A stretch of DNA of 64,000 nucleotides from Solirubrobacterales bacterium (GTDB taxonomy: Bacteria; Actinomycetota; Thermoleophilia; Solirubrobacterales; Solirubrobacteraceae), in the NCBI GenBank assembly GCA_003133565.1, contig PKYB01000042.1:10053-74052 (forward strand), written 5' to 3'. This document shows, piece by piece, positions 1-64,000 of the stretch (within the stretch, counting starts at the first letter, position 1; each line of letters begins with the position of its first letter). The notes under the pieces were generated by a model, which worked only from the letters and a program-made list of their open reading frames with translations, did no database searches and was not told the origin of the DNA. The translations under genes and the position numbers were made by a program.

Positions 1-220
1 TCATCTCGATCGCGCAGCAGGCAAGGCCGAACGTTGCCGGAAACAGCGAGTTCGAGCGCGCCCAGTCGACCGCTTTCTCGAGCGTCGTCGTCAGGATCGA
101 CTCCTCGACGTGGCGCTCGAGCTCGAGTCCCTCGAGGTCGCCGCGGAGCAGGTCGCGCGCCCGCAACCCCCGCTCGCGGAAGCTCTGCGGATCGCCGATG
201 CCCTGGCGGATTATTTCCAC
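1..220 (-). CDS. nuoB: NADH-quinone oxidoreductase subunit B (partial, runs off window start)
   Basis: Reverse-strand reading from GTG at 220 gives [73 protein letters not shown], typical of NuoB. The start overlaps the nuoA stop (GTGGAAATAA). Confidence 0.9.
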
Positions 221-567
221 TCGAGCGCTCCGCGCCGCCATACATAGACGAACGCGACGAAGAGCAGCACGACGAAGGTGATCGTCTCGAACAGCGCGAA
301 AGCCCCGAACGCCCGCAGCTCGGCCGCGATCGGGTAGAGGAAGATGGTCTCGATGTCAAAGAGGATGAAAAGCATCGCGATCAGGTAGAAGCTGATCCCG
401 AAGCGGAAGCCGTACTTGACCTCCGAAGGCAGGCCGCATTCGTACGGTTCGATCTTTGCGGCGATCTTGCGCCGTGGCCCGAGCAACGTGTTCAGGTATG
501 CGAAGGCGCCGCCGACGGTCGCCCCGAGCGCGATAAACACGATCGCGGGCAGGTAGCTCCTGAGCAC
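211..567 (-). CDS. nuoA: NADH-quinone oxidoreductase subunit A
   Basis: 118 aa with NuoA hallmarks ([38 protein letters not shown]). Confidence 0.95.
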
Positions 568-601
568 AATGGCGTTATATCACTACCAATGACCTTGTGG
601 C

Positions 602-1102
602 ATGGTGTTACTTAGTGGCAAACCGCGCGAATTCGGCGTTCTGGAGCAGCCGGTGAATCATCGCGACATCGCGCTCTCAGGCGCGCTGGTACTGGCTGGA
701 TTCAGTGGCTCGGTGGCGCTGCTTGGCGCCGTGCGCTGGTATCGCGGAGAGGCCAGCCGCGTCTTTTGGCTGGGCGTCCGAGCGGGTCAGGTGATCGCCG
801 GTGCCTACGCTCTGCTGGCCGGCGTGCTCTATCTGTCAAACGATCCGCCGTCGAGCAATCTCTTCTACCTCTACGCGCTGCTGCCGGTCGTGATCGGCTT
901 TGTTGCCGAGCAGCTGCGCGTGATCTCAGCCGATCACGTGTTGGGTTCGCGCGACCTCGACAGCGCGGCCGAGGTTGGCGAGCTGCCAATCCCCCAACAG
1001 CACGAGATCGTCATCGCGATCGTTCGGCGCGAGATGGGAGTGATGGCCCTCGCGGCGCTCGTCGTCTGCTTCCTCGCGCTGCGCGCCTGGGGCACGTACT
1101 GA
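602..1102 (+). CDS. hypothetical multi-pass membrane protein
   Basis: 166-aa ORF with several hydrophobic segments; divergent from nuoA. Confidence 0.6.
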   Translation: MVLLSGKPREFGVLEQPVNHRDIALSGALVLAGFSGSVALLGAVRWYRGEASRVFWLGVRAGQVIAGAYALLAGVLYLSNDPPSSNLFYLYALLPVVIGFVAEQLRVISADHVLGSRDLDSAAEVGELPIPQQHEIVIAIVRREMGVMALAALVVCFLALRAWGTY

Positions 1103-1122
1103 GTGCCGCCCCGCCCCCAGCA

Positions 1123-1536
1123 CTAACCGGACGGGTTGTCTGCGCGGACGGTGAGCGTTCCGTAAGCCCCGAGGTCGGCGTAGTTTGCGCCGGGGTCATA
1201 CATGCGATAGCGGCCGGCGGCGATCGTGAACGGCCGAGTGATCGTGGTGTGGCCGGGGAAGACCGTGGCGGTCTGCTCGAAAAAGCTCCCCGAGGTGCCT
1301 CCGGCGAGCGCCACCTGGTGTGCCAGTACGCCTCCGTTTGTCAGCTCGATCCGGATCGTCCCGGCGCCTATTGCCACCGTCTCCGGGGAGATCTGATACT
1401 CGCCGACGCGCAGGCGCAGCAGCGCCGAGTGGTAGGTGACACCGGCCCGGCCACAGCCGCAGAGCGTGACGCCGAGAACGACCGCCAGCAAGAGCGCGAG
1501 GCGTCGCCGCGGGCGCTTCACGTCGAGCCTTCGCAT
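1123..1536 (-). CDS. secreted/lipoprotein cupredoxin-like protein
   Basis: Signal/lipobox-like N-terminus (LALLLAVVLGVTLCGC) followed by a beta-rich domain (IRIELTNGGVLAHQVAL...GRYRMYDPGANYADLGAYGTLTV). The ORF extends to 1626; Met at 1536 is a likely start. Confidence 0.6.
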   Translation of the reverse strand: MRRLDVKRPRRRLALLLAVVLGVTLCGCGRAGVTYHSALLRLRVGEYQISPETVAIGAGTIRIELTNGGVLAHQVALAGGTSGSFFEQTATVFPGHTTITRPFTIAAGRYRMYDPGANYADLGAYGTLTVRADNPSG

Positions 1537-1600
1537 CCGCCTTTGCCCTGTAGGGTGCGTGAGCATCCGATCAGCCATTATCCGTATCATCTGCGCCCGC

Positions 1601-2017
1601 ATGGGCCGTGTCGCGAAGATCGTCATCAGCGTTGCTGCGGGACTGAGCGTGGCAGTCGGCTTGAGCGCCTGCGGCAGCGCGGGGATCAGCGTGGCGAAGA
1701 CAAGCCCGTACTACCCCGGCGCCGTGATTTTCCTCGACCACTGCTCCGGTTGCCACACGCTGGGGGTCGTCGGGGCCGAAGGCTCGGCGACCTCGGTCGA
1801 GAACCGTCTGCGCAACAACGCGCCGAACTTCAACTACCGCGTCGAGACCGTTGACAACGTCCTCTATGCGATCGAAAACGGCGGCTTCTCCGGCCAGATC
1901 ATGCCCGAGAACATCGTCGTCGGCCCGCAGGCCCAGGCCGTCGCAAAGTTCCTCGCGCACTACGCCGGTAGCGAGGCGCCGCACGCACCGGCGTTTGCGC
2001 AGACCTCGACGCCGTAG
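1601..2017 (+). CDS. c-type cytochrome lipoprotein
   Basis: Signal/lipobox (GLSVAVGLSACGS) and a CxxCH heme motif (DHCSGCHTLG); distal Met in GQIMPEN. Confidence 0.85.
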   Translation: MGRVAKIVISVAAGLSVAVGLSACGSAGISVAKTSPYYPGAVIFLDHCSGCHTLGVVGAEGSATSVENRLRNNAPNFNYRVETVDNVLYAIENGGFSGQIMPENIVVGPQAQAVAKFLAHYAGSEAPHAPAFAQTSTP

Positions 2018-2020
2018 GAC

Positions 2021-3292
2021 CTGCCGGTTCTCGATCTCAGGCTGATCCGCGAAAACAGCGACGCCGTCCGGACGGCGCTCGCCCGCCGCGGCGGCGGGAT
2101 CGAGACAACGCTCGACGAGGTCCTCGCGCTCGACGTACGACGTCGCGCGACCCTGCCCGAGCTCGAGGCGCTGCGCGCTGCCAAGAACGAGGCCTCCGAG
2201 TCGATCGCCCGGACCAAGCAGTCCGGTGCGGACGCCGCCAGCGAGATCGAGCAGATGCGCGAGCTCGGCCAGCGGCAGGACGAGCTGGAAGCCGAGCTCG
2301 CAGAGGTCGACGTCGCGCTGCAAGCCGCACTGAGCCAGCTGCCCAACCTGCCGAGCGCTGACGCCCCCGCCAGCGACACCGTGCTGAGGACCGTCGGCAC
2401 GCCACGCCCCGGTCCGGCGGCCGACCACCTCGAGCTCGCGGGGTCGCTGATCGACATGCAAGCCGGCGCGCGCCTCTCCGGGGCGCGCTTTGCCTACCTC
2501 CGCGGCGATCTCGTGCTGCTCGAGCTCGCCCTCGTCCGCTGGGCGCTCGAGCGGCTGCGCGACGAAGGCTTCGAGCCCGTCATCCCGCCCGTCCTGGTGC
2601 GCGAGCAGGCGCTCTACGGGACCGGCATGCTGCCGGACACCGAGCAGCAGATCTATCGCGTGCCCGACGACGATCTCTACCTCGTCGGCACCTCCGAGGT
2701 CGCGCTGGCCTCGCTGCACGCGAGCGAGATCCTCGAAGCTGACACCCTGCCGCTTCGCTACGCCGGCTTCTCGACCTGCTTCCGCCGCGAGGCCGGTGCC
2801 GCCGGCAAGGACACGCGCGGGATCTTCCGCGTCCATCAGTTCGACAAGGTCGAGATGTTCGTTTTCACGACGGCGGAGGAGAGCACGGCCGAGCATGACC
2901 GGCTGCTCGCGATCGAGGAGTCGCTGCTCAGCGCCCTCGCGATTCCCTACCAGGTGGTCAACATCGCCGTCGACGACCTCGGTGCTTCGGCCGCGAAGAA
3001 GTACGACTGTGAAGCGTGGCTTCCCTCGCAGCAGCGCTACCGCGAGCTGACGTCGTGCTCGAACACCACGGACTTCCAAGCGCGGCGGCTCGAGGTCCGT
3101 GTCCGCGACGCGGCGAGCGGGCGTCCGGTCGCCGCCCACACTCTGAACGGCACCGCCGTGGCGGTCGGTCGCACGATCATCGCGCTGCTCGAGAACGGCC
3201 AGCAGGATGATCGCTCGGTTGTGCTCCCGGAGTGCCTCGTGCCATACGGCGCGCCGGCGGTCATCTCTCAGCAGGCTCCCAGCGACAGCTGA
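2021..3292 (+). CDS. serS: seryl-tRNA synthetase, apparent CTG start
   Basis: Full-length SerRS homology from LDLRLIRENSDAVRTALARRG through motif 2/3 regions (FRREAGAAGKDTRGIFRVHQFDKVEMF, TSCSNTTDFQARR, HTLNGTAVAVGRT). The reading frame opens after TAG at 2015-2017 and has no ATG/GTG/TTG before the conserved N-terminus; CTG at 2021 is the best start. Confidence 0.93.
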   Translation: MPVLDLRLIRENSDAVRTALARRGGGIETTLDEVLALDVRRRATLPELEALRAAKNEASESIARTKQSGADAASEIEQMRELGQRQDELEAELAEVDVALQAALSQLPNLPSADAPASDTVLRTVGTPRPGPAADHLELAGSLIDMQAGARLSGARFAYLRGDLVLLELALVRWALERLRDEGFEPVIPPVLVREQALYGTGMLPDTEQQIYRVPDDDLYLVGTSEVALASLHASEILEADTLPLRYAGFSTCFRREAGAAGKDTRGIFRVHQFDKVEMFVFTTAEESTAEHDRLLAIEESLLSALAIPYQVVNIAVDDLGASAAKKYDCEAWLPSQQRYRELTSCSNTTDFQARRLEVRVRDAASGRPVAAHTLNGTAVAVGRTIIALLENGQQDDRSVVLPECLVPYGAPAVISQQAPSDS

Positions 3293-3326
3293 GCCGGCTC
3301 ACACGCGCCGCGTCGATGCTGCGCCG

Positions 3327-4148
3327 ATGACCCCTTCGACCGCACCCGACACCGCACCCGACACCGCACCCGACACCGCACCCGACACCGCGCTGGTCGA
3401 GATCGTGATCCCGGTCTACAACGAGGCGCCGACGCTCGCCGCGAGCGTCTCACGACTGCACGCTTTCCTAAGCCGCGAGTTTCCCCACCGCGCGCAGATC
3501 ACGATCGCTGACAACGCCAGCTGCGATGAGACACTCGCTATCGCCGAGGCGCTCGCCGGCTCGCTCGCTGGCGTCGAGGTCCTGCACCTCGACGCCAAGG
3601 GTCGCGGACGTGCGCTGCGCGCCGCTTGGGTGCGCAGCGAGGCTGAGGTCCTCGCCTACATGGACGTCGACCTCTCGACCGAGCTGTGCTACCTCGAGCC
3701 GCTTGTCACGCCGCTGCTCTGCGGCGAGTGCGAAATCGCGATCGGCTCGCGTCTCGCACCTGGATCGCGCGTCCAGCGCGGGGTCAAGCGCGAGTTCATC
3801 TCACGTTGCTACAACGAGCTCTTGCACTTCGCTCTTGGCAGTGCCATCAGCGACGCGCAGTGTGGCTTCAAGGCCGGTCGACGCGAAGCAATCCAACTGC
3901 TGCTGGGCGAGGTGGCGGATGAGAGCTGGTTCTTTGACACTGAACTGCTGTGGTGCGCCGAGCGCCAGGGCATGCGCATCCGCGAGGTTCCCGTCGCCTG
4001 GGTAGACGATCCCGACTCGCGCGTCGACATCCTCGCGACCGCGCTCGCGGACCTGCGCGGCGTCGCCCGCCTGCGCGCAAGCCGCGGCGTCGCTCGACGC
4101 GACCTGCCGGCAGCCCGCGTCGCATCGCTCACCGCTCGCGCCCGCTGA
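3327..4148 (+). CDS. family 2 glycosyltransferase (dolichyl-phosphate sugar transferase-like)
   Basis: VEIVIPVYNEAPTLAASV, DVDLSTEL, CGFKAGRREAI typical of GT2. N-terminal PDTA repeat. Confidence 0.85.
   Translation: MTPSTAPDTAPDTAPDTAPDTALVEIVIPVYNEAPTLAASVSRLHAFLSREFPHRAQITIADNASCDETLAIAEALAGSLAGVEVLHLDAKGRGRALRAAWVRSEAEVLAYMDVDLSTELCYLEPLVTPLLCGECEIAIGSRLAPGSRVQRGVKREFISRCYNELLHFALGSAISDAQCGFKAGRREAIQLLLGEVADESWFFDTELLWCAERQGMRIREVPVAWVDDPDSRVDILATALADLRGVARLRASRGVARRDLPAARVASLTARAR
3340..3391 (+). repeat. 12-bp in-frame tandem repeat (accgcacccgac), about 4 copies
   Basis: Sequence shows (caccgcacccga)n encoding PDTAPDTAPDTAPDTA at the N-terminus of the GT2 protein. Confidence 0.9.
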
Positions 4149-4222
4149 GCGCCACCGCGAGTGGATCGGCGGAACGCTGATCGCTGGATAATGTCGCCTG
4201 AGACCGCTTCATTCGAGGGGAC

Positions 4223-5281
4223 ATGGGCATGCGAGCGCGTACAGCGTTGGGGATCGCTACAGCCGTCGCGGCGACGGCGGCGACGGCGGCGATGGCAACG
4301 GGAGCCACTGGCGCCAGTACGCCTCCGCTGCCGACGGCGACGAATGGCAGCGCGGTTCAGCTGGTCGCCGTCGGTCTGCAAACCCCCACCTCGTTTGCTT
4401 TCGGCGACGGCGCGGTGTTCGAAGGAGACGCCGGCAGCCTCACGGCATCGGGCACACCGGTCGGTGGGGTGTTTGTGCTGAAGGACGGCGCGGCGACGTT
4501 GATCCCGGGGTCGCCGCCGTTCGTCATGGGTCTGGCGTGGCATAACGGAGCGCTCTACGTCAGCGGCGGTAATCCGCAAGCGACAAAGAACGGAACGTGG
4601 CAGATCTCCCGCTGGAGCGGCTGGAATGGCAGCGGCTTCACCGAGCAGAAGGCGATCTACACGCCGCCCCAAAGCTTCGACGGTTTCAACGGCCTGGCGT
4701 TCGGGCCCAACGGCCGGCTATACGTTGGCGTCGACACCGGTGCCACGGACGGCAACGATCACGCTCCGGCGAGCAAGTCGAAATACCTCTACGACATCCT
4801 CTCGCTATCGCCGACGGGCAAGGATCTCAAGGTATTTGCCACCGGCATCCGCCAGCCCTGGCAAATGGTGTTTCCGCCGGGTTCCGCCTTCCCGTTGGTC
4901 TCAGACCTAGGTCAGGACAAAGATGCCACGAATCCGCCGGATTTCATCCTCAAGGTCCATCCCGGCGATGACTTCGGCTTTCCGCACTGCAACTGGACCG
5001 CGACGAGCTCGTGCACCGGTTTTGCCAAGCCGTTCAGGCAGTTCGCGCCGCATACGGACGCGATGGGCTTGAGCGTCATCGGGACTCGGCTCTACATCAC
5101 CTCGTACCTGGGTCCGAGCGCCAACGGCCCCGGCGGTGTGCTCTACTCGATGCCCCTGAAGGGCGGCAAGCTGACACCGCGGGTCAGCGGTTTCGTCGCT
5201 GCGATTGTCGGCTTGGGCGAGCACGATGGATGGCTCTACATCGGCGAGCTCAACGGCCAGGTCTTCCGTTGGCAGCCTTGA
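4223..5281 (+). CDS. secreted beta-propeller protein, sorbosone/glucose dehydrogenase-like
   Basis: Signal peptide, NGLAFGPNGRLYVGVD, GIRQPWQMVFPPGSAFPLVSDLGQD and DDFGFPHCNW motifs. Confidence 0.65.
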   Translation: MGMRARTALGIATAVAATAATAAMATGATGASTPPLPTATNGSAVQLVAVGLQTPTSFAFGDGAVFEGDAGSLTASGTPVGGVFVLKDGAATLIPGSPPFVMGLAWHNGALYVSGGNPQATKNGTWQISRWSGWNGSGFTEQKAIYTPPQSFDGFNGLAFGPNGRLYVGVDTGATDGNDHAPASKSKYLYDILSLSPTGKDLKVFATGIRQPWQMVFPPGSAFPLVSDLGQDKDATNPPDFILKVHPGDDFGFPHCNWTATSSCTGFAKPFRQFAPHTDAMGLSVIGTRLYITSYLGPSANGPGGVLYSMPLKGGKLTPRVSGFVAAIVGLGEHDGWLYIGELNGQVFRWQP

Positions 5282-5310
5282 GTCGACGGCCCTCACGCAA
5301 TCCTTCGAGC

Positions 5311-5328
5311 GCCGGCTAGCTAGCCGGC
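5311..5328. terminator. 18-bp perfect palindrome gccggctagctagccggc between convergent genes
   Basis: Perfect inverted repeat overlapping the stop codon of the kinase ORF and 30 bp past the stop of the propeller gene. Confidence 0.45.
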
Positions 5329-6872
5329 CTCCGCGCTGGCGGCCGAAGCGAGCGGCAGCTCGATCAGAAACGACGCGCCGCCGTCGGGCGCGTTGCGAGC
5401 GCTGACCCGCCCGCCGTGTGCGGCGACGATCTCAGCGACGATCGCAAGCCCGAGACCAGCTCCCGCCTTGCCGCGCTCGCGACCGGGCTCGGCGCGCCAG
5501 AAGCGCTCGAACACCGCGTCCCCGGCGTCTTCGGGAAGCCCCGGGCCGTGGTCGCGAACCTCGATCGCCGCAAAGCCGCCGCCGCTTCGCAGCGCCAGCT
5601 CGATCGGTGAGCCGGCCGGGGTGTGCCTGAGAGCGTTGGCCGTCACGTTGGCGAGCACTTGGCGCAGCTGATGGACGTCGCCGCTGACGACAGGCCCCGC
5701 GTCTGCGCCCACCGTTTCGGGATCGATCGACACGGTCAGCTCGCGATCGGGTGCCACGGCCTGCGCGTCGGCAGCGGCGTCGGCGACAAGCGGCGCCAGG
5801 TCGACCGGCTCGCGGACCGTTTGCGGCATCTCGTCCAGGCGGGCCAGCGCGAGCAGCTCCTCGACAAGGACCCCCATGCGTGATGCCTCTTCCTCGATTC
5901 GCGCCATCGCGCTTGCGCGGTGTCCTCCGGGTTCGCCGTGGCGCCGAGCCGAAAGAGCTCGGCGTAGCCGCGGATCGAGGTCAGCGGCGTGCGCAGCTCG
6001 TGCGAGGCATCGGAAAGGAAGCGCCGCAGGCGCTCCTCGCTCGCCTGGCGCCGGGCGAACGACTGCTCGATCTGGCCTAGCATCGCGTTGAGCGCGAGGC
6101 CGAGGCGCCCGACCTCGGTGCGCCCCTCCGCCGGGCTCACGCGTTGCGAGAGGTCGCCCGCGGCGATCGCGCCCGCGGTCTCGCCGATCCTGTGCAGCGG
6201 GCGCAGTCCGAGCCGGATCACAAGCCAGGCGCCCAACGTCAGCGCCGCGAGCACGGAGGCGATCACGATTGCCTCGATCTGCGCGAGCCGCGTCAGCGAC
6301 GCGCCGAGGTCGCTCAGCGAGACCGCGACGATCGTCGTGCCGGGGCCGGCATCGCTGGGCACGGCGAGCACGCGATATTGCTGCCCTGTGTCGCCGGTCG
6401 CGGACACCGTGAAGAAGTGCGGGTGGCGCAGGTTCGGGGTGAGGCTCGGGTGCGCCGGGATGTCGGGCGGCGGCAGGTAGCTGTTGCTGTCGCCGACCGC
6501 CGTACCGACCGGCTTGCCGGCGGTGTCGAGGTACTCGCCGAAGGTCCCGCGCGGGTTGCTGAGCCCTTCGCGCGGGAAGCCGGGACCGCGCCCCAAAAGG
6601 TTCCCCGGAGCGGGCGTCGTGGTCGTCGCGCCCTCACCCTGACCCGCCGTCCCGCCGCCGCCCGGGGCGACCGCGCCGTGCGCCGGGGTCTTGCGCAATC
6701 CGGCACTGACATCGACCTGGGCCTCGATCGGGCCAACCGACGCCACGACCTGGCTGTCGACGCGGTCGTAGAGGAAAGAGCGCTCGGCGCTGTAGGTGGC
6801 GAGGCCGGCCACCAGCAACCCTGCTCCGGTGAGCACGACGAGCCCGATCAGCAGCCGCGCGCGCAGCGACAC
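5320..6872 (-). pseudogene. two-component sensor histidine kinase, reading frame broken near 5905-5935
   Basis: N-terminal ORF 5736-6872 carries TM, HAMP and HisKA (FLSDASHELRTPLTSIRGYAELFRLG). C-terminal ORF 5320-5907 carries MARIEEEASRMGVLVEELLALARLDEMP plus HATPase (NALRHTP, DHGPGLPE, GAGLGLAIVAEIVAAHGG). One continuous kinase split across two frames. Confidence 0.85.
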
Positions 6873-6880
6873 CGCGCCGA

Positions 6881-7603
6881 TCAGCCCCTGGGCAGTCGCA
6901 GCGAGTAGCCGACGCCTCGCACCGTGTGGATCAGTCCGGGCCGCTCCACGTCGACCTTCTTGCGCAGGTAGCTGATGTAGGTCTCGAGCACGCGCGCGTC
7001 GCCGCCGAAGTCGTACTGCCAGACATGGTCGAGCAGCTGCGCTCGCGTCAGCACCCGTCTCGGGTTGAGCATCAGGTAGCGCAGCAGCCGGAACTCCGTC
7101 GCCGTCAGCTCGATCGCTCGCTTGCCGCGGGTGACCTCGCGCGTGTCCTCGTCCAGCTCGAGGTCGGCGAAGACAAGCTTGGAGGACTCCGGCTCACTCA
7201 GCCCGGATCGGCGCAGGATCGTCCGGATGCGGGCGACCAGTTCCTCGAGGCTGAACGGCTTCGTGACGTAGTCATCGCCGCCGAGCGTCAGGCCGTGCAC
7301 GACGTCTTCGGTCGCGTCGCGGGCGGTGAGGAAGATGATCGGCACGCCGGTCCGCGCCGCGGCGAGCCGCCGCGCGACCTCGAAGCCGTCGAAGTCGGGC
7401 AGCATCACGTCGAGCACGATCACCGCCGGCTTGCTCTCGGCGACCGCCGCGATCGCGCCGGCGCCAGTGCCAGCGGACTCGACCGCGAAACCCTCGAAGC
7501 GCAGCGCCATCGAGATCACATCGACGATGTTCGGCTCGTCATCGACGACGAGCACCCGTACCAGCTCGGCCGGCGCTGCAGAGTCTTCCGCGGTTCCTGT
7601 CAT
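6881..7603 (-). CDS. OmpR/PhoB-family response regulator
   Basis: REC domain (VLVVDDEPNIVDV, IVLDVMLPDFDGFEVARRL, TKPFSLEELVARI) plus winged helix (LTATEFRLLRYLMLNPRRVLTRAQLLDHVWQYDFGGDARVLETYISYLRKKVD). Confidence 0.95.
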   Translation of the reverse strand: MTGTAEDSAAPAELVRVLVVDDEPNIVDVISMALRFEGFAVESAGTGAGAIAAVAESKPAVIVLDVMLPDFDGFEVARRLAAARTGVPIIFLTARDATEDVVHGLTLGGDDYVTKPFSLEELVARIRTILRRSGLSEPESSKLVFADLELDEDTREVTRGKRAIELTATEFRLLRYLMLNPRRVLTRAQLLDHVWQYDFGGDARVLETYISYLRKKVDVERPGLIHTVRGVGYSLRLPRG

Positions 7604-7714
7604 GAACGCATCATCGCGCGCGAAGCTGTGAGTCGGCTGAGAGCGCCCGACCGTCGCGCGCGCCCCCGAGGCCCAGCACAGACCCCCAACAGACCGCAGC
7701 TATGCTTGCGCGAA

Positions 7715-8680
7715 GTGGCGGCTCCTGATAGCTCGGTGACTGGCACGGGGATCCGACTCAGCCGCTTGAGCAAGTCGTTTCGCAGTCCAGAAGGCCCCGT
7801 CCATGCGGTGCGCGCGATCGACGTTTCGATCGAACGCGGCGAGGCCGTCGCGCTGCTCGGTCCGAACGGTGCCGGCAAGTCGACGACGATCGACATGCTG
7901 CTCGGGCTTCAACCGCCCGACAGCGGCGACGTCTCGCTTTTCGGTCACACGCCGCGCGAGGCCGTGCACCGCGGTCTCGTCGGCGCGATGCTGCAGACCG
8001 GCTCGCTGATCCAGTACCTCTCGGTGCGCGAGCTCCTGAAGATGATGGCCTCCGTCTACCCGTCGCCGCTGGGTGTCGAGGCCGTGCTCAGCCAGACGGG
8101 TCTTGAAGCGATCGCCGCGCGCCGCACACAGAAGCTTTCGGGCGGCGAGACGCAGCGGGTTCGCTTCGCGCTCGCGCTGCTGAGCGACCCCGACCTGCTC
8201 GTGCTCGACGAGCCGACCGTCGCGATGGACGTCGAGGCACGGCACGAGTTCTGGAACTCGATGCGCGCGTTCGCTGCCCGCGGCAAGACGGTCGTCTTTG
8301 CGACGCACTACCTCGAGGAGGCCGATCAGAACGCGGACCGTGTGGTGCTGATGGCCCACGGCCGCGTCGTCGCCGACGGACCGCCGACGGAGATCAAGGC
8401 GCGCGTCGGCTCGCGCACGATCCGTGCGACGCTCCCCGACGCCGATCCCGGCGAGCTGGCGGCGCTTGCGGGCGTGGCGCGCGCCGAGCGCCGCGGCGAG
8501 GCCGTCGTGTTGAGCTGCGCCGACTCCGACCAGGCGATCCGCGCGCTGCTCGAGCGCTACCCCGCGGCGCGCGACATCGAGATCGCGGGCGCCGGGCTCG
8601 AGGACGCGTTCCTCGCGCTGACAGCGGATCCCGACACCGACACCGACGCCGACGCGCCGCCGCCGGCTCTCGCGCCATGA
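7715..8680 (+). CDS. ABC transporter ATP-binding protein (ABC-2 type)
   Basis: Walker A GPNGAGKST, signature LSGGETQRV, Walker B LLVLDEPTVAMD; GTG start at 7715 chosen within the longer ORF 6926-8680. Confidence 0.93.
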   Translation: MAAPDSSVTGTGIRLSRLSKSFRSPEGPVHAVRAIDVSIERGEAVALLGPNGAGKSTTIDMLLGLQPPDSGDVSLFGHTPREAVHRGLVGAMLQTGSLIQYLSVRELLKMMASVYPSPLGVEAVLSQTGLEAIAARRTQKLSGGETQRVRFALALLSDPDLLVLDEPTVAMDVEARHEFWNSMRAFAARGKTVVFATHYLEEADQNADRVVLMAHGRVVADGPPTEIKARVGSRTIRATLPDADPGELAALAGVARAERRGEAVVLSCADSDQAIRALLERYPAARDIEIAGAGLEDAFLALTADPDTDTDADAPPPALAP

Positions 8681-9414
8681 ACGGCCTCGTCTACACCCGC
8701 TACGAGTTGCTGCGCGCCCTGCGCAACCGCCGCTTCTTCTTCTTTTCGCTCGGCTTCCCGCTGCTCTTCTACTTCGTGATCGCCGCGCCGAACCGCCACG
8801 TCACCGACTTCGATGGCAGCGGCATCTCACTGCCGCTCTACTACATGGTCGGCCTCACCTCGTTCGGCACGATGGTCGCGATGATCTCGACCGGCACGCG
8901 CATCGCGGCGGAGCGTCAGGTGGGTTGGACGCGGCAGCTGCGGATCACCCCGCTGAGCACGCGCGCCTACTTCCGCGCGAAGCTCCTCGCCGCCTACATG
9001 ATGGCGGGCCTGACGATCGTCCTCCTCTACGGCGCCGGCGCGTCGCTCGGCGTCGGCCTGCCGGCCGGCAACTGGCTCGCGATGACCGGCCTGATCCTGA
9101 TCGCGCTGCTTCCGTTCGCGGCGCTCGGGATCACGCTCGGCCACCTGATCAACGTCGACTCGATCGGCCCCGCCACAGGCGGCGGCGCTTCCCTACTCGC
9201 CTTCCTCGGGGGCACCTGGTTCCCGCTCGGGAGCCACGGTTTCCTCTACCAGCTCGGTCAGCTCCTCCCCTCTTACTGGTTGGTGCAGGCCGCGCACACC
9301 GGGATCACCGGCCATGGCTGGCCGGCTCGCGGCTGGATCGTCATCGCCGTGTGGTCGGCGCTGCTTTCGCTCGCCGCGGTCTACGCATTTCGCCGCGACA
9401 CCAAGCGCGTCTGA
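8677..9414 (+). CDS. ABC-2 type transporter permease
   Basis: ATGA overlap with the ATPase gene; six hydrophobic segments; typical ABC-2 permease. Confidence 0.9.
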   Translation: MNGLVYTRYELLRALRNRRFFFFSLGFPLLFYFVIAAPNRHVTDFDGSGISLPLYYMVGLTSFGTMVAMISTGTRIAAERQVGWTRQLRITPLSTRAYFRAKLLAAYMMAGLTIVLLYGAGASLGVGLPAGNWLAMTGLILIALLPFAALGITLGHLINVDSIGPATGGGASLLAFLGGTWFPLGSHGFLYQLGQLLPSYWLVQAAHTGITGHGWPARGWIVIAVWSALLSLAAVYAFRRDTKRV

Positions 9415-9423
9415 CCACGCGCC

Positions 9424-10401
9424 TCAGTGCTCGCCGCTGTCGCCGGGCGGCGGGTCGTCGCGCATGTCCGCGACGATCTCGACCAGCCCCCGCGGGCTCA
9501 TCGTCGGCTGGACCTCCAGCCGCGGCAGCGCGTAGGGGTCGTCGTTCGGCCCGGCCCAACCGTGCACCTCGGTGGTCGAGCCACGGAAACCGGCGGCCTT
9601 GAGCGCGGCGATCACGGTCGGGTCGTACTCGCCCGAGGGGTAGCAGAACCAGTTGACCGGGACGTGGTAGAGCCGCTGGATCTCGCGCCGCGTCGTCGCC
9701 GTCTGGAACGTCAGCTCCGACGGGCTCAGACCAACGAGGCCGACGTGGCTGTAGCCCTGCGTATCGAGCTCCCAGCCGGCCTTGACCAGCGCCCGCACCT
9801 GGCGTCGTGAGAGCCCGCCCTGGGACGGCGGCAGGCCGGTCAGCTGCAGGTTCTCGACGCCGACCCAGCCGAGTTTCGCGAGCACCGGCAGCGCAACCTC
9901 GTACTGCGCCGCGTAGCCGTTGTCGAAGCTGATGACGATCGGCTTGCCGCACGGCAGCGGCGTGTCGTGATGCCAGTTCTCCCACAGCTGATCGAGCGTG
10001 ACGGCGTGGTATCCGGCCGCGGCGACCGCCCGCATCTGCGCGGCGAACTGGGCCGGCGGGACGTAGAGCAGCGGGAATGGCGCGCCGGCGGGGGCCGGCA
10101 GGAGCACGTGGTACTCGAGGATCGCGGCCGCCTCGGGCCGGCGCGGTCCGAGGCAGGCGGCAGTACGGGGCGTGCCGGCGGCGCCGAGCGTCTTGTGCGC
10201 GCCGGGTGTCGAGCCCCCGCCGGCGGCGAGCACCAGGACGACAGCGGCGGCAACCACCACCAGCCCGACGGCGCCCGCGGCGACGCGGCGCCGGCGGCGG
10301 ATCGCGCGCGCCCGCGCGGCACGGCGCATGCGCAAACGCTCGACGTCTGAAAGCCCATCGCGAATCGGTGCCCCAGCGTCCACCGCCCCCTCCTCAGCCA
10401 T
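9424..10401 (-). CDS. membrane-anchored polysaccharide deacetylase
   Basis: N-terminal TM; AILEYHVLLP, PIVISFDNGYA, SHVGLVGLSPSEL, FCYPSGEYD motifs of the NodB-type fold. Confidence 0.8.
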   Translation of the reverse strand: MAEEGAVDAGAPIRDGLSDVERLRMRRAARARAIRRRRRVAAGAVGLVVVAAAVVLVLAAGGGSTPGAHKTLGAAGTPRTAACLGPRRPEAAAILEYHVLLPAPAGAPFPLLYVPPAQFAAQMRAVAAAGYHAVTLDQLWENWHHDTPLPCGKPIVISFDNGYAAQYEVALPVLAKLGWVGVENLQLTGLPPSQGGLSRRQVRALVKAGWELDTQGYSHVGLVGLSPSELTFQTATTRREIQRLYHVPVNWFCYPSGEYDPTVIAALKAAGFRGSTTEVHGWAGPNDDPYALPRLEVQPTMSPRGLVEIVADMRDDPPPGDSGEH

Positions 10402-10488
10402 GCTCCGGCGACCACTGTTGCACGCCGTTCGGTCTGTTGCGCTGTGGCGTGGTCGGTCGGCGCTGCCGCACACTTCCCGACGAGAGGT

Positions 10489-11097
10489 CTAGGAGTTGTG
10501 CCGGGCCAGCCGCGCCTCGAGCTCGCCGCGCACATGCGGCCACTCCCGGGCGATGACGCTGTAGTAGGCGCTGTCGCGGATGACATCGCCGCGGACGATC
10601 ATGTGGCTGCGGAAGATCCCCTCGAACTGCGCGCCGATCCCGAGCAGCGCGCGCCGCGAGCGTTCGTTGAGCTGATCGGTCTTGAACTCCACGCGGATGG
10701 CGTCGAGCGCGCCGAAGGCGTGGCCGAGCAGCAGTAGCTTCGTCTCGACGTTGGCTCCGCTGCGCCAAGCCGACGGCGCAAGCCAGCTCCAGCCGATCTC
10801 GAGGCCGCGGTGCTCCGGGCGCAGCGCGAGGTAGCGCGTGCTGCCAATCGCCACGCCACTGGCGCGCTCGATCACCGCGAACGGCGCCTCGCCGCCATCC
10901 GCTCTGTTTGCCAGTGCCTCGAGCAGCCAGCGGTGGAAGTGCTCCGGCGAGGCGCTCGCGTTGAACGACATCCAGCGCCAGACCTCCGGGTCGCTCGCGG
11001 CTTCGCGCAGCTCCGCTTCGTGCGCCTCAGACAGCGGCTCGAGGCGCACCAGCTTGCCTTCGAGCGTCGGCGCCAGGTGTTCGTCCCAATCTCCCAT
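10489..11097 (-). CDS. GNAT-family N-acetyltransferase (RimJ/RimL-like)
   Basis: LVRLEPLSEAHEAEL, IGSTRYLALRPEHRGLEIGWSWLAPSAWRSGANVETKLLLLGHAF. Confidence 0.88.
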   Translation of the reverse strand: MGDWDEHLAPTLEGKLVRLEPLSEAHEAELREAASDPEVWRWMSFNASASPEHFHRWLLEALANRADGGEAPFAVIERASGVAIGSTRYLALRPEHRGLEIGWSWLAPSAWRSGANVETKLLLLGHAFGALDAIRVEFKTDQLNERSRRALLGIGAQFEGIFRSHMIVRGDVIRDSAYYSVIAREWPHVRGELEARLARHNS

Positions 11098-11136
11098 GAC
11101 CGCTTGGACTGTAGCCGGGCGTAGACTGGTGCTGCT

Positions 11137-11430
11137 ATGTCGGGCATCTTCAAGCGCCGGCGCCCGGCGAGCGACGGGGGCGACACCACGGCCACCGAGC
11201 GCGCGGCCGGCGAATCCGAGCGCCGGGCGGAGAACGAGGCGCGCCGCCAAGCCTCGGACGCCGAAGGGGCGCGCCAGGCCACCGAAAACGAGACGCGGCG
11301 CCAGGCCTCCGAGGCCAGGACGCGCAGCGTGGCCGCCGAGAACGAGGCGCGCCGTCAGGCCTCCGACGCCGAAGCTCGCCGTCAGGCGGCCGAGAACGAG
11401 GCCCGCGCCACCTCTGCGCAGTCGCCCTAG
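11137..11430 (+). CDS. small highly charged repeat/coiled-coil-like protein
   Basis: 97 aa dominated by repeated (N)EARRQASDAEARRQAAENEARRQ units; no Gly/Pro in the core. Confidence 0.5.
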   Translation: MSGIFKRRRPASDGGDTTATERAAGESERRAENEARRQASDAEGARQATENETRRQASEARTRSVAAENEARRQASDAEARRQAAENEARATSAQSP

Positions 11431-11642
11431 CCTCGCCGCGAGCGTTGGGCTGCGGGCGACGGCGTCGAACCCCGCGTTGCGCCGTGTTAGTGGCTCTTAA
11501 CCGCTCCGTCGCTGGTTCAGCCTAGGCTTCGCCTGGCCACGACCCGTACCCGAAGGCCGCACGGTCCGCCGGTTGCGGATCCGCGGCGACTGCGCACCAC
11601 GCCGTAGCAGGCTCGTCTCGAGCTCGCATGCAAGCGCCTTAG

Positions 11643-14051
11643 ATGTTCCTCCTCACAACCATCGTCTATCCGTGTGTGTTCGCTCTCGTCTGCGTCGGCA
11701 CGGGGCTGGCGGTCGATCGCGCGAGCGGGCGGTTCCTGCCGGCGGTCATGCTCCCCGTGGTCGGCGCCGCGGCGCTGATCGGCGTCTCGCAGCTCACGAC
11801 CTACGTGCCGTCCATCGCCCCGGCGACGCCCTACGTGTTTGCGGCGCTCGGCGCGGGCGGCATCGCGCTCGAGTGGCGGCGCGCCAGCGCCGCCGCGCGC
11901 CGCTGGCGCTCGCGCGGCTGGCAGCTCTCGCTGCCGGTCCTCGTCTACCTCCTGGCGCTCGCACCGGTGCTGGCCTCGGGGCACACGAGCTTCTCCGCCT
12001 ACCAGGTGCTGACGGACTCGGCGTTTCACATGATGGGAGCGGACTACCTCATCCGTCACGGCCAGGACTACGCGCACCTCGATCTGCGCAACTCCTACGG
12101 GCTCTACATCAACGGCTACTACGGGACGGGTTACCCCTCGGGTGCGGACACCCTGTTCGGCGCCAGCTCCTTCCTCGTCGGCTTGCCGCTGATCTGGACC
12201 TTCCAGCCGTTCAACGCGTTCATGCTCGCGACCGCTGTTGGGCCGGCGTGGGTGCTGACCCGGCGGATCGGGCTCACGGGCGCCTGGGCTGCGCTCGCGG
12301 CAGCGAGCATCAGCGTCCCGGCCCTGGTCTATGCCTACGAGCTGATCGGGTCGGTCAAGGAGATCACCGCGCTGCCGATGATCATGACTCTCGGCGCCCT
12401 CGTCGTGTTGCGCGATCGCTGGCTGCGCGGCCCGCCGCGCCGCGCCGCGCCGTTCGCGCTCGCCGCCGCCGCCGGCGTATCGGCGCTCGGCGTCGGATTT
12501 GGCGCCTGGGTGCTCGCAAGCGGCGCGGTGCTGGCCGCGGTCCTCGTCATCGACGTGGCAAAGAACCGCCAGCGCGGAGTGGCGGTGCTGGCGCTCGTGG
12601 CCGCCGGTGCCGGCGTCGCGGCGCTCGCCGCGCTTCCGACCTGGCTGCACGCACCGGCCTCAGCGCAGGGGACGGCGACGGTCGCCTCGACGTCCAATCC
12701 AGGCAACCTCGTCACTGGAGGCCTCCAGACGAGCCAGGTGTTCGGGACCTGGCTGACGGGGTCCTACGCGGCAGTCCCGACGGGCACCGCTGCCCTGATC
12801 ACCTACGGCGTGATCGCCGTCACGGTCATCGCCGCGCTGCTCGGCGCCCAGTACCTCCTGATGATCCGCCAGGACGTGTTCATCGGCTGGCTCGTTGGTC
12901 TGGTGCTGATCGCGATCGCGTTGTTCGCCTACGCGACGACCTGGATCGACGCGAAGACATTGATGCTCAGCTCGCCGATTGTCCTGCTCCTCTCCTGGGG
13001 CGGCGTCGCCGCGCTCGTTGACCGGCGCCACCTGCTCGCCGCGGCGCTGCTCGCGCTGGTACTCGCCGGCGGTGTGCTTGCCTCCGATGCGGTGCAATAC
13101 AACGCCACGGATCTCGCGCCGGCGGCGCGCTACACCGAGCTCGCCTCGCTCGACAGCCGCTTCGCCGGCAAAGGCCCGACGCTCTTTAGCGACTTCGACG
13201 AGTACAGCCTTTATGAGCTGCGAAACCTCGATGTCGGCGGTCCCGACTTTCTCTTCCCGCCGCCGGCGCTCGCCCACGTGCCGCGGCCGGGGCCGGGCGG
13301 TCGCCACGGCGAACCGGTGGACCTGAATCAGGTCTCGCCGAAGGCCCTGCGCAGCTACCCACTGATCGTCACGCGCGTGGATCCGCTTGCCGACCGACCG
13401 CCGTCCGCCTACCGGCTGCTCTGGCAGGGCGCCTTCTACGAGGTCTGGGGTCGGCGGCGCCATGCGCCCGCGGCGTTCGCCCACGTCGCCTTCTACCGCC
13501 ACAGCCTCGCCGCCGATCTCGCTCGCTGCCCCAGCGTCGCGCGTATCGCAGCGCAACACAACGGCCACCTGGTGGCGGCGTTGGCGCCCGAGACCGTCAC
13601 GGTCGACTTCACGAGCGCGTCACCGCTCGGCGCCGACACGCACAACAAGCTCAATCTGCTCGCCGGCTCCGGGCGCGTGGTGGTGCCGTTCAGCGTCCCC
13701 TACGCCGGCCGCTGGGATCTCTGGCTCCTCGGCGAGATCATGCCGAACGTCGAAGTGAGCATCGACGGGCATCCTGGCGCGAGGACCGGCGATCAGCTGA
13801 GCGGCAACAGCGCCACGCCAGACCCCGTGGGGCCGTTCAGCGTGACGCTGGCGGCCGGCCGCCATCAGCTGACCTTCACCGATGCTGGCTCGAGCCTCGC
13901 CCCGGGTGCCGGCGGCGACGCGTTCCTGAACCGCGTCTTCTTCACCCCTGCAGGTGCCGACGGGCGCCACGGGCTCCGCAGCGCATCGGCGGCCGACTGG
14001 CCTTCTTTGTGCAGCGGCCGCTACGAGTGGATCGAGGCCGTGCCCAACTGA
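11643..14051 (+). CDS. large multi-pass membrane protein (glycosyltransferase/mannosyltransferase-like)
   Basis: 802 aa, many TM segments and a C-terminal extracytoplasmic beta domain. Confidence 0.7.
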   Translation: MFLLTTIVYPCVFALVCVGTGLAVDRASGRFLPAVMLPVVGAAALIGVSQLTTYVPSIAPATPYVFAALGAGGIALEWRRASAAARRWRSRGWQLSLPVLVYLLALAPVLASGHTSFSAYQVLTDSAFHMMGADYLIRHGQDYAHLDLRNSYGLYINGYYGTGYPSGADTLFGASSFLVGLPLIWTFQPFNAFMLATAVGPAWVLTRRIGLTGAWAALAAASISVPALVYAYELIGSVKEITALPMIMTLGALVVLRDRWLRGPPRRAAPFALAAAAGVSALGVGFGAWVLASGAVLAAVLVIDVAKNRQRGVAVLALVAAGAGVAALAALPTWLHAPASAQGTATVASTSNPGNLVTGGLQTSQVFGTWLTGSYAAVPTGTAALITYGVIAVTVIAALLGAQYLLMIRQDVFIGWLVGLVLIAIALFAYATTWIDAKTLMLSSPIVLLLSWGGVAALVDRRHLLAAALLALVLAGGVLASDAVQYNATDLAPAARYTELASLDSRFAGKGPTLFSDFDEYSLYELRNLDVGGPDFLFPPPALAHVPRPGPGGRHGEPVDLNQVSPKALRSYPLIVTRVDPLADRPPSAYRLLWQGAFYEVWGRRRHAPAAFAHVAFYRHSLAADLARCPSVARIAAQHNGHLVAALAPETVTVDFTSASPLGADTHNKLNLLAGSGRVVVPFSVPYAGRWDLWLLGEIMPNVEVSIDGHPGARTGDQLSGNSATPDPVGPFSVTLAAGRHQLTFTDAGSSLAPGAGGDAFLNRVFFTPAGADGRHGLRSASAADWPSLCSGRYEWIEAVPN

Positions 14052-14089
14052 CGTCGGGGGTCCTTGACCAGTGCGCGCTTACTGCGCCG

Positions 14090-15604
14090 CTAATGCGCGG
14101 GCGCGGCGCCGACCGGCTCGGCTGAGTTTGCGATCGCGAGCATCTGGCTGTTGGTCAGGTTTTCCAGCAGCGTGTTGCTGACCCAGTAGAGCTCGTTACC
14201 TTGGCGCCAGCCGATGTCGTGGATGTGGGAGCCGTCGTCGACGAACATGTAGCTGCGGCCGTCGATCGTCTCCGTTTCGTTCGGGTTGGCGAAGAGCGGC
14301 GGGTCGGTCCAATTCATTCCCTCGATGCCGTAGTAGCCGCCGACCTCGTTCACGCTCCAGTCGATGCGGTAGCCGCGGTGGGGATGGTTCTGCTCGTCGC
14401 GAACGGTGAAGGCGTGAAAGTCGCCGTCTCCGCTGTAGAGCGCATCGATCGTCTCGACGCTTGGCAGATATAGCGGGAAGGGGACGTCGGTGGCGATCTC
14501 GAGCGCCTGATCCTCGATCCCCGATGCCAGCGGGTAGAGGTCTTCATCGGCGAGTGTGGCGGATGACGGGGCGTGGTGGTGTCCGACGTGCGGTGCTGGC
14601 GTGGGCAGCTTCGTTTTCTGGTCCTCGTAGAGGAAGTCGTCGACGCTCGCTCTGATCAGCGCCGGCGTCGAGGTGACGTAGTCCTCGCCGTTTTCGACGA
14701 AGAAGCTGTTATCGACCTGGAAGGGAACCTGGCGAATCGGCTGGGAAATCGAGCGGGCGGCGAGCTCGAGCAGCTGCTGAACGTCCTGGGTGCCGCGGAT
14801 GTCGGTCGCGACGGCGCGGCCGAACGCCTTGGCGAGCTGGTTGTACTTCGTCAGCAGCTTCCAGACACCGAGCTGGGCCACGGCCTGGCGGATGAAGTCC
14901 TGCTGGCGTGCGACGCGCACGAAATCCGAGTCGGTGTGGCGGTAGCGAACGTAGTCGAGCGCCTTCTCGCCGCAGAGCCGCTGATAGCCCGGCTCGATGT
15001 CGATCGGCTGATAGGAGTCGCCGGGTGGGTTGTAGTAGTAGCGGTCGACGTCGATGTAGACGCAACCGATGGCGTCGACGAGCCCGAGAAACGACGCGAA
15101 GTTGAAGTCGATCACATGGTTGACCGTGATCCCTGGCAGCGTCTTCTTGGCGACTGCGAGCGTGAGGCCCACCTTGCCGAGCGCGTAGGTGGCGTTGAAC
15201 TTCTGCGTGTACCGCGCGCCGTGGTAGTCGAAGCTGACCATCAGATCGCGCGGGATCGACATGATCGAAACCTGGCCCTCCGCGGGGTCGAGGCGCACCA
15301 GCATGAACGTGTCCGCGTGGAGCAGGTGCGCTCCGTTGACCGTCTCGTAGCCGCCGGTCTGGTAGGTCGTCGTCTTGCCGATGTGGTCGTCGCCGATGAT
15401 CATGATCGTCTCGGGCGCTCCCGTCTTGGCGGCGGTCAGCTGCGATGACTTGATCGGCTTACCCCCCAATGCCAGATCAGAAGCGATCGTGTTCGCAACT
15501 GCCAGCGCGAGCCCGTTGATTGCGACCGCGCCGCAGCCCACGATGACGATGCAGCCGAGCAAGCTTGCGAGGAACCGGGGCCATCGCCGTTTGCGCTCAA
15601 ACAT
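14090..15604 (-). CDS. LytR-CpsA-Psr (LCP) family protein
   Basis: N-terminal TM; ETIMIIGDDH, HADTFMLVRLDPAEGQVSIMSIPRDLMVSF, LDYVRYRHTDSDFVRVARQQDFIR. The ORF extends to 15625. Confidence 0.92.
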   Translation of the reverse strand: MFERKRRWPRFLASLLGCIVIVGCGAVAINGLALAVANTIASDLALGGKPIKSSQLTAAKTGAPETIMIIGDDHIGKTTTYQTGGYETVNGAHLLHADTFMLVRLDPAEGQVSIMSIPRDLMVSFDYHGARYTQKFNATYALGKVGLTLAVAKKTLPGITVNHVIDFNFASFLGLVDAIGCVYIDVDRYYYNPPGDSYQPIDIEPGYQRLCGEKALDYVRYRHTDSDFVRVARQQDFIRQAVAQLGVWKLLTKYNQLAKAFGRAVATDIRGTQDVQQLLELAARSISQPIRQVPFQVDNSFFVENGEDYVTSTPALIRASVDDFLYEDQKTKLPTPAPHVGHHHAPSSATLADEDLYPLASGIEDQALEIATDVPFPLYLPSVETIDALYSGDGDFHAFTVRDEQNHPHRGYRIDWSVNEVGGYYGIEGMNWTDPPLFANPNETETIDGRSYMFVDDGSHIHDIGWRQGNELYWVSNTLLENLTNSQMLAIANSAEPVGAAPAH

Positions 15605-15903
15605 GGTGATCAGGGGGCCGCTCAAGCATTGTGATCAGCGGGCATTTGTCGGAGACAGGGGCGACCCGGCACGCGCGATAGCGACACGGGCGGAATGCGC
15701 AAACGCGGCGAGTGGCTCGGAGCGCCTCCGACCCTCACCGGCTCGCCCCGGCCGGCCTCGGCGGTTAGGAGCGACAGTCCGCTGTGCATCCCCACGGTAG
15801 CCTACCGAGGCATGCCGGCCCTTCAGCGCCACTTGCCGCCTGGTGGCGGTGAGCGGCTCGGCACCGGCGAGCGCGTGAGGGCCGCCGACTCGCCCGCGCC
15901 GCG

Positions 15904-17856
15904 GTGAGGCGTATCGGTTGCGCTTTCGCTTGCGCGGCGCTCGCGCTGGCGGCCGGTGGGCCGCCCTCCACCGCCGCCGCGACGCCGCGTGTCCTGATTG
16001 CACTGGTCGGGCTCGGCGCCGGTGCGCCGGCGCGCGCAAGCTTGCTGGGGCGCTTTGCTGCTGATCCCCGGCTCGCGGCGTTCGGGCTGCTCGGCGCGAG
16101 CCTTGGTAACTACAACGAGCTGCAGACGCTGCTCGACATCACGCAGTCCGCGCGCGTGCCCTTCGTCGATTACACGCCCCGCTCGCCGGCGCCGCTGACG
16201 CTCGAGGCGAACGGCACGGTGCTCGGCTGGCCGGCCGAGCTAAAGCGCGCCCGTGGCGCCGACGCGAGCATCGAGCCCGGCCTTTTGGCCTCGCAAATCC
16301 CCGGCGGCAGCGCCTATGCGGCGATCGGAGCCAAGCCGGGCATCGACGCGCTGCTCGCGGCCGATCGCCGCGGCCATGTGGCGGCGGTGTCGCTCGGCGG
16401 CGGCGGATCGCTGCTGCGGCGCATCCGTGGCCTGCTGGCGACGCGGCGGCTCGTCGTTGCCGATCTTTCTTCCGGTGCTCTCGGCCTGAGAGAGCTCAAC
16501 CAGCTGCTCGCGAGCAGATCGGCGGGGGAGCTCGTCATCGGGCTCGAGCGGCCGCCGCGCACGTCCGCTTCGGCGCTACAAGCGCCGGCACTGCTCGCGA
16601 TCGCCACCAGCTCCATCGGTAGCGGGCGCGGCGCGCTGCGGACGGCGACGACGCGAATCGACGGTCTCGTCACGACGCTCGATTTGGCCCCGACGATCCT
16701 TGACTGGCTTGACCTGCGCGAGCCGAGCGCGTTTGTCGGTCAGAGGATCACAGTCGGCGCTCCCCGGAGCGCGGCCGCGCTCAGCGCCTTCGCGGCGCGC
16801 CTCAAAGTGATCGGGCACCGGCGCACGCCGGCGATTGCCGCCTTCCTCATCGCCTGGCTCGCCCTCCTCGCGAGCGCGGCGGTGCTCTGGCGCCGCGCGG
16901 GCCTTGCGCGCGCGCTGCGGCTCGGCGGCCTCGCGGCGCTCTGGGCGCCGACGACGATTCTCATGGCGGCAGCCCTGGAGCCGAGCGAAGCCGTTGAGAT
17001 CGCGGTGATCGTCGGCGGCGCTTTCGCGCTGGGCTTTGCAACCGATCGGCTGGCGCGCTGGCCGCGGGGGCCGGCGATCCCCGCGGCGGTCGGGATCGTG
17101 CTCTACAGCGTCGATCTCGCGCGTGGCTCGCCCTTGATCGTGCGCTCGCTGCTCGGCCCGAACCCGATCTCCGGCGCGCGATTCTTCGGCGTCGGCAACG
17201 AGCTGTCGGCGGTACTACCGATCCTGCTGTTCGCGGGACTCGCCGCGGCGTTGCCCCAGCGGCCAGCGAGTCGCCGCGACGCCGCACGGTTCGCCGCCGC
17301 CGGCGCGCTCGTGACGCTGATCTGCAGCTGGGGACCGCTCGGCGCGAACGTCGGTGCGATCTTCACCGTCGGCGTCGGCAGCGTGGTCGCAACGATCTTG
17401 CTCGTGCCCGGTCGCATCAGCGCTCGACGCGTGGCGCTCGCTGTCGCGGTGCCGCTGGTCGGTTTGGGGCTGCTCGCCGCGCTTGACCTTGCCAGCGGCG
17501 GCGGAGCCCAGTATACGCGCGAGGTCGTACACGCCGACTCGCTCGCGGCCCTGATCGACACGCTGGGGCGCCGGCTCCGAGAGGCCTGGCTGACCTTGCG
17601 CGGCGGTGCCACGGCGCTCGCGGTCCTCGCCGCGCTCGCGGTCGCCGCAGCGCTCCATCGGCTGCGCGCGGGCGTGCTGGCGCCGGTCGCCGGCGCCAAC
17701 GCCTGGGGCGCAGCGCTGGCCGGAGGCTTCGCCGGTGCCCTGGTCGGATCGATCGCGAACGACTCGGGCGCACGGCTCCTGCTGGTCGGCTGCTTCGCGC
17801 TCGTCTGCGTGCTTGCCTACATCCGCGGCGCGCCGGCGCCGACTACTTCCCCGTAG
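15904..17856 (+). CDS. multi-pass membrane protein with N-terminal alkaline-phosphatase-like extracytoplasmic domain
   Basis: 650 aa; TTLDLAPTILDWL resembles the alkaline phosphatase superfamily; about 10 TM helices after residue ~300. Confidence 0.6.
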   Translation: MRRIGCAFACAALALAAGGPPSTAAATPRVLIALVGLGAGAPARASLLGRFAADPRLAAFGLLGASLGNYNELQTLLDITQSARVPFVDYTPRSPAPLTLEANGTVLGWPAELKRARGADASIEPGLLASQIPGGSAYAAIGAKPGIDALLAADRRGHVAAVSLGGGGSLLRRIRGLLATRRLVVADLSSGALGLRELNQLLASRSAGELVIGLERPPRTSASALQAPALLAIATSSIGSGRGALRTATTRIDGLVTTLDLAPTILDWLDLREPSAFVGQRITVGAPRSAAALSAFAARLKVIGHRRTPAIAAFLIAWLALLASAAVLWRRAGLARALRLGGLAALWAPTTILMAAALEPSEAVEIAVIVGGAFALGFATDRLARWPRGPAIPAAVGIVLYSVDLARGSPLIVRSLLGPNPISGARFFGVGNELSAVLPILLFAGLAAALPQRPASRRDAARFAAAGALVTLICSWGPLGANVGAIFTVGVGSVVATILLVPGRISARRVALAVAVPLVGLGLLAALDLASGGGAQYTREVVHADSLAALIDTLGRRLREAWLTLRGGATALAVLAALAVAAALHRLRAGVLAPVAGANAWGAALAGGFAGALVGSIANDSGARLLLVGCFALVCVLAYIRGAPAPTTSP

Positions 17857-17858
17857 CG

Positions 17859-18113
17859 CTACTGCAGCTGGTCGATAAAGGTGTAGATGACCATCAGGCT
17901 GACGAGGACGACGAAGACTCGAAGCGCCCACAGTGCCGTGGTGGTGCGCGCGCTGAGGGTCGCTCGCGCGACCGGCTGCGAGGTCGCGGCGACAAACTGG
18001 TCGCGCTCGAGGTTCATGATCAGCTCGTCCTCGTAGCGCTCTTCCGCGTGCGGGTCCGCCTTGGCCGCGGGTGCGTCGTGGTGGCGGTCGCGGGTTTTTG
18101 GTGGTGTGCTCAC
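17859..18113 (-). CDS. small single-TM protein coupled to the Nramp gene
   Basis: GTG at 18113 overlaps the Nramp stop (GTGA); 84 aa ending in TM ALWALRVFVVLVSLMVIYTFIDQLQ. Chosen within the longer ORF 17859-18452. Confidence 0.65.
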   Translation of the reverse strand: MSTPPKTRDRHHDAPAAKADPHAEERYEDELIMNLERDQFVAATSQPVARATLSARTTTALWALRVFVVLVSLMVIYTFIDQLQ

Positions 18114-19495
18114 GCCGGGATGAGATGGACGGTCTGGAGGAAGGAGTCGATGCCGTAGGCGGCGCCGCAGAGTCCGACGAACGCGATCACTGCGATCCCG
18201 ATCACGTTCGTCGAGCGCTTGTTGGCCCAGGCTCCCATCAGGCCTTTGTCGTTCGCGAGCATGACCATCAGGACGAGGCTGACAGGGAGCAGCACGGTCG
18301 CGAGCACGTTTGCGTTGAGCGCGATCGAGAGCAGCGGCGCGCCGGGGATGAGGATCACTGCGGCGGCGATCAACGCGACGCCGATGTTTGCCGCATAGAA
18401 GAGCGCGGCGTTGCGCGGCGAGCTGTTGAAGCTGTGCGAGACGCCGACGCACTCGCCCGCGGCATAGGCGGTGCTCGCAGAGATCGTGAGGATCGCCACC
18501 GCTCCGGCCTCGATCAGTCCGAGGGCGAACACGGTGCCGGCGGCGGAGCCGGCGACGTGCTTGAGCGCTTCGGGGAAGCCGGCGCCGGCGAAGCCCTGGA
18601 TGCCCGTGCCGTTGTGGGTGAGGAGCGCCGCTCCGGCGACCAGCGCGCCGATGCCAAAGATCGCCGCGAGCACCGCGCCGACCGCCGTGTCGTAGCGGCC
18701 GTGGTTGATGTCACGCGGCGTCATACCTTTGTCAGCCGACGCGCTCTGCTGGAAGAAGATCATCCAGGGCGTCACCGTGGCGCCGATCGTCGAGGCCAGC
18801 AGCAGCAGCAGCGTGTTGAAGCTGCCGCCGGGGAAGGGGCTGAAGGACAAGGACCGGGCAAGCGCGCCGACGTCGGGCTTGACGAGGATCGCGGCGAGCA
18901 GGAAGAGGCCGTTGAAGAGCGCCATGCCGAGGACGATGCGCTCCCAGCGCCAGTAGCGCCCGCCGCTCAGCGTGAACACGACGAGCGCGAGGCCGAGTGC
19001 GACGGCCACGCCCGCGCCGAGGTGGAAGTAGGCGAGTCCGACACGAATCGAGACGAACTCCGCGACGAGCGTGACGAGGTTGGTGAGCGTGAGGTCGCCG
19101 GCGCCGAACCAGCCCCAGACCTTGCCGAGTCGCTGCAGCACCAGCTCGCCGTAGCCGCGGTGGGTGACGGCACCAATGCGCATGCACATCTCCTGGCAGA
19201 CGTAGGCCATCAAGAACAGCAGCGGGATGAATGGAACGAAGAAGCCGAGCCCATACTGGGCGCCGTCGGAGGCGTAGGCGATCATGCTCGGCCCGTCGTT
19301 CTCGCCGAGCATCGCGAGGATCCCGGGGCCGACAAGCAGCCACAGCAGCTTCCAGCGCTTGCTGTGCTTGCGCGCGCTATAGACTCGCTCGCGGTCAACC
19401 GAGCGTGCCGCGTCCTCGTGGGTGAGCGGCGGCTCCCCGTCGCGGATCGGCGGCAGGCCGAGCGCCGGGGAGCTACTCGCTTTAGTCGCCGCCAT
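18110..19495 (-). CDS. Nramp-family divalent metal (Mn/Fe) transporter
   Basis: GPGILAMLGENDGPSMIAYASDGAQYG plus multi-TM Nramp pattern; ATG at 19495 overlaps the upstream regulator ORF. Confidence 0.88.
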   Translation of the reverse strand: MAATKASSSPALGLPPIRDGEPPLTHEDAARSVDRERVYSARKHSKRWKLLWLLVGPGILAMLGENDGPSMIAYASDGAQYGLGFFVPFIPLLFLMAYVCQEMCMRIGAVTHRGYGELVLQRLGKVWGWFGAGDLTLTNLVTLVAEFVSIRVGLAYFHLGAGVAVALGLALVVFTLSGGRYWRWERIVLGMALFNGLFLLAAILVKPDVGALARSLSFSPFPGGSFNTLLLLLASTIGATVTPWMIFFQQSASADKGMTPRDINHGRYDTAVGAVLAAIFGIGALVAGAALLTHNGTGIQGFAGAGFPEALKHVAGSAAGTVFALGLIEAGAVAILTISASTAYAAGECVGVSHSFNSSPRNAALFYAANIGVALIAAAVILIPGAPLLSIALNANVLATVLLPVSLVLMVMLANDKGLMGAWANKRSTNVIGIAVIAFVGLCGAAYGIDSFLQTVHLIPA

Positions 19496-20213
19496 CGTCT
19501 GCCTCCGTGCGGCTCGGGCTGCGCGGCTCGCGCGAGGAGGGGTCCACCTCAACACGCATCGCCGCGGCGAGCTGGCCACCGATCGCGTGCTCGCGCCCGG
19601 CGAAGAGCACGAAGAGGGGGCCGCCGAACGGCTGCCGCTCGCGCACCGTGAGGCGATCGCCCGGTGAGATGCCACACTCCGCGAGGTAGCGGAGCATCTC
19701 GGGGTCGGAGTCCGAGACGCGCACGAACACGCCCTCGTCGCCGGCCTCCAGATCCTCGAGGCTGTAAGTCGAGCGTTCGTCCATTTCGAGCTCGGCGCTC
19801 GGGATCGGGTCGCCGTGCGGGTCGACCGTCGGATTGCCGAGCTTCGCCGCGATCAATTGCTCGAGATCCTCTGACAGCACGTGCTCGAGGACCTCTGCCT
19901 CCGCGTGAACCTGATCCCAGGGCATCCCCAGGGCGTCGGCGAGGAAGCTCTCGAGCAGGCGGTGGTGGCGGATCACCTCGAGCGCGAGCCGCCGACCGTC
20001 GAGCGTGAGGCGCACCCCCCGGTAGGGGACGTGCGTGGTCAATCCCAGCTCGTCGAGCCGCTTGAGCATCGCCGAGACGGAGCCGGGGGTGATGCCCAGT
20101 CGCTCGGCGAGGGCGTTGGTCGAAACCGGCTCACCGCTGCGGGACTCGAGGGCGAAGATCGCCTTCGAGTAGTCCTCGATCGCCGTCGAGCGCAACGGAG
20201 CGTTGGCTGCCAC
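19482..20213 (-). CDS. DtxR/MntR-family metal-dependent transcriptional regulator
   Basis: AIEDYSKAIFALESRSGEPVSTNALAERLGITPGSVSAMLKRLDELGL, HHRLLESFLADALGMPWDQVHAEAEVLEHVLSEDL; C-terminal FeoA-like domain. Confidence 0.93.
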   Translation of the reverse strand: MAANAPLRSTAIEDYSKAIFALESRSGEPVSTNALAERLGITPGSVSAMLKRLDELGLTTHVPYRGVRLTLDGRRLALEVIRHHRLLESFLADALGMPWDQVHAEAEVLEHVLSEDLEQLIAAKLGNPTVDPHGDPIPSAELEMDERSTYSLEDLEAGDEGVFVRVSDSDPEMLRYLAECGISPGDRLTVRERQPFGGPLFVLFAGREHAIGGQLAAAMRVEVDPSSREPRSPSRTEADDGGD

Positions 20214-20225
20214 TAGAAGAGGTTA

Positions 20226-20235
20226 TGGCATGCCA
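20226..20235. promoter_or_regulatory. candidate operator palindrome tggcatgcca upstream of the DtxR-family gene
   Basis: 10-bp perfect palindrome 13 bp upstream of the GTG start; position is the only support. Confidence 0.3.
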
Positions 20236-20507
20236 AGAGATTGGTCAAGGCTTGCCAGCAAATGAACTTCCGCGGTGGCAAAGTCCCTTGTCACGGCGCT
20301 CCGAGAGGCCTAACCAGAGCACAACTTGCGCCAACTCGAACCAAATCAATGCTCTGCCACGCTTATACCGCTCTTATGGAATGGGCCTTGTTCGACGGGC
20401 CGGTTGGCGGCGGGTGCAGCGGGGCGGCCGCGGTCCGGCGCTAAGGCGCTGCGACCAATCCGCTTTCGAGCCGTGGCCTGAGCACCCGCGATCAGCGTAA
20501 GGGCCGG

Positions 20508-21332
20508 GTGATCACGCATCATTTGGTCATGCACGAGACGCCTACCCATCGCCACGGCCGACACGCGCATAGCCATCCTCATCACGAGGCGCACCGGCAC
20601 CTGCGACACCCGGCGCGCTCACGGCCCACTGGCGAGACACCCGAGGACCGGCACCAGCACCGCCACGTGGAAGACCACCGCTCCGACGACCCCACCGACC
20701 ACGACCACGGCGAGCACGGCCACAGCCACGGCCTGGTCGACGAATCGATCAAGCGCTCGCGCGAGGGCCTGCGGGCGGTCGCGCTCTCACTTGCGCTGCT
20801 CGGCGTGGCGGCCGTGCTTCAGGCGCTCGTGTTCGCAGCCTCAGGCAGCATCGCCCTGCTCGCCGACCTGATTCACAACGGCGGCGATGCACTGACCGCG
20901 GTGCCACTCGGCATCGCGTTCCTGCTGCGTTCGCGCCGGGCTGAAAGATACGCGGGGCTTGCCGTTGTCGCGACGATCTTCATCTCGGCGGTTGTCGCTG
21001 CCGTCGAAGCCATCGATCGACTCATTCACCCCAGCACACCGACCCACCTATGGTTCCTCGCTGCGGCTGGCGTGATCGGGTTTCTCGGCAACTGGGCGGC
21101 TTCGCAGGTGCGTACGCGAGCCGGTCAGCGCCTGCGCTCGGCCGCACTGACCGCTGACGGTAACCACGCTCGCGTGGACGCCTTCGTCTCGCTCGCTGTG
21201 ATCCTCAGCGCCTGCGTCATCGCCCTCGGCGCACCCGTCGCCGACCCACTCATCGGCCTTGCGATCACGCTCGTCATCCTGCGCATCACCTGGTCGTCGT
21301 GGCTGACCGTCCGCGCCGAGGTCAGCCCCTAA
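20508..21332 (+). CDS. cation diffusion facilitator (CDF) transporter with long His-rich N-terminus
   Basis: His/Asp-rich region (HRHGRHAHSHPHHEAHRH ... HDHGEHGHSHG) followed by the CDF core (SIALLADLIHNGGDALTAVPLGIAF, ADGNHARVDAFVSLAVILSA). ATG at 20529 is an alternative start. Confidence 0.9.
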   Translation: MITHHLVMHETPTHRHGRHAHSHPHHEAHRHLRHPARSRPTGETPEDRHQHRHVEDHRSDDPTDHDHGEHGHSHGLVDESIKRSREGLRAVALSLALLGVAAVLQALVFAASGSIALLADLIHNGGDALTAVPLGIAFLLRSRRAERYAGLAVVATIFISAVVAAVEAIDRLIHPSTPTHLWFLAAAGVIGFLGNWAASQVRTRAGQRLRSAALTADGNHARVDAFVSLAVILSACVIALGAPVADPLIGLAITLVILRITWSSWLTVRAEVSP

Positions 21333-21344
21333 CGCGTACGGCAC

Positions 21345-21432
21345 GGAGAGGGAGGGATTCGAACCCTCGGACGAAGTTTCCCCCGTCACGCGATTTCCAG
21401 TCGCGCCCGTTCAACCGCTCCGGCACCTCTCC
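21345..21432 (-). tRNA. tRNA-Ser (anticodon GGA)
   Basis: Reverse complement GGAGAGGTGCCGGAGCGGTTGAACGGGCGCGACTGGAAATCGCG...GGTTCGAATCCCTCCCTCTCC: 7-bp acceptor stem, long variable arm, anticodon loop CTGGAAA. Confidence 0.95.
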
Positions 21433-21455
21433 AGGCGTGAGCGAAGCCCAAGGCT

Positions 21456-21653
21456 ATGCCACGCGGTATCCTGCCGCTCAGGATGCTCGCATTCAGCGAA
21501 GCCGTCGACAAGACATTCGGCTTGGTCGCCGTCTTCGGCGGCATCGGCGTCGTCGCCAATGTGTTGATCGTCTACATCCTGCTCCAGGTGCGAGGCGAGC
21601 ATCAGCAGAACGAGCAGTACCGCGCTGAGCGCCAGCGGCGCTTCGGCAGCTAG
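21456..21653 (+). CDS. small single-TM hypothetical protein
   Basis: 65 aa with one TM (TFGLVAVFGGIGVVANVLIVYILLQV). Confidence 0.45.
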   Translation: MPRGILPLRMLAFSEAVDKTFGLVAVFGGIGVVANVLIVYILLQVRGEHQQNEQYRAERQRRFGS

Positions 21654-21685
21654 CAAGCCGGTACTCGAGCGCCGCTGCGCGCCTT

Positions 21686-22792
21686 TCAGGAAAGCGTGAT
21701 CGCGTAGATCTGCGAGCTTGCCTGGCCGCTTGGTTCGGCGCCTCCGGCCAGCAGGATCTTCTTGTCCGAGAGTCCCACGGCGTCGGCGCCAGCCAACTGC
21801 AGCGGCAGCGAGCCAACGCGCGTGACGCGTCCGCTGCTCGGTGCGATCGAGAAGATCGCGTCCGTTTCGCTACCGCTCGAGTTGCCTTCGCCGCCGAGCA
21901 CGATGATCTGGTGGTCGAGGCCGGCGACCGCCGTCTGCGTCAACGCGACCGGCAAGGCGCCTAGCTTGCTGACCGCGTCGGTGCTCGGATCGAAGCGGTA
22001 GATCGTCTTGCTCGCCGATCCGTCGTCAGAACCGCCGACGATGTAGATCTTGCCGCCAATCGCCACTGCAGCGGCGTGCGTCAACGGTTCGGGCAGCGTC
22101 GCGACGCTGTTGGTGCCGTTGGCGGCGCTGTAGGAAACGATCGAGTCGAGATCGGCGCTACCGCTGGAGCCACCGATCACATATGCGGTGTCGCCGATCG
22201 CCGCGACCGCGGCATCGACCGTGGGTTGGGGAAGCTCGCCGACGTTCGTCGGGTTCGCGCCGGCCGCGCTCATCGCGAGGATCGAAGCCGTCGGGTTGCT
22301 GTCGGCTCCACCGAAGAGATAGACGCTTGAGCCGAGCCGCGCCGCGCCCGATCCGGCCAGCGGCAGCGGGAGCTGGCCGGGCGAGGACGTGCTCGCGCCA
22401 TCGAAGCTCTGGATCTCATCGAGCGGCGTTGCCGCGGAGTCGAGCCCGCCGAAGAACAGCGCGCCAGTCGAGTCGAGTGTCACCGCGGAGCCGGCGCTGA
22501 TCGCGCTTGCGAGCGTGCCGATCGGCTTTACGGCGACGCTTACTCGTATGCCGCTCCCGGCGCGTTTGGACGCCGCCGAACGCGTGGCCGTGCGCTTGAG
22601 GCTTGAAGTGTTGCTGGCCGCCGAGCCGCCGAGGTGCACCCCGAGCGTCAGGGCCGTGACCACGAGAACTGCAAGGGCCGCGGCGAGCAGTGCTCCGAAG
22701 GCCCGCAGGCGGCGGCGCTTGCGTGCCACGCGGGCCGTCGGCGAGCGTCGTCGCGGCGAGTGGACCTGAGTCTGGGCTTGTACCTCGCTCAC
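21686..22792 (-). CDS. membrane-anchored Kelch-type beta-propeller protein
   Basis: N-terminal TM; repeated (A/T)A(V)(A)IGGKIYIVGGS...LPEP/LPLPL blades. Confidence 0.8.
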   Translation of the reverse strand: MSEVQAQTQVHSPRRRSPTARVARKRRRLRAFGALLAAALAVLVVTALTLGVHLGGSAASNTSSLKRTATRSAASKRAGSGIRVSVAVKPIGTLASAISAGSAVTLDSTGALFFGGLDSAATPLDEIQSFDGASTSSPGQLPLPLAGSGAARLGSSVYLFGGADSNPTASILAMSAAGANPTNVGELPQPTVDAAVAAIGDTAYVIGGSSGSADLDSIVSYSAANGTNSVATLPEPLTHAAAVAIGGKIYIVGGSDDGSASKTIYRFDPSTDAVSKLGALPVALTQTAVAGLDHQIIVLGGEGNSSGSETDAIFSIAPSSGRVTRVGSLPLQLAGADAVGLSDKKILLAGGAEPSGQASSQIYAITLS

Positions 22793-23072
22793 GCTCGCGT
22801 CATCTCTCGGCGTGCGTTGGCCCTTGGTCGCGCGAAGATGACCGCCGCCCGAAGATCACACCGATGGTCACTATGCGCCAAATCATGGGGAGCGCCCCAC
22901 GTGCCTCGCTCGCGAGCGGCAATTAACTGTAGAAGGGATCGGACCAGCCGGGTGAGCCGTTGTCAAGCACAAACGTGGTCTCGTAGGCTAGACACATCGT
23001 CGAGGCGGTAGTTGCGTGCGCCGTGGCGCCGAGAATGCGTCCTGGTCAGACGATCCGGGTAGCCTGCGTCAG

Positions 23073-23789
23073 ATCTGCGGTCGCTACACAAACGTTGCTG
23101 ATCCAGCCGCGCTCGAGCAGCGTTTCGGCGTCACGATCCCGTTCAGCGAAGGCACGCGCCGCTACAACATCGCTCCGACCCAGACCGTCGTCGCAATCGT
23201 GCTCGGCGACGACGGCCTGCCCGAGGCGCGGGCGATGCGCTGGGGCCTGATCCCGCCTTGGGCAAAGGACGCGCGAATCGCCTACAAGATGATCAACGCG
23301 CGTTCGGAGACCGCCGACGAGAAGCCAGCGTACAAACGACTGATTGGGAGGGCGGCACGTCGCGCACTGCTGCCCGCCGATGGCTTTTATGAGTGGCTCG
23401 CGCCCGAGGATCGCAAGCAACCGCGTGTGCCGTTTCGCTTCACGCTGGCCGACGGATCACTGTTTGCGTTTGCGGGCCTGTGGACGCCGTCGTTTCTCGA
23501 GCCGGAGTCGCCGGATGGCGAGCGCGAGGAGATCGCGACGGTAACGATTCTCACGACCACCGCCAACGCGGTCGTCGCCCGTCTGCATGACCGGATGCCG
23601 GTGATCCTTCCCGACCACGGGAGCGAGCTGGCGTGGCTGTCGCCCGATCTCGACGCCGCCGCCGCAAAGGCGCTGTGCGTACCGCTCGCGCCGCAGTTGC
23701 TGGTCGCAACGCCCGCCAACCCGCTGCTCAACAAGGTCGCAAGCGGCGTACCGGAAGGGCCCGAGCTGCTGGTCGCCGCCGCGGCCTAA
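23073..23789 (+). CDS. SRAP (SOS response-associated peptidase, YedK/HMCES-like) protein, apparent ATC start
   Basis: (I)CGRYTNVADPAALEQRFG...RRYNIAPTQTV...MRWGLIPPWAKD...INARSETADEKPAYK...CLLPADGFYEW-like (RRALLPADGFYEWL). The catalytic Cys directly follows ATC at 23073; ORF extends to 23016. Confidence 0.9.
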   Translation: MCGRYTNVADPAALEQRFGVTIPFSEGTRRYNIAPTQTVVAIVLGDDGLPEARAMRWGLIPPWAKDARIAYKMINARSETADEKPAYKRLIGRAARRALLPADGFYEWLAPEDRKQPRVPFRFTLADGSLFAFAGLWTPSFLEPESPDGEREEIATVTILTTTANAVVARLHDRMPVILPDHGSELAWLSPDLDAAAAKALCVPLAPQLLVATPANPLLNKVASGVPEGPELLVAAAA

Positions 23790-24619
23790 GCTGGCGCCGT
23801 CGCCGCCAGGCGATCGGCGCGCGAGCGCTCGAGCCAGTGCGTCACGACTGCCCAGGCCTCGCTGTCGGGGTCCACGTGGCGACGGTGGCCGCCGGCCTCG
23901 CCGGCGAGTTCGACGAGCTCAACCTCGGCGCCCGCGGCGCGCGCTGCGGCTGCGTAGTTGCGACTGCGGCGAACGGAGACCGTCCGGTCCTCGGTCCCGT
24001 GCACCAGCAACACAGGCAGCGGAAGCGGCACGCGGCCGATCGGGTCGGCGATCGCGTAGCGCTCGGGGAACTGCTCGGGCGAGCCACCCATCAACCAGCC
24101 CACCGCGCCGCCCGGGGTCTCGCGGTAACAAGTGGCGAGATCATTGACGCCGGCCTGGGCAATTGCGGCGATTGGCCTGAGCGCCGGGTCTGCACCGGGC
24201 GCACCGTTCGGCAGATCTGCGCGGCCGGCGGCCCACAGCGCCAGCTGACCGCCTGCGGAATGGCCAAGCAGCGTGACCCGCTCGAGGTCGAGCGGGGCGT
24301 CGATCGTGCGCAGATGATCGATCGCGGCGGCGACGTCGACGAAGGTCAGTGGCCAGCCGCCACCCTGGCCGCGGCCGACGCGGCGGTACTCGATGTTCCA
24401 CACCGCCCAGCCGCGTCGCATGAGATCGCCGGCAATGCCGCGCATCACGACCTTGCCCCAGCCGGCGGCCCAGGAGCCCCCGTGAATCGTTACGACAACG
24501 GGATGCGGGCCGGCGCCCGCTGGGAGGAGTAGCTCAGCGCGCTGGCAGCGATGCGCATCGCCGTAGCGATAGGAGCGTCGCGGCGTGATGAGGTCGAGCA
24601 GCAGGCGTGTGCGTGACAC
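23786..24619 (-). CDS. alpha/beta hydrolase (esterase/carboxylesterase-like)
   Basis: HGGSWAAGWG oxyanion region, LLGHSAGGQLALWAAG nucleophile elbow, VLLVHGTEDRTV. Confidence 0.9.
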   Translation of the reverse strand: MSRTRLLLDLITPRRSYRYGDAHRCQRAELLLPAGAGPHPVVVTIHGGSWAAGWGKVVMRGIAGDLMRRGWAVWNIEYRRVGRGQGGGWPLTFVDVAAAIDHLRTIDAPLDLERVTLLGHSAGGQLALWAAGRADLPNGAPGADPALRPIAAIAQAGVNDLATCYRETPGGAVGWLMGGSPEQFPERYAIADPIGRVPLPLPVLLVHGTEDRTVSVRRSRNYAAAARAAGAEVELVELAGEAGGHRRHVDPDSEAWAVVTHWLERSRADRLAATAPA

Positions 24620-24634
24620 CGCAGGGGAGTGCGT

Positions 24635-25111
24635 TCAGGACCCGTCCCACGGATCATCCTCGGTGCTCGCCGCACGCTCGATCCGCTCGAGAACCTCGTC
24701 GGCGCGGCGATCCTCGACCATTGCGGCCAAAGCGCTTGAGATCGTCGGCGCCCAGATCCGCCGCACCGTCGGCGGCTCACTGAATGGGTCGCCCAGCTCC
24801 GACCAATCCACCGAAACCGCTGCTCGCTTGGGGCTGGGGGCGTCCTGCGGCTCGCCGCCGGCCTCGAGGTTGATCTGTGCACGCCAGCCGTTGGGACACA
24901 ACTCGCCCATCACCGCGCGCGCTCGCGCTTCGTCGCTCAGCGGCACCGGCTTAGCCCGGCCGCGACGGATCTCGCGCGTTCCCAGCAGGCCGGCGAGCGC
25001 CAGCAGCACGGCCCCGGCGAGTGCCAGCTCGACCTGCGTGATCACCAATCCGGCGCGCGTGACGCTGCTCGAGAGTGACTCAGCGAGCAGTGTTGTCAGC
25101 GCAGCCAACAA
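24635..25111 (-). CDS. hypothetical protein with N-terminal TM
   Basis: 158-aa ORF; VELALAGAVLLALAGLLGTREIRRGR. Confidence 0.45.
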   Translation of the reverse strand: MLAALTTLLAESLSSSVTRAGLVITQVELALAGAVLLALAGLLGTREIRRGRAKPVPLSDEARARAVMGELCPNGWRAQINLEAGGEPQDAPSPKRAAVSVDWSELGDPFSEPPTVRRIWAPTISSALAAMVEDRRADEVLERIERAASTEDDPWDGS

Positions 25112-25212
25112 GGGAGCGCAGACGCTACTAGCCTCGGCGCGAACGTCAAGTGCGAAGCGTCAACGTTAGTAACGAGGGCGATCGCCGTGCGCGCGACGTG
25201 CGCTCAAAAGCG

Positions 25213-27861
25213 CTAGCTCGCGGCCTGGGAGAGCACTGAATTCGATTGTGGTTCCGCGGCCTCGCCCTGATCCAACGCGTCTGTCGATGCGTCGTCCGCC
25301 GTCGGGATCCAGCGCAGCAGCGCCTCGCTGAGGTCGGTGTGGCGCACAGGCTTGGTGATGTAATCGTCCATCCCCGCCTCGAGGCAGCGCTCCCGATCTC
25401 CGGTCATGGCATGGGCAGTCATCGCGATCACTGGTGTGCGTCGGTCGCCTCGCTCGCGGCGGCGCAGCTCGGTGGTCGCCGCGTAGCCGTCCATCGCGGG
25501 CATTTGGCAGTCCATCAGGACGGCGTCGAAGCGCTGTTTGGCGAGTGCTTCGAGTGCTTGCACGCCGTCGTTGACCACGAGGACACGACAACCGCAGCGT
25601 TCGAGTGCGCGCGTGGCGACGATCTGGTTGACCGGGCTGTCCTCGGCGACCAGGACGAGCGGTAGCTCCAACCAAAGGGGTGCCAGCGCTGCGTTCGCCT
25701 TGGCGAGTGGAGCCGGTACGTCTGATGCGGCCACGTTCGCCAGCTCCACCTCGACCCAGAAAGTGCTCCCACGTCCCGGTGTGCTTTCGCCGTTGATCGT
25801 TCCGCCCATCAGCTCGACGATCTCGCGGGCGATGGAAAGACCCAACCCGGTGCCGCCGTACAAGCGTGTCGTTGAGACATCGGCCTGGGTGAATGGCTCG
25901 AACATTCGTTGCAGGCTCTCGGGCTCGATGCCGATGCCGGTGTCGGTTACCGCGATGCGGATCGCCGTGCTTTCGTCCCGCGTAGCGGCCGCGCTGACGT
26001 GGACGGTGACCGCTCCGACCGATGTGAACTTGACTGCGTTGGCGACAAGATTCGCGAGGACCTGGTTCAGCCGCCTGCCGTCTCCGTGCGCGCGACGCGG
26101 AACGTCGCTCTCGATCTCGACCTCGAGGCCCAGGCCCTTCGCTCTGGCAAGCGCGCCTGCGACCGCGCAGGCTTCCTTGATCGTGTCGACAAGCTCGAAG
26201 TTTGCGACGTCGAGTGTGAGGTGACCGGTTTCGATCTTGGACAGGTCGAGGATGTCGTTGATCAGCGCCAACATGTGCTCGCCGGATGACGCAATCTGCT
26301 CGGCGCATGCGCGCTGCTCGTCCGTCAGACCCATATCGAGCAGTGCGTCGGTCATGCCGATCACGGCGTTCATCGGAGTGCGAACCTCGTGGCTCACGTT
26401 CGCCAGGAACGCCGACTTGGTGTTCGACGCCTCGACCGCCCGGTCGTGCGCCCTTGCGGCTTCGGCGGCAAGCCTTTTGCGCTCCGTGACGTCGTTGTAG
26501 AGCGCGATTCGACATTCCCGCCCGTCCACGGTCACGCTGTCGCTGCTGACATCGACATCGATGATCGTGCCGTCCTTGCGTTGATGGCGCATCGTGGAAC
26601 CAGCGGCGCCGCCAACGCCCGCGTTCCCCGCACCCGAAGTGGTTTCTGGGTCGGCGAGCGGCCGCTCGACGCCGGCGCTCGGCTCGAGGTCGAGGACCGT
26701 CATTTCACGAAGCTCTTTGCGTGAGTAGCCGTAACTTGCAACCATCGCGTTGCTCGCGGCGACGATCTCCAGGGTCTGGCTGTCGTAGGTCACCATCGGC
26801 AGCGGGTTCTGCTCGAAGAGCAGCCGGTAGCGCTCCTCGCTCGAGCGCAGCTGCTGGCGGGCGAGACGCAGGGCGGGACGGAAGGCGAGGCGCCCGCCGG
26901 CGAGGACGACCGTGATCGCGGCCAGACCAACGGCGATCGGGCCGAGGTGGTACCACGTGCCAACGACCAGGATCGCCAAGCTCGAAACCGTCAACAGGCC
27001 AGGTAGAACGAATCCAGAGACGCGCTGCAGCGCAAAGCGGTCGGATCCTTTTTCGGTCACCCACATCGCCATCGCGAACATCAGGATCGAGAACGGCCAC
27101 GCGACGGCGTTTAGAACGTCGCTGAATTGCGACGCGCCACTCTGCGGCTGGACGAAATTGATCGTGTCTCCGGCTGCGTTTACCGCGATGCCGATGGCCA
27201 TCAGCACCAGGGCCGCCCTTCTGGGGCTAGCTACGAACACCGTGCTGCCGACGACCAGGCCCAGTAGTAAGAGGTCGGCGACGGGAAACCCCAGGTTCGT
27301 GGCGACCGCGAGTGAAGCACCTTTGACCACCTGTGCGATGCCGTGAAACGCAAGCGCCGAACACAGCGCCCCCATGCCGAGCGCCGCGATCGCGCCGTCG
27401 AGCCAGTTTGGTGCATCTCCCCGCGTTATCTCCTCACGCACGAACAGAATGACCGCCACCAGCGCGAGGGGATAGAAGAAGAAGAAGAAGCCATCGGCCA
27501 GCGTTGGCGTCGGCGGTGTCGCACCGCTCAGTGACGCGAACGTGAACAGGAGGTCGCCGAGCGTCCATGAGAGGCAGGCCGTGCCCATTACGAGGGCTAC
27601 GCGTTGATGGCGATGGGGGCGAAGCCCGCTCGCCAGGCACAGTGAGCACGCCGCAAGTTGAAATCCGACTACGAGCCAGCCATCCAGCAAGGGCGAGAAC
27701 TGCCATGCGTGACGGACCACCATGAGGCCGAGATAGGCGGCGAGCATGGCGGCGAGCAGCGCGAAGCCGAGCCACACCACCTTCGGCGCGCCATCGCCGG
27801 GCGTGATCTCGGGCGTCGGGTTGCGCACGCGCGCCGAGCTTGTGACCGGCATTGCGGACAT
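25213..27861 (-). CDS. hybrid sensor histidine kinase (N-terminal membrane sensor, PAS, HisKA, HATPase, REC)
   Basis: YRLLFEQNPLPMVTYDSQTLEIVAASNAM (PAS), FLANVSHEVRTPMNAVIGMTDALL (HisKA), DTGIGIEPESLQRMFEPFTQ, GTGLGLSIAREIVELMGG, VLVAEDSPVNQIVATRAL...VLMDCQMPAMDGYAATTELR (REC). ORF extends to 27942. Confidence 0.93.
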   Translation of the reverse strand: MSAMPVTSSARVRNPTPEITPGDGAPKVVWLGFALLAAMLAAYLGLMVVRHAWQFSPLLDGWLVVGFQLAACSLCLASGLRPHRHQRVALVMGTACLSWTLGDLLFTFASLSGATPPTPTLADGFFFFFYPLALVAVILFVREEITRGDAPNWLDGAIAALGMGALCSALAFHGIAQVVKGASLAVATNLGFPVADLLLLGLVVGSTVFVASPRRAALVLMAIGIAVNAAGDTINFVQPQSGASQFSDVLNAVAWPFSILMFAMAMWVTEKGSDRFALQRVSGFVLPGLLTVSSLAILVVGTWYHLGPIAVGLAAITVVLAGGRLAFRPALRLARQQLRSSEERYRLLFEQNPLPMVTYDSQTLEIVAASNAMVASYGYSRKELREMTVLDLEPSAGVERPLADPETTSGAGNAGVGGAAGSTMRHQRKDGTIIDVDVSSDSVTVDGRECRIALYNDVTERKRLAAEAARAHDRAVEASNTKSAFLANVSHEVRTPMNAVIGMTDALLDMGLTDEQRACAEQIASSGEHMLALINDILDLSKIETGHLTLDVANFELVDTIKEACAVAGALARAKGLGLEVEIESDVPRRAHGDGRRLNQVLANLVANAVKFTSVGAVTVHVSAAATRDESTAIRIAVTDTGIGIEPESLQRMFEPFTQADVSTTRLYGGTGLGLSIAREIVELMGGTINGESTPGRGSTFWVEVELANVAASDVPAPLAKANAALAPLWLELPLVLVAEDSPVNQIVATRALERCGCRVLVVNDGVQALEALAKQRFDAVLMDCQMPAMDGYAATTELRRRERGDRRTPVIAMTAHAMTGDRERCLEAGMDDYITKPVRHTDLSEALLRWIPTADDASTDALDQGEAAEPQSNSVLSQAAS

Positions 27862-27948
27862 GCCCACGTATCGGCGCAATGAGGCCGTTCTTGAGCCTTC
27901 GCTCGTTGATCCCGACGCAAGAACCACATGGCGGTGGCGCACTCGGCG

Positions 27949-27982
27949 AGCGGAGAGGGAGAGATTCGACCTCTCGGTACGC
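27949..27982 (-). repeat. tRNA-Ser 3'-end remnant (direct repeat, left copy)
   Basis: agcggagagggagagattcgacctctcggtacgc matches 32514-32547 (3' end of tRNA-Ser CGA) at 32 of 34 positions, same orientation. Confidence 0.85.
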
Positions 27983-27990
27983 TTCTAGCG

Positions 27991-28908
27991 GTGTCGAACG
28001 TCGAGCAGGTCGTTGAGGCTACGAGGAAGCGGCTCGGGGCGGTTGGTGTGTGGTCAGGCACGCTGCGCGCCGCCGCGGTGGCTGACGAACCGGCCGCGAT
28101 CCGCCGCATTGAGGAGCTCGGGTACGGTTCGGTGTGGACCGGAGAGGGGATCGGTGGCAAGGATGCGTTCGCCCATGCCGCGATGGCACTGGCGTCGTCC
28201 TCGCGGATCATCTTCGGTACCGGCATCGCCAATGTTTGGGCGCGTCACCCAGCGACGATGGAGGGCGGCGCGGCGACGCTTGCCGCCGCGTGGCCGGGAC
28301 GGTTCGTGCTCGGAGTCGGGGCTAGCCATGCGACGATGGTCGAGCGCAGCGGACAGGTCTACGGCAACCCGGTGGCGCACATGGCGCAATACCTCGCCGA
28401 GATGGATGACGCGGTCGTCGACTCGCCGGACACGCCGGTGCCCTTTGCGCGCGTGCTGGCGGCGCTGCGTCCCCGGATGCTCGAACTCGCCCGCGAGCAC
28501 GCCCACGGCGCCCACCCGTATTTCGTTCCGCCATCTCACACTCCGATGGCGCGCAAGATCCTCGGAGCGGACCGCCTCCTCATCCCCGAGCAGGCAATCG
28601 CGCTGATCACCGATCCTGGCGAAGCGCGACGCGTCGCTCGCAAGCACATGGCCCTCTACTTGACGCTGCCCAACTACTTGAACAGCCTGCGACACCTCGG
28701 CTTCGACGACGAGGACCTGTCGGGCGCCGGCAGCGACCGCCTCGTCGACGCGATCGTCGCCTGGGGCGATGAGCAGTCCATCGTCGACCGGATCGTCGAG
28801 TTGCGCTCCACGGGTGCCGACCACGTGGTTGTGCAACCGCTCGCCGACGACCTCCCCGGCGTCCTCGCACAACTCGAGCGGCTCGCCCCAGCGCTAGCCA
28901 GCCTCTGA
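27991..28908 (+). CDS. LLM-class (luciferase-like, probably F420-dependent) oxidoreductase
   Basis: GTG start at 27991; ELGYGSVWTGEGIGGKDAF, GTGIANVWARHPATMEGGAATLAAAWPGRFVLGVGASH. Confidence 0.88.
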   Translation: MSNVEQVVEATRKRLGAVGVWSGTLRAAAVADEPAAIRRIEELGYGSVWTGEGIGGKDAFAHAAMALASSSRIIFGTGIANVWARHPATMEGGAATLAAAWPGRFVLGVGASHATMVERSGQVYGNPVAHMAQYLAEMDDAVVDSPDTPVPFARVLAALRPRMLELAREHAHGAHPYFVPPSHTPMARKILGADRLLIPEQAIALITDPGEARRVARKHMALYLTLPNYLNSLRHLGFDDEDLSGAGSDRLVDAIVAWGDEQSIVDRIVELRSTGADHVVVQPLADDLPGVLAQLERLAPALASL

Positions 28909-28936
28909 TCGGCAGCCCGCCCGCGGGCTGCCGATC
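28907..28936. terminator. strong hairpin between convergent genes
   Basis: gatcggcagcccgc-cc-gcgggctgccgatc: 14-bp perfect arms around 2 nt, overlapping the upstream gene's stop codon. Confidence 0.8.
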
Positions 28937-28946
28937 GTTCTGAGGG

Positions 28947-30110
28947 TCAGCTGGCTTTGATCCTGTTGGTGTCGCGGAAGGGTCGGAATGCGTTGCGCAG
29001 CGTTTGCGCGAAGAGGGCGGGCTCGGCAACGGCGGGGAAGTGGCCGCCGCGGTCGTGTTCATCCCATGACTGGATCGTGAAGTAGCGCTCTGCGAGCTCG
29101 CGTGGCGGCTTTGGAAATGGGATGCGTTCGCCGCCGAAGATGCTGATCGCGGTCGGCACAGGCGAAGGGTCGCCTGCCGTCAGAGCGCTGCTCGGGTCGT
29201 GACGGTAGGTCCAGTAGGGCTGCAGCGAGGTGCCGATCGTGCCTGTTGCCCAGTAGAGCGTGAGGGTGCAGAGCAGAAGCTCCCTCTCGAACGTGGAAGC
29301 GCCGCTGCTCGTGGTGCTGCTCCAGGCCGAGGTCTTCTCTCCGATCCAGGCCGCCAACCCGGCTGGCGAGTCATGCAGCGCAGCCATGAGCGTTGACGGT
29401 TTGGTGGCGTGCATGTGGGCGTAGCCGCCCTCTTCGGCAGCCCAAGCCTCGACCTCAGCGAAGTGCCGCTCCTCTGCGCTGCTCCAGGGGCGCGATGGGG
29501 CAGGCAGCCCCGGAGTGGCGAGGTGGATCCCCAGGACCGCTTCGGGATGCGCGCGAGCCAGGCGCGCTGTGACGCCGGCGCCCAGATCGCTGCCATGAGC
29601 CACGTAACGCGAATGACCGAGGAGCTCCGTCACCAGCCGATGCCAGGGCTCGGCGATCACGCCGGCGCTGAGACCCTCCGTTGGTGGTGGCGAGGAAAAC
29701 GCGAAGCGCGGAAGTGATGGGGCAATAACCGTGAACGAGTCTGCCTCGTCGCCGCCCGACGCGGCGGGATCGCTGAGCAGATCGAGCACCGCGAGGTACT
29801 CGCAAAACGAGCCGGGCCAGCCGTGCGTCAGCAGCAGCGGCAGCGGATCCCCGCCCCGGCCAGGCACACGAACGAAGTGCACCTGCTGATCGCCGAGAGC
29901 GACCAGGCCGTGATCCAAACCACCTAGCCGGGCCTGAAACCGCGATGTGTCAAACGAACGCCAGTCAGCGACCAGTTCGGCGAGCCACTGACCGGGCACG
30001 CCACGACTCCACCCGCCGGAACCAGGCGCGACGCCTTGCCACCGTTCGAGCCGCTCCTGCAGATCGTCGAGCGCACCACGATCCAGAACCGGCTCGAAAT
30101 CCTCAATCAC
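28947..30110 (-). CDS. epoxide hydrolase (EHN-type N-terminus plus alpha/beta hydrolase)
   Basis: LLLTHGWPGSFCEYLAVLDLL, VIAPSLPRFAFSSPP, YVAHGSDLGAGVTARLARAHPEAVLGIHL, FPKPPRELAERYFTIQSWDEHDRGGHFPAVAEP. GTG start at 30110; the longer ORF to 30857 overlaps the TetR gene out of frame. Confidence 0.9.
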   Translation of the reverse strand: MIEDFEPVLDRGALDDLQERLERWQGVAPGSGGWSRGVPGQWLAELVADWRSFDTSRFQARLGGLDHGLVALGDQQVHFVRVPGRGGDPLPLLLTHGWPGSFCEYLAVLDLLSDPAASGGDEADSFTVIAPSLPRFAFSSPPPTEGLSAGVIAEPWHRLVTELLGHSRYVAHGSDLGAGVTARLARAHPEAVLGIHLATPGLPAPSRPWSSAEERHFAEVEAWAAEEGGYAHMHATKPSTLMAALHDSPAGLAAWIGEKTSAWSSTTSSGASTFERELLLCTLTLYWATGTIGTSLQPYWTYRHDPSSALTAGDPSPVPTAISIFGGERIPFPKPPRELAERYFTIQSWDEHDRGGHFPAVAEPALFAQTLRNAFRPFRDTNRIKAS

Positions 30111-30177
30111 GGCTGGACGCCCGCGTTCCGTGCTTTGAAGGATCGTCGCGCGCTTGCAGTGCCAGCTCGTGCTGCCA

Positions 30178-30837
30178 TCAACTCGGGTCTGCGACGCGCA
30201 TGGATTCGCCTTGGGGTGGGCCTGGGGTGCGGCGCGAGCCGAGCGGTGGCGGGGCGGTGGTAGCGAGGCCCGCAACGAAGATTCTGGCTTGCCGGCGAGC
30301 GAGTTGGTCCCAGTCGGGTGCATTGGGGAGTGGTTGGGCGAGCATTGCTCCGGTGATGATGATGTCGATGGCGCTGGCGTCTGCTCGGATTGTCCGATCG
30401 CGGCGTCCGCGGGCGAGGACTTGTTCGAGCAGGTCTCTGATCTCGGCTCGGACCGCGACGACGTTTTCGTCATCGATGACGGGGCCACCGTGGAGGGGCA
30501 GGATGAACTCGTTGCGGGCCCCGATCGTCTGTTCGAGGAATTGCGCGAGTGCTGCGGGGGCCGGCTCGTCACTTTGCGCGGCTGCGCGCGCATGTTGCAG
30601 GACGAGGTTGAAGGAGCGCAGCGTGAGGGCCGCCAAGAGGGCTCGGCGCGTCTGGTAGTGGCGATAGAGGGTTCCGATCCCGACGCCCGCCTCGTCGGCG
30701 ATCGTCGCCATCGGCGCCCTCTCGCCGTCGCGTCTGACTGCCGCAGTGGCGGCGACGAGGATGCGTTCGCGGTTGGCTGCGGCGTCACTGCGTAGCGGCC
30801 GCGCGAGGGGCCGGGTGTCTGTCGTTGCTTCAGCCAT
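30178..30837 (-). CDS. TetR-family transcriptional regulator
   Basis: RSDAAANRERILVAATAAVRRDGERAPMATIADEAGVGIGTLYRHYQTRRALLAAL: TetR HTH. Confidence 0.93.
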   Translation of the reverse strand: MAEATTDTRPLARPLRSDAAANRERILVAATAAVRRDGERAPMATIADEAGVGIGTLYRHYQTRRALLAALTLRSFNLVLQHARAAAQSDEPAPAALAQFLEQTIGARNEFILPLHGGPVIDDENVVAVRAEIRDLLEQVLARGRRDRTIRADASAIDIIITGAMLAQPLPNAPDWDQLARRQARIFVAGLATTAPPPLGSRRTPGPPQGESMRVADPS

Positions 30838-30850
30838 TTTGGAGGTGATC

Positions 30851-30923
30851 GTGTCACGTGGCGACACGCTGGTGATCGTGTTCGGTAGCCTCCAGGACAT
30901 AAGCGGATGATTTCTTCCGCTTA
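30851..30923. promoter_or_regulatory. candidate TetR operator region (two inverted repeats) in the divergent intergenic space
   Basis: taagcgga-tgatttct-tccgctta at 30900-30923 (8-bp perfect arms) and gtgtc-acgtggc-gacac at 30851-30867, between divergent TetR and cupin genes. Confidence 0.6.
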
Positions 30924-30944
30924 GTCTACGACAAAGGAGCGCCG

Positions 30945-31505
30945 ATGAACGACACCTTGCCCGCCGAGTCGACGCCGCCAGGACCGATCCCTGCCGATGA
31001 CCCCGGGCGTGGCCTGACGCGCGTGAGCCCTGACACCGATGAGTCGCTCCCTCACCTCGGCGTGGTCGGCGACACCTACACCATCCTTGTGTCCGGCGAG
31101 GACACCGCTGGGCGCTACACGCTGATCGACATGCACGTCCCGCCGGGCGGCGGGCCGCCGCCTCACCGCCATGACTTCGAGGAGATGTTCACGATCCTTG
31201 ATGGCGAGATCGAGCTCACGTTCCGCGGCGTCAGCGCGGTTGCAACGGCCGGCGTAACGATCAATGTGCCCGCCAACGCGCCGCATGTCTTCCGCAACGT
31301 CTCCAAACGCCCGGCGCGACTGCTTTGTCTGTGCTCGCCGGCGGGCCAGGAGGAGTTCTTCAAGGAGGTCGGCGTGCCGGTCGCGCACCGAACCGAGGCT
31401 CCGCCCGCGCTCGACGATGCCGCGACCGGCGCGTTCATCGCCAAGGCGATCGCACTCGCTCCCAAGTACCGGACCGAGCTGCTGCTCGGCGAGCCGAAGA
31501 CCTGA
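30945..31505 (+). CDS. cupin-domain protein
   Basis: DMHVPPGGGPPPHRHDFEEMFTILDGEIELTF...INVPANAPHVFRNVS: cupin motifs 1 and 2. Confidence 0.92.
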   Translation: MNDTLPAESTPPGPIPADDPGRGLTRVSPDTDESLPHLGVVGDTYTILVSGEDTAGRYTLIDMHVPPGGGPPPHRHDFEEMFTILDGEIELTFRGVSAVATAGVTINVPANAPHVFRNVSKRPARLLCLCSPAGQEEFFKEVGVPVAHRTEAPPALDDAATGAFIAKAIALAPKYRTELLLGEPKT

Positions 31506-31608
31506 TCCTCGAAACGATCGAGACAACGCAGCCAATCCTGCTTTGTCGGGCAAACGTCAGGCTGATCTCGAAATTTGCGACAGCCACCGTAGGAGCGGGC
31601 GCCGTTGC

Positions 31609-32397
31609 TCATGTGCTTCTGTCGATCGCCGTTCGGCTCGAGTCGCTGTGGGGTGTAGCGAGCCGGTGGTGAACCCAGACGTTGGGTTCGACGTACACGA
31701 CGTGGTCGTGCTCGATCGACACGTGCACCGGAGCGAGCGCCTCGGGAATGTCGCTGAGGCCCGTGCTGCTCAGCGGCATCCCAGTCCATTCCCGCCATTG
31801 CGCGAGTGTCCCCGGAATGACCATTGACAGCGGGCACACGCTGACGATTCGGGCACCCAAGCGAACATGGACACGCAGCCAGGAATCGGCGGGCAACCCA
31901 TCGCCGCGGACCCGAGCTACATATTCAGACATCGGCGTCCGCGGCTCCACGCTCTTTTCCGTGGGGCGAACGGGCCCGAAAAGATCTGTGAACCCGAGCC
32001 GCTGAACGTTGCGTCGCGCTGCGTCGAGCAATACGGAGCTGAGCCCGCCCCGCCGATGATCAGGAACGACGCGTGCCTCGATCAGCGAGACCGCCGTGGC
32101 CTGCTGATCGCGTTCATGGTCCCTGAAAGCCTGTTCGAGAATTCCGTCCCATCCCCTGACGGGCAGCTCGTCATCGCTTCCGCCCCAGGCGAACGGCACG
32201 CTGTGGACCTTGCCGACGATCGCATCCTGATCGTCGAGGGCGAGCAACTGATGCTCCGGAAACGTGTCGGCAAGCCGGCCATAGAACAGGGCGGCGATCG
32301 GATCTTGCTGCATGAACGTAGGCCACGTGTCTGGCATCGCCCACATCGGCTCGACCAAATCCGGCCGCTCCTCGAGCGTCACAACCGAGGCGATCAC
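31609..32397 (-). CDS. GNAT-family N-acetyltransferase-like protein
   Basis: LIEARVVPDHRRGGLSSVLLDAARRNVQRLGF resembles the GNAT motif A region. Confidence 0.65.
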   Translation of the reverse strand: MIASVVTLEERPDLVEPMWAMPDTWPTFMQQDPIAALFYGRLADTFPEHQLLALDDQDAIVGKVHSVPFAWGGSDDELPVRGWDGILEQAFRDHERDQQATAVSLIEARVVPDHRRGGLSSVLLDAARRNVQRLGFTDLFGPVRPTEKSVEPRTPMSEYVARVRGDGLPADSWLRVHVRLGARIVSVCPLSMVIPGTLAQWREWTGMPLSSTGLSDIPEALAPVHVSIEHDHVVYVEPNVWVHHRLATPHSDSSRTAIDRST

Positions 32398-32513
32398 AAT
32401 CGGAACCTATCCGGCCGAGAGCGAAGCCATCGCATTGGACGAGGACGACACGCGTCGTTCTCGCGCCAAGCGACACTCCTGAGTGTCGCGCGGCGCCGGC
32501 GCCTACGTGACAT

Positions 32514-32547
32514 AGCGGAGGGGGAGAGATTCGAACTCTCGGTACGC
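32514..32547 (-). repeat. direct repeat, right copy (3' end of tRNA-Ser CGA plus 3 flanking nt)
   Basis: agcggagggggagagattcgaactctcggtacgc; see left copy 27949-27982. Confidence 0.85.
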
Positions 32548-32605
32548 CAATAAGACGTACAACGGTTTTCGAGACCGCCGCATTCAACCGCTCTGCCACC
32601 CCTCC
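32517..32605 (-). tRNA. tRNA-Ser (anticodon CGA)
   Basis: Reverse complement GGAGGGGTGGCAGAGCGGTTGAATGCGGCGGTCTCGAAAACCGTTGTACGTCTTATTGGCGTACCGAGAGTTCGAATCTCTCCCCCTCC; anticodon loop CTCGAAA, long variable arm. Confidence 0.95.
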
Positions 32606-32697
32606 GGATGACGCGCTGGAGGCTAGACGATCATTGCATTGAGCCCAGCCTCGATCAGCGACGTGTGCTCGCCCGCCGCCGATCCGCCCGCGGTTGG

Positions 32698-34464
32698 CTA
32701 GACAGCGGGCACGGTGAAAACGCGTGCTCCGCTCGTCGTCGTACCGGGGCCGAGCAACGCACCGAAAAACGCGCTGTAGCGACGGCTTGCTCTGGGCGAG
32801 CCGACGTTGGTAACGATCACCGCGTCGATCGCAAGCGCCCGCAGAGCGTGTTGATAATGAACTCTGCAGCGCGTTGTGAGCGCGGTGCCGCGGGCCAGCT
32901 GCGCAAGACACAGGGTGTCCGTCGGCGTCCGTCCGGACTTGGTGCTCGCCTGGTCGGCGAGGGTCGCAAGCGCGTAGAGCAGCGGTCCATGCCGCATCCC
33001 GTACGACGGACCTTGGGCGGTCGGGACGAAGACGGCACCGTAGGGGATCTTGTAGGCAAAGTCCGCCTCCGCCTGCGCGTACATCGCGAACTGGCCGTCG
33101 GCTGCCGGCGTGATCAGCACCGTCTTTGCGCTGGGCAGGATCGCGCGAAACGACGCCGCGCGACTGACTACGGCGGGCGCCCGCAAGACCTCAGAGGGTG
33201 TGCGGCTCGGCAGGATCGAGACCAGAGCGATCGCGCACACGCCAAAGCTGAGGATTGGTGAGCCGAGCAGTGGCCGTGAGCGCAGGTCGTCGATCAGCAG
33301 CACCAGCAGCGCCGCGACCGCGAGCCAGAGGTAGAGGTTGAAGCGGTCCGGTACGACGTTTTCCAACAGCGGCAGATGATTGGGGAGGATCCAAGGCAGA
33401 AACACCCCGGTGTCGTGGCCGCCGATGCGCAGATGGGGGCCCAGGCTCAAGATCGCCGCGCAGATCCCCAGCAGGGCGGCCGGCAGCGCGCGGCGGCCAA
33501 GGCGCCAGCAGGCAAAAAGCAGCAGAGCGATGAGGACGATGCCGAGATAGCCGCCGTCCTCGCCGTTGTAGCCGGAAAAGCCTGCGGTCAGGTGGCGCGA
33601 GCCAGCGCTGCTCAGCAACTGATTCGCGCTCGGAACGAAGAAGCTCTCGAGATCGTTGACGTAGCGACCCGACGTGACGATCACGCCGCTGACATGTTGG
33701 GACCCGAAGAATTGGTAGATGAGCGCCGGCCCGGCCAGGATCGCGAAAGCCAGCGCGGTGGCGCTGAGGGCGCGGACGTAGCGCAACACGATCGCGCGCG
33801 AGGGCCGCACGCTCCATGCAGCAAACGCCAGGGCCAGCAGCGCCATGATTGCGCTGGTCGCCAGGACCTCCTCGTCGATGAAGACCTGGGCGGCGGCGCA
33901 CAGTCCGAGCAGAAGCCCGGTGCCAACGACGTTCCGGGTGCGTCTGACGTCGTCGAGCAGCATCGCGGCGAGGGGTGGGAACACGACGATCAACAGGCAG
34001 ACGTGGGCCGCGGCTTGGCCGGTCATGAAGCCGCCGAAGCCGTAAAGCAGGCCGCCCACCCAGGCGCTCGATCGGTGTGTGGTCAACCGCCGCAGCGCCA
34101 CGTAGGCAACCCAGGCTGACACGGCGATGGCGAAGGTCGCGAGGACGTTGTAGCTGGCGGCCACTCCGAAGCCCGCGGTGATCGGCCAGAACAGCAACGA
34201 CGGCAGCGAGGTCGCGGTGCTGTTGAGCAGATTTGCGCCCTGGGGGGCCATCAGCGCCGTCGAGAAGAGCGGCGAGTGGCCGTGCTCGAGCGCGTGCGGG
34301 AGCCAGGCGAGGAACCACACCGATCCGAGCGGGTCGCCGCCGATGCCCACCAGGCGATGCGCCAGGTCGCTGCCGAGCCAGGTGCGGCTCAGCAGCACGA
34401 ATGACAGCGTCAGGTATCCGGCGAACGCGATGGTTCCCGCGCGTGCTCGACTGAGAGCCGTCAA
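32698..34464 (-). CDS. multi-pass membrane protein (GT-C/mannosyltransferase-like)
   Basis: About 589 codons from TTG at 34464, which overlaps the tadA stop (TTGA); many TM segments. Chosen within the longer ORF to 34707. Confidence 0.7.
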   Translation of the reverse strand: MTALSRARAGTIAFAGYLTLSFVLLSRTWLGSDLAHRLVGIGGDPLGSVWFLAWLPHALEHGHSPLFSTALMAPQGANLLNSTATSLPSLLFWPITAGFGVAASYNVLATFAIAVSAWVAYVALRRLTTHRSSAWVGGLLYGFGGFMTGQAAAHVCLLIVVFPPLAAMLLDDVRRTRNVVGTGLLLGLCAAAQVFIDEEVLATSAIMALLALAFAAWSVRPSRAIVLRYVRALSATALAFAILAGPALIYQFFGSQHVSGVIVTSGRYVNDLESFFVPSANQLLSSAGSRHLTAGFSGYNGEDGGYLGIVLIALLLFACWRLGRRALPAALLGICAAILSLGPHLRIGGHDTGVFLPWILPNHLPLLENVVPDRFNLYLWLAVAALLVLLIDDLRSRPLLGSPILSFGVCAIALVSILPSRTPSEVLRAPAVVSRAASFRAILPSAKTVLITPAADGQFAMYAQAEADFAYKIPYGAVFVPTAQGPSYGMRHGPLLYALATLADQASTKSGRTPTDTLCLAQLARGTALTTRCRVHYQHALRALAIDAVIVTNVGSPRASRRYSAFFGALLGPGTTTSGARVFTVPAV

Positions 34465-34925
34465 CGCCGCGTCGCGAAGAACGTGCGAAGAAGCTCCGAT
34501 GACGCCCCCGCAAGCAGACCACTCGACACCTCGGGGCGGTGGTTCAGTTGCGGCTGCGCAAGGATGTCGAGCACGCTGCCCGCGGCACCCGCCTTCGGGT
34601 CGCTCGCGGCGAAGACGACGCGGGGGACTCGCGCGAGGACGATTGCCCCGGCACACATCGCGCACGGCTCGAGCGTCACATAGAGCACGCACTCCAGCGC
34701 GCGCCAATCGCCGAGTGCTCGCGTACCCTCGCGCAACGCGAGCATCTCGGCGTGCGCGGTCGGGTCCGCGCGGAGCTCGCGCTCGTTGTGGGTGGCGCTC
34801 AGCACCTCGCCGTCGCGCACCAGAACTGCGCCGACGGGGACGTCATCGTGCTCGAGCGCTCGCTGAGCTTCGCGGATCGCCAGCGCCATGAAGTGCTCGT
34901 CAAGCGGGAAGAAGCGTTGGTGCAC
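34461..34925 (-). CDS. tadA: tRNA-specific adenosine deaminase
   Basis: MALAIREAQRALEHDDVPVGAVLVRDGEVL, DPTAHAEMLALREG, LYVTLEPCAMCAGAIVLARV: HAE and PCxxC zinc motifs. Confidence 0.95.
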   Translation of the reverse strand: MHQRFFPLDEHFMALAIREAQRALEHDDVPVGAVLVRDGEVLSATHNERELRADPTAHAEMLALREGTRALGDWRALECVLYVTLEPCAMCAGAIVLARVPRVVFAASDPKAGAAGSVLDILAQPQLNHRPEVSSGLLAGASSELLRTFFATRR

Positions 34926-35026
34926 GAGCGCAGCTAATCACTCCTGCGGGCGCAACGAACGAGGGGGCCTGACCGTTACCCTTACGTGCTAACCGCTTCT
35001 GCCGCGAAATCTCGGCTGAGCCTTCG

Positions 35027-36577
35027 ATGACAGCCGACGCCCGCACCCCTTACTGGCCCCGCCTACGCTGGTGTGCGGGGCTGGTGGCCGGGGTTTTGCT
35101 GGTCGCTTTCACACCCGCCGCTCAAGCCGCGACCGCCCCATACGTGCCCGGCGTGGTCGTTGTCGGCTTCGCCCCCGCCACTCCCGCCGGCGCCCGCGAC
35201 GCGACGCTCGCCCGCGCCGGAATGATCCGCGCCGGCGCCCCCGAGGCCGACGTTCGCGAGGTCAGGCTGCGGTCGGGCGTCAGCGTCGCACGCGCGATCG
35301 CGCGGCTGCACGGGCGCCGCGGCGTGCTTTGGGCGGTGCCCGACTACATCGCGCACATGGCGGGAGCGTCGGCGCCTGCGAGCGCCGCCGATTTGCTCGC
35401 TTTCAAGCCCCGGCCACCGTTCAGTCAGGTCAACCTCCCCGCGCCGTTCATTCCCAACGATCCGGGAACCGCTGGCGTCGCCGAGGGCTGGGAGCAGCTG
35501 CAGTGGAACTTCGTCGGTCCGTACGGCGTCAACGCTCCGCAGGCCTGGGGGAATCTGATTGCTGACGGGCGCCCCGGCGGCTCCGGAGTCGTCATAGCCG
35601 TGCTCGATACCGGCGTCGCCTACGCCGACCACGGGCGCTACATCCGCTCACCCGATTTCGGTCCCCATGAGTTCGTCGCCGGCTACGACTTCGTCTCGCA
35701 CTCCCCCTACGCCGAGGATCACAACGGCCACGGCACGCAGGTGGCGGGGACGATCGCCGAGGAGACCGACAATGCCGTCGGCGTGACCGGGCTCGCCTAC
35801 GGCGCGCGTCTGATGTCGGTTCGTGTGCTCAACTCGCAAGGCACGGGCAGCGCGACGACGATCGCCGAGGGGATCATCTTCGCCGTCAAGCACCACGCTC
35901 AGATCATCAACATGAGCCTCGAGTTCACTGCGGGAACGATCACCGAGCACGACATCCCGCAGCTGATCGCGGCGATCGACTACGCGCACTCGAAGAACGT
36001 GCTGATCGTCGCGGCTAGCGGCAATGACCAGTTCGGACAGATCTCCTACCCGGCGAAAGCGCGCTACGTAATCGCGGTCGGGGCGACTACGGCCGATGGC
36101 TGTCTGGCCTGGTACTCCAACTACGGCCACGGCCTCGGGCTGGTCGCGCCGGGCGGCGGCGACGACGCGTCCGTCCCGGGCGATCCCGACTGTTCACCCG
36201 ACGCGTCGGGACCGGATATCTACCAGGAGACCTTTGCCAACTCGGACGACGCGAACCCGCACGTGTTTGGGCTGCCGGACGGCTACTTCGGCACCTCGAT
36301 GGCAGCGCCGCACGTCAGCGCGACCGCGGCGCTCGTGATCGCCAGCGGCGTGCTTGGACCCCACCCGACGGTTGCGCAGATCGCCTCCCGGCTCGAGTCG
36401 ACGGCAACGCCGCTCGATAACGGAGACGGGACCGAGTACTTCGGCGCTGGGCTCCTCAACGCCGAGGCCGCGACCGCGCCGATCGGATCGACGGGAACGA
36501 CAGGCGCCAGCGGACCGAGCGGGTCCAGCGGATCGAGCGGTTCGAGCGGGTCGAGCGGGTCGAGCGGCTCGACCTAG
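35027..36577 (+). CDS. secreted S8-family subtilisin-like serine protease with Gly/Ser-rich tail
   Basis: VIAVLDTGVAY (Asp), NGHGTQVAGTIA (His), GTSMAAPHVSATAALV (Ser); C-terminal GASGPSGSSGSSGSSGSSGSSGST. Confidence 0.95.
   Translation: MTADARTPYWPRLRWCAGLVAGVLLVAFTPAAQAATAPYVPGVVVVGFAPATPAGARDATLARAGMIRAGAPEADVREVRLRSGVSVARAIARLHGRRGVLWAVPDYIAHMAGASAPASAADLLAFKPRPPFSQVNLPAPFIPNDPGTAGVAEGWEQLQWNFVGPYGVNAPQAWGNLIADGRPGGSGVVIAVLDTGVAYADHGRYIRSPDFGPHEFVAGYDFVSHSPYAEDHNGHGTQVAGTIAEETDNAVGVTGLAYGARLMSVRVLNSQGTGSATTIAEGIIFAVKHHAQIINMSLEFTAGTITEHDIPQLIAAIDYAHSKNVLIVAASGNDQFGQISYPAKARYVIAVGATTADGCLAWYSNYGHGLGLVAPGGGDDASVPGDPDCSPDASGPDIYQETFANSDDANPHVFGLPDGYFGTSMAAPHVSATAALVIASGVLGPHPTVAQIASRLESTATPLDNGDGTEYFGAGLLNAEAATAPIGSTGTTGASGPSGSSGSSGSSGSSGSSGST
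36497..36573 (+). repeat. tandem 9-bp repeat (gagcgggtc-like) coding (GSS)n tail
   Basis: Repeated ggatcgagcgg/ttcgagcgg/gtcgagcgg units at the subtilase 3' end. Confidence 0.85.
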
Positions 36578-37053
36578 TTGGCTGGCGCGAGGACTCGTTC
36601 CTCGGCAGTCCTGATGATCAGCACTGCGCACGGCGCGTGGTGGGAGATCTTGTTCGGGACTGAGCCGAGCAGGAAGCGCTTGGCGCCGGTTGTGCCGCGG
36701 TTGCCGACGATGATCAAATCCGCGCCAAGTTCCTCGGCGACATCGAGGATCGCGTCGGCGGCGTGGCCGCGGCGCGCGTAAACGTCGACCTCGACGCCGG
36801 CTCTGGTGAATTCCTCGGCGGCCTCGGCGAGCGTCGCATCGACGGTTTCGCGCGGTGGGCCGAGCGCCCACTCGACGGACGCCGGGCGGTCCTCCTCCGC
36901 CTCCGCGACACGCAGCGCAACGCTTGGCGCCGGCTCGTAGGCGCAGACGAGATGGACGTGGGCCCCCAGCGTCTTGGCCAGCTGCGCAGCTTGGCGGACC
37001 GCCTCGTTCGCGGTCTGCGATCCGTCCGTGCCGACCACGATCGCGTTAAACAT
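36574..37053 (-). CDS. universal stress protein (UspA family)
   Basis: NAIVVGTDGSQTANEAVRQAAQLAKTLGAHVHLV...ADLIIVGNRGTTGAKRFLLGSVPNKISHHAPCAVLIIR. Confidence 0.95.
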   Translation of the reverse strand: MFNAIVVGTDGSQTANEAVRQAAQLAKTLGAHVHLVCAYEPAPSVALRVAEAEEDRPASVEWALGPPRETVDATLAEAAEEFTRAGVEVDVYARRGHAADAILDVAEELGADLIIVGNRGTTGAKRFLLGSVPNKISHHAPCAVLIIRTAEERVLAPAN

Positions 37054-37080
37054 CGCCGCTGGCGATGATAGCCGCCGTTC

Positions 37081-37167
37081 TCAGCTCAGCTTGACGACCG
37101 CGATCACCATGCCCGCGAGCACGAATACCACGATCGCTCCTTGGATCCACAACCACGTCGGCGACAT
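37081..37167 (-). CDS. possible 28-aa single-TM microprotein
   Basis: Reverse-strand ORF MSPTWLWIQGAIVVFVLAGMVIAVVKLS; below the ORF-track length cutoff. Confidence 0.35.
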   Translation of the reverse strand: MSPTWLWIQGAIVVFVLAGMVIAVVKLS

Positions 37168-37228
37168 CCGAAGCCAAGCCTAGTGGTCGCCAACCGGCGA
37201 CGGCGAGGCAGCGCGCTTAGGGCGCCGG

Positions 37229-38329
37229 CTAGAACCCCGGCGCGTAGCCGAGGTAGCGCGTCGCGGCGACCTGCTTGTGAATCTCTGCCGCGGCGGCCGG
37301 GTATTTGCTCAGCAGCAGCGGACTGCTCGCGGTGTAGCCGTTGTTGTAGAGGATCATCTTCACGCGCTTGTGCGTCTTGATGAAGTTGAAGAACTCCTGC
37401 ACGAACGCGGAGCTGTCGGTGTTCCACATCGCCCACTCGCCGAACGCGAACGGCTTGCCCGGGTAGTCGTCGTAGAACGTCTTGAGGCCAGCGAAGTTCG
37501 GGAACTGGCTGTAGAAGTCGGTGCCGACCCAATCGACGTAGTCGCTTCCGGGCCAGTAGGACACCGCGCTCTCGGAGGGGACGTCCGGCGTGCCGGCGGT
37601 CTCGGGGCCCCAGATGAAGGCAATCGCGGAGGTCGGGATCGTGACGGTCGGCACCGTGCCTTGGATGGCTGGGAGGCCCAGCGTGGCGAGCTTCGCGTTG
37701 ATCGTGCTAACCGGCCCGCCGCGGAGGATCGTCACGACGCGCCGCCAAGCCGCTTTGAACGCAGCATGCGAGTAGGCGGGACCGCGCGAGCTGCCGTCCA
37801 TGTTGTCGGCGGAGTAGGGGTTGTTGGCGTTGTTCATCTCCGGCAGCAGACGGATGTAGACGGGTGCGTTGTACGCGGCAATCGTGTCAGCGAGCCAGAG
37901 CAGGTAGGAGTCGCCGCCACCCTGCGCGATGGCAGCCGGCGTCAAGTTGCTCCCATTCGTCGTCGAGGTCTCAAGGTGCAGCATCAGGCGCGCGTGCTCG
38001 GAAACCGCGTCGTTGAATGCCCAGTAACAGCTCTGACCCCACGTGACGAAAGCCCCGAGAACCGCTGGGTGTTTGCCGGTTTCGCTCTGGAACGCTGTGG
38101 CGTCGATTCCGGTGAGCCCGGTTAAGACGGTGTCGCCCGGGGGCATGAGCAGACTCGAGGTTGCGCTCGAGCTGCCGCTTACGCCTGAGCTGCCGCTTGC
38201 GCCTGAGGCGCCGCTTGTGCCTGAGCTACCGCTGGCTCCGTCCGCGAGTGCTCCGGCGCAGAAAATCAGTGCTGTACTGGCCAACCCGCCCGCGACGAGC
38301 CCTCCCAACCGACGCCACCGCTTGTTCAT
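37229..38329 (-). CDS. secreted glycoside hydrolase, GH26-like (beta-mannanase-type)
   Basis: Signal peptide, Gly/Ser/Ala repeat linker, YIRLLPEMNNANNPYS (acid/base Glu-like), FIWGPE, KPFAFGEWAMWN (nucleophile Glu-like). Confidence 0.7.
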   Translation of the reverse strand: MNKRWRRLGGLVAGGLASTALIFCAGALADGASGSSGTSGASGASGSSGVSGSSSATSSLLMPPGDTVLTGLTGIDATAFQSETGKHPAVLGAFVTWGQSCYWAFNDAVSEHARLMLHLETSTTNGSNLTPAAIAQGGGDSYLLWLADTIAAYNAPVYIRLLPEMNNANNPYSADNMDGSSRGPAYSHAAFKAAWRRVVTILRGGPVSTINAKLATLGLPAIQGTVPTVTIPTSAIAFIWGPETAGTPDVPSESAVSYWPGSDYVDWVGTDFYSQFPNFAGLKTFYDDYPGKPFAFGEWAMWNTDSSAFVQEFFNFIKTHKRVKMILYNNGYTASSPLLLSKYPAAAAEIHKQVAATRYLGYAPGF

Positions 38330-38508
38330 CAGTCCCCCCCAGTCGGTTGCCGCGTCGCGGGTTGTGACGATCGGCGCGGCGCCAAGGTAGCGGTCCTTCT
38401 CAGCGATCCACCGAGGTGGCCGCGTGAGAGCTAGCAATGCCAGATGGGAACGCTTGCGCCCCGTAGCGCCATTCATGCCCATAACTTCGACCGGCTCGTC
38501 CTCTTCTG

Positions 38509-38528
38509 CAGGAAACGCGCGTTTCCTG
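38509..38528. promoter_or_regulatory. 20-bp perfect palindrome CAGGAAACGCGCGTTTCCTG
   Basis: Perfect inverted repeat about 180 bp upstream of the GH26-like start and about 130 bp upstream of the divergent secreted protein gene at 38656. Confidence 0.6.
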
Positions 38529-38655
38529 GTCCCCTCGTCCAGGTCGCGAAACACCCGCTCAGCGGGACCTAGACGCGAGCGTGACCGGCAGAGCGAGCTT
38601 CACAAGGAGCGCGACTGTGACTTAGTCGCGCGATCTGCTTCTAGACTGGAGCGCT

Positions 38656-40455
38656 GTGCACGGCGGCACCTCTCGCGCGGCGGCTCCCCACCGCGCCCGA
38701 CTGGATGCGACGGATCGCCGCCGCCTCGCGCGCGCGGCCATTGCAGCGTTGCTCGCCGCTGGCGGGATCGCCGCCGTCGCCGCGCCGGCGTTTGCGGCGA
38801 CCGCGACCTACTACGTCAGCCCCGCGGGCGGCGGCAATTGCAGCAGTGCTGCGAGTCCCTGCACGCTGGCGACCGCGCTCACTGATGCGGCGTCAGGGTC
38901 AGACGGTGGCGATGTCGTGACGATCGAGCTCGCGCCCGGGGGCTACTCCGGCCCGATCCCAATCGGCGGGACCGAGTCGTCACTGACGCTCGACGGCGCC
39001 GGCCCGGGAGCGAGTGTGGTGAACGGCGGCGGATCTCAGCCCGCGGTGTCGATCAGCGTGACGTTTCCGGTCGCCCTCGAGCATCTCGGAATCATCGGGG
39101 GTGCCGCCACCAACGGCGGTGGCGTCGATATCTCGAACGCGGGCGCCCATGTCACGATCGAGGACTCGACGATCGCGGGGAGCGCGGAAGGTGGCGGTGT
39201 CTATGCGGACGGCACCGTCGACATTTACGGCTCGACGATCGCTGACAACGTCGGCGACGGGATCGACACGGCAGGGGGGACGGTCGAGCTCGGCGCCGAC
39301 CTGCTCGCGAGCAATAGCGGGCTCGACTGCGCGGGCGGAGGGATCAGCGATGCCGGCTACAACTACGCCGACGACGTGAGCTGCCCGACCGGCTCCGGCA
39401 ACAGCCATGACAGCGCAGCTTCACTCGACCTCGCGTCTCTCAACACAAGCACGGGGACGGTCGCGGTCACGAGCTCGAGTGAGGCTTACGACGTCGTGCC
39501 GACGGGTACGACGCTCTCCGGAGATCCGACCGGCGCGTTCTGCTTGGGCATCGACGAGCGAGGCGCGCCGCGCATCGAGGGCGGCGCAAGCGCCTGCAGC
39601 GCGGGGGCCTACCAGTACGCGGGCGCGGTCATCACCGGGGTGAGCAGCCCGGCGCTCGAGCTTGGACTCACGGTGACGCTGACCGGGTCCAATTTGGGCA
39701 GCGTGATCTCCGCAACGTTCGGCGCGACGCCGGCCGCGATCACGAGCCAGACGAGCACCTCACTCTCTCTCGCGCTACCGCTATCCCTCGCGTTTGGCTC
39801 GCAGCCGATCACGCTCGTCAGCCAGTACGACAGCGCCACCGTCCCGTTCGCTGCTGTTGCCAATCCCGGCGTCGCGACCCTCACGCTCCCGCCAGGTGAG
39901 CACGGCGTGCCCTACTCGGAGCCGGTTCCTGTGAGCGGTGGCCGCGCACCCTTCAGTTTCGCGACCGTGTCGGGGGCGCTGCCGCGCGGGCTCAGCCTGT
40001 CGAGCGCGGGGGTCATCTCCGGCACACCGACGAGCACCGGCGGCTCCGCCTTTGGTGTGGTCGTGAGCGACGCGAACGGCGTCGTCGCCGCCACCCAGAA
40101 CGTGTCATTGACGATCGCGGTGCCGGTGATCTCGATCAAATCGAAGACCGCCAAGGTCAGCCACAACGAGCTGCCGGTCGTGCTCGGCTGCACGTTCGCG
40201 CCGTGCGCGGGCACCGTCACCCTGACTGGATCTGTGACGACCACGGTCAAAGGGCACGAGACGACGACGAGCGCCACGCTCGCCTCGGCCACGTACGCCA
40301 CTCTCGCTCCGAAGACGGGTGTCGAGCTGGAGTTGGTGCTCACGGCAAAGGGGCGCAAGATGCTCGCCCGCGTCGCCAAGCACCATCTCCATGAGCTCGT
40401 GATTGCGAGCGTGGATGCGGGACAGACCATCGCGAGCAACGTGGCGGTCTTCTGA
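38656..40455 (+). CDS. secreted parallel beta-helix protein with IPT/TIG and putative-Ig domains
   Basis: Signal peptide; beta-helix repeats (VTIEDSTIAGSAEGGGVYADGTVDIYGSTIADN); ITGVSSPALELGLTVTLTGSNLGSVISATFGATPA (TIG); LPPGEHGVPYSEPVPVSGGRAPFSF (He_PIG-like). Confidence 0.8.
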   Translation: MHGGTSRAAAPHRARLDATDRRRLARAAIAALLAAGGIAAVAAPAFAATATYYVSPAGGGNCSSAASPCTLATALTDAASGSDGGDVVTIELAPGGYSGPIPIGGTESSLTLDGAGPGASVVNGGGSQPAVSISVTFPVALEHLGIIGGAATNGGGVDISNAGAHVTIEDSTIAGSAEGGGVYADGTVDIYGSTIADNVGDGIDTAGGTVELGADLLASNSGLDCAGGGISDAGYNYADDVSCPTGSGNSHDSAASLDLASLNTSTGTVAVTSSSEAYDVVPTGTTLSGDPTGAFCLGIDERGAPRIEGGASACSAGAYQYAGAVITGVSSPALELGLTVTLTGSNLGSVISATFGATPAAITSQTSTSLSLALPLSLAFGSQPITLVSQYDSATVPFAAVANPGVATLTLPPGEHGVPYSEPVPVSGGRAPFSFATVSGALPRGLSLSSAGVISGTPTSTGGSAFGVVVSDANGVVAATQNVSLTIAVPVISIKSKTAKVSHNELPVVLGCTFAPCAGTVTLTGSVTTTVKGHETTTSATLASATYATLAPKTGVELELVLTAKGRKMLARVAKHHLHELVIASVDAGQTIASNVAVF

Positions 40456-40515
40456 GGCCGGCATAGCCGGTCCGCGCGCGCCCCCGTCCGAGCTCGCGCG
40501 CGATCCGCCTCCTCG

Positions 40516-42402
40516 CTAGCCGCGGCGCACGAGCTTCTGGGCGCGCGCCGCGCGAACCGCGGTCGAAAGTCCGTCGATGTCGTAGCTGCCGTGCAGCCGG
40601 CGGCCGTTGATGAAGAACGTGGGCGTGCCGGAGACGCCGCTGAGGTCGGCGCTGTCGACGTCATCGGCGACGCGCGCCGCCACTGTGTGCTTGCGCAGGT
40701 CCTCGACGAAGCGCTCGACGTCGAGGCCGAGCTTCTCGGCGTAGCCCTGCAGGTCCGGTGCGCGCAGCGCGTCCTGGTGTTCGAAGAGCAGGTCGTGCAT
40801 CTCCCAGAAGTGCTCCTGGGAGGCCGCGGCCTCCGTCGCCTCAGCCGCCAGCTGGGCGTGGGGGTGGACGTCGCGCAGCGGCAGGTGGCGCCAGACGTAG
40901 CGTAGGTCACCGAAGTCCGCGAGCAGCTCGCGCAGGACCGGCTCGGCCCGGCCGCAGAAGGGGCACTCGAGGTCGCCGTACTCGACCAGCGTGATCGGCG
41001 CATTCATCGGGCCACGGATGTGGTCGCGCTCGGGATCCACGTCGACCGCGAGATCGACGATCGTCTCGAGCCGGCCGACGAGCGCCCGCGCGCGATGACG
41101 CGGCGGCAGCAGATCGATCACGCGGAAAATGGTCCAGGTCAGCAACGCGGCGCAGAAGGCGGCGCTCAGCACGCCAACCTTTGCCTCGTCGAGGTCCTCG
41201 CCGCTGAAGCTGAGGCTTGAGATCAGCAGTGACACTGTGAAGCCCATTCCGGCGATCGTGCCGCCACCGAGTAGAGCACCCCAGCCGACCGGGAGCCGGA
41301 GCTTGCCGCGGCTTGCCCAGATCACCAACCGCGAGGTTCCGATGATGCCGACCGGTTTGCCGACGACGTAGCCAACGAGGATCCCGAGCGTGATCGGCGA
41401 TGCGAACGCGCGTGAGAGGAGGCTGCCGTCGATCACGATTCCCGCGTTCGCCAGCGCGAAGAGCGGCACGACGACATAGCTCGACCATGGGTGGAAGACC
41501 TCCGCCATGCGCTCGTTAGGTGAGATCGCCAAGTCGAGCGCGCGCCGCGCCGTATGGGCAAGCTCCGCCGTCGGCTGCTCGCGGAAGGAGCGAAACTGCT
41601 CGGTCGCGTGTTCGAGGTCGCCGCGCCCCGCCGGATAGGCGTAGGCGAGCAGGCCCATCACCAACCCGACGATCAGCGGGTCGATGCCCGACTCGAAGAC
41701 GGCCACCCACAACACCACGCCAAGCGCGGCATAGACGAGCCCGCGTTGGATTTCCAGCCCGCGCGCGGCGAGTACGAGCACGAACACGCCGAGCGCGACA
41801 GCGCCCGCGACCACGGCGAGATGGTGGCTGTAGACAATCGCGATCACCAGCAGTCCCGCGACGTCGTCGACGACGAGCACCGTCAGCAAAAACGCACGAA
41901 GACGCCCTGAGATACGCGGTCCGACGAGCGCGAGCATGCCGAGCGCGAACGCGGTATCGGTCGACATCGCGGCACCCCACCCGTGCGCCGAGTGGTGGCC
42001 GGCGTTGAAGGCGAGGTAGATCGCGATCGGCACGGTCATGCCACCGAGCCCGGCGAGCAGTGGCACCGTCACCCGTCGGCGCTCGCGCAGCTCACCGATG
42101 TCGAACTCGCGGCGCGCCTCGAGCCCGACGACGAAGAAGAAGAACGCCATCAGTCCGTCGTTGATCCAGTGCCGCAGATCCTGAGAGATGCCGCTGTGGC
42201 CGATGCGGATGCTCAGCACGCTGGTCCAGACGCTGTGGTAGGAGGACGGGTCAGCGTTCGCCCACACCAGCGCGGCCACCGCCGCGCCGAGCAGCAGACC
42301 AGCACCGCCCGTCTCGGTTCGCAGCAAATCCCGAAGCGGCGTGCTCAGGTTGCGCGACCACGCGGTCTCTGACGTCGCGGCTGCGGGCTGCTCCTCGCTC
42401 AC
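40516..42402 (-). CDS. nhaA: NhaA-type Na+/H+ antiporter fused to C-terminal DsbA/thioredoxin-like domain
   Basis: NhaA core (WINDGLMAFFFFVVGLEARREFDIGEL, STDTAFALGMLALVG, VDDVAGLLVIAI) followed by APITLVEYGDLECPFCGRAEPVLRELLADFGDLRYVWRHLPL...SGTPTFFINGRRLHG. Confidence 0.93.
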   Translation of the reverse strand: MSEEQPAAATSETAWSRNLSTPLRDLLRTETGGAGLLLGAAVAALVWANADPSSYHSVWTSVLSIRIGHSGISQDLRHWINDGLMAFFFFVVGLEARREFDIGELRERRRVTVPLLAGLGGMTVPIAIYLAFNAGHHSAHGWGAAMSTDTAFALGMLALVGPRISGRLRAFLLTVLVVDDVAGLLVIAIVYSHHLAVVAGAVALGVFVLVLAARGLEIQRGLVYAALGVVLWVAVFESGIDPLIVGLVMGLLAYAYPAGRGDLEHATEQFRSFREQPTAELAHTARRALDLAISPNERMAEVFHPWSSYVVVPLFALANAGIVIDGSLLSRAFASPITLGILVGYVVGKPVGIIGTSRLVIWASRGKLRLPVGWGALLGGGTIAGMGFTVSLLISSLSFSGEDLDEAKVGVLSAAFCAALLTWTIFRVIDLLPPRHRARALVGRLETIVDLAVDVDPERDHIRGPMNAPITLVEYGDLECPFCGRAEPVLRELLADFGDLRYVWRHLPLRDVHPHAQLAAEATEAAASQEHFWEMHDLLFEHQDALRAPDLQGYAEKLGLDVERFVEDLRKHTVAARVADDVDSADLSGVSGTPTFFINGRRLHGSYDIDGLSTAVRAARAQKLVRRG

Positions 42403-42453
42403 ACCATGATTCTCGCGGAGCGCGCCGCGCGGCGGCTCGCGCCCCGCGCCCGG

Positions 42454-43122
42454 CTAGGGCGCGGCCGGGACGACGACCACCGCTGTCTCGCCGACGTCGA
42501 GCTCGTCGGTGTCAAACGCGCTGCCCTCGAGCCGCTGCACCTGCCCCGCCAGCTCGACGAAGGCCTCCTCGGTCTCGAGGAAGCCGATCCGCGGCGTGCG
42601 GTAGTGCATCGGCACGACCCAGCGCGGGCGCAGGCGCTCGACGATCGCCATCGCCCCGGCGGCCCCGATCGTCGGGCCGTCGCCGACCGGGATGAACAGG
42701 AGGTCGATGGCGCCGATCGCCGCCGCCTGCTCCTCGCGCAACTCGCTCTGGCCGAAATCGCCGAAGTGGGCGACGCGCAGACCGTCGAGCTCGAAGACAA
42801 AGATCGTGTTCGGCCCGCGCGCCGTGCCGGCCTGCTCGTCGTGCTCGGAGGCGATCGCGATGACCTCGCCGATCGGCGATTCGAGCCGCCCTGCCGTCGA
42901 GCGCAACACCACCGGATCGCCGCCGATCGACTCGACGCCGTTGTGGTCGCCATGCTCGTGGGTGACGAGCAGGACATGGGCATCGACGTCCGCGATCGGC
43001 GGATAGTCGAAAACGATCCCGCGGCTCGCGGCAGCCGACATGTCGCCGATCGGGTCGATCACCACCGTCGTCTCGCCATCCGACAGCCTGAAAGCGGACT
43101 GGCCGTGCCACTCAACGCGCAT
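42454..43122 (-). CDS. metal-dependent hydrolase, beta-lactamase fold (UlaG-like)
   Basis: MRVEWHGQSAFRLSDGETTVVIDP, HEHGDHNGVESI, HFGDFGQ. Confidence 0.9.
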   Translation of the reverse strand: MRVEWHGQSAFRLSDGETTVVIDPIGDMSAAASRGIVFDYPPIADVDAHVLLVTHEHGDHNGVESIGGDPVVLRSTAGRLESPIGEVIAIASEHDEQAGTARGPNTIFVFELDGLRVAHFGDFGQSELREEQAAAIGAIDLLFIPVGDGPTIGAAGAMAIVERLRPRWVVPMHYRTPRIGFLETEEAFVELAGQVQRLEGSAFDTDELDVGETAVVVVPAAP

Positions 43123-43219
43123 TCGTGCTCCTTCGTCGCCGTGATCGGGGTGTGCCTCGCGCCGTCCCGCCGCGGACGTTAGCGCCTGGGTGCCCGGCGT
43201 TGCGATGATCCCTAGCGCA

Positions 43220-44650
43220 ATGGCAGCAACCCCCGACACGCCGACCCCCGAAACGGCGCCAACCGCCGACACGCCACACGCCGCGCCCGGCGCGCCAGGC
43301 CATCGCGTCGTCGTGATCGGCGGCGGCTTCGGTGGCCTCAAGGTGGCCAAGCGCCTCGCGCGCCGCCGCGACGTCGAGATAACGCTGATCGATCGCGCCA
43401 ACCACCATCTCTTCCAGCCGCTGCTCTACCAGGTGAGCACGGGAATCCTCTCCGGCGGCCAGATCGCGCCGGCGCTCCGCGACATCTTCGTCGACCACGA
43501 GAACGTGCGCGTGCTGCTCGGCGAGGTCACGGCGATCGACCTCGACGCGCACACCGTCGCCGCTACCGCCGCCCACGACATCACGCTCCACTACGACACG
43601 CTGGTCGTCGCGGCCGGGTCCGGCGACTCCTACTTCGGCCACGACGAATGGGAGCGCGACGCGCCCGGCATGAAGTCGCTCGACGACGCCTTTCGCGTCC
43701 GCACGCGAATCCTCAGCGCCTTCGAGCTGGCCGAGACCAGCAGCGATCCCGCCGATCGCGAGGCCTGGCTGACGTTCGCGATCGTCGGCGCCGGGCCGAC
43801 CGGCGTCGAGCTCGCCGGTCAGCTGGCCTACCTCTCGCGGCACACGCTCGCCGGCCACTACCGCGCGATCCGCAGCGAGGACGCACGGATCGTGCTGCTC
43901 GACGCCGACTCCAGCGTGCTGCCCTCCTTCCGCGAGCGGATTCGCCGCAAGGCCGACGCCGAGCTCCGCCGGGTGGGGATCGAGATCCAGCTCGGGACCG
44001 CGGCGACCGGGATCGACGCCCACGGCCTCGACGTCCGCGGCCCCGACGGCGTGAAGCGAATCGAAGCCCGCACCGTGCTCTGGGCCGCCGGCGTCGCCGC
44101 ATCGCCACTCGCGCGCATGCTCGCCGCGGCGAGCGGCTCAGAGGTGGATCGGGCTGGGCGGCTTCTGTCGGCGCCCGACCTCGCACTTCCCGGCCATCCA
44201 GAGGTGTTCGCCATCGGCGACATGGTGTCGCTCGAGGGTGTTCCCGGCGTCGCCCAGGCGGCGCTCCAAGAGGGCCACTACGTCGCGAAGCTGATCAGTG
44301 GGCGCCTCGACGGGAAGAGCCCGCCAGCGCCCTTCAGCTACCGCGACAAAGGCAGCCTGGCTGTCCTCGGGCGCAGCTGGGCTGTCGCCGACGTCCGCGG
44401 GCTCCAGCTCGCCGGGCGCGTCGCCTGGGTGATCTGGGCGGTCGTCCACATCGCGTTTCTCGTCGACTGGCAGAAGCGCTTCGAGATCATTCGCCGCTGG
44501 TTCTGGGAGTTCGTCACGGAGGGGCGCCAGGAACGCGTGATCAGCGTCGTCAGCCTGCTCCCCGAGGAGGCCGCGCGCGCCGAGCTCGAGACCGCGCGGG
44601 CGCGACTCGCCGAGCGCGACCCGGGCGCAGGCCTGGCGCCGGAGCGCTGA
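43220..44650 (+). CDS. ndh: type II NADH:quinone oxidoreductase / FAD-dependent pyridine nucleotide-disulfide oxidoreductase
   Basis: HRVVVIGGGFGGLKVAKRLARRRDVEITLIDRANHHLFQPLLYQVSTGILS; FAIGDMVSLEGVPGVAQAALQEG; C-terminal membrane-associating region. Confidence 0.92.
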   Translation: MAATPDTPTPETAPTADTPHAAPGAPGHRVVVIGGGFGGLKVAKRLARRRDVEITLIDRANHHLFQPLLYQVSTGILSGGQIAPALRDIFVDHENVRVLLGEVTAIDLDAHTVAATAAHDITLHYDTLVVAAGSGDSYFGHDEWERDAPGMKSLDDAFRVRTRILSAFELAETSSDPADREAWLTFAIVGAGPTGVELAGQLAYLSRHTLAGHYRAIRSEDARIVLLDADSSVLPSFRERIRRKADAELRRVGIEIQLGTAATGIDAHGLDVRGPDGVKRIEARTVLWAAGVAASPLARMLAAASGSEVDRAGRLLSAPDLALPGHPEVFAIGDMVSLEGVPGVAQAALQEGHYVAKLISGRLDGKSPPAPFSYRDKGSLAVLGRSWAVADVRGLQLAGRVAWVIWAVVHIAFLVDWQKRFEIIRRWFWEFVTEGRQERVISVVSLLPEEAARAELETARARLAERDPGAGLAPER

Positions 44651-44692
44651 TCTCGACCGCGCGCTCTCGAGCCGGGTTGCGCCCGCGGGCGG

Positions 44693-47044
44693 CTAGCTCG
44701 GACGCCGCCGCTCGGGGCTCCGTCCATGTGGCTGTTGTGGCTCCTCGCCGGCGCTGATCTTTGGAATCGAGCGCGTCACCGGTCGCTTGGTGGTGACTTT
44801 GAGCGTCTCACCGTGGTGGGCGATCTCGATCGCCGAACCTTTGCGCAGCGAGTAGCGCGCCTCCTTGTGCGTGACCTCGACACGCAGCCGACGCCCGCGA
44901 AAGGACACGCCAAAGGCCAGCCGGTTCAGTCGCTGGGGCAGACGTGGGGCGAAGGTGAGCTTGCCCTCGAAGTCGCGCATGCCACCGAAGCCGGCGACCG
45001 CGACGATCCAGGCCCCCGCCAGCGAGGCGATGTGCAGGCCGTCGCGGGTGTTGTGCTCGAGGTCGTCGAGGTCCATCAGCGACGCCTCGCCGAAGTAGTC
45101 GTAGGCCAGCTCGACATGGCCGACCTCGGCGGCGATGACCGCCTGCGTGCACGCTGAGAGCGAGGAGTCACGAACCGTCAGCGCCTCGTAGTAGGCGAAG
45201 TTGGCGGCCTTCTCCTCGGCGCTGAAGGCATCCCCGCGCGTGAAGAGAGCGAGCACGAGGTCGGCCTGCTTGACGACCTGCTTGCGGTAGAGGTCGAAGT
45301 AGGTGAAGTGGAGCAGCAGCGGGTACTGGTCGGGGCGGGTCGCCTCGAAGTCCCAGGGCTGGTGCTCGGTGAAGCCCTCGGCCTGGGGGTGAACGCCGCG
45401 GCCCTCGTCGTAGGGGATCAGCATCGCCTGCGCCGCGTCGCGCCAGGACGCCGCCTCCTCGGCGTCGACGTCGAGTTCCGCAGCACGGTCGGTATGGCGG
45501 GCGACGGCGTCGGCCGCCAGCAGCAGGTTGCGCTGCGCCATCAGGTTCGTGTAGACGTTGTTGTCGGCGAGCGCGCTGTACTCGTCGGGACCGGTGACGC
45601 CGTCGATCCGAAACCTCCCCGCGCTGTCGTGATGGCCGAGCGATCGCCATAGCCGTGCGGTCTCGACCAGCAGTTCGAGCCCGACGTCGCGCTCGAAGGC
45701 TTCGTCCTCGTGCGCGGCCTGGTAGCGCCCGACGGCATCGGCGATGTCTGCAGCGATGTGGAAGGCGGCCGTTCCGGCCGGCCAGTAGCCCGAGCATTCC
45801 GCTCCGTCGATCGTGCGCCAGGGAAAAGCCGCACCCTCGAGTCCCAGGAGCTTGGCTCGGTCGCGGGCCAGGTCCAGCGTGGCGTGGCGCCAGCTCAGGG
45901 CATCGCGGGCGGCGTCCGGCGCGGTGTAGGTGAGGACCGGCAGAACGAACGTTTCGGTGTCCCAGAAGGCGTGGCCGTCGTAGCCAGGCCCGGTCAGCCC
46001 CTTCGCCGCGATCGCGCGTTTCTCGCCGCGCAAACCCGCCTGCAGGGTGTGAAACAGCGCGAAGCGCGCAGCCTGCTGGAGCTCGGCGTCCCCCTCGATC
46101 TCAACGTCAGCGCGCTCCCAAAAGTCGTCGAGGTGGGCGCGCTGGCCGGCCACGAGACCATCCCAACCGGTGTGGAGCGCCTCGCTCAGGGCCGCAGCGA
46201 CCTGGTCGCGCAGTGCCGCCGTCGAACGTCTCTGCGACCACCCGTAGGCGAGGAACTTGACGACGCGCAGGCGCTCACCGGGCCCGAGCTCGCTCGTGAT
46301 CGTCAGCCGCGCAGTGTCCTCATAGCACTCGCCCTCGTGGTCGGTGCCCGGAGGTCCCTCGATGATGTGATCCATCGCGGTCGCCATTCGCAGCCCGCTC
46401 TGGCGCGTGCGGTGCACCAGCACGGCGCGCAGGTCGTGGTCGATGAACTGCTCGGAGACGAGCGGCGCTTCGACGCTCGCCCCGGCGCGGGGATCGTTGC
46501 CCACATGCGGCAGAGGCTCGTTGGTGACGAGCTCTGATTGCAGCACGACGCGAACGTGTTCATCCACGGCCTCGACCTCATAGGCGATTGCTGCCACGGC
46601 TCGTTGGACGAGCGAAACCAGGCGCACCGATGACACGCGCACCTCCTTGCCGACCGGCGAGCGCCAGTGCGCGGCGCGTCGCAGCACGCCGGCCCGCAGG
46701 TCCAGTTCCCGCTCGTGGCTGCGGAGCTCACCCAGGCGCAGGTCGAGCGGCTCATCGTCGACGAGCAGGCGGATGATCTTGCCGTTGGTGACGTTGACCA
46801 CGGTCTGGCTCGCCTCGGGATAGCCGTAGCCGGCCTCGGCGTAGGGCATCGGGCGCTCCTCGTAGAAGCCGGCGAGGTAGGTGCCCGGCAGGCCGGCCGG
46901 CTCGCCCTCGTCGAGGTTTCCGCGCAGGCCAATGTGACCGTTGGCCAGCGTGAACAGCGATTCCGTCTGATCGAGTATTTCCAGGTCGAGGTGGGTCTCG
47001 CGCAGCGACCACGGCTCGACCGCAAAGGCGGGGTGGAGGATCAC
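44693..47044 (-). CDS. glycoside hydrolase family 65 (maltose/trehalose/kojibiose phosphorylase-type)
   Basis: [74 protein letters not shown]. Confidence 0.93.
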
Positions 47045-47784
47045 GGCGCGTCGAGCAGCTGAATGAGATCGTCGACGACGACGTCAGCGCCATGTTCGCG
47101 CAGCGCCTCCGCCTGGTCCTCGCGATCCACGCCGACGACAAAGGCGAAGCCGCCCGCTCGCCCGGCCGCCACGCCCGCGAGCGCATCCTCGAAGACCGCG
47201 CAGCGGTCTGCCTCGACGCCGAGTGCCTTTGCCCCGGCGAGGAACATGTCGGGCGCCGGCTTACCCTTCAGCCCCTCGCGTTCGGCAACAACACCGTCGA
47301 TCCGCTGCTCGAACAGATCCTCGATGCCGGCGGCCGCGAGCACGGCCTGAGCATTGGCGCTCGAGGAGACGACGGCCCGTGCCAACCCGGCCTCCCGCGC
47401 AGCGTGGACGTAGCGCACCGAGCCGTCGTAGGGCTCGACACCCTGATCGCGGATCAGCGCCAGCACGATGTGGTTCTTGCGGTTCCCGAGCCCATGGACC
47501 GTCTCGGCGTCGCTCGAGTCGCCCGGATCGCCCTCCGGCAGCTCGATCCCGCGGGACTCGAGGAACGAGCGCACACCGTCCTCGCGCGGCTTGCCGTCGA
47601 CATATTCGTCGTAGTCAGCCTTGACGTCGAACGGGACGAACTCGTTGCCGCTCTGCTTCGCGCGCTCGCCCAGGTAGGCATCGAACATCTCCTTCCAGGC
47701 GGCGGCGTGGACCTTGGCGGTTTGCGTGAGCACGCCGTCGAGATCGAAGAGGCACGCTTCCACCCCGTCAGGCAGGCCGAGCAT
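47041..47784 (-). CDS. pgmB: HAD-superfamily beta-phosphoglucomutase-like phosphatase/mutase
   Basis: [71 protein letters not shown]; 4-bp overlap with the GH65 gene. Confidence 0.9.
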
Positions 47785-47851
47785 TCCTAGACCTTACGCA
47801 CCCGCGGGGGCTCGCTGGCTCTAGCTTTCATCGCCGGGCCGGCGCCGGCGA

Positions 47852-48820
47852 TCAGCGCGCGGCTTGCGCGAGCACGGTGTCGATCGTCGCCATGATCGAG
47901 ATGCTCTCGTCGAGCGGCATCAGCGGGCTCTCTAGCAGCCCTTCGCTCAGGCAGCGCGCGACTTCGTCAGCCTGGTGGCGCAGGCCGTTCCCCGCGTGCG
48001 GCTCGTCGTATCGGGTGCTCTCCCCGCTGCGGCTCACGAGGGTGAACGTCGTCGGCCGGTAGAACTCGCCGTCGATCTCGATCCGGGCCTCGGTGCCGGC
48101 GATCGCGCCGCGGGTCGGGGTCTTGGCGAGCGAGCAGCAATTGAGCAGAGCCTGGGCGCCCGAGGCATAGCTGAAGAGCATCGAGGTCTGACCGTCGACG
48201 CCCGTGAACGCCGCTGTCGAGGCGCTGATGATGTGTTCCGGCGGCCCGAGCACCATCGAAGCGAACGACACCGGGTAGACCCCGAGATCGAGCAGCGCGC
48301 CGCCCCCGAGCTCGGGCGCGAAGATCCGATGCGCCGGGTCTGGCGCAAACCACTGGCCGTGGTCGGCGCTGAAGCTGACCATCTCGCCGAGCGCCCCCTC
48401 GGCGAGCAGGCGCCGGATCTCGATGACGTGCGGCAGGAATCGCGTCCACATCGCTTCCATCAAGAACAGGCCCTCGGCCCGGGCCAGCGCCACGAGATCA
48501 CGGGCCTCCTGGGCGTCCATCGTGAACGGCTTCTCGACGAGCACCGGTTTGCCGGCGGTCAGCGCCAGCCGCACATTGGGGTGGTGGAACGGGTGCGGCG
48601 TCGCGACGTAGACGGCGTCGACCTCGGGGTCGGCGACCAGGTCCTCATAGCTTCCGTGGCGGTTGGGGATCGCGAACCGGTCGCCAAAGGCGTTGGCTGA
48701 TTCGGCGCTGCGAGACCCGACCGCCACGATCCGACCCGAGTCGGTCAGCGTCAGATCCTCGGCCAGCGCCACCGCGATCCCACCGGTGCCGATGAACCCC
48801 CAGCGCAGCGGCTCGCTCAA
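47852..48820 (-). CDS. Gfo/Idh/MocA family oxidoreductase
   Basis: LRWGFIGTGGIAVALAEDL, VDAVYVATPHPFHHPNVRLALTAGKPVLVEKPFTMDAQEARDLVALA, GGGALLDLGVYPVSFASM. TTG start at 48820 within the longer ORF. Confidence 0.92.
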   Translation of the reverse strand: MSEPLRWGFIGTGGIAVALAEDLTLTDSGRIVAVGSRSAESANAFGDRFAIPNRHGSYEDLVADPEVDAVYVATPHPFHHPNVRLALTAGKPVLVEKPFTMDAQEARDLVALARAEGLFLMEAMWTRFLPHVIEIRRLLAEGALGEMVSFSADHGQWFAPDPAHRIFAPELGGGALLDLGVYPVSFASMVLGPPEHIISASTAAFTGVDGQTSMLFSYASGAQALLNCCSLAKTPTRGAIAGTEARIEIDGEFYRPTTFTLVSRSGESTRYDEPHAGNGLRHQADEVARCLSEGLLESPLMPLDESISIMATIDTVLAQAAR

Positions 48821-49024
48821 GCGATCACCCGTCCGCGTTTGCGTTGTGAGGAGGCGGGTTGCACGGCCCGCAATATATAGCGCCGGTCTCGCCGGGCCCG
48901 GCGCGGCGCCTCCCGCTGTCGGCGCTGGCACGTTTTGCGCCGCTGGCGCTAGGTTTTCTCGCGCGATGCGAAGCGTTCGAGTCAGCGCGCCGGTCACGGG
49001 CGCGGGCCGCTGGAGCGGACCGCT

Positions 49025-49957
49025 GTGAGCGACGCGGATCGTCTTGCGGCCCATTTGGCCGACCGCTACAGCGTTGAGATCGCCGGTCTCGAGGCTCTCG
49101 ACATCGGCGTCTTTCGCGTCGATCGCAGCGACGGCCCGAGCTGGGTCGCGCGCGTCTTCCCGCCGAGCCGCCCGTTGGCGGACGTCGAGGGCGACGCCGC
49201 GATCTTGCGCGCCTTGGAGCGGGCCGGGTTTCCGGCCGAGCGCTGCGCGCACAACGAACCGGTATCAACCTTCGCGGGAGGGGCAGTGCTCGTCAGCGAA
49301 TTCATCGAGTCCGCGCCACCGCTTCGCCCCGGGCGCTCGGCTGCGATCCTCGGCGCTCTGCTCGGACGGCTGCACACTCACGCCGGCGACGGGTTGCGTG
49401 CGGGTGGGGCCTGGCACCACCTGTCGTTCGTCGGCGGGCCACGCGAAGAGATCGCAGCGGCGCGCGAGCTGCTCGAGGATGCGCAGTCGCGCGTCGGCCT
49501 CCGCGACCTGGCGCTCTATCACCGTCTCTGCGACGCCGTCGAGCGGACGGACGACTGCCACGATCTCTCGCACTCCTTCGTGCACCCGGACTTCGTACTC
49601 GCCAACGCCATCCCGACCGCCGAGGACCGCCTGGTGATCGTCGACTGGGCCGGATCCGGCCGGGGACCTCGCCTGTGGTCGATCGGCTTTCTGTTGTGGT
49701 CTGCGGGGGCCAGGAGTCCGAAGCTCGTCGAGCTCGTCGCCTCGCGCTACCGCAGGCATATCGCGCTCGAAGACGATGAGCTGGAACGGCTCGCTGGCGC
49801 GATCCGTGCCCGGCCGTTGATGCTCGAATGCTGGTCCTTCTGCGTTGGCCGCCGGGCGCTCGCGGATGCCGTGGTAGTGGCAGACAACGCGAGTGAGCTC
49901 GCCGAGCGCATCGCTTCGCAGGCCCGCCGCGTATTTGCGCAGCGCAGCGAGGACTGA
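49025..49957 (+). CDS. aminoglycoside phosphotransferase-fold (APH) kinase-like protein
   Basis: LSHSFVHPDFVLANAIPTAEDRLVIVDWAGSGRGPRLWSIGFLLW: APH catalytic/DFG-like region. Confidence 0.75.
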   Translation: MSDADRLAAHLADRYSVEIAGLEALDIGVFRVDRSDGPSWVARVFPPSRPLADVEGDAAILRALERAGFPAERCAHNEPVSTFAGGAVLVSEFIESAPPLRPGRSAAILGALLGRLHTHAGDGLRAGGAWHHLSFVGGPREEIAAARELLEDAQSRVGLRDLALYHRLCDAVERTDDCHDLSHSFVHPDFVLANAIPTAEDRLVIVDWAGSGRGPRLWSIGFLLWSAGARSPKLVELVASRYRRHIALEDDELERLAGAIRARPLMLECWSFCVGRRALADAVVVADNASELAERIASQARRVFAQRSED

Positions 49958-50052
49958 GCGGCGCGTGCGCGAGGGTCCGTGTTGTTCAAACCGGCCATGG
50001 TGAGACCCGCCGTGCCCCTCCTTTCAGGCTCGGCTTGGGCTAGCCTAGGTCC

Positions 50053-50673
50053 ATGGCGACGGACACTTCTCGTGAGGCCGCTTGGAGCCTCGTCTGCGAA
50101 TGGACCGAGTCCGATTCGCTGCGCCGCCACATGCTCGCCGTCGAAGCCGCGATGCGGGCCTACGCCCTGAGGTTCGGTGGCGACGTCGAGCTTTGGGGTC
50201 TGGCCGGGCTGCTCCACGACCTCGACTACGAGCGCTATCCGGACCTCGCAGACGGCCATCCGCGCTACGCGATGCGCGAGCTGTCAGAGCGCGGCTACCC
50301 GGAGGAGCTGGTGCGAGCAGTGGCCTCGCACGCCGACTACCTCGAGGTCCCGCGCGAGAGCGCGATGGAGACGACGCTGTATGCCGTCGACGAGCTCTCG
50401 GGGTTCATCCTGGCGTGCGCCTACGTGCGCCCCGAAGGCTTGCATGGGATGACCGCGAAATCGGTCAAGAAGAAGCTCAAGCAGCCGAGCTTTGCCGCGG
50501 CTGTTGGACGCGAGGAGCTGCGCGACGGTGCCGCCGAGCTCGGCGTCGACTTTGACGAGCACCTCGAGTTCGTGATCGCCGCGCTGGCAGCGCGCAGCGA
50601 CGAGCTGATCCCAAAGTCGCCCTCAAACGCAGAATCGCGCGCGACTGAGGACGGTCGCACTTCTTCGCCTTGA
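50053..50673 (+). CDS. HD-domain phosphohydrolase
   Basis: HMLAVEAAMRAYALRFGGDVELWGLAGLLHDLDYERYPDLADGHPRYAM...VASHADYL. Confidence 0.88.
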   Translation: MATDTSREAAWSLVCEWTESDSLRRHMLAVEAAMRAYALRFGGDVELWGLAGLLHDLDYERYPDLADGHPRYAMRELSERGYPEELVRAVASHADYLEVPRESAMETTLYAVDELSGFILACAYVRPEGLHGMTAKSVKKKLKQPSFAAAVGREELRDGAAELGVDFDEHLEFVIAALAARSDELIPKSPSNAESRATEDGRTSSP

Positions 50674-50725
50674 GCTGCCGGTTGCGGTACGTTTGCGGCT
50701 CGAACTCCTGCCGCCCTCGAGAGCC

Positions 50726-51187
50726 ATGCCGCCCAGAGCCAGCCGCAAGCGGGTCCTTGCATCCACCGCGCTGACATCACTGCTGCTGCTGGTCGCGGCT
50801 TGCACTGCCGCCGCCTCGGCCCCGACAGTGGTCCTCGGCTCGAGCGCTTATGCCGGTCGCAACGGCGCCGGGTGGGGCACGCCACACCCGTCGGAGATCT
50901 TCAACGGTGGCGATCCGAGTGGTCTCGTGACGCATATCCACTGGAGCGGCTGGGGTGGAGCGAGCGCCAGCGGACACGGCCTGAACGCGATCTTCAGGCC
51001 GAACGGCGGCTACTACGACAAGCTCGTAACGATCGATCTGCGCGCCTACGACAAGGGCCGATGCACGTCCCACGGCCCGCTCGCCTACCGGCGACTCTCC
51101 GTCCGCGAACCCTCTCGACCGGGCGGGCCAGTCGGGCCGTGGCAGGCCTGGAGTGGGTCAAAGTCGTTGTGTAGCTTCGGCTTCTGA
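50726..51187 (+). CDS. small secreted/lipoprotein-like hypothetical protein
   Basis: Signal/lipobox (LASTALTSLLLLVAACTA) followed by a Gly/Trp-rich domain (HIHWSGWGGASASGHGLNAI). Confidence 0.6.
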   Translation: MPPRASRKRVLASTALTSLLLLVAACTAAASAPTVVLGSSAYAGRNGAGWGTPHPSEIFNGGDPSGLVTHIHWSGWGGASASGHGLNAIFRPNGGYYDKLVTIDLRAYDKGRCTSHGPLAYRRLSVREPSRPGGPVGPWQAWSGSKSLCSFGF

Positions 51188-51325
51188 GGCCAAGGGGACA
51201 TCGGCCCCCAAACTCGAGGTCTACGGTCGTAGAGTACGTCGCGACTCGGAGTCCCTGATTAGCGGCCGCCGGTGTGCCGCGCGGACGGTCTGACTCAGCG
51301 ATACCACGCTAGGAAGGAAGCAGGC

Positions 51326-51796
51326 ATGGGCGAAGCGACACCCGACGGGACCAAGGAGCATGCGGGAGCGGCGGAAGCGATCACCCAGTCACCACTCGAT
51401 CAGTTCCTCGCCGCTGTCGACAAGCTCGATGTGGATGCTGCTGTGGCACCGATGACGTCGGATTGTCGACTGCTGACGACCGACGGCCGCCGGGCCGAAG
51501 GGATCGCTGCGGTCCGCGATCTGCTTGCGGAAGAGGTCGCGATGTGGCGATCGGCGACCCACCGAATCACAGCTCAGTGGCATCAAGACGATGTCTGGAT
51601 CGCCGAGGTTGACGCGAGTTACGAGCTCGAGGATTGGCTGGAACTCAAAGACCTGCCGCGAGTATTTGTGGTGCGGGTTGCGCCCGACGGCATTACCGAT
51701 TTGCGCGTATACGGGGCGCACGAGCGCGCTCTGGCCGACCACGACAGGGGCGACCATCGGCTGCACATCGGCGGACGCTGGATGCCCTCGCTCTGA
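51326..51796 (+). CDS. SnoaL/NTF2-like protein
   Basis: LDQFLAAVDKLDVDAAVAPMTSDCRLLTTDGRRAEGIAAVRDLL...HRITAQWHQDDVWIAEVDASYEL. Confidence 0.75.
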   Translation: MGEATPDGTKEHAGAAEAITQSPLDQFLAAVDKLDVDAAVAPMTSDCRLLTTDGRRAEGIAAVRDLLAEEVAMWRSATHRITAQWHQDDVWIAEVDASYELEDWLELKDLPRVFVVRVAPDGITDLRVYGAHERALADHDRGDHRLHIGGRWMPSL

Positions 51797-51835
51797 AGCT
51801 CGCCGAAAGCCGGCGTCACCCCTCATACTGGGCGC

Positions 51836-52265
51836 GTGAGCCAGGCACGGGCCGACATCCAAACCGGAGCTGTGGGTCGATCACGGACCTGCAGCCGTAG
51901 CGTTCTACGAGCAGGCGTTCGGCGCTGCGGTCGAGCATCGCGTTGATGGGCCTGGAGATCGCGACATCGTGGCTCAGCTGTCGGTCGCCGGTGCCCGCGT
52001 CTGGGTGTCGAGCGCATCGGAGCAGATGGGTCGGTTCAGCCCCGACGCGATCGGAGGAGCGACGGGACGAGTGCTGCTCGTCGTCGAGGACCCCGAGTCG
52101 CTGATGCGCGTCGCGGTCGCCGCAGGTGCAAGGCAGACGAGTCCCGTCGGCAGCGAACATGGATGGCTTCTCGGCCGGCTCGTCGATCCGTCAGGCCACG
52201 AGTGGGAGCTCGGACGACCGCTCGGCGCGTGGCCACCAGGGTCCGGAGCGCGAGACGGGCAGTAG
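51836..52265 (+). pseudogene. VOC/glyoxalase-family protein with apparent 1-bp frameshift near 51860
   Basis: GTG-initiated VSQARADI in one frame joins (removing one c of atccaaa) to KPELWVDHGPAAVAFYEQAFGAAVEHRVDGPGDRDIVAQLSVAGARVWVSS...VDPSGHEWELGRPL in the next; an in-frame TGA precedes the latter frame. Confidence 0.75.
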
Positions 52266-52268
52266 AGG

Positions 52269-53138
52269 TCAGCCTGGCGGACCGCCGATCGCGGGCGGCG
52301 TGACGCCGAAAGTGATGCGGTAGTCGCAGCCACCGGCGCAGGTGAACACGCTCGTGGCGTTGTCGCCCGACCACGAGTAGGCGTAGGGCTCGGCGCGCTT
52401 GAAGACTCGCGCATAGTCGATCGGCCACGTTGTAGCCGGCGAGCAGCCCTGGGCGTAGGGGCCCCTGCAGCAATAGCGATCGGTGCCAAACCGTGCGCAC
52501 GGTGAGATGCAGCCGACGAGCTGGCCGCCGCGGCGAACGCGCAGTGCAGCGGGGCACTTGACGGTGGAGGTGCAGCCGTGGCCCTGCTCACAGCCGTTGG
52601 CGGAAATCCGGTTCTTCGTCAGGCCGTGACTAATCCTGATGTACATCGGCAAGTTGGAGCCATCGACCATCGACACGTCGTAGAAGTCGAGATGGTCGTA
52701 GGAGTCCATGTCGTACTCGGCCAGCGTGGCGGGAATCTGGCCCCAGCCCTGGCACTGGTAGAGCCCGCCACAATCGCCGGTCACGCAGCTGCCGTGGCCA
52801 GCGGCGTCGAAGTGACAGCCGGTTCGACCCCACAGACGCGCGTTCCAGGTATCGGAAACGGTGAGCGAGAGCGACTTACCCGGCGGGAGCGTCCAGCCGG
52901 TCGTGCCGGAGACCGAGCCCGGCCACGCGGCGGGCCAGATCGTCTCCCGAGTCCGGTTGACGAGCGTAAGCGTGCGGTCGCTGGCGGTCGCCGACCTCGG
53001 CGCGGCTCCGTGCGCAGCGACGGCGCTCGCCGCGGTGGCGGTCCCGGTCAGCGTCGGGAGGCTGTCGGCGAACAGCTGCGGCGACAGCCCAGCAGCCAGC
53101 AGCACGACCAGAAGGACGGTACGCCAAGTCCGCGCCAC
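52269..53138 (-). CDS. secreted thaumatin-like protein (GH64/TLP fold family)
   Basis: Signal peptide; LTLVNRTRETIWPAAWPG, ARLWGRTGCHFDAAGHGSCVTGDCGGLYQCQGWGQIPATLAEYDMDSYDHLDFYDVSMVDGSNLPM, CSPATTWPIDYARVFKRAEPYAYSWSGDNATSVFTCAGGCDYRITF, with multiple cysteines. Confidence 0.9.
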   Translation of the reverse strand: MARTWRTVLLVVLLAAGLSPQLFADSLPTLTGTATAASAVAAHGAAPRSATASDRTLTLVNRTRETIWPAAWPGSVSGTTGWTLPPGKSLSLTVSDTWNARLWGRTGCHFDAAGHGSCVTGDCGGLYQCQGWGQIPATLAEYDMDSYDHLDFYDVSMVDGSNLPMYIRISHGLTKNRISANGCEQGHGCTSTVKCPAALRVRRGGQLVGCISPCARFGTDRYCCRGPYAQGCSPATTWPIDYARVFKRAEPYAYSWSGDNATSVFTCAGGCDYRITFGVTPPAIGGPPG

Positions 53139-53531
53139 ATACGAACCCTACGAGACGAGCTCTCGCTTGGGTTGATACAGCGCTCCAACGATCTCGTCTC
53201 GGGTCTCCCGGACCTGGCGATTATTGGTAGCGCAGGCGGACGTGGCGGCGTGCTGGATCGGCTTGCCAGAACTCGACTTCGTCGGGGATCAGGTGAGCCA
53301 AACGCGAAACAGCACTGTCGGATCATCAGGTACGTGATCGGTGTCGAACATCGGGATGTCGATGTCGAACACCCGAAGCGCGCGAAGCCTAAGACGCAGC
53401 TCGTCGTCTTGGTCAGTCACGTCACCAGCATGCCACCCGCCGCTCGAGGATCGCTCGTCGGCTGAGCGGCCACGCCAGAAGGGTCGTCGGCTCCTGCTCT
53501 GTCGTCCGAAGTAGCTGCTCCACCGCGGCCT

Positions 53532-53640
53532 AAGATGGGGAGCGACGAAGCCCAATCTGGGGGGTCTTCCCGTTGTGCGCGCGCGAGTGAGCGCGTAACT
53601 TGGCGGCATGCAAAGTCGTCACTCGTCCAGGGGGAGCGAG
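53532..53640 (+). promoter_or_regulatory. duplicated upstream element, copy 1 (aagatggggag ... ccaatctgggg..tcttcccg ... gcatg ... SD)
   Basis: Blocks match 59154-59263 at identical relative offsets (0, 20, 33, 74 nt); start codon at offset 109 versus 110. Confidence 0.75.
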
Positions 53641-53939
53641 ATGTTCAAGTCGATCAAGCGGCTAAGCGGCTGCTGATTGTGGCGATGGTGATCCTCACGG
53701 CCACCGCACCGCCCGCTGCCTACTCCCTTATGCCCGCGGCGTCAGCCGGAGGACTTTCGACCGGCGGCCAGGCGCAGCCGTCGATCGTCTCTTGGGTTCC
53801 CCGTGCGACGGCGTCCTCGCCCCAGCGGTTCCAGTGGAGTGATGCGGGCGTCGGCGCGCTAGGGACTCTGGCGGTTGTTGGGATTGGCTCGGGCGTCGCC
53901 GTTGTGGTCCGCCGCCGGGCGCAACCGATCGGGGGCTGA
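53641..53939 (+). CDS. small secreted/membrane 'FQW-DAG' protein, copy 1 (frame junction near the start unresolved)
   Basis: RLLIVAMVILTATAPPAAYSLMPAASAGG...FQWSDAGVGALGTLAVVGIGSGVAVVVRRRAQPIGG. The SD-linked ATG at 53641 is in a different frame (MFKSIKRLSGC stop) from the 53535-53939 ORF. Confidence 0.6.
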
Positions 53940-53942
53940 GCG

Positions 53943-56663
53943 GTGTCTTCGCAAGATCGCCGGCCCGGGTCGAGCACTGGGTCGCGGCCGGCGCTTGCGC
54001 TCGTGAAGTCGTCAGAGGATCATGCGGGTGTGCGCGCACCGGGGCGTGCGCTTGACGTTGACGCAGTGGAGCTGCTCGAGCGTGAGCAGCAGCTCGCGGC
54101 GCTGGCCGCCGCGTTGGGTGATGTGGCGGAGCATCGCACCGGGATGGTGGTGCTGGTGCACGGCGAGGCGGGCATCGGCAAGACGGCGCTGTTGCGCCGG
54201 TTTTGCGCCCAAGCCGAGGGGTCGGTACGTGTGTTGTGGGCGACGTGCGATCCGCTTTTTACGCCGCGGCCGCTCGGACCGCTGCTCGATATCGCCCGCT
54301 CGACCGACGGTGAGCTGCGGGAGCAGGTCGAGGGCGGAGGCCAGCCATACGAGGTGACACACGCCCTGGTCGACGAGCTCGATCGGCGATCGCCGTCGGT
54401 GGTGGTGGTTGAGGACCTGCACTGGGCAGATGAGGCGACGTTGGATGTGCTGCGCCTGTGCGCGCGGCGGATCTACGCGGTACCGGCGCTGCTGATCGCC
54501 ACCTATCGCGACGACAGCCTGGCGGCGTCCCACCCGCTGCGGGTGATACTCGGCGAGCTACCCAGTGCCTTGTGCGAGCGTCAGGAGCTCTCGCGCTTGT
54601 CGCACACCGCCGTGGCGACCTTGGCACAGAGCTCGACGCTGGATGCTGGAGAGCTGTACGAGCGGACGGGTGGAAACCCGTTCTATGTGACCGAGGTGTT
54701 GGCGGCCGGTGGCGGGCTAATCCCGCCGACGGTCCGAGACGCGGTGCTCGCGCGGTCTGCGGCGCTGAGCGGCGCGGCGCGCGACGTGCTCGAGGCGGTC
54801 GCGATCGTCCCGCAGCGCACGGAGGTGTGGCTGCTCGAGGCGCTGGTACAGCGGGCGCTGGATGGTCTGGACGAGTGCCTTGAGTCGGGGATCTTGCGCG
54901 GCGAGGCCGACGGGGTCGCGTTCCGGCACGAGCTGGCGCGACTGGCGATCGAGGAATCGCTCACGCCGCACCGGGCCGTCGTGCTGCACCGCCGGGCGCT
55001 CGTGGCGCTCGCTCAGCCGGCGATCGGCCGCCCGGACCTTGCCCGGCTCGCCCACCACGCCGAGGCGGCCGGCGACACCGATGCCGTGCTCGGCTACTCG
55101 CCTCTCGCCGCCGAGCATGCGGCCGCGGTCGGTGCGCATCGCGAAGCGCTAAACCAGTATGGGCGTGCGCTTCGGTTCGCGGCGGGACTCGCGCCCGAGC
55201 GTCGCGCGGACTTGCTGGAGCGGCTCGCCGATGAGGGCTTTCTGACGGACATGCGCGCGGAGGGGCTTGCGGCGCTCGACGAGGCGCTCGCGATCCATCG
55301 CGACTCCGGCGAGCGCCTCCGGGCGGGGGATGTCCTGCGGCTCCGCGCGCGGATGAAAAGCGACATGGGACGGACGGCAGAAGCGCGGGTCGACGTGCGC
55401 GAGGCCACCGAAATCCTCGAACGGCTCCCGCCGGGAATCGAGTTGGCACGCACCTACGCGGAGGTGTCCTGCCTCACGCTGCAGGCCGACGACGCCGAAC
55501 AGACGATCGCGTGGGGCCAGAAGGCAATCGCGCTCGCAGATCGGCTCGGCGACACCGACGCGCTCGCCCACGCGCTCAACACGATCGGCACGGTTGAGCT
55601 GAGCCGCGGCGACATGGGTGGAAAGGAGAAGCTCGAGCGAAGCCTCGAGCTCGCGCGCAGTGCCGGCGAGCTCCGATACGTTGCAATGGCGTACATCAAC
55701 CTATGCGCCGCGCTATCCCAGCTCGGCCGGTATCTAGAGATGGCGCGCTACGCGGACGAGGGGATCAAGTACTGCGAGGAACACGGCCTCGAGGCGTGGA
55801 CGAAATGGCTGCTCGCGGCGAAGACCGAGCTCCAGCTTGCCCTCGGCTTGTGGGACCGGGCCGCCGAGGCCGCGACCTCGATCCTCGATACCCCGACGAG
55901 CACGATGGCGGCGGTCCACGGCGCTCTGCTCGTGCGGGCGCTGGTCCGAGCGCGACGCGGGGATCCCGACCACCGCGATCCCCTCGATCGGGCCCAGGAG
56001 ATGGCTCGCACGGTCGGTGATCTCCAGTGGCTCGCTCCCGTAGCGGCCGCGTACGCTGAGTGCGCATGGCTCGAGGGCCGCCCGCAGGAGATCGAGGCGG
56101 TGACCCAGGCCGCGTTTGAGCTCGCACAGGAGCAAAGCGCGCCAAGCTTCGTCGGCGAGCTTGGCCTCTGGCGCTCGCGCGCTGGGTTACTCGACGAGCC
56201 GCCGGTGGACGCCGGGGAGCCGTACTCCTACGAAATCGCCGGCGACTGGGCCCGCGCGGCGAGCTACTGGCGCGAAAACGGCTGCCGCTACGAAGCGGCA
56301 CTCGCACTCGCAGCCTCGCGCGACGGCAAGGCACTGCGCCAGGCGCTGGCCGAGCTCCAAGTGCTCGGCGCCCGGCCCGCAGCAGCGATCGTGGCCGGCC
56401 GGCTCCGTGAGCTAGGCGAGCGCGGTCTTCCGAGAGGCCCGCGTCCCAAGACCCGCGCGAACCCGGCCGGCCTCACCGCCCGCGAACTCGAAGTCCTCCA
56501 GCTACTCACCGAGGGGCTGCGCAACGCACAGATCGCCGGACGGTTAGTGCTCTCGGAAAAGACCGTCGACCACCATGTCTCAGCGATCCTGCGCAAGCTC
56601 AACGTGCGCTCCCGCGGCGAAGCAGCCGCCACGGCCACGCGCCTCGGACTCCGCGGTCCGTAG
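53943..56663 (+). CDS. large LuxR-family (LAL-type) ATPase transcriptional regulator, copy 1
   Basis: Walker A VLVHGEAGIGKTALLRRF, Walker B SVVVVEDLHWADEATLDVL, TPR-like middle, C-terminal LuxR HTH LTARELEVLQLLTEGLRNAQIAGRLVLSEKTVDHHVSAILRKLNVRSR. Confidence 0.95.
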   Translation: MSSQDRRPGSSTGSRPALALVKSSEDHAGVRAPGRALDVDAVELLEREQQLAALAAALGDVAEHRTGMVVLVHGEAGIGKTALLRRFCAQAEGSVRVLWATCDPLFTPRPLGPLLDIARSTDGELREQVEGGGQPYEVTHALVDELDRRSPSVVVVEDLHWADEATLDVLRLCARRIYAVPALLIATYRDDSLAASHPLRVILGELPSALCERQELSRLSHTAVATLAQSSTLDAGELYERTGGNPFYVTEVLAAGGGLIPPTVRDAVLARSAALSGAARDVLEAVAIVPQRTEVWLLEALVQRALDGLDECLESGILRGEADGVAFRHELARLAIEESLTPHRAVVLHRRALVALAQPAIGRPDLARLAHHAEAAGDTDAVLGYSPLAAEHAAAVGAHREALNQYGRALRFAAGLAPERRADLLERLADEGFLTDMRAEGLAALDEALAIHRDSGERLRAGDVLRLRARMKSDMGRTAEARVDVREATEILERLPPGIELARTYAEVSCLTLQADDAEQTIAWGQKAIALADRLGDTDALAHALNTIGTVELSRGDMGGKEKLERSLELARSAGELRYVAMAYINLCAALSQLGRYLEMARYADEGIKYCEEHGLEAWTKWLLAAKTELQLALGLWDRAAEAATSILDTPTSTMAAVHGALLVRALVRARRGDPDHRDPLDRAQEMARTVGDLQWLAPVAAAYAECAWLEGRPQEIEAVTQAAFELAQEQSAPSFVGELGLWRSRAGLLDEPPVDAGEPYSYEIAGDWARAASYWRENGCRYEAALALAASRDGKALRQALAELQVLGARPAAAIVAGRLRELGERGLPRGPRPKTRANPAGLTARELEVLQLLTEGLRNAQIAGRLVLSEKTVDHHVSAILRKLNVRSRGEAAATATRLGLRGP

Positions 56664-56937
56664 GATCCCGGCGGGCGACGTCCACGGCAGTGGTTCTGGA
56701 CAAGGACGGCGCCAGACGCCGATGGTCGCGCGATCACTCCGCCACGGACGCACTGATCGCCCGCCCGCGGCGTGGGGCAACCGTAATCGCGTGCCTGCGA
56801 GCGTCTCGTCACCGGCTCGAGCGGCTACCGCCGTGGACGCGTTGCGGAGCCTTCGGAAGTCGCCCTCCCGCTACTGCAATCGCCAGCAGCGCTGTTGAGC
56901 GGCAGCGAGAGCTCTAGGCAGCGCTTAGAGTGCTTGC

Positions 56938-57876
56938 GTGGACGAGCTTCAACTGGTTACGGCGCTGAGCCCGCACTACTCTCCGGCGCGCAAGCGTCGA
57001 TCGGCGCGCCCGCTTTTTCGCATCGCCGCGTTGCAGCAGCGCTGGCATTCGGACGCGGACGAGCACGCTGCGGCACTTGAGGCGGGAATCCGTCTCGCCG
57101 CCGGCGAGGGCGCGCAGCTTGTCTGCCTGCCCGAGCTCACGCTGAGTCGGTATTTCGCCGTCGATCCGGCTGGTCCGGCGGGAGCGGGGGTCGAGCCAGA
57201 GGATCTTCCCGGTGGACCGACGTATCGCTTTGCCGCGCGCCTCGCGCGCGAGGCCGACATCCACGTGCACGCGTCGCTGTTTGAGCGAGCGGATGGCGCG
57301 GACGGGCTCGGGTTCAACACGGCGATTGTCGTCGCACCCGATGGTGCGCTGATCGCGCGCACGCGGAAACTGCACATTCCGGTGACCGCGGGCTACCACG
57401 AGGACCGCTATTTCCGGCCGGGTCCGGGGGGTTCGGACGCCTTTCCAGTGCTCGGGCTCGGCGGCGCCCAGCTCGGCGTGCCGACCTGCTGGGATCAGTG
57501 GTTCCCTGAGGTCGCGCGGGCCTACAGCCTTGCCGGAGCCGACGTGCTCGTATACGCGACTGCGATCGGCTCCGAGCCTGATCACCCGGACTTCGATACG
57601 CAGCCGCTGTGGGAGAAGGTGATCCTCGGCAACGGGATCGCGAACGGCGTCTTTATGGTGGCGGTCAACCGGTTCGGCGAGGAGCCGCCGCTGCATTTTT
57701 ACGGCTCGTCGTTCATCTCCGACCCCTACGGGCGCAAGCTTGTTGAAGCGCCGCGCGATGCGGCCGCGCTGCTCGTCGCCGAGCTGGATCTCGATCAGCG
57801 ACGCGACTGGCTCGAGCTATTTCCCTTCCTGACCACGCGGCGGCCGGACGCATATAGCACGCTCGCCGACCAATGA
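56938..57876 (+). CDS. aguB: carbon-nitrogen hydrolase, N-carbamoylputrescine amidase-like
   Basis: LVCLPELTLSRYF (Glu), RKLHIPVTAGYHEDRYFRPG (Lys), GVPTCWDQWFPEVARAYSLAGADVLVYATAIG (Cys). Confidence 0.88.
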   Translation: MDELQLVTALSPHYSPARKRRSARPLFRIAALQQRWHSDADEHAAALEAGIRLAAGEGAQLVCLPELTLSRYFAVDPAGPAGAGVEPEDLPGGPTYRFAARLAREADIHVHASLFERADGADGLGFNTAIVVAPDGALIARTRKLHIPVTAGYHEDRYFRPGPGGSDAFPVLGLGGAQLGVPTCWDQWFPEVARAYSLAGADVLVYATAIGSEPDHPDFDTQPLWEKVILGNGIANGVFMVAVNRFGEEPPLHFYGSSFISDPYGRKLVEAPRDAAALLVAELDLDQRRDWLELFPFLTTRRPDAYSTLADQ

Positions 57877-57954
57877 GGTGATCGTCGTGCGCTATCTGGG
57901 CTGGCCGCTACGACGGCCCGCGAGCCTCAGGGTGCGCTCGACGCGCGCGGCGCG

Positions 57955-59067
57955 ATGAGCACCACGGTCGACTCGACGCCCCTCGCCGACGGGTACCGCA
58001 TGCCGGGCGAGTTCGAGCCGCACTCGGGCTGCTGGATGGCTTGGCCGGAACGCCCCGACAACTGGCGCTGGGGCGCCAAGCCGGCCCAGCAGGCCTATGT
58101 CGCCGTCGCGGAGGCGATCAACGTGGACGAGCCGGTCACGATGGCGGTCTCAGACGCCCAGTTCGAGCATGCCCGGTCCGTGCTCTCACCGTCGATCCGC
58201 GTCGTCGAGATGTCGACCAACGACGCGTGGATCCGCGACACGGGGCCCACGTTCGTCATCGACGGAGGTGGCGGTCGTCGCGGCATCGACTGGCACTTCA
58301 ACGCCTGGGGCGGTCTCGAAGGGGGGCTCTACTTTCCCTGGGACCGCGATGAGCGCGTGGCACGCAAGGTCCTCGAGATAGAGGGCGCCGACCGCTACCA
58401 AGCGCCGATCGTGCTCGAGGGCGGCTCGATCCATGTCGACGGCCAGGGCACCGCGCTCACAACCGAGGAGTGCCTGCTCAACCCCAATCGCAATCCCGAG
58501 CTCTCGCGGAAAGCGATCGAGCAGACCCTTCACGCATACCTCGCGGTCAAGAAAGTCATATGGCTTGACCGCGGCGTCTTCAACGACGAGACGAATGGTC
58601 ATATCGACAACCTCGCCTGCTTCGTTCGTCCCGGAGTCGTACTGCTCACGTGGACCGACGACGAGTCCGACCCCCAGCACCAGATATCGAGCGATGCCCT
58701 CCGGCGCCTTGAAACAGCCACCGACGCGCAGGGCCGGTCGTTGGAGGTCGTACGGATACCCTCGCCGGGCCCGATCCTCATCACCGCTGAGGAGGCTGTC
58801 GGCGTAGATGCCGTGCAAGGGACGATGCCGCGCCGTGCCGGAGACCGCCTAGCGGGGTCCTACGCCAACTTCTACCTCGGCACAACCCGCATCGTCTTCC
58901 CGCTGCTCGACGAGCGAACCGACGATGCTGCCGCCGAGATCCTTCGCGGGTGCTTCCCGGATCGCGAGGTAGTAGGTGTCCCGGCACGCGAGATCCTGCT
59001 CGGCGGCGGCAACATCCACTGCATCACCCAGCAAGTCCCCGCCGTTGCCCAACTCGCCCGCACCTGA
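57955..59067 (+). CDS. aguA: agmatine deiminase (porphyromonas-type peptidylarginine deiminase family)
   Basis: [86 protein letters not shown]. Confidence 0.95.
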
Positions 59068-59153
59068 CGCATAGCTCGCGGGCAACTCGCCCGTATTGCC
59101 ACGGCGGCAGTTCGAGTGACGATGGGCGGCGGCGGGCTGCGGTCGCTGAGTCC

Positions 59154-59263
59154 AAGATGGGGAGTGGCGGCTTCCAATCTGGGGACTCTTCCCGATGCGC
59201 CCGGTCAGGTTGGCTCGTAGCTTTGTTGCATGCCGAGTGGCGAAGTCAAACGGGAGGAGCGAT
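59154..59263 (+). promoter_or_regulatory. duplicated upstream element, copy 2
   Basis: aagatggggagtggcggcttccaatctggggactcttcccgatgcgc...ttgcatgc...gggaggagc; compare 53532-53640. Confidence 0.75.
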
Positions 59264-59536
59264 ATGTCGCGATACGTGGTACAGCGCACGTTTCCGGAGG
59301 GGTTGCAAATTCCGGTGGCAGACGGTGGGGCGGAGCTCTGCCGCGGGGTCGTCGAGCGGAACGCCGAGGACGGCGTGACGTGGATCTGCTCGTTCGTCAG
59401 TGAGGACAGGACCCGGACGTTCTGCGTCTATGACGCACCGACACCTGAGGCGATCCGCAGGACCGCAGCTCGCAACGAGCTTCCGGTCGACGAGATCACC
59501 CGGGTGAGCGTATTGGATCCCTATTTCTACGCGTGA
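59264..59536 (+). CDS. DUF4242-like (SCO4226 nickel-binding-type) small protein
   Basis: MSRYVVQRTFPEGL...VTWICSFVSEDRTRTFCVYDAPTPEAIRRTAARNELPVDEITRVSVLDPYFY. Confidence 0.8.
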   Translation: MSRYVVQRTFPEGLQIPVADGGAELCRGVVERNAEDGVTWICSFVSEDRTRTFCVYDAPTPEAIRRTAARNELPVDEITRVSVLDPYFYA

Positions 59537-59550
59537 ACGAGGAGAACGAC

Positions 59551-59847
59551 ATGTACAGGCACAATCTGATCAGACGCGGGCTGGCTGGTGGTCTTGTGAT
59601 CGCGGCGGCGAGTTTTCCAGCGGCGGCGCAAGCGAGGTTTTTCGAGAATTCGGGGCGGGCCGTGAGTCCGATCGCAGCGGTGGCGCACACCACGGGCGTG
59701 CCGTCTCGCCAGGCCGGGGCTGCCACGCAGTCTGGGTTCCAGTGGGGCGACGCCGGCATCGGCGCGGCCGGAACGCTCGTGTTGCTTGGCGCGGGCGCCT
59801 CGGTGGTCGGACGTCGACGCCGCGGTCAGCGTCTCGTCGTCGGCTGA
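59551..59847 (+). CDS. small secreted/membrane 'FQW-DAG' protein, copy 2
   Basis: MYRHNLIRRGLAGGLVIAAASFPAAAQARF...SGFQWGDAGIGAAGTLVLLGAGASVVGRRRRGQRLVVG; SD gaggag precedes ATG at 59551. Confidence 0.75.
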   Translation: MYRHNLIRRGLAGGLVIAAASFPAAAQARFFENSGRAVSPIAAVAHTTGVPSRQAGAATQSGFQWGDAGIGAAGTLVLLGAGASVVGRRRRGQRLVVG

Positions 59848-59975
59848 AAGCGCAGCGGCAGCGGGGAGCCACGCTCCCCCCTGCCCGTAGTTTTCGCGCA
59901 CCGGCCGACGTGGGAGACTGCCGTTGATCGCCACCCGCACGGACCTTATGGCGGTCGGGAGATGGGTAGCCAGGA

Positions 59976-62675
59976 ATGAGCTTCGATGTGCCTGATCCAA
60001 GCGACGCGCTGCTCGAGCGCGACGAGAGCATGCTCGTCCTCGATGAGCTTCTCACGCGAGTGCGATCGACCTCGGTTGGCCAGCTGGTGCTCGTGAGGGG
60101 TGAGGCGGGCGTCGGCAAGACGGCGCTCATCCGGCGCTTCTGCGAAGCGCAACGTGACCGGGTACGCATTCTGTGGGGTGGGTGTCAGCCGGTGCGAACG
60201 CCTCGCCCGCTCGGGCCGCTCATCGACATTGCCGAAGCGACTGGCGGGGAGCTCGAGCAGCTGGTCGGGCTAGCTGCTACCCCTCATGCGGTTGCCACCC
60301 AGCTGCTCCGCGAGTTGCGAAGCCGCGGACCGTCGGTACTGGTGCTTGAGGATCTGCATTGGGCGGACGAGGCCACGCTCGACGTGCTCATCGTCCTCGC
60401 GGCGAGGATCGATTCGGCGCCCGCGCTCGTGCTGGCGAGCTATCGCGATGACGAGCTCGACCGCGCCGAGCAACTTCGCCTTGTGCTCGGCGATCTGGTG
60501 AGCCGGCCACGGCGGCTCAAGGTCGAATCGCTATCTGAAACCGCGGTCGTCGAGCTGGCTCAGTCGTACGGGGTCGACGGTCACGAGTTACATCGCCGGA
60601 CAGCTGGCAACCCGTTCTTCGTTAGCGAGGTGTTAGCGGCGGGCGGGGCGGAGATTCCCGAGACCGTGCGCGACGCTGTTCTTGCACGCGCAGCGCGCCT
60701 GCCTGGCAGAGCGCGCAGGCTGCTAGACGTTGCGGCAGTCGTCCCTGGGCAGATCGATATGTGGCTGCTGGAGGCGCTCGCCGGCGAGCTCGTTGACGAG
60801 CTTGAGGAGTGCCTAGCGTCAGGCATGCTGAGCGCCCGTGCGACGCACGTCGCCTTCCGCCACGAGCTGGCGCGTCTGGCGATCGAAGAGGCGATTGCGC
60901 CCAACCGCAGGATCGTGCTCCAGCGCCGCGCGCTTGGCGTGCTTGTCGATCGTGGCGGCGAGGATCCCGATCTCGCGCGTCTTGCCTATCACGCGGAGGC
61001 GGCCGGGGATGTTCAGAGCGTGTTGCGGTGGGCGCCGCTTGCGGGCGAGCACGCTGCGTCCTCGGGTGCCCATCGTGAAGCGGCCGCGCAGTACGCGCGG
61101 GCGGTCAGGTTCGCCGACGGGCTGTCGCTGCAAGGGCGCGCGGAGCTGCTGCAGCGCCGCGCCGATGAGTGCTACACGACCGACCAGTTCGCGGCGGCGA
61201 TCGAAGCCCAGGAGGCTGCGCTCGATCTGCAGCGGAGCCTCGGAAGCACTCTCGGGGAGGGCGACGCGCTGCGGTCGCTGTCACGACTACTGCGGTTCGT
61301 CGGCCGGACCAGCGATGCTCAGGCGGCGGCGGTTGAGGCTGTTGGAATGCTCGAGCGGCTACCGCCGGGCCACGAACTCGCGATCGCGTACGGCAACTTG
61401 TCGCACCTTTGCATGAACAGGGAAGACGCTGGGGGGGCGCGGGCGTGGGGAACTCGCGCGCTTGAGCTCGCGGAACGCTTGGATGACGATGAGGCGCTTG
61501 TTTACGCGCTTACGAATATTGGTGTCGTCGATTTTTTGGCGGGCGCGGCTGAAGGGACCGTGGAGCTCGAGCGTGCCCTGACACTCGCGCAGCGGCACGG
61601 TTTTGAGGAGCACGCTGGTCGGTCGTTCGTCAGCCTGGTCTTGTGGCCGTTGCGGCATCGCATGTTCGCCGTCGCGGACCGCTATCTCGTGGCGGGACTC
61701 GAGTACTGCAGCGAGCGCGGTCTTGACACCTGGCGGCTTTACCTGATCGCGTGCCGTGCTCGCCTCGAGTTGGATCTTGGACGCTGGAGTGAGGCGGCTG
61801 ACTCAGCCTCCTTGGTCCTCCGCGATCCGCGCAGCGCGCCCGTTCCACGCGGCTGGGCGCTGGCCGTGCTCGGACTTGTCAGGGCACGGCGCGGCGACCC
61901 CGGGGCATCCGACCCGCTCGACGCCGCGCGCACGCTCGTGCAGTCCACGGGCGAGCTCCAGTGCATCGCGCCGGTCGCGGCGGCGAGAGCCGAGGCGGCT
62001 TGGCTGAGAGGGGAGGACGCGATCGTGGATGAGGAGACGGAGTCGGCGCTTGAGCTTGCGCTGCACCGCCGATCAGCATGGGTTGTGAGCGAGCTCGCCT
62101 ACTGGCGCTGGCGTGCGGGTATGAGCGACGCGCATCTACCCGGCGTAGCTGCGACGCCTTACGGCCTGTCGCTCACCGGTGAATGGGCACGCGCCGCCGA
62201 GCTGTGGACACAGATCGGCTGCCCATACGAGGCGGCGCTCGCGCTGGCCGACGGCGACGATCAGCCCGCGCTGCGTCAGGCGATCGATGACCTACACGGG
62301 CTGGGTGCCCGCCCGGCGGCCGCGATCGTGGCTCGGCGACTCCGCGAGCGCGGCGTCCGTGGCCTGCCGCGCGGTCCACGTCCACAAACGCGCCACAATC
62401 CGGCAGGCCTCACCGCACGCGAACTCGAGGTGCTCGCATGCCTGACCGAAGGCCTCCGCAACGCCCAGATCGCTCAGCGACTGGTCGTGTCCGAGAAAAC
62501 CGTCGATCACCACGTCTCCGCGGTACTGCGAAAGCTTGACGTTCGAAGCCGGGGCGAAGCTGGAGCAGCAGCGCTACGGCTCGGGCTCACCCAGCACGCT
62601 GGGGAGCCAGAAGCCAAACGTAGCCTGGGGTTCGAGCCCTCGCTCGAGAACGAAAGCCGGCGACAGCGGGCCTGA
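59976..62675 (+). CDS. large LuxR-family (LAL-type) ATPase transcriptional regulator, copy 2
   Basis: Walker A VLVRGEAGVGKTALIRRF, Walker B SVLVLEDLHWADEATLDVL, C-terminal HTH LTARELEVLACLTEGLRNAQIAQRLVVSEKTVDHHVSAVLRKLDVRSR; clear paralog of 53943-56663. Confidence 0.95.
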   Translation: MSFDVPDPSDALLERDESMLVLDELLTRVRSTSVGQLVLVRGEAGVGKTALIRRFCEAQRDRVRILWGGCQPVRTPRPLGPLIDIAEATGGELEQLVGLAATPHAVATQLLRELRSRGPSVLVLEDLHWADEATLDVLIVLAARIDSAPALVLASYRDDELDRAEQLRLVLGDLVSRPRRLKVESLSETAVVELAQSYGVDGHELHRRTAGNPFFVSEVLAAGGAEIPETVRDAVLARAARLPGRARRLLDVAAVVPGQIDMWLLEALAGELVDELEECLASGMLSARATHVAFRHELARLAIEEAIAPNRRIVLQRRALGVLVDRGGEDPDLARLAYHAEAAGDVQSVLRWAPLAGEHAASSGAHREAAAQYARAVRFADGLSLQGRAELLQRRADECYTTDQFAAAIEAQEAALDLQRSLGSTLGEGDALRSLSRLLRFVGRTSDAQAAAVEAVGMLERLPPGHELAIAYGNLSHLCMNREDAGGARAWGTRALELAERLDDDEALVYALTNIGVVDFLAGAAEGTVELERALTLAQRHGFEEHAGRSFVSLVLWPLRHRMFAVADRYLVAGLEYCSERGLDTWRLYLIACRARLELDLGRWSEAADSASLVLRDPRSAPVPRGWALAVLGLVRARRGDPGASDPLDAARTLVQSTGELQCIAPVAAARAEAAWLRGEDAIVDEETESALELALHRRSAWVVSELAYWRWRAGMSDAHLPGVAATPYGLSLTGEWARAAELWTQIGCPYEAALALADGDDQPALRQAIDDLHGLGARPAAAIVARRLRERGVRGLPRGPRPQTRHNPAGLTARELEVLACLTEGLRNAQIAQRLVVSEKTVDHHVSAVLRKLDVRSRGEAGAAALRLGLTQHAGEPEAKRSLGFEPSLENESRRQRA

Positions 62676-62707
62676 GTCGAGCCGATTCGCGTGTGCAGCT
62701 CCTCGCG

Positions 62708-64000
62708 TCATCTGGCCGGCTCGGGCTGCGGATTCCGGAGGGCGGTCGCGGCGACTGCTGTTGCCATCTCGTCCTTGCGGATGAGGAGGAACGTGACTGG
62801 GATCGCGAGGAGCGCGATCGCGCCGGACACCCAGAGCGCGGAGTGAAAGCCGCCGGTGAGCGCCGCATGGACGGTGTCCCCGCTGCGCAGCAGCGTTTTG
62901 TAATGGCTGGTCGCGATGCTTGAAGCGATCGCGATGCCGAGGGCGCCGCCGAGCTCCTGGGAGGTGTAGATGAGCCCGGAGGCAAGCCCGGCTTGCTGTT
63001 CATGGACGCCCGCGAGAGCGGCGATGGAGACCGGAATGAAGGCGAACGCGGTTCCCACTCCGACTACCAGGAGGAACGGCCCGAACAGGTTTTCCCAGAA
63101 GTGGGCGTGCACGGGCGCCTGGGCGGTCCAGAGGATGCCGACGCCGATCACGGTCATTCCGAAGGCCAGTACGAGCTTCGCGGATCCCTTCGTGACGAGC
63201 AGTTGGGAGATGCCGGCGAACAACATCGAGGTGATCGCTGCTGAGGCCCAGGCGAAGCCGGCCTTCAGGGGTGAGAAGCCGAGCACCTGCTGCATGTAGA
63301 GGGTGCCGATGAAGATGAATGAGTAGAAGCTGGCTCCGAGCAGGACGCCGACAGCGTTTGCTCCGGCGAGCGTCCTCAGGCGGAAGATCCGCATCGGAAT
63401 CAGCGGCGCCTCGCCGCGGCTCTCGATCAGAAGGAACGCTCCGAGCAGGGCGACGGCGATCGCCAACTCGGTGATCGTTCGGGTCGCGCCCCAACCGACC
63501 TGTGGCGCTTGCGCGACTGCGTACACAAAAAGCACGAGCGCGGCGGTCACCGTGACCGCGCCGAGCGGGTCATAGCGTCGACGGGCCGTGTCGATCCGGC
63601 TCTCTGGCACCACTCGCCGCATGAGCAGCAGCGCCACCGCGCCGACCGGCACGTTCAAAAGAAAGATGTACTGCCACCCGGCATAGCGTGTGAGCAAGCC
63701 GCCAAAGACCAATCCGCCGGTCGCGCCGAGGGCTGCGAGAGCGCCCCAGATGCCGAGCGCCTTGTTGCGTTCGGCGCCTTCAGTGAACATGTTGCGGACG
63801 GTCGATAGCGCGGCCGGCAGGAACGTCGCAGCGCCAAGCCCTTGGGCGACGCGCATCGCGATCAGGACCGCCTCACTGCCGGCGAGCGAAGCGCCCAGCG
63901 AAGCGGCTGTGAACACGGCGAGGCCGATCATGATCATGCGGCGGCGGCCGAGTAGATCGGCGGCGCGGCCTCCGAGGAGCAGAAAGCCCCCGTATGCCAG
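62708..64000 (-). CDS. MFS drug:H+ antiporter (DHA2/EmrB-QacA type), partial, 5' end beyond window
   Basis: Frame stays open to the window end (LAYGGFLLLGGRAADLLGRRRMIMIGLAVF...); multi-TM MFS with RAADLLGRRR motif A. Confidence 0.92.
   Translation of the reverse strand: MAYGGFLLLGGRAADLLGRRRMIMIGLAVFTAASLGASLAGSEAVLIAMRVAQGLGAATFLPAALSTVRNMFTEGAERNKALGIWGALAALGATGGLVFGGLLTRYAGWQYIFLLNVPVGAVALLLMRRVVPESRIDTARRRYDPLGAVTVTAALVLFVYAVAQAPQVGWGATRTITELAIAVALLGAFLLIESRGEAPLIPMRIFRLRTLAGANAVGVLLGASFYSFIFIGTLYMQQVLGFSPLKAGFAWASAAITSMLFAGISQLLVTKGSAKLVLAFGMTVIGVGILWTAQAPVHAHFWENLFGPFLLVVGVGTAFAFIPVSIAALAGVHEQQAGLASGLIYTSQELGGALGIAIASSIATSHYKTLLRSGDTVHAALTGGFHSALWVSGAIALLAIPVTFLLIRKDEMATAVAATALRNPQPEPAR

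What the first reader, a model, noticed from the sequence alone, without database searches (positions are those of the whole stretch)
53532..53640. Non-coding element conserved upstream of both modules with near-identical spacing
aagatggggag, ccaatctgggg, tcttcccg and gcatg occur at offsets 0, 20, 33 and 74 in both copies (53532 and 59154), with the start codon at 109 versus 110, although the first downstream gene differs. TGGGGA/TGGGGG recurs 22 bp apart (about two helical turns) in each copy, suggesting tandem half-sites, possibly for the LAL regulators themselves.
Basis: partly seen in the sequence, partly recalled or inferred. Interest (0 to 1): 0.75.

Follow-up and report, generated by a model that had tools for sequence, protein, structure and literature searches.

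The report
Conserved switch site for LAL regulators
The repeated stretch is very probably an activator-dependent promoter: a three-part landing site for a poorly studied family of large ATP-binding gene regulators, whose 22-base spacing is kept in bacteria from several phyla, so it can be used to find what those regulators control.

Summary
Two 80-bp elements (53532 and 59154) are 73% identical, and identity falls to background on both sides, although the linked LAL regulators are only 53% identical. The element reads as an activator-dependent promoter: an upstream half-site (AAGATGGGGA), then 22 bp downstream an inverted repeat TGGGGA-N4-TCCCGAT centred at about -42.5, a TAnCTT -10 box 21 bp later, and a predicted start at the A of the conserved GCATG.

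Loci fetched by LAL protein similarity alone carry the same operator beside the LAL gene: 58 inverted-repeat matches against 2 for the reversed control. Pairs of AT[AG]GG[GT]A within 60 bp lie at exactly 22 bp in 10 of 12 cases (control 0), in four phyla. The -10 box occurs only at 21-22 bp (20 of 28 sites). The next gene is often a SCO4226-like (DUF4242) protein, a methyltransferase or a small membrane protein. HD-LuxR regulators use the same inverted repeat without a clear upstream half-site.

This is a new operator variant for the MalT/LAL kind of activator, with positional precedents in Actinoplanes MalT and TpdR. Binding and start sites are inferred, not measured.

The parts
53532..53542 (+). 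Upstream half-site AAGATGGGGAG, copy 1 (TGGGGA centre about -69.5 from the predicted start)
   Evidence: Identical in both copies; half-site at offset 20-23 from the inverted repeat in 15 of 28 LAL-linked sites, 1 match at all other offsets
53552..53574 (+). Operator inverted repeat, copy 1: CCAATC-TGGGGG-GTCT-TCCCGTT (core 53558-53574, centre -42.5)
   Evidence: Same repeat beside LAL genes elsewhere; reversed-motif control near zero
53596..53601 (+). Predicted -10 box TAACTT, copy 1; predicted start A at 53608
   Evidence: TAnnnT occurs only 21-22 bp after the repeat in 20 of 28 LAL sites; GCATG conserved
53641..53939 (+). Small secreted one-TM protein, module 1; the frame from ATG 53641 is shifted by an 8-bp tandem duplication (53656-53663 / 53664-53671)
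   Evidence: ORF list and comparison with the small protein of L059
53943..56663 (+). LAL1: AAA ATPase (STAND-type) plus C-terminal LuxR HTH regulator
   Evidence: Pfam AAA_16 3.2e-21, GerE 1.4e-18
59154..59164 (+). Upstream half-site AAGATGGGGAG, copy 2
59174..59196 (+). Operator inverted repeat, copy 2: CCAATC-TGGGGA-CTCT-TCCCGAT
59218..59223 (+). Predicted -10 box TAGCTT, copy 2; predicted start A at 59230
59264..59536 (+). SCO4226-like (DUF4242, PF14026) protein, first gene of module 2
   Evidence: Pfam 4.5e-19 on the longer frame 59195-59533
59551..59847 (+). Small secreted one-TM protein (FQWGDAGIGAAG...RRRR), counterpart of the first gene of module 1
   Evidence: ORF list; no Pfam or NCBIfam family
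59976..62675 (+). LAL2 regulator, 53% identical to LAL1; recognition-helix segment SEKTVDHHVSA[IV]LRKL[ND]VRSRGEA shared

Best explanation
The element is an activator-dependent promoter read from about -75 to +1. Its operator is the binding site of the LAL (large ATP-binding, STAND-type LuxR) regulators encoded at the end of each module. In the active, oligomeric state the regulator would place two LuxR helix-turn-helix domains on the inverted repeat TGGGGA-N4/5-TCCCGAT at about -42.5, where the site takes the place of a -35 box. A further domain would sit on the half-site 22 bp (two turns) upstream on the same face. It would then recruit RNA polymerase to the TAnCTT -10 box 21-22 bp downstream. 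Each module would thus be autoregulated, together with its small secreted protein and, in module 2, the SCO4226-like protein. Because the two regulators share the recognition helix, they probably cross-regulate. Shown here: the sequence anatomy, its fixed spacing, its absence outside the element and its linkage to LuxR-HTH genes in other genomes. Inferred: binding, oligomer stoichiometry, positive control, start site and cross-regulation.
For: Conservation is confined to 80 bp upstream of the start codons while the regulators are 53% identical. Flanks of 83 LAL genes found by protein similarity hold 58 inverted-repeat matches of at least 12/14, against 2 for the reversed motif. At 13/14 or better there are 16 against 0. 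Half-site pairs AT[AG]GG[GT]A in all LAL loci: 10 of 12 at exactly 22 bp, control 0. TAnnnT is found only at 21-22 bp after the repeat (20 of 28). Whole-genome DNA pattern scans gave 10 sites in 399 class genomes (control 0) and 12 in 397 phylum genomes (control 1). Of the 17 with the TCCCGAT arm, 16 lie beside a LuxR-HTH gene (L153 partly by direct reading), where about 3% would be expected from GerE gene density. No sigma-70-like -35/-10 pair was found in the region. Positional precedent: the Actinoplanes MalT-like LAL operator ends 34.4 +/- 1.0 nt before mapped starts and overlaps -35 (PMC7567727); here the repeat ends at -34 in copy 1.
Against: No start site or binding was measured. The window genome is an incomplete assembly with two sites only. 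Several LAL homologues have no recognisable site in the flanks searched. The inverted repeat is shared with HD-LuxR regulators, so it is not LAL-specific. In some LAL sites (L052, L063, L068) the upstream half-site is not recognisable. The rules for scoring sites were set after seeing the first examples.
Confidence: 0.82

Rival explanations
1. The similarity is a remnant of a duplication of the module, with no functional constraint on the element.
For: Both modules hold a small secreted protein and a LAL gene in the same order, so they are related by descent or by two acquisitions of the same module.
Against: Identity is at background immediately upstream of offset 0 and in the leader and first codons, while offsets 0-80 stay at 73%. 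LAL1 is no closer to LAL2 (53%) than to homologues in other genomes (52-53%), so the divergence is old. The same operator occurs beside LAL genes in other phyla.
Confidence: 0.04
2. The element is a promoter operator, but the protein that binds it is another LuxR/NarL-type regulator of the cell, not the adjacent LALs.
For: HD-LuxR regulators carry the same inverted repeat beside their own gene, and this genome has 17 GerE-domain proteins.
Against: Sites follow the LAL genes in genomes of several phyla and lie beside them. A half-site match of 6/7 or better occurs in 15 of 28 LAL-linked sites and 0 of 7 HD-LuxR-linked sites.
Confidence: 0.1
3. The inverted repeat works as an RNA structure (leader hairpin or terminator) rather than a protein site.
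For: The repeat could form a short stem on either strand; authors of a related promoter (P-TTMP) proposed a hairpin (PMC6099782).
Against: With the conserved -10 box 21-22 bp downstream it lies upstream of the predicted start and would not be transcribed. Several sites precede leaderless ATGs directly at the predicted start (L012, L032). No Rfam match. The 22-bp direct half-site is not explained by a hairpin.
Confidence: 0.03

Closest known systems
MalT-like LAL regulator ACSP50_3915 of Actinoplanes sp. SE50/110 (PMC7567727)
   Same: LAL-type activator; inverted-repeat operator overlapping -35, ending 34.4 +/- 1.0 nt before mapped starts
   Different: Repeat is TCATCC-5 nt-GGATGA (opposite arm polarity, different bases); no upstream half-site at 22 bp described in the passages read; other target genes
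TpdR / P-TTMP of Rhodococcus jostii TMP1 (PMC6099782)
   Same: LAL activator; direct repeats (TnnAAnnGCGGAnTC) plus 7-nt inverted repeats separated by 4 nt at -45 to -28; deletion in the upstream copy abolishes activity
   Different: Direct repeats 28 nt apart, not 22; different bases; degradation genes as targets
E. coli MalT (PMC10427625; site description in PMC7567727)
   Same: STAND/LAL activator that binds DNA cooperatively as an oligomer; asymmetric G-rich sites in direct repeat
   Different: MalT box GGA(T/G)GA is not the motif here; inverted-repeat arm is absent from the MalT box description
ComA of Bacillus subtilis (PMC4797271)
   Same: LuxR/NarL-type HTH; inverted repeat with optimal 4-nt, tolerated 5-nt spacer, plus extra recognition element at the promoter
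   Different: Two-component regulator, TTGCGG elements, direct repeat with 5-nt spacer downstream of the palindrome
PAS-LuxR (PimM-type) box CTVGGGAWWTCCCBAG (PMC9774167)
   Same: GGGA/TCCC arms of a LuxR-type HTH, at -35
   Different: 2-nt rather than 4-5-nt spacer between GGGA and TCCC; no tandem half-site; PAS domain, no ATPase
LipR box of Streptomyces exfoliatus (Evangelista-Martinez et al. 2006, PMC1636227; cited in PMC5715377)
   Same: By its title, a conserved inverted repeat through which a STAND activator works
   Different: Paper not held, so the box could not be compared

Membership tests
LAL / STAND-LuxR regulator (LAL1, LAL2) | Large protein (about 900 aa) with N-terminal AAA/NTPase domain and C-terminal LuxR HTH | tested here: met
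   AAA_16 and GerE above Pfam cut-offs in both
LAL / STAND-LuxR regulator (LAL1, LAL2) | Walker A motif | tested here: met
   GEAGIGKTAL / GEAGVGKTAL in the translations
MalT itself (NCBIfam NF003420) | Whole-protein score above the curated cut-off (537 bits) | tested here: not met
   32.8 and 41.8 bits, HTH region only
MalT box operator | GGA(T/G)GA core hexamer in direct repeat | tested here: not met
   The conserved blocks read GGGGAG/GGGG, no GGATGA or GGAGGA in the blocks
PAS-LuxR box | GGGA-N2-TCCC spacing | tested here: not met
   Spacer is 4 or 5 nt in all aligned sites
Activator-dependent (class II type) promoter | Operator overlapping -35 at fixed distance from -10, no -35 box | tested here: met
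   TAnnnT only at 21-22 bp after the repeat in LAL sites; no sigma-70 pair found
Activator-dependent (class II type) promoter | Mapped start site and activator-dependent transcription | not testable with these tools
   Needs RNA and binding data
LipR box | Sequence of the inverted repeat | not testable with these tools
   Paper not held

The most novel reading that the evidence does not exclude
A clade of STAND-LuxR regulators shares one operator code across Actinomycetota, Bacteroidota, Chloroflexota and Proteobacteria: an AT[AG]GGGA half-site repeated at exactly 22 bp, the promoter-proximal copy often completed to a palindrome. With it comes a recurrent target, a SCO4226-like (DUF4242) protein. 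The pair would be an undescribed signalling module in which a ring-like activator reads DNA with a fixed two-turn geometry.
Probability: 0.5. Interest if true: 0.72.

Novelty: new variant of a known kind. Interest (0 to 1): 0.58.

Why it matters
LAL regulators are widespread but described as poorly studied (PMC3282765), and for most of them neither binding site nor target is known. An operator with a strict 22-bp geometry, recognisable from sequence and kept across phyla, gives direct predictions of targets (SCO4226-like proteins, methyltransferases, small membrane proteins). It also offers a simple test of how an oligomeric STAND activator engages DNA.

Tried and rejected
Strict two-block pattern in 60 relatives: only the own genome matched. 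That looked like refutation until LAL homologues were fetched by protein and their flanks read. Rfam found only two tRNAs in the window. The consensus sigma-70 scan found no promoter. Pattern hits L027, L028, L030 and L033 look like coding-sequence matches, because the site lies inside an open frame or at a start codon with no LuxR gene nearby. Five fully palindromic ATGGGGA-N4-TCCCCAT hits (L136-L138, L144, L146) have no LuxR neighbour and were set aside as another system. The LipR box paper is not held. Literature searches for the motif itself returned nothing relevant. A duplication remnant was considered and rejected. No structure prediction was run, because the question is the DNA site.

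Full report
Observation. The two copies were read directly. All four blocks are at the stated offsets, and the start codons are at 53641 and 59264. A combined pattern with three mismatches allowed finds only these two places in the window (0.03 expected) and in the assembly. At the fixed offset, identity is 14, 18, 11 and 15 of 20 in the four bins from 0 to 79, and 2-8 of 20 everywhere else from -160 to +200. The conservation is therefore a discrete 80-bp unit, not the edge of a duplicated block.

Anatomy. The blocks make sense together. The second block and tcttcccg form an inverted repeat, TGGGGA-CTCT-TCCCGAT in copy 2 and TGGGGG-GTCT-TCCCGTT in copy 1. The first block is one more left arm, 22 bp upstream. 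A TAACTT or TAGCTT hexamer starts 21 bp after the repeat, and six bases later comes the A of the conserved GCATG, a plausible start (53608 and 59230). On that reading the repeat is centred at -42.5, the half-site at -69.5, and the leader is 33-34 nt with a GGGGGA or GGAGGA ribosome site. No consensus -35/-10 pair was found in the region.

Genes. Each element heads an operon that ends in a LAL regulator: AAA_16 plus GerE, 53% identical to each other, with the same recognition segment SEKTVDHHVSA[IV]LRKL. Module 1 is small secreted protein then LAL1. Module 2 is a SCO4226-like protein (PF14026), a homologous-looking small secreted protein, then LAL2. This explains why the first downstream gene differs. 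LAL1 is as far from LAL2 (53%) as from homologues in two other genomes (53 and 52%), so the two modules diverged long ago.

Related loci found by protein only. LAL homologues were fetched from relatives and from GTDB genomes, and the flanks were then scanned. With the palindromic consensus ATNGGGA-N4/5-TCCCNAT, 16 sites of at least 13/14 were found against none for the reversed motif, nearly all within 0.9 kb of the LAL gene. At 12/14 or better the flanks give 58 against 2; palindromic sites can count on both strands, so about half that number are separate places. In L008 (G052) and L012 (G031) the site lies just downstream of the LAL gene, before a small secreted protein and a methyltransferase respectively.

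Spacing. Around 28 LAL-linked sites, a half-site of at least 6/7 occurs at offset 20-23 in 15, and once at all other offsets from 8 to 80. TAnnnT occurs at 21 or 22 bp after the repeat in 20, and at no other offset from 12 to 31. Independently of the palindrome, all pairs of AT[AG]GG[GT]A within 60 bp in the protein-found LAL loci were counted: 12 pairs, 10 at exactly 22 bp, 1 at 23, 1 at 18; the reversed motif gave none. These pairs come from Bacteroidota (Spirosoma, Dyadobacter, Mucilaginibacter and an uncultured member), a Rhodobacteraceae MAG, a Ktedonobacterales MAG, Cellulomonas, Microbacterium and Solirubrobacteraceae. In the Bacteroidota the right arm is weak, and the site is a plain direct repeat, as for MalT. 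Directly downstream of these pairs lie SCO4226-like genes in Spirosoma and Dyadobacter (Pfam), and proteins that look like the same family by eye in several others.

Related loci found by DNA only. Scans for TGGGGA-N4/5-TCCCGAT-N20-23-TANNNT gave 10 sites in 399 class genomes with no control hit. A related pattern gave 12 in 397 phylum genomes with one control hit. Sixteen of the seventeen sites with the TCCCGAT arm lie beside a LuxR-HTH gene. For L153 the upstream regulator is inferred by reading the C-terminal codons. With 12-56 GerE genes per genome, about 3% would be expected by chance within 2 kb. Some neighbours are not LALs but HD-domain LuxR proteins (HD_5 plus GerE) followed by a methyltransferase gene. 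Their sites have the same repeat and -10 spacing but no half-site match of 6/7 or better (0 of 7 against 15 of 28). With a looser half-site threshold (5/7) the difference is not significant (23/28 against 4/7, Fisher p 0.31), so this contrast is suggestive only.

Mechanism. MalT is an ATP- and inducer-dependent STAND protein that oligomerises and binds several sites cooperatively (PMC10427625). The Actinoplanes MalT-like activator uses an inverted repeat ending 34.4 +/- 1.0 nt before mapped starts (PMC7567727). TpdR needs an upstream direct repeat in addition to a repeat overlapping -35 (PMC6099782). ComA shows that a LuxR-type HTH prefers a 4-nt spacer, tolerates 5, and uses an extra recognition element (PMC4797271). 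The element here combines these features with its own bases and spacing. The best reading is a class II-like activator site with an added upstream half-site for the LAL oligomer, giving autoregulation and probably cross-regulation of the two modules. Binding, polarity of control and start sites remain inference.

Limits. The assembly is incomplete and fragmented; same-genus genomes lack close LAL homologues, so the module may be horizontally acquired. Site-scoring rules were refined on early examples, although the reversed-motif controls and the spacing histograms used the same rules. Some LAL homologues have no recognisable site in the flanks searched. The LipR box, possibly the nearest published sequence, could not be read.

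Verdict. The site is a new variant of the known LAL operator kind, notable for a strict two-turn spacing kept across phyla and for a recurrent SCO4226-like target.

Noticed in passing
window 53656-53671: An 8-bp tandem duplication (aagcggct twice) shifts the frame of the small secreted protein of module 1 just after its start; relatives such as L059 read through. Real mutation, slippage switch or assembly error cannot be told apart.
   Followed up: partly
L060, L066, L070, L071, L075, L081, L091, L092, L044: SCO4226-like (DUF4242) genes, or by-eye members, sit beside LAL genes in Bacteroidota, Gammaproteobacteria, Chloroflexota and Actinomycetota; the pairing itself looks ancient.
   Followed up: partly
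L045, L047, L048, L149, L151, L154: HD_5 plus LuxR-HTH proteins are followed directly by ATGGGGAG-N2-CTCCCGAT, a -10 box at 21-22 bp and (where read) a methyltransferase gene: an apparently separate regulator class with the same operator.
   Followed up: partly
L138, L144, L146 (one genome), L136, L137: Perfect palindromes ATGGGGA-N4-TCCCCAT with a -10-like box, three within 8 kb in one genome, without a LuxR gene nearby.
   Followed up: no
L044 (G404): Another genome with two LAL genes in tandem, each followed by its own operator with an AAGATCGGTA box upstream; one drives an S8-peptidase-like gene, the other a SCO4226-like gene.
   Followed up: partly
window 56938-59067: A carbon-nitrogen hydrolase and a PAD_porph (agmatine deiminase type) gene lie between the two LAL modules, a possible polyamine pair.
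   Followed up: no
window 52269-53138 (minus strand): A bacterial thaumatin-family protein (Pfam 9.4e-59) upstream of module 1.
   Followed up: no
L104, L107, L118, L119, L132, L134, L135: Streptomyces LAL homologues carry a divergent operator (CCTAAGGCCCC then AAGATGCGGAACTNNCCCGATG) before a short MFDYE...-type protein; its spacing rule was not worked out.
   Followed up: no
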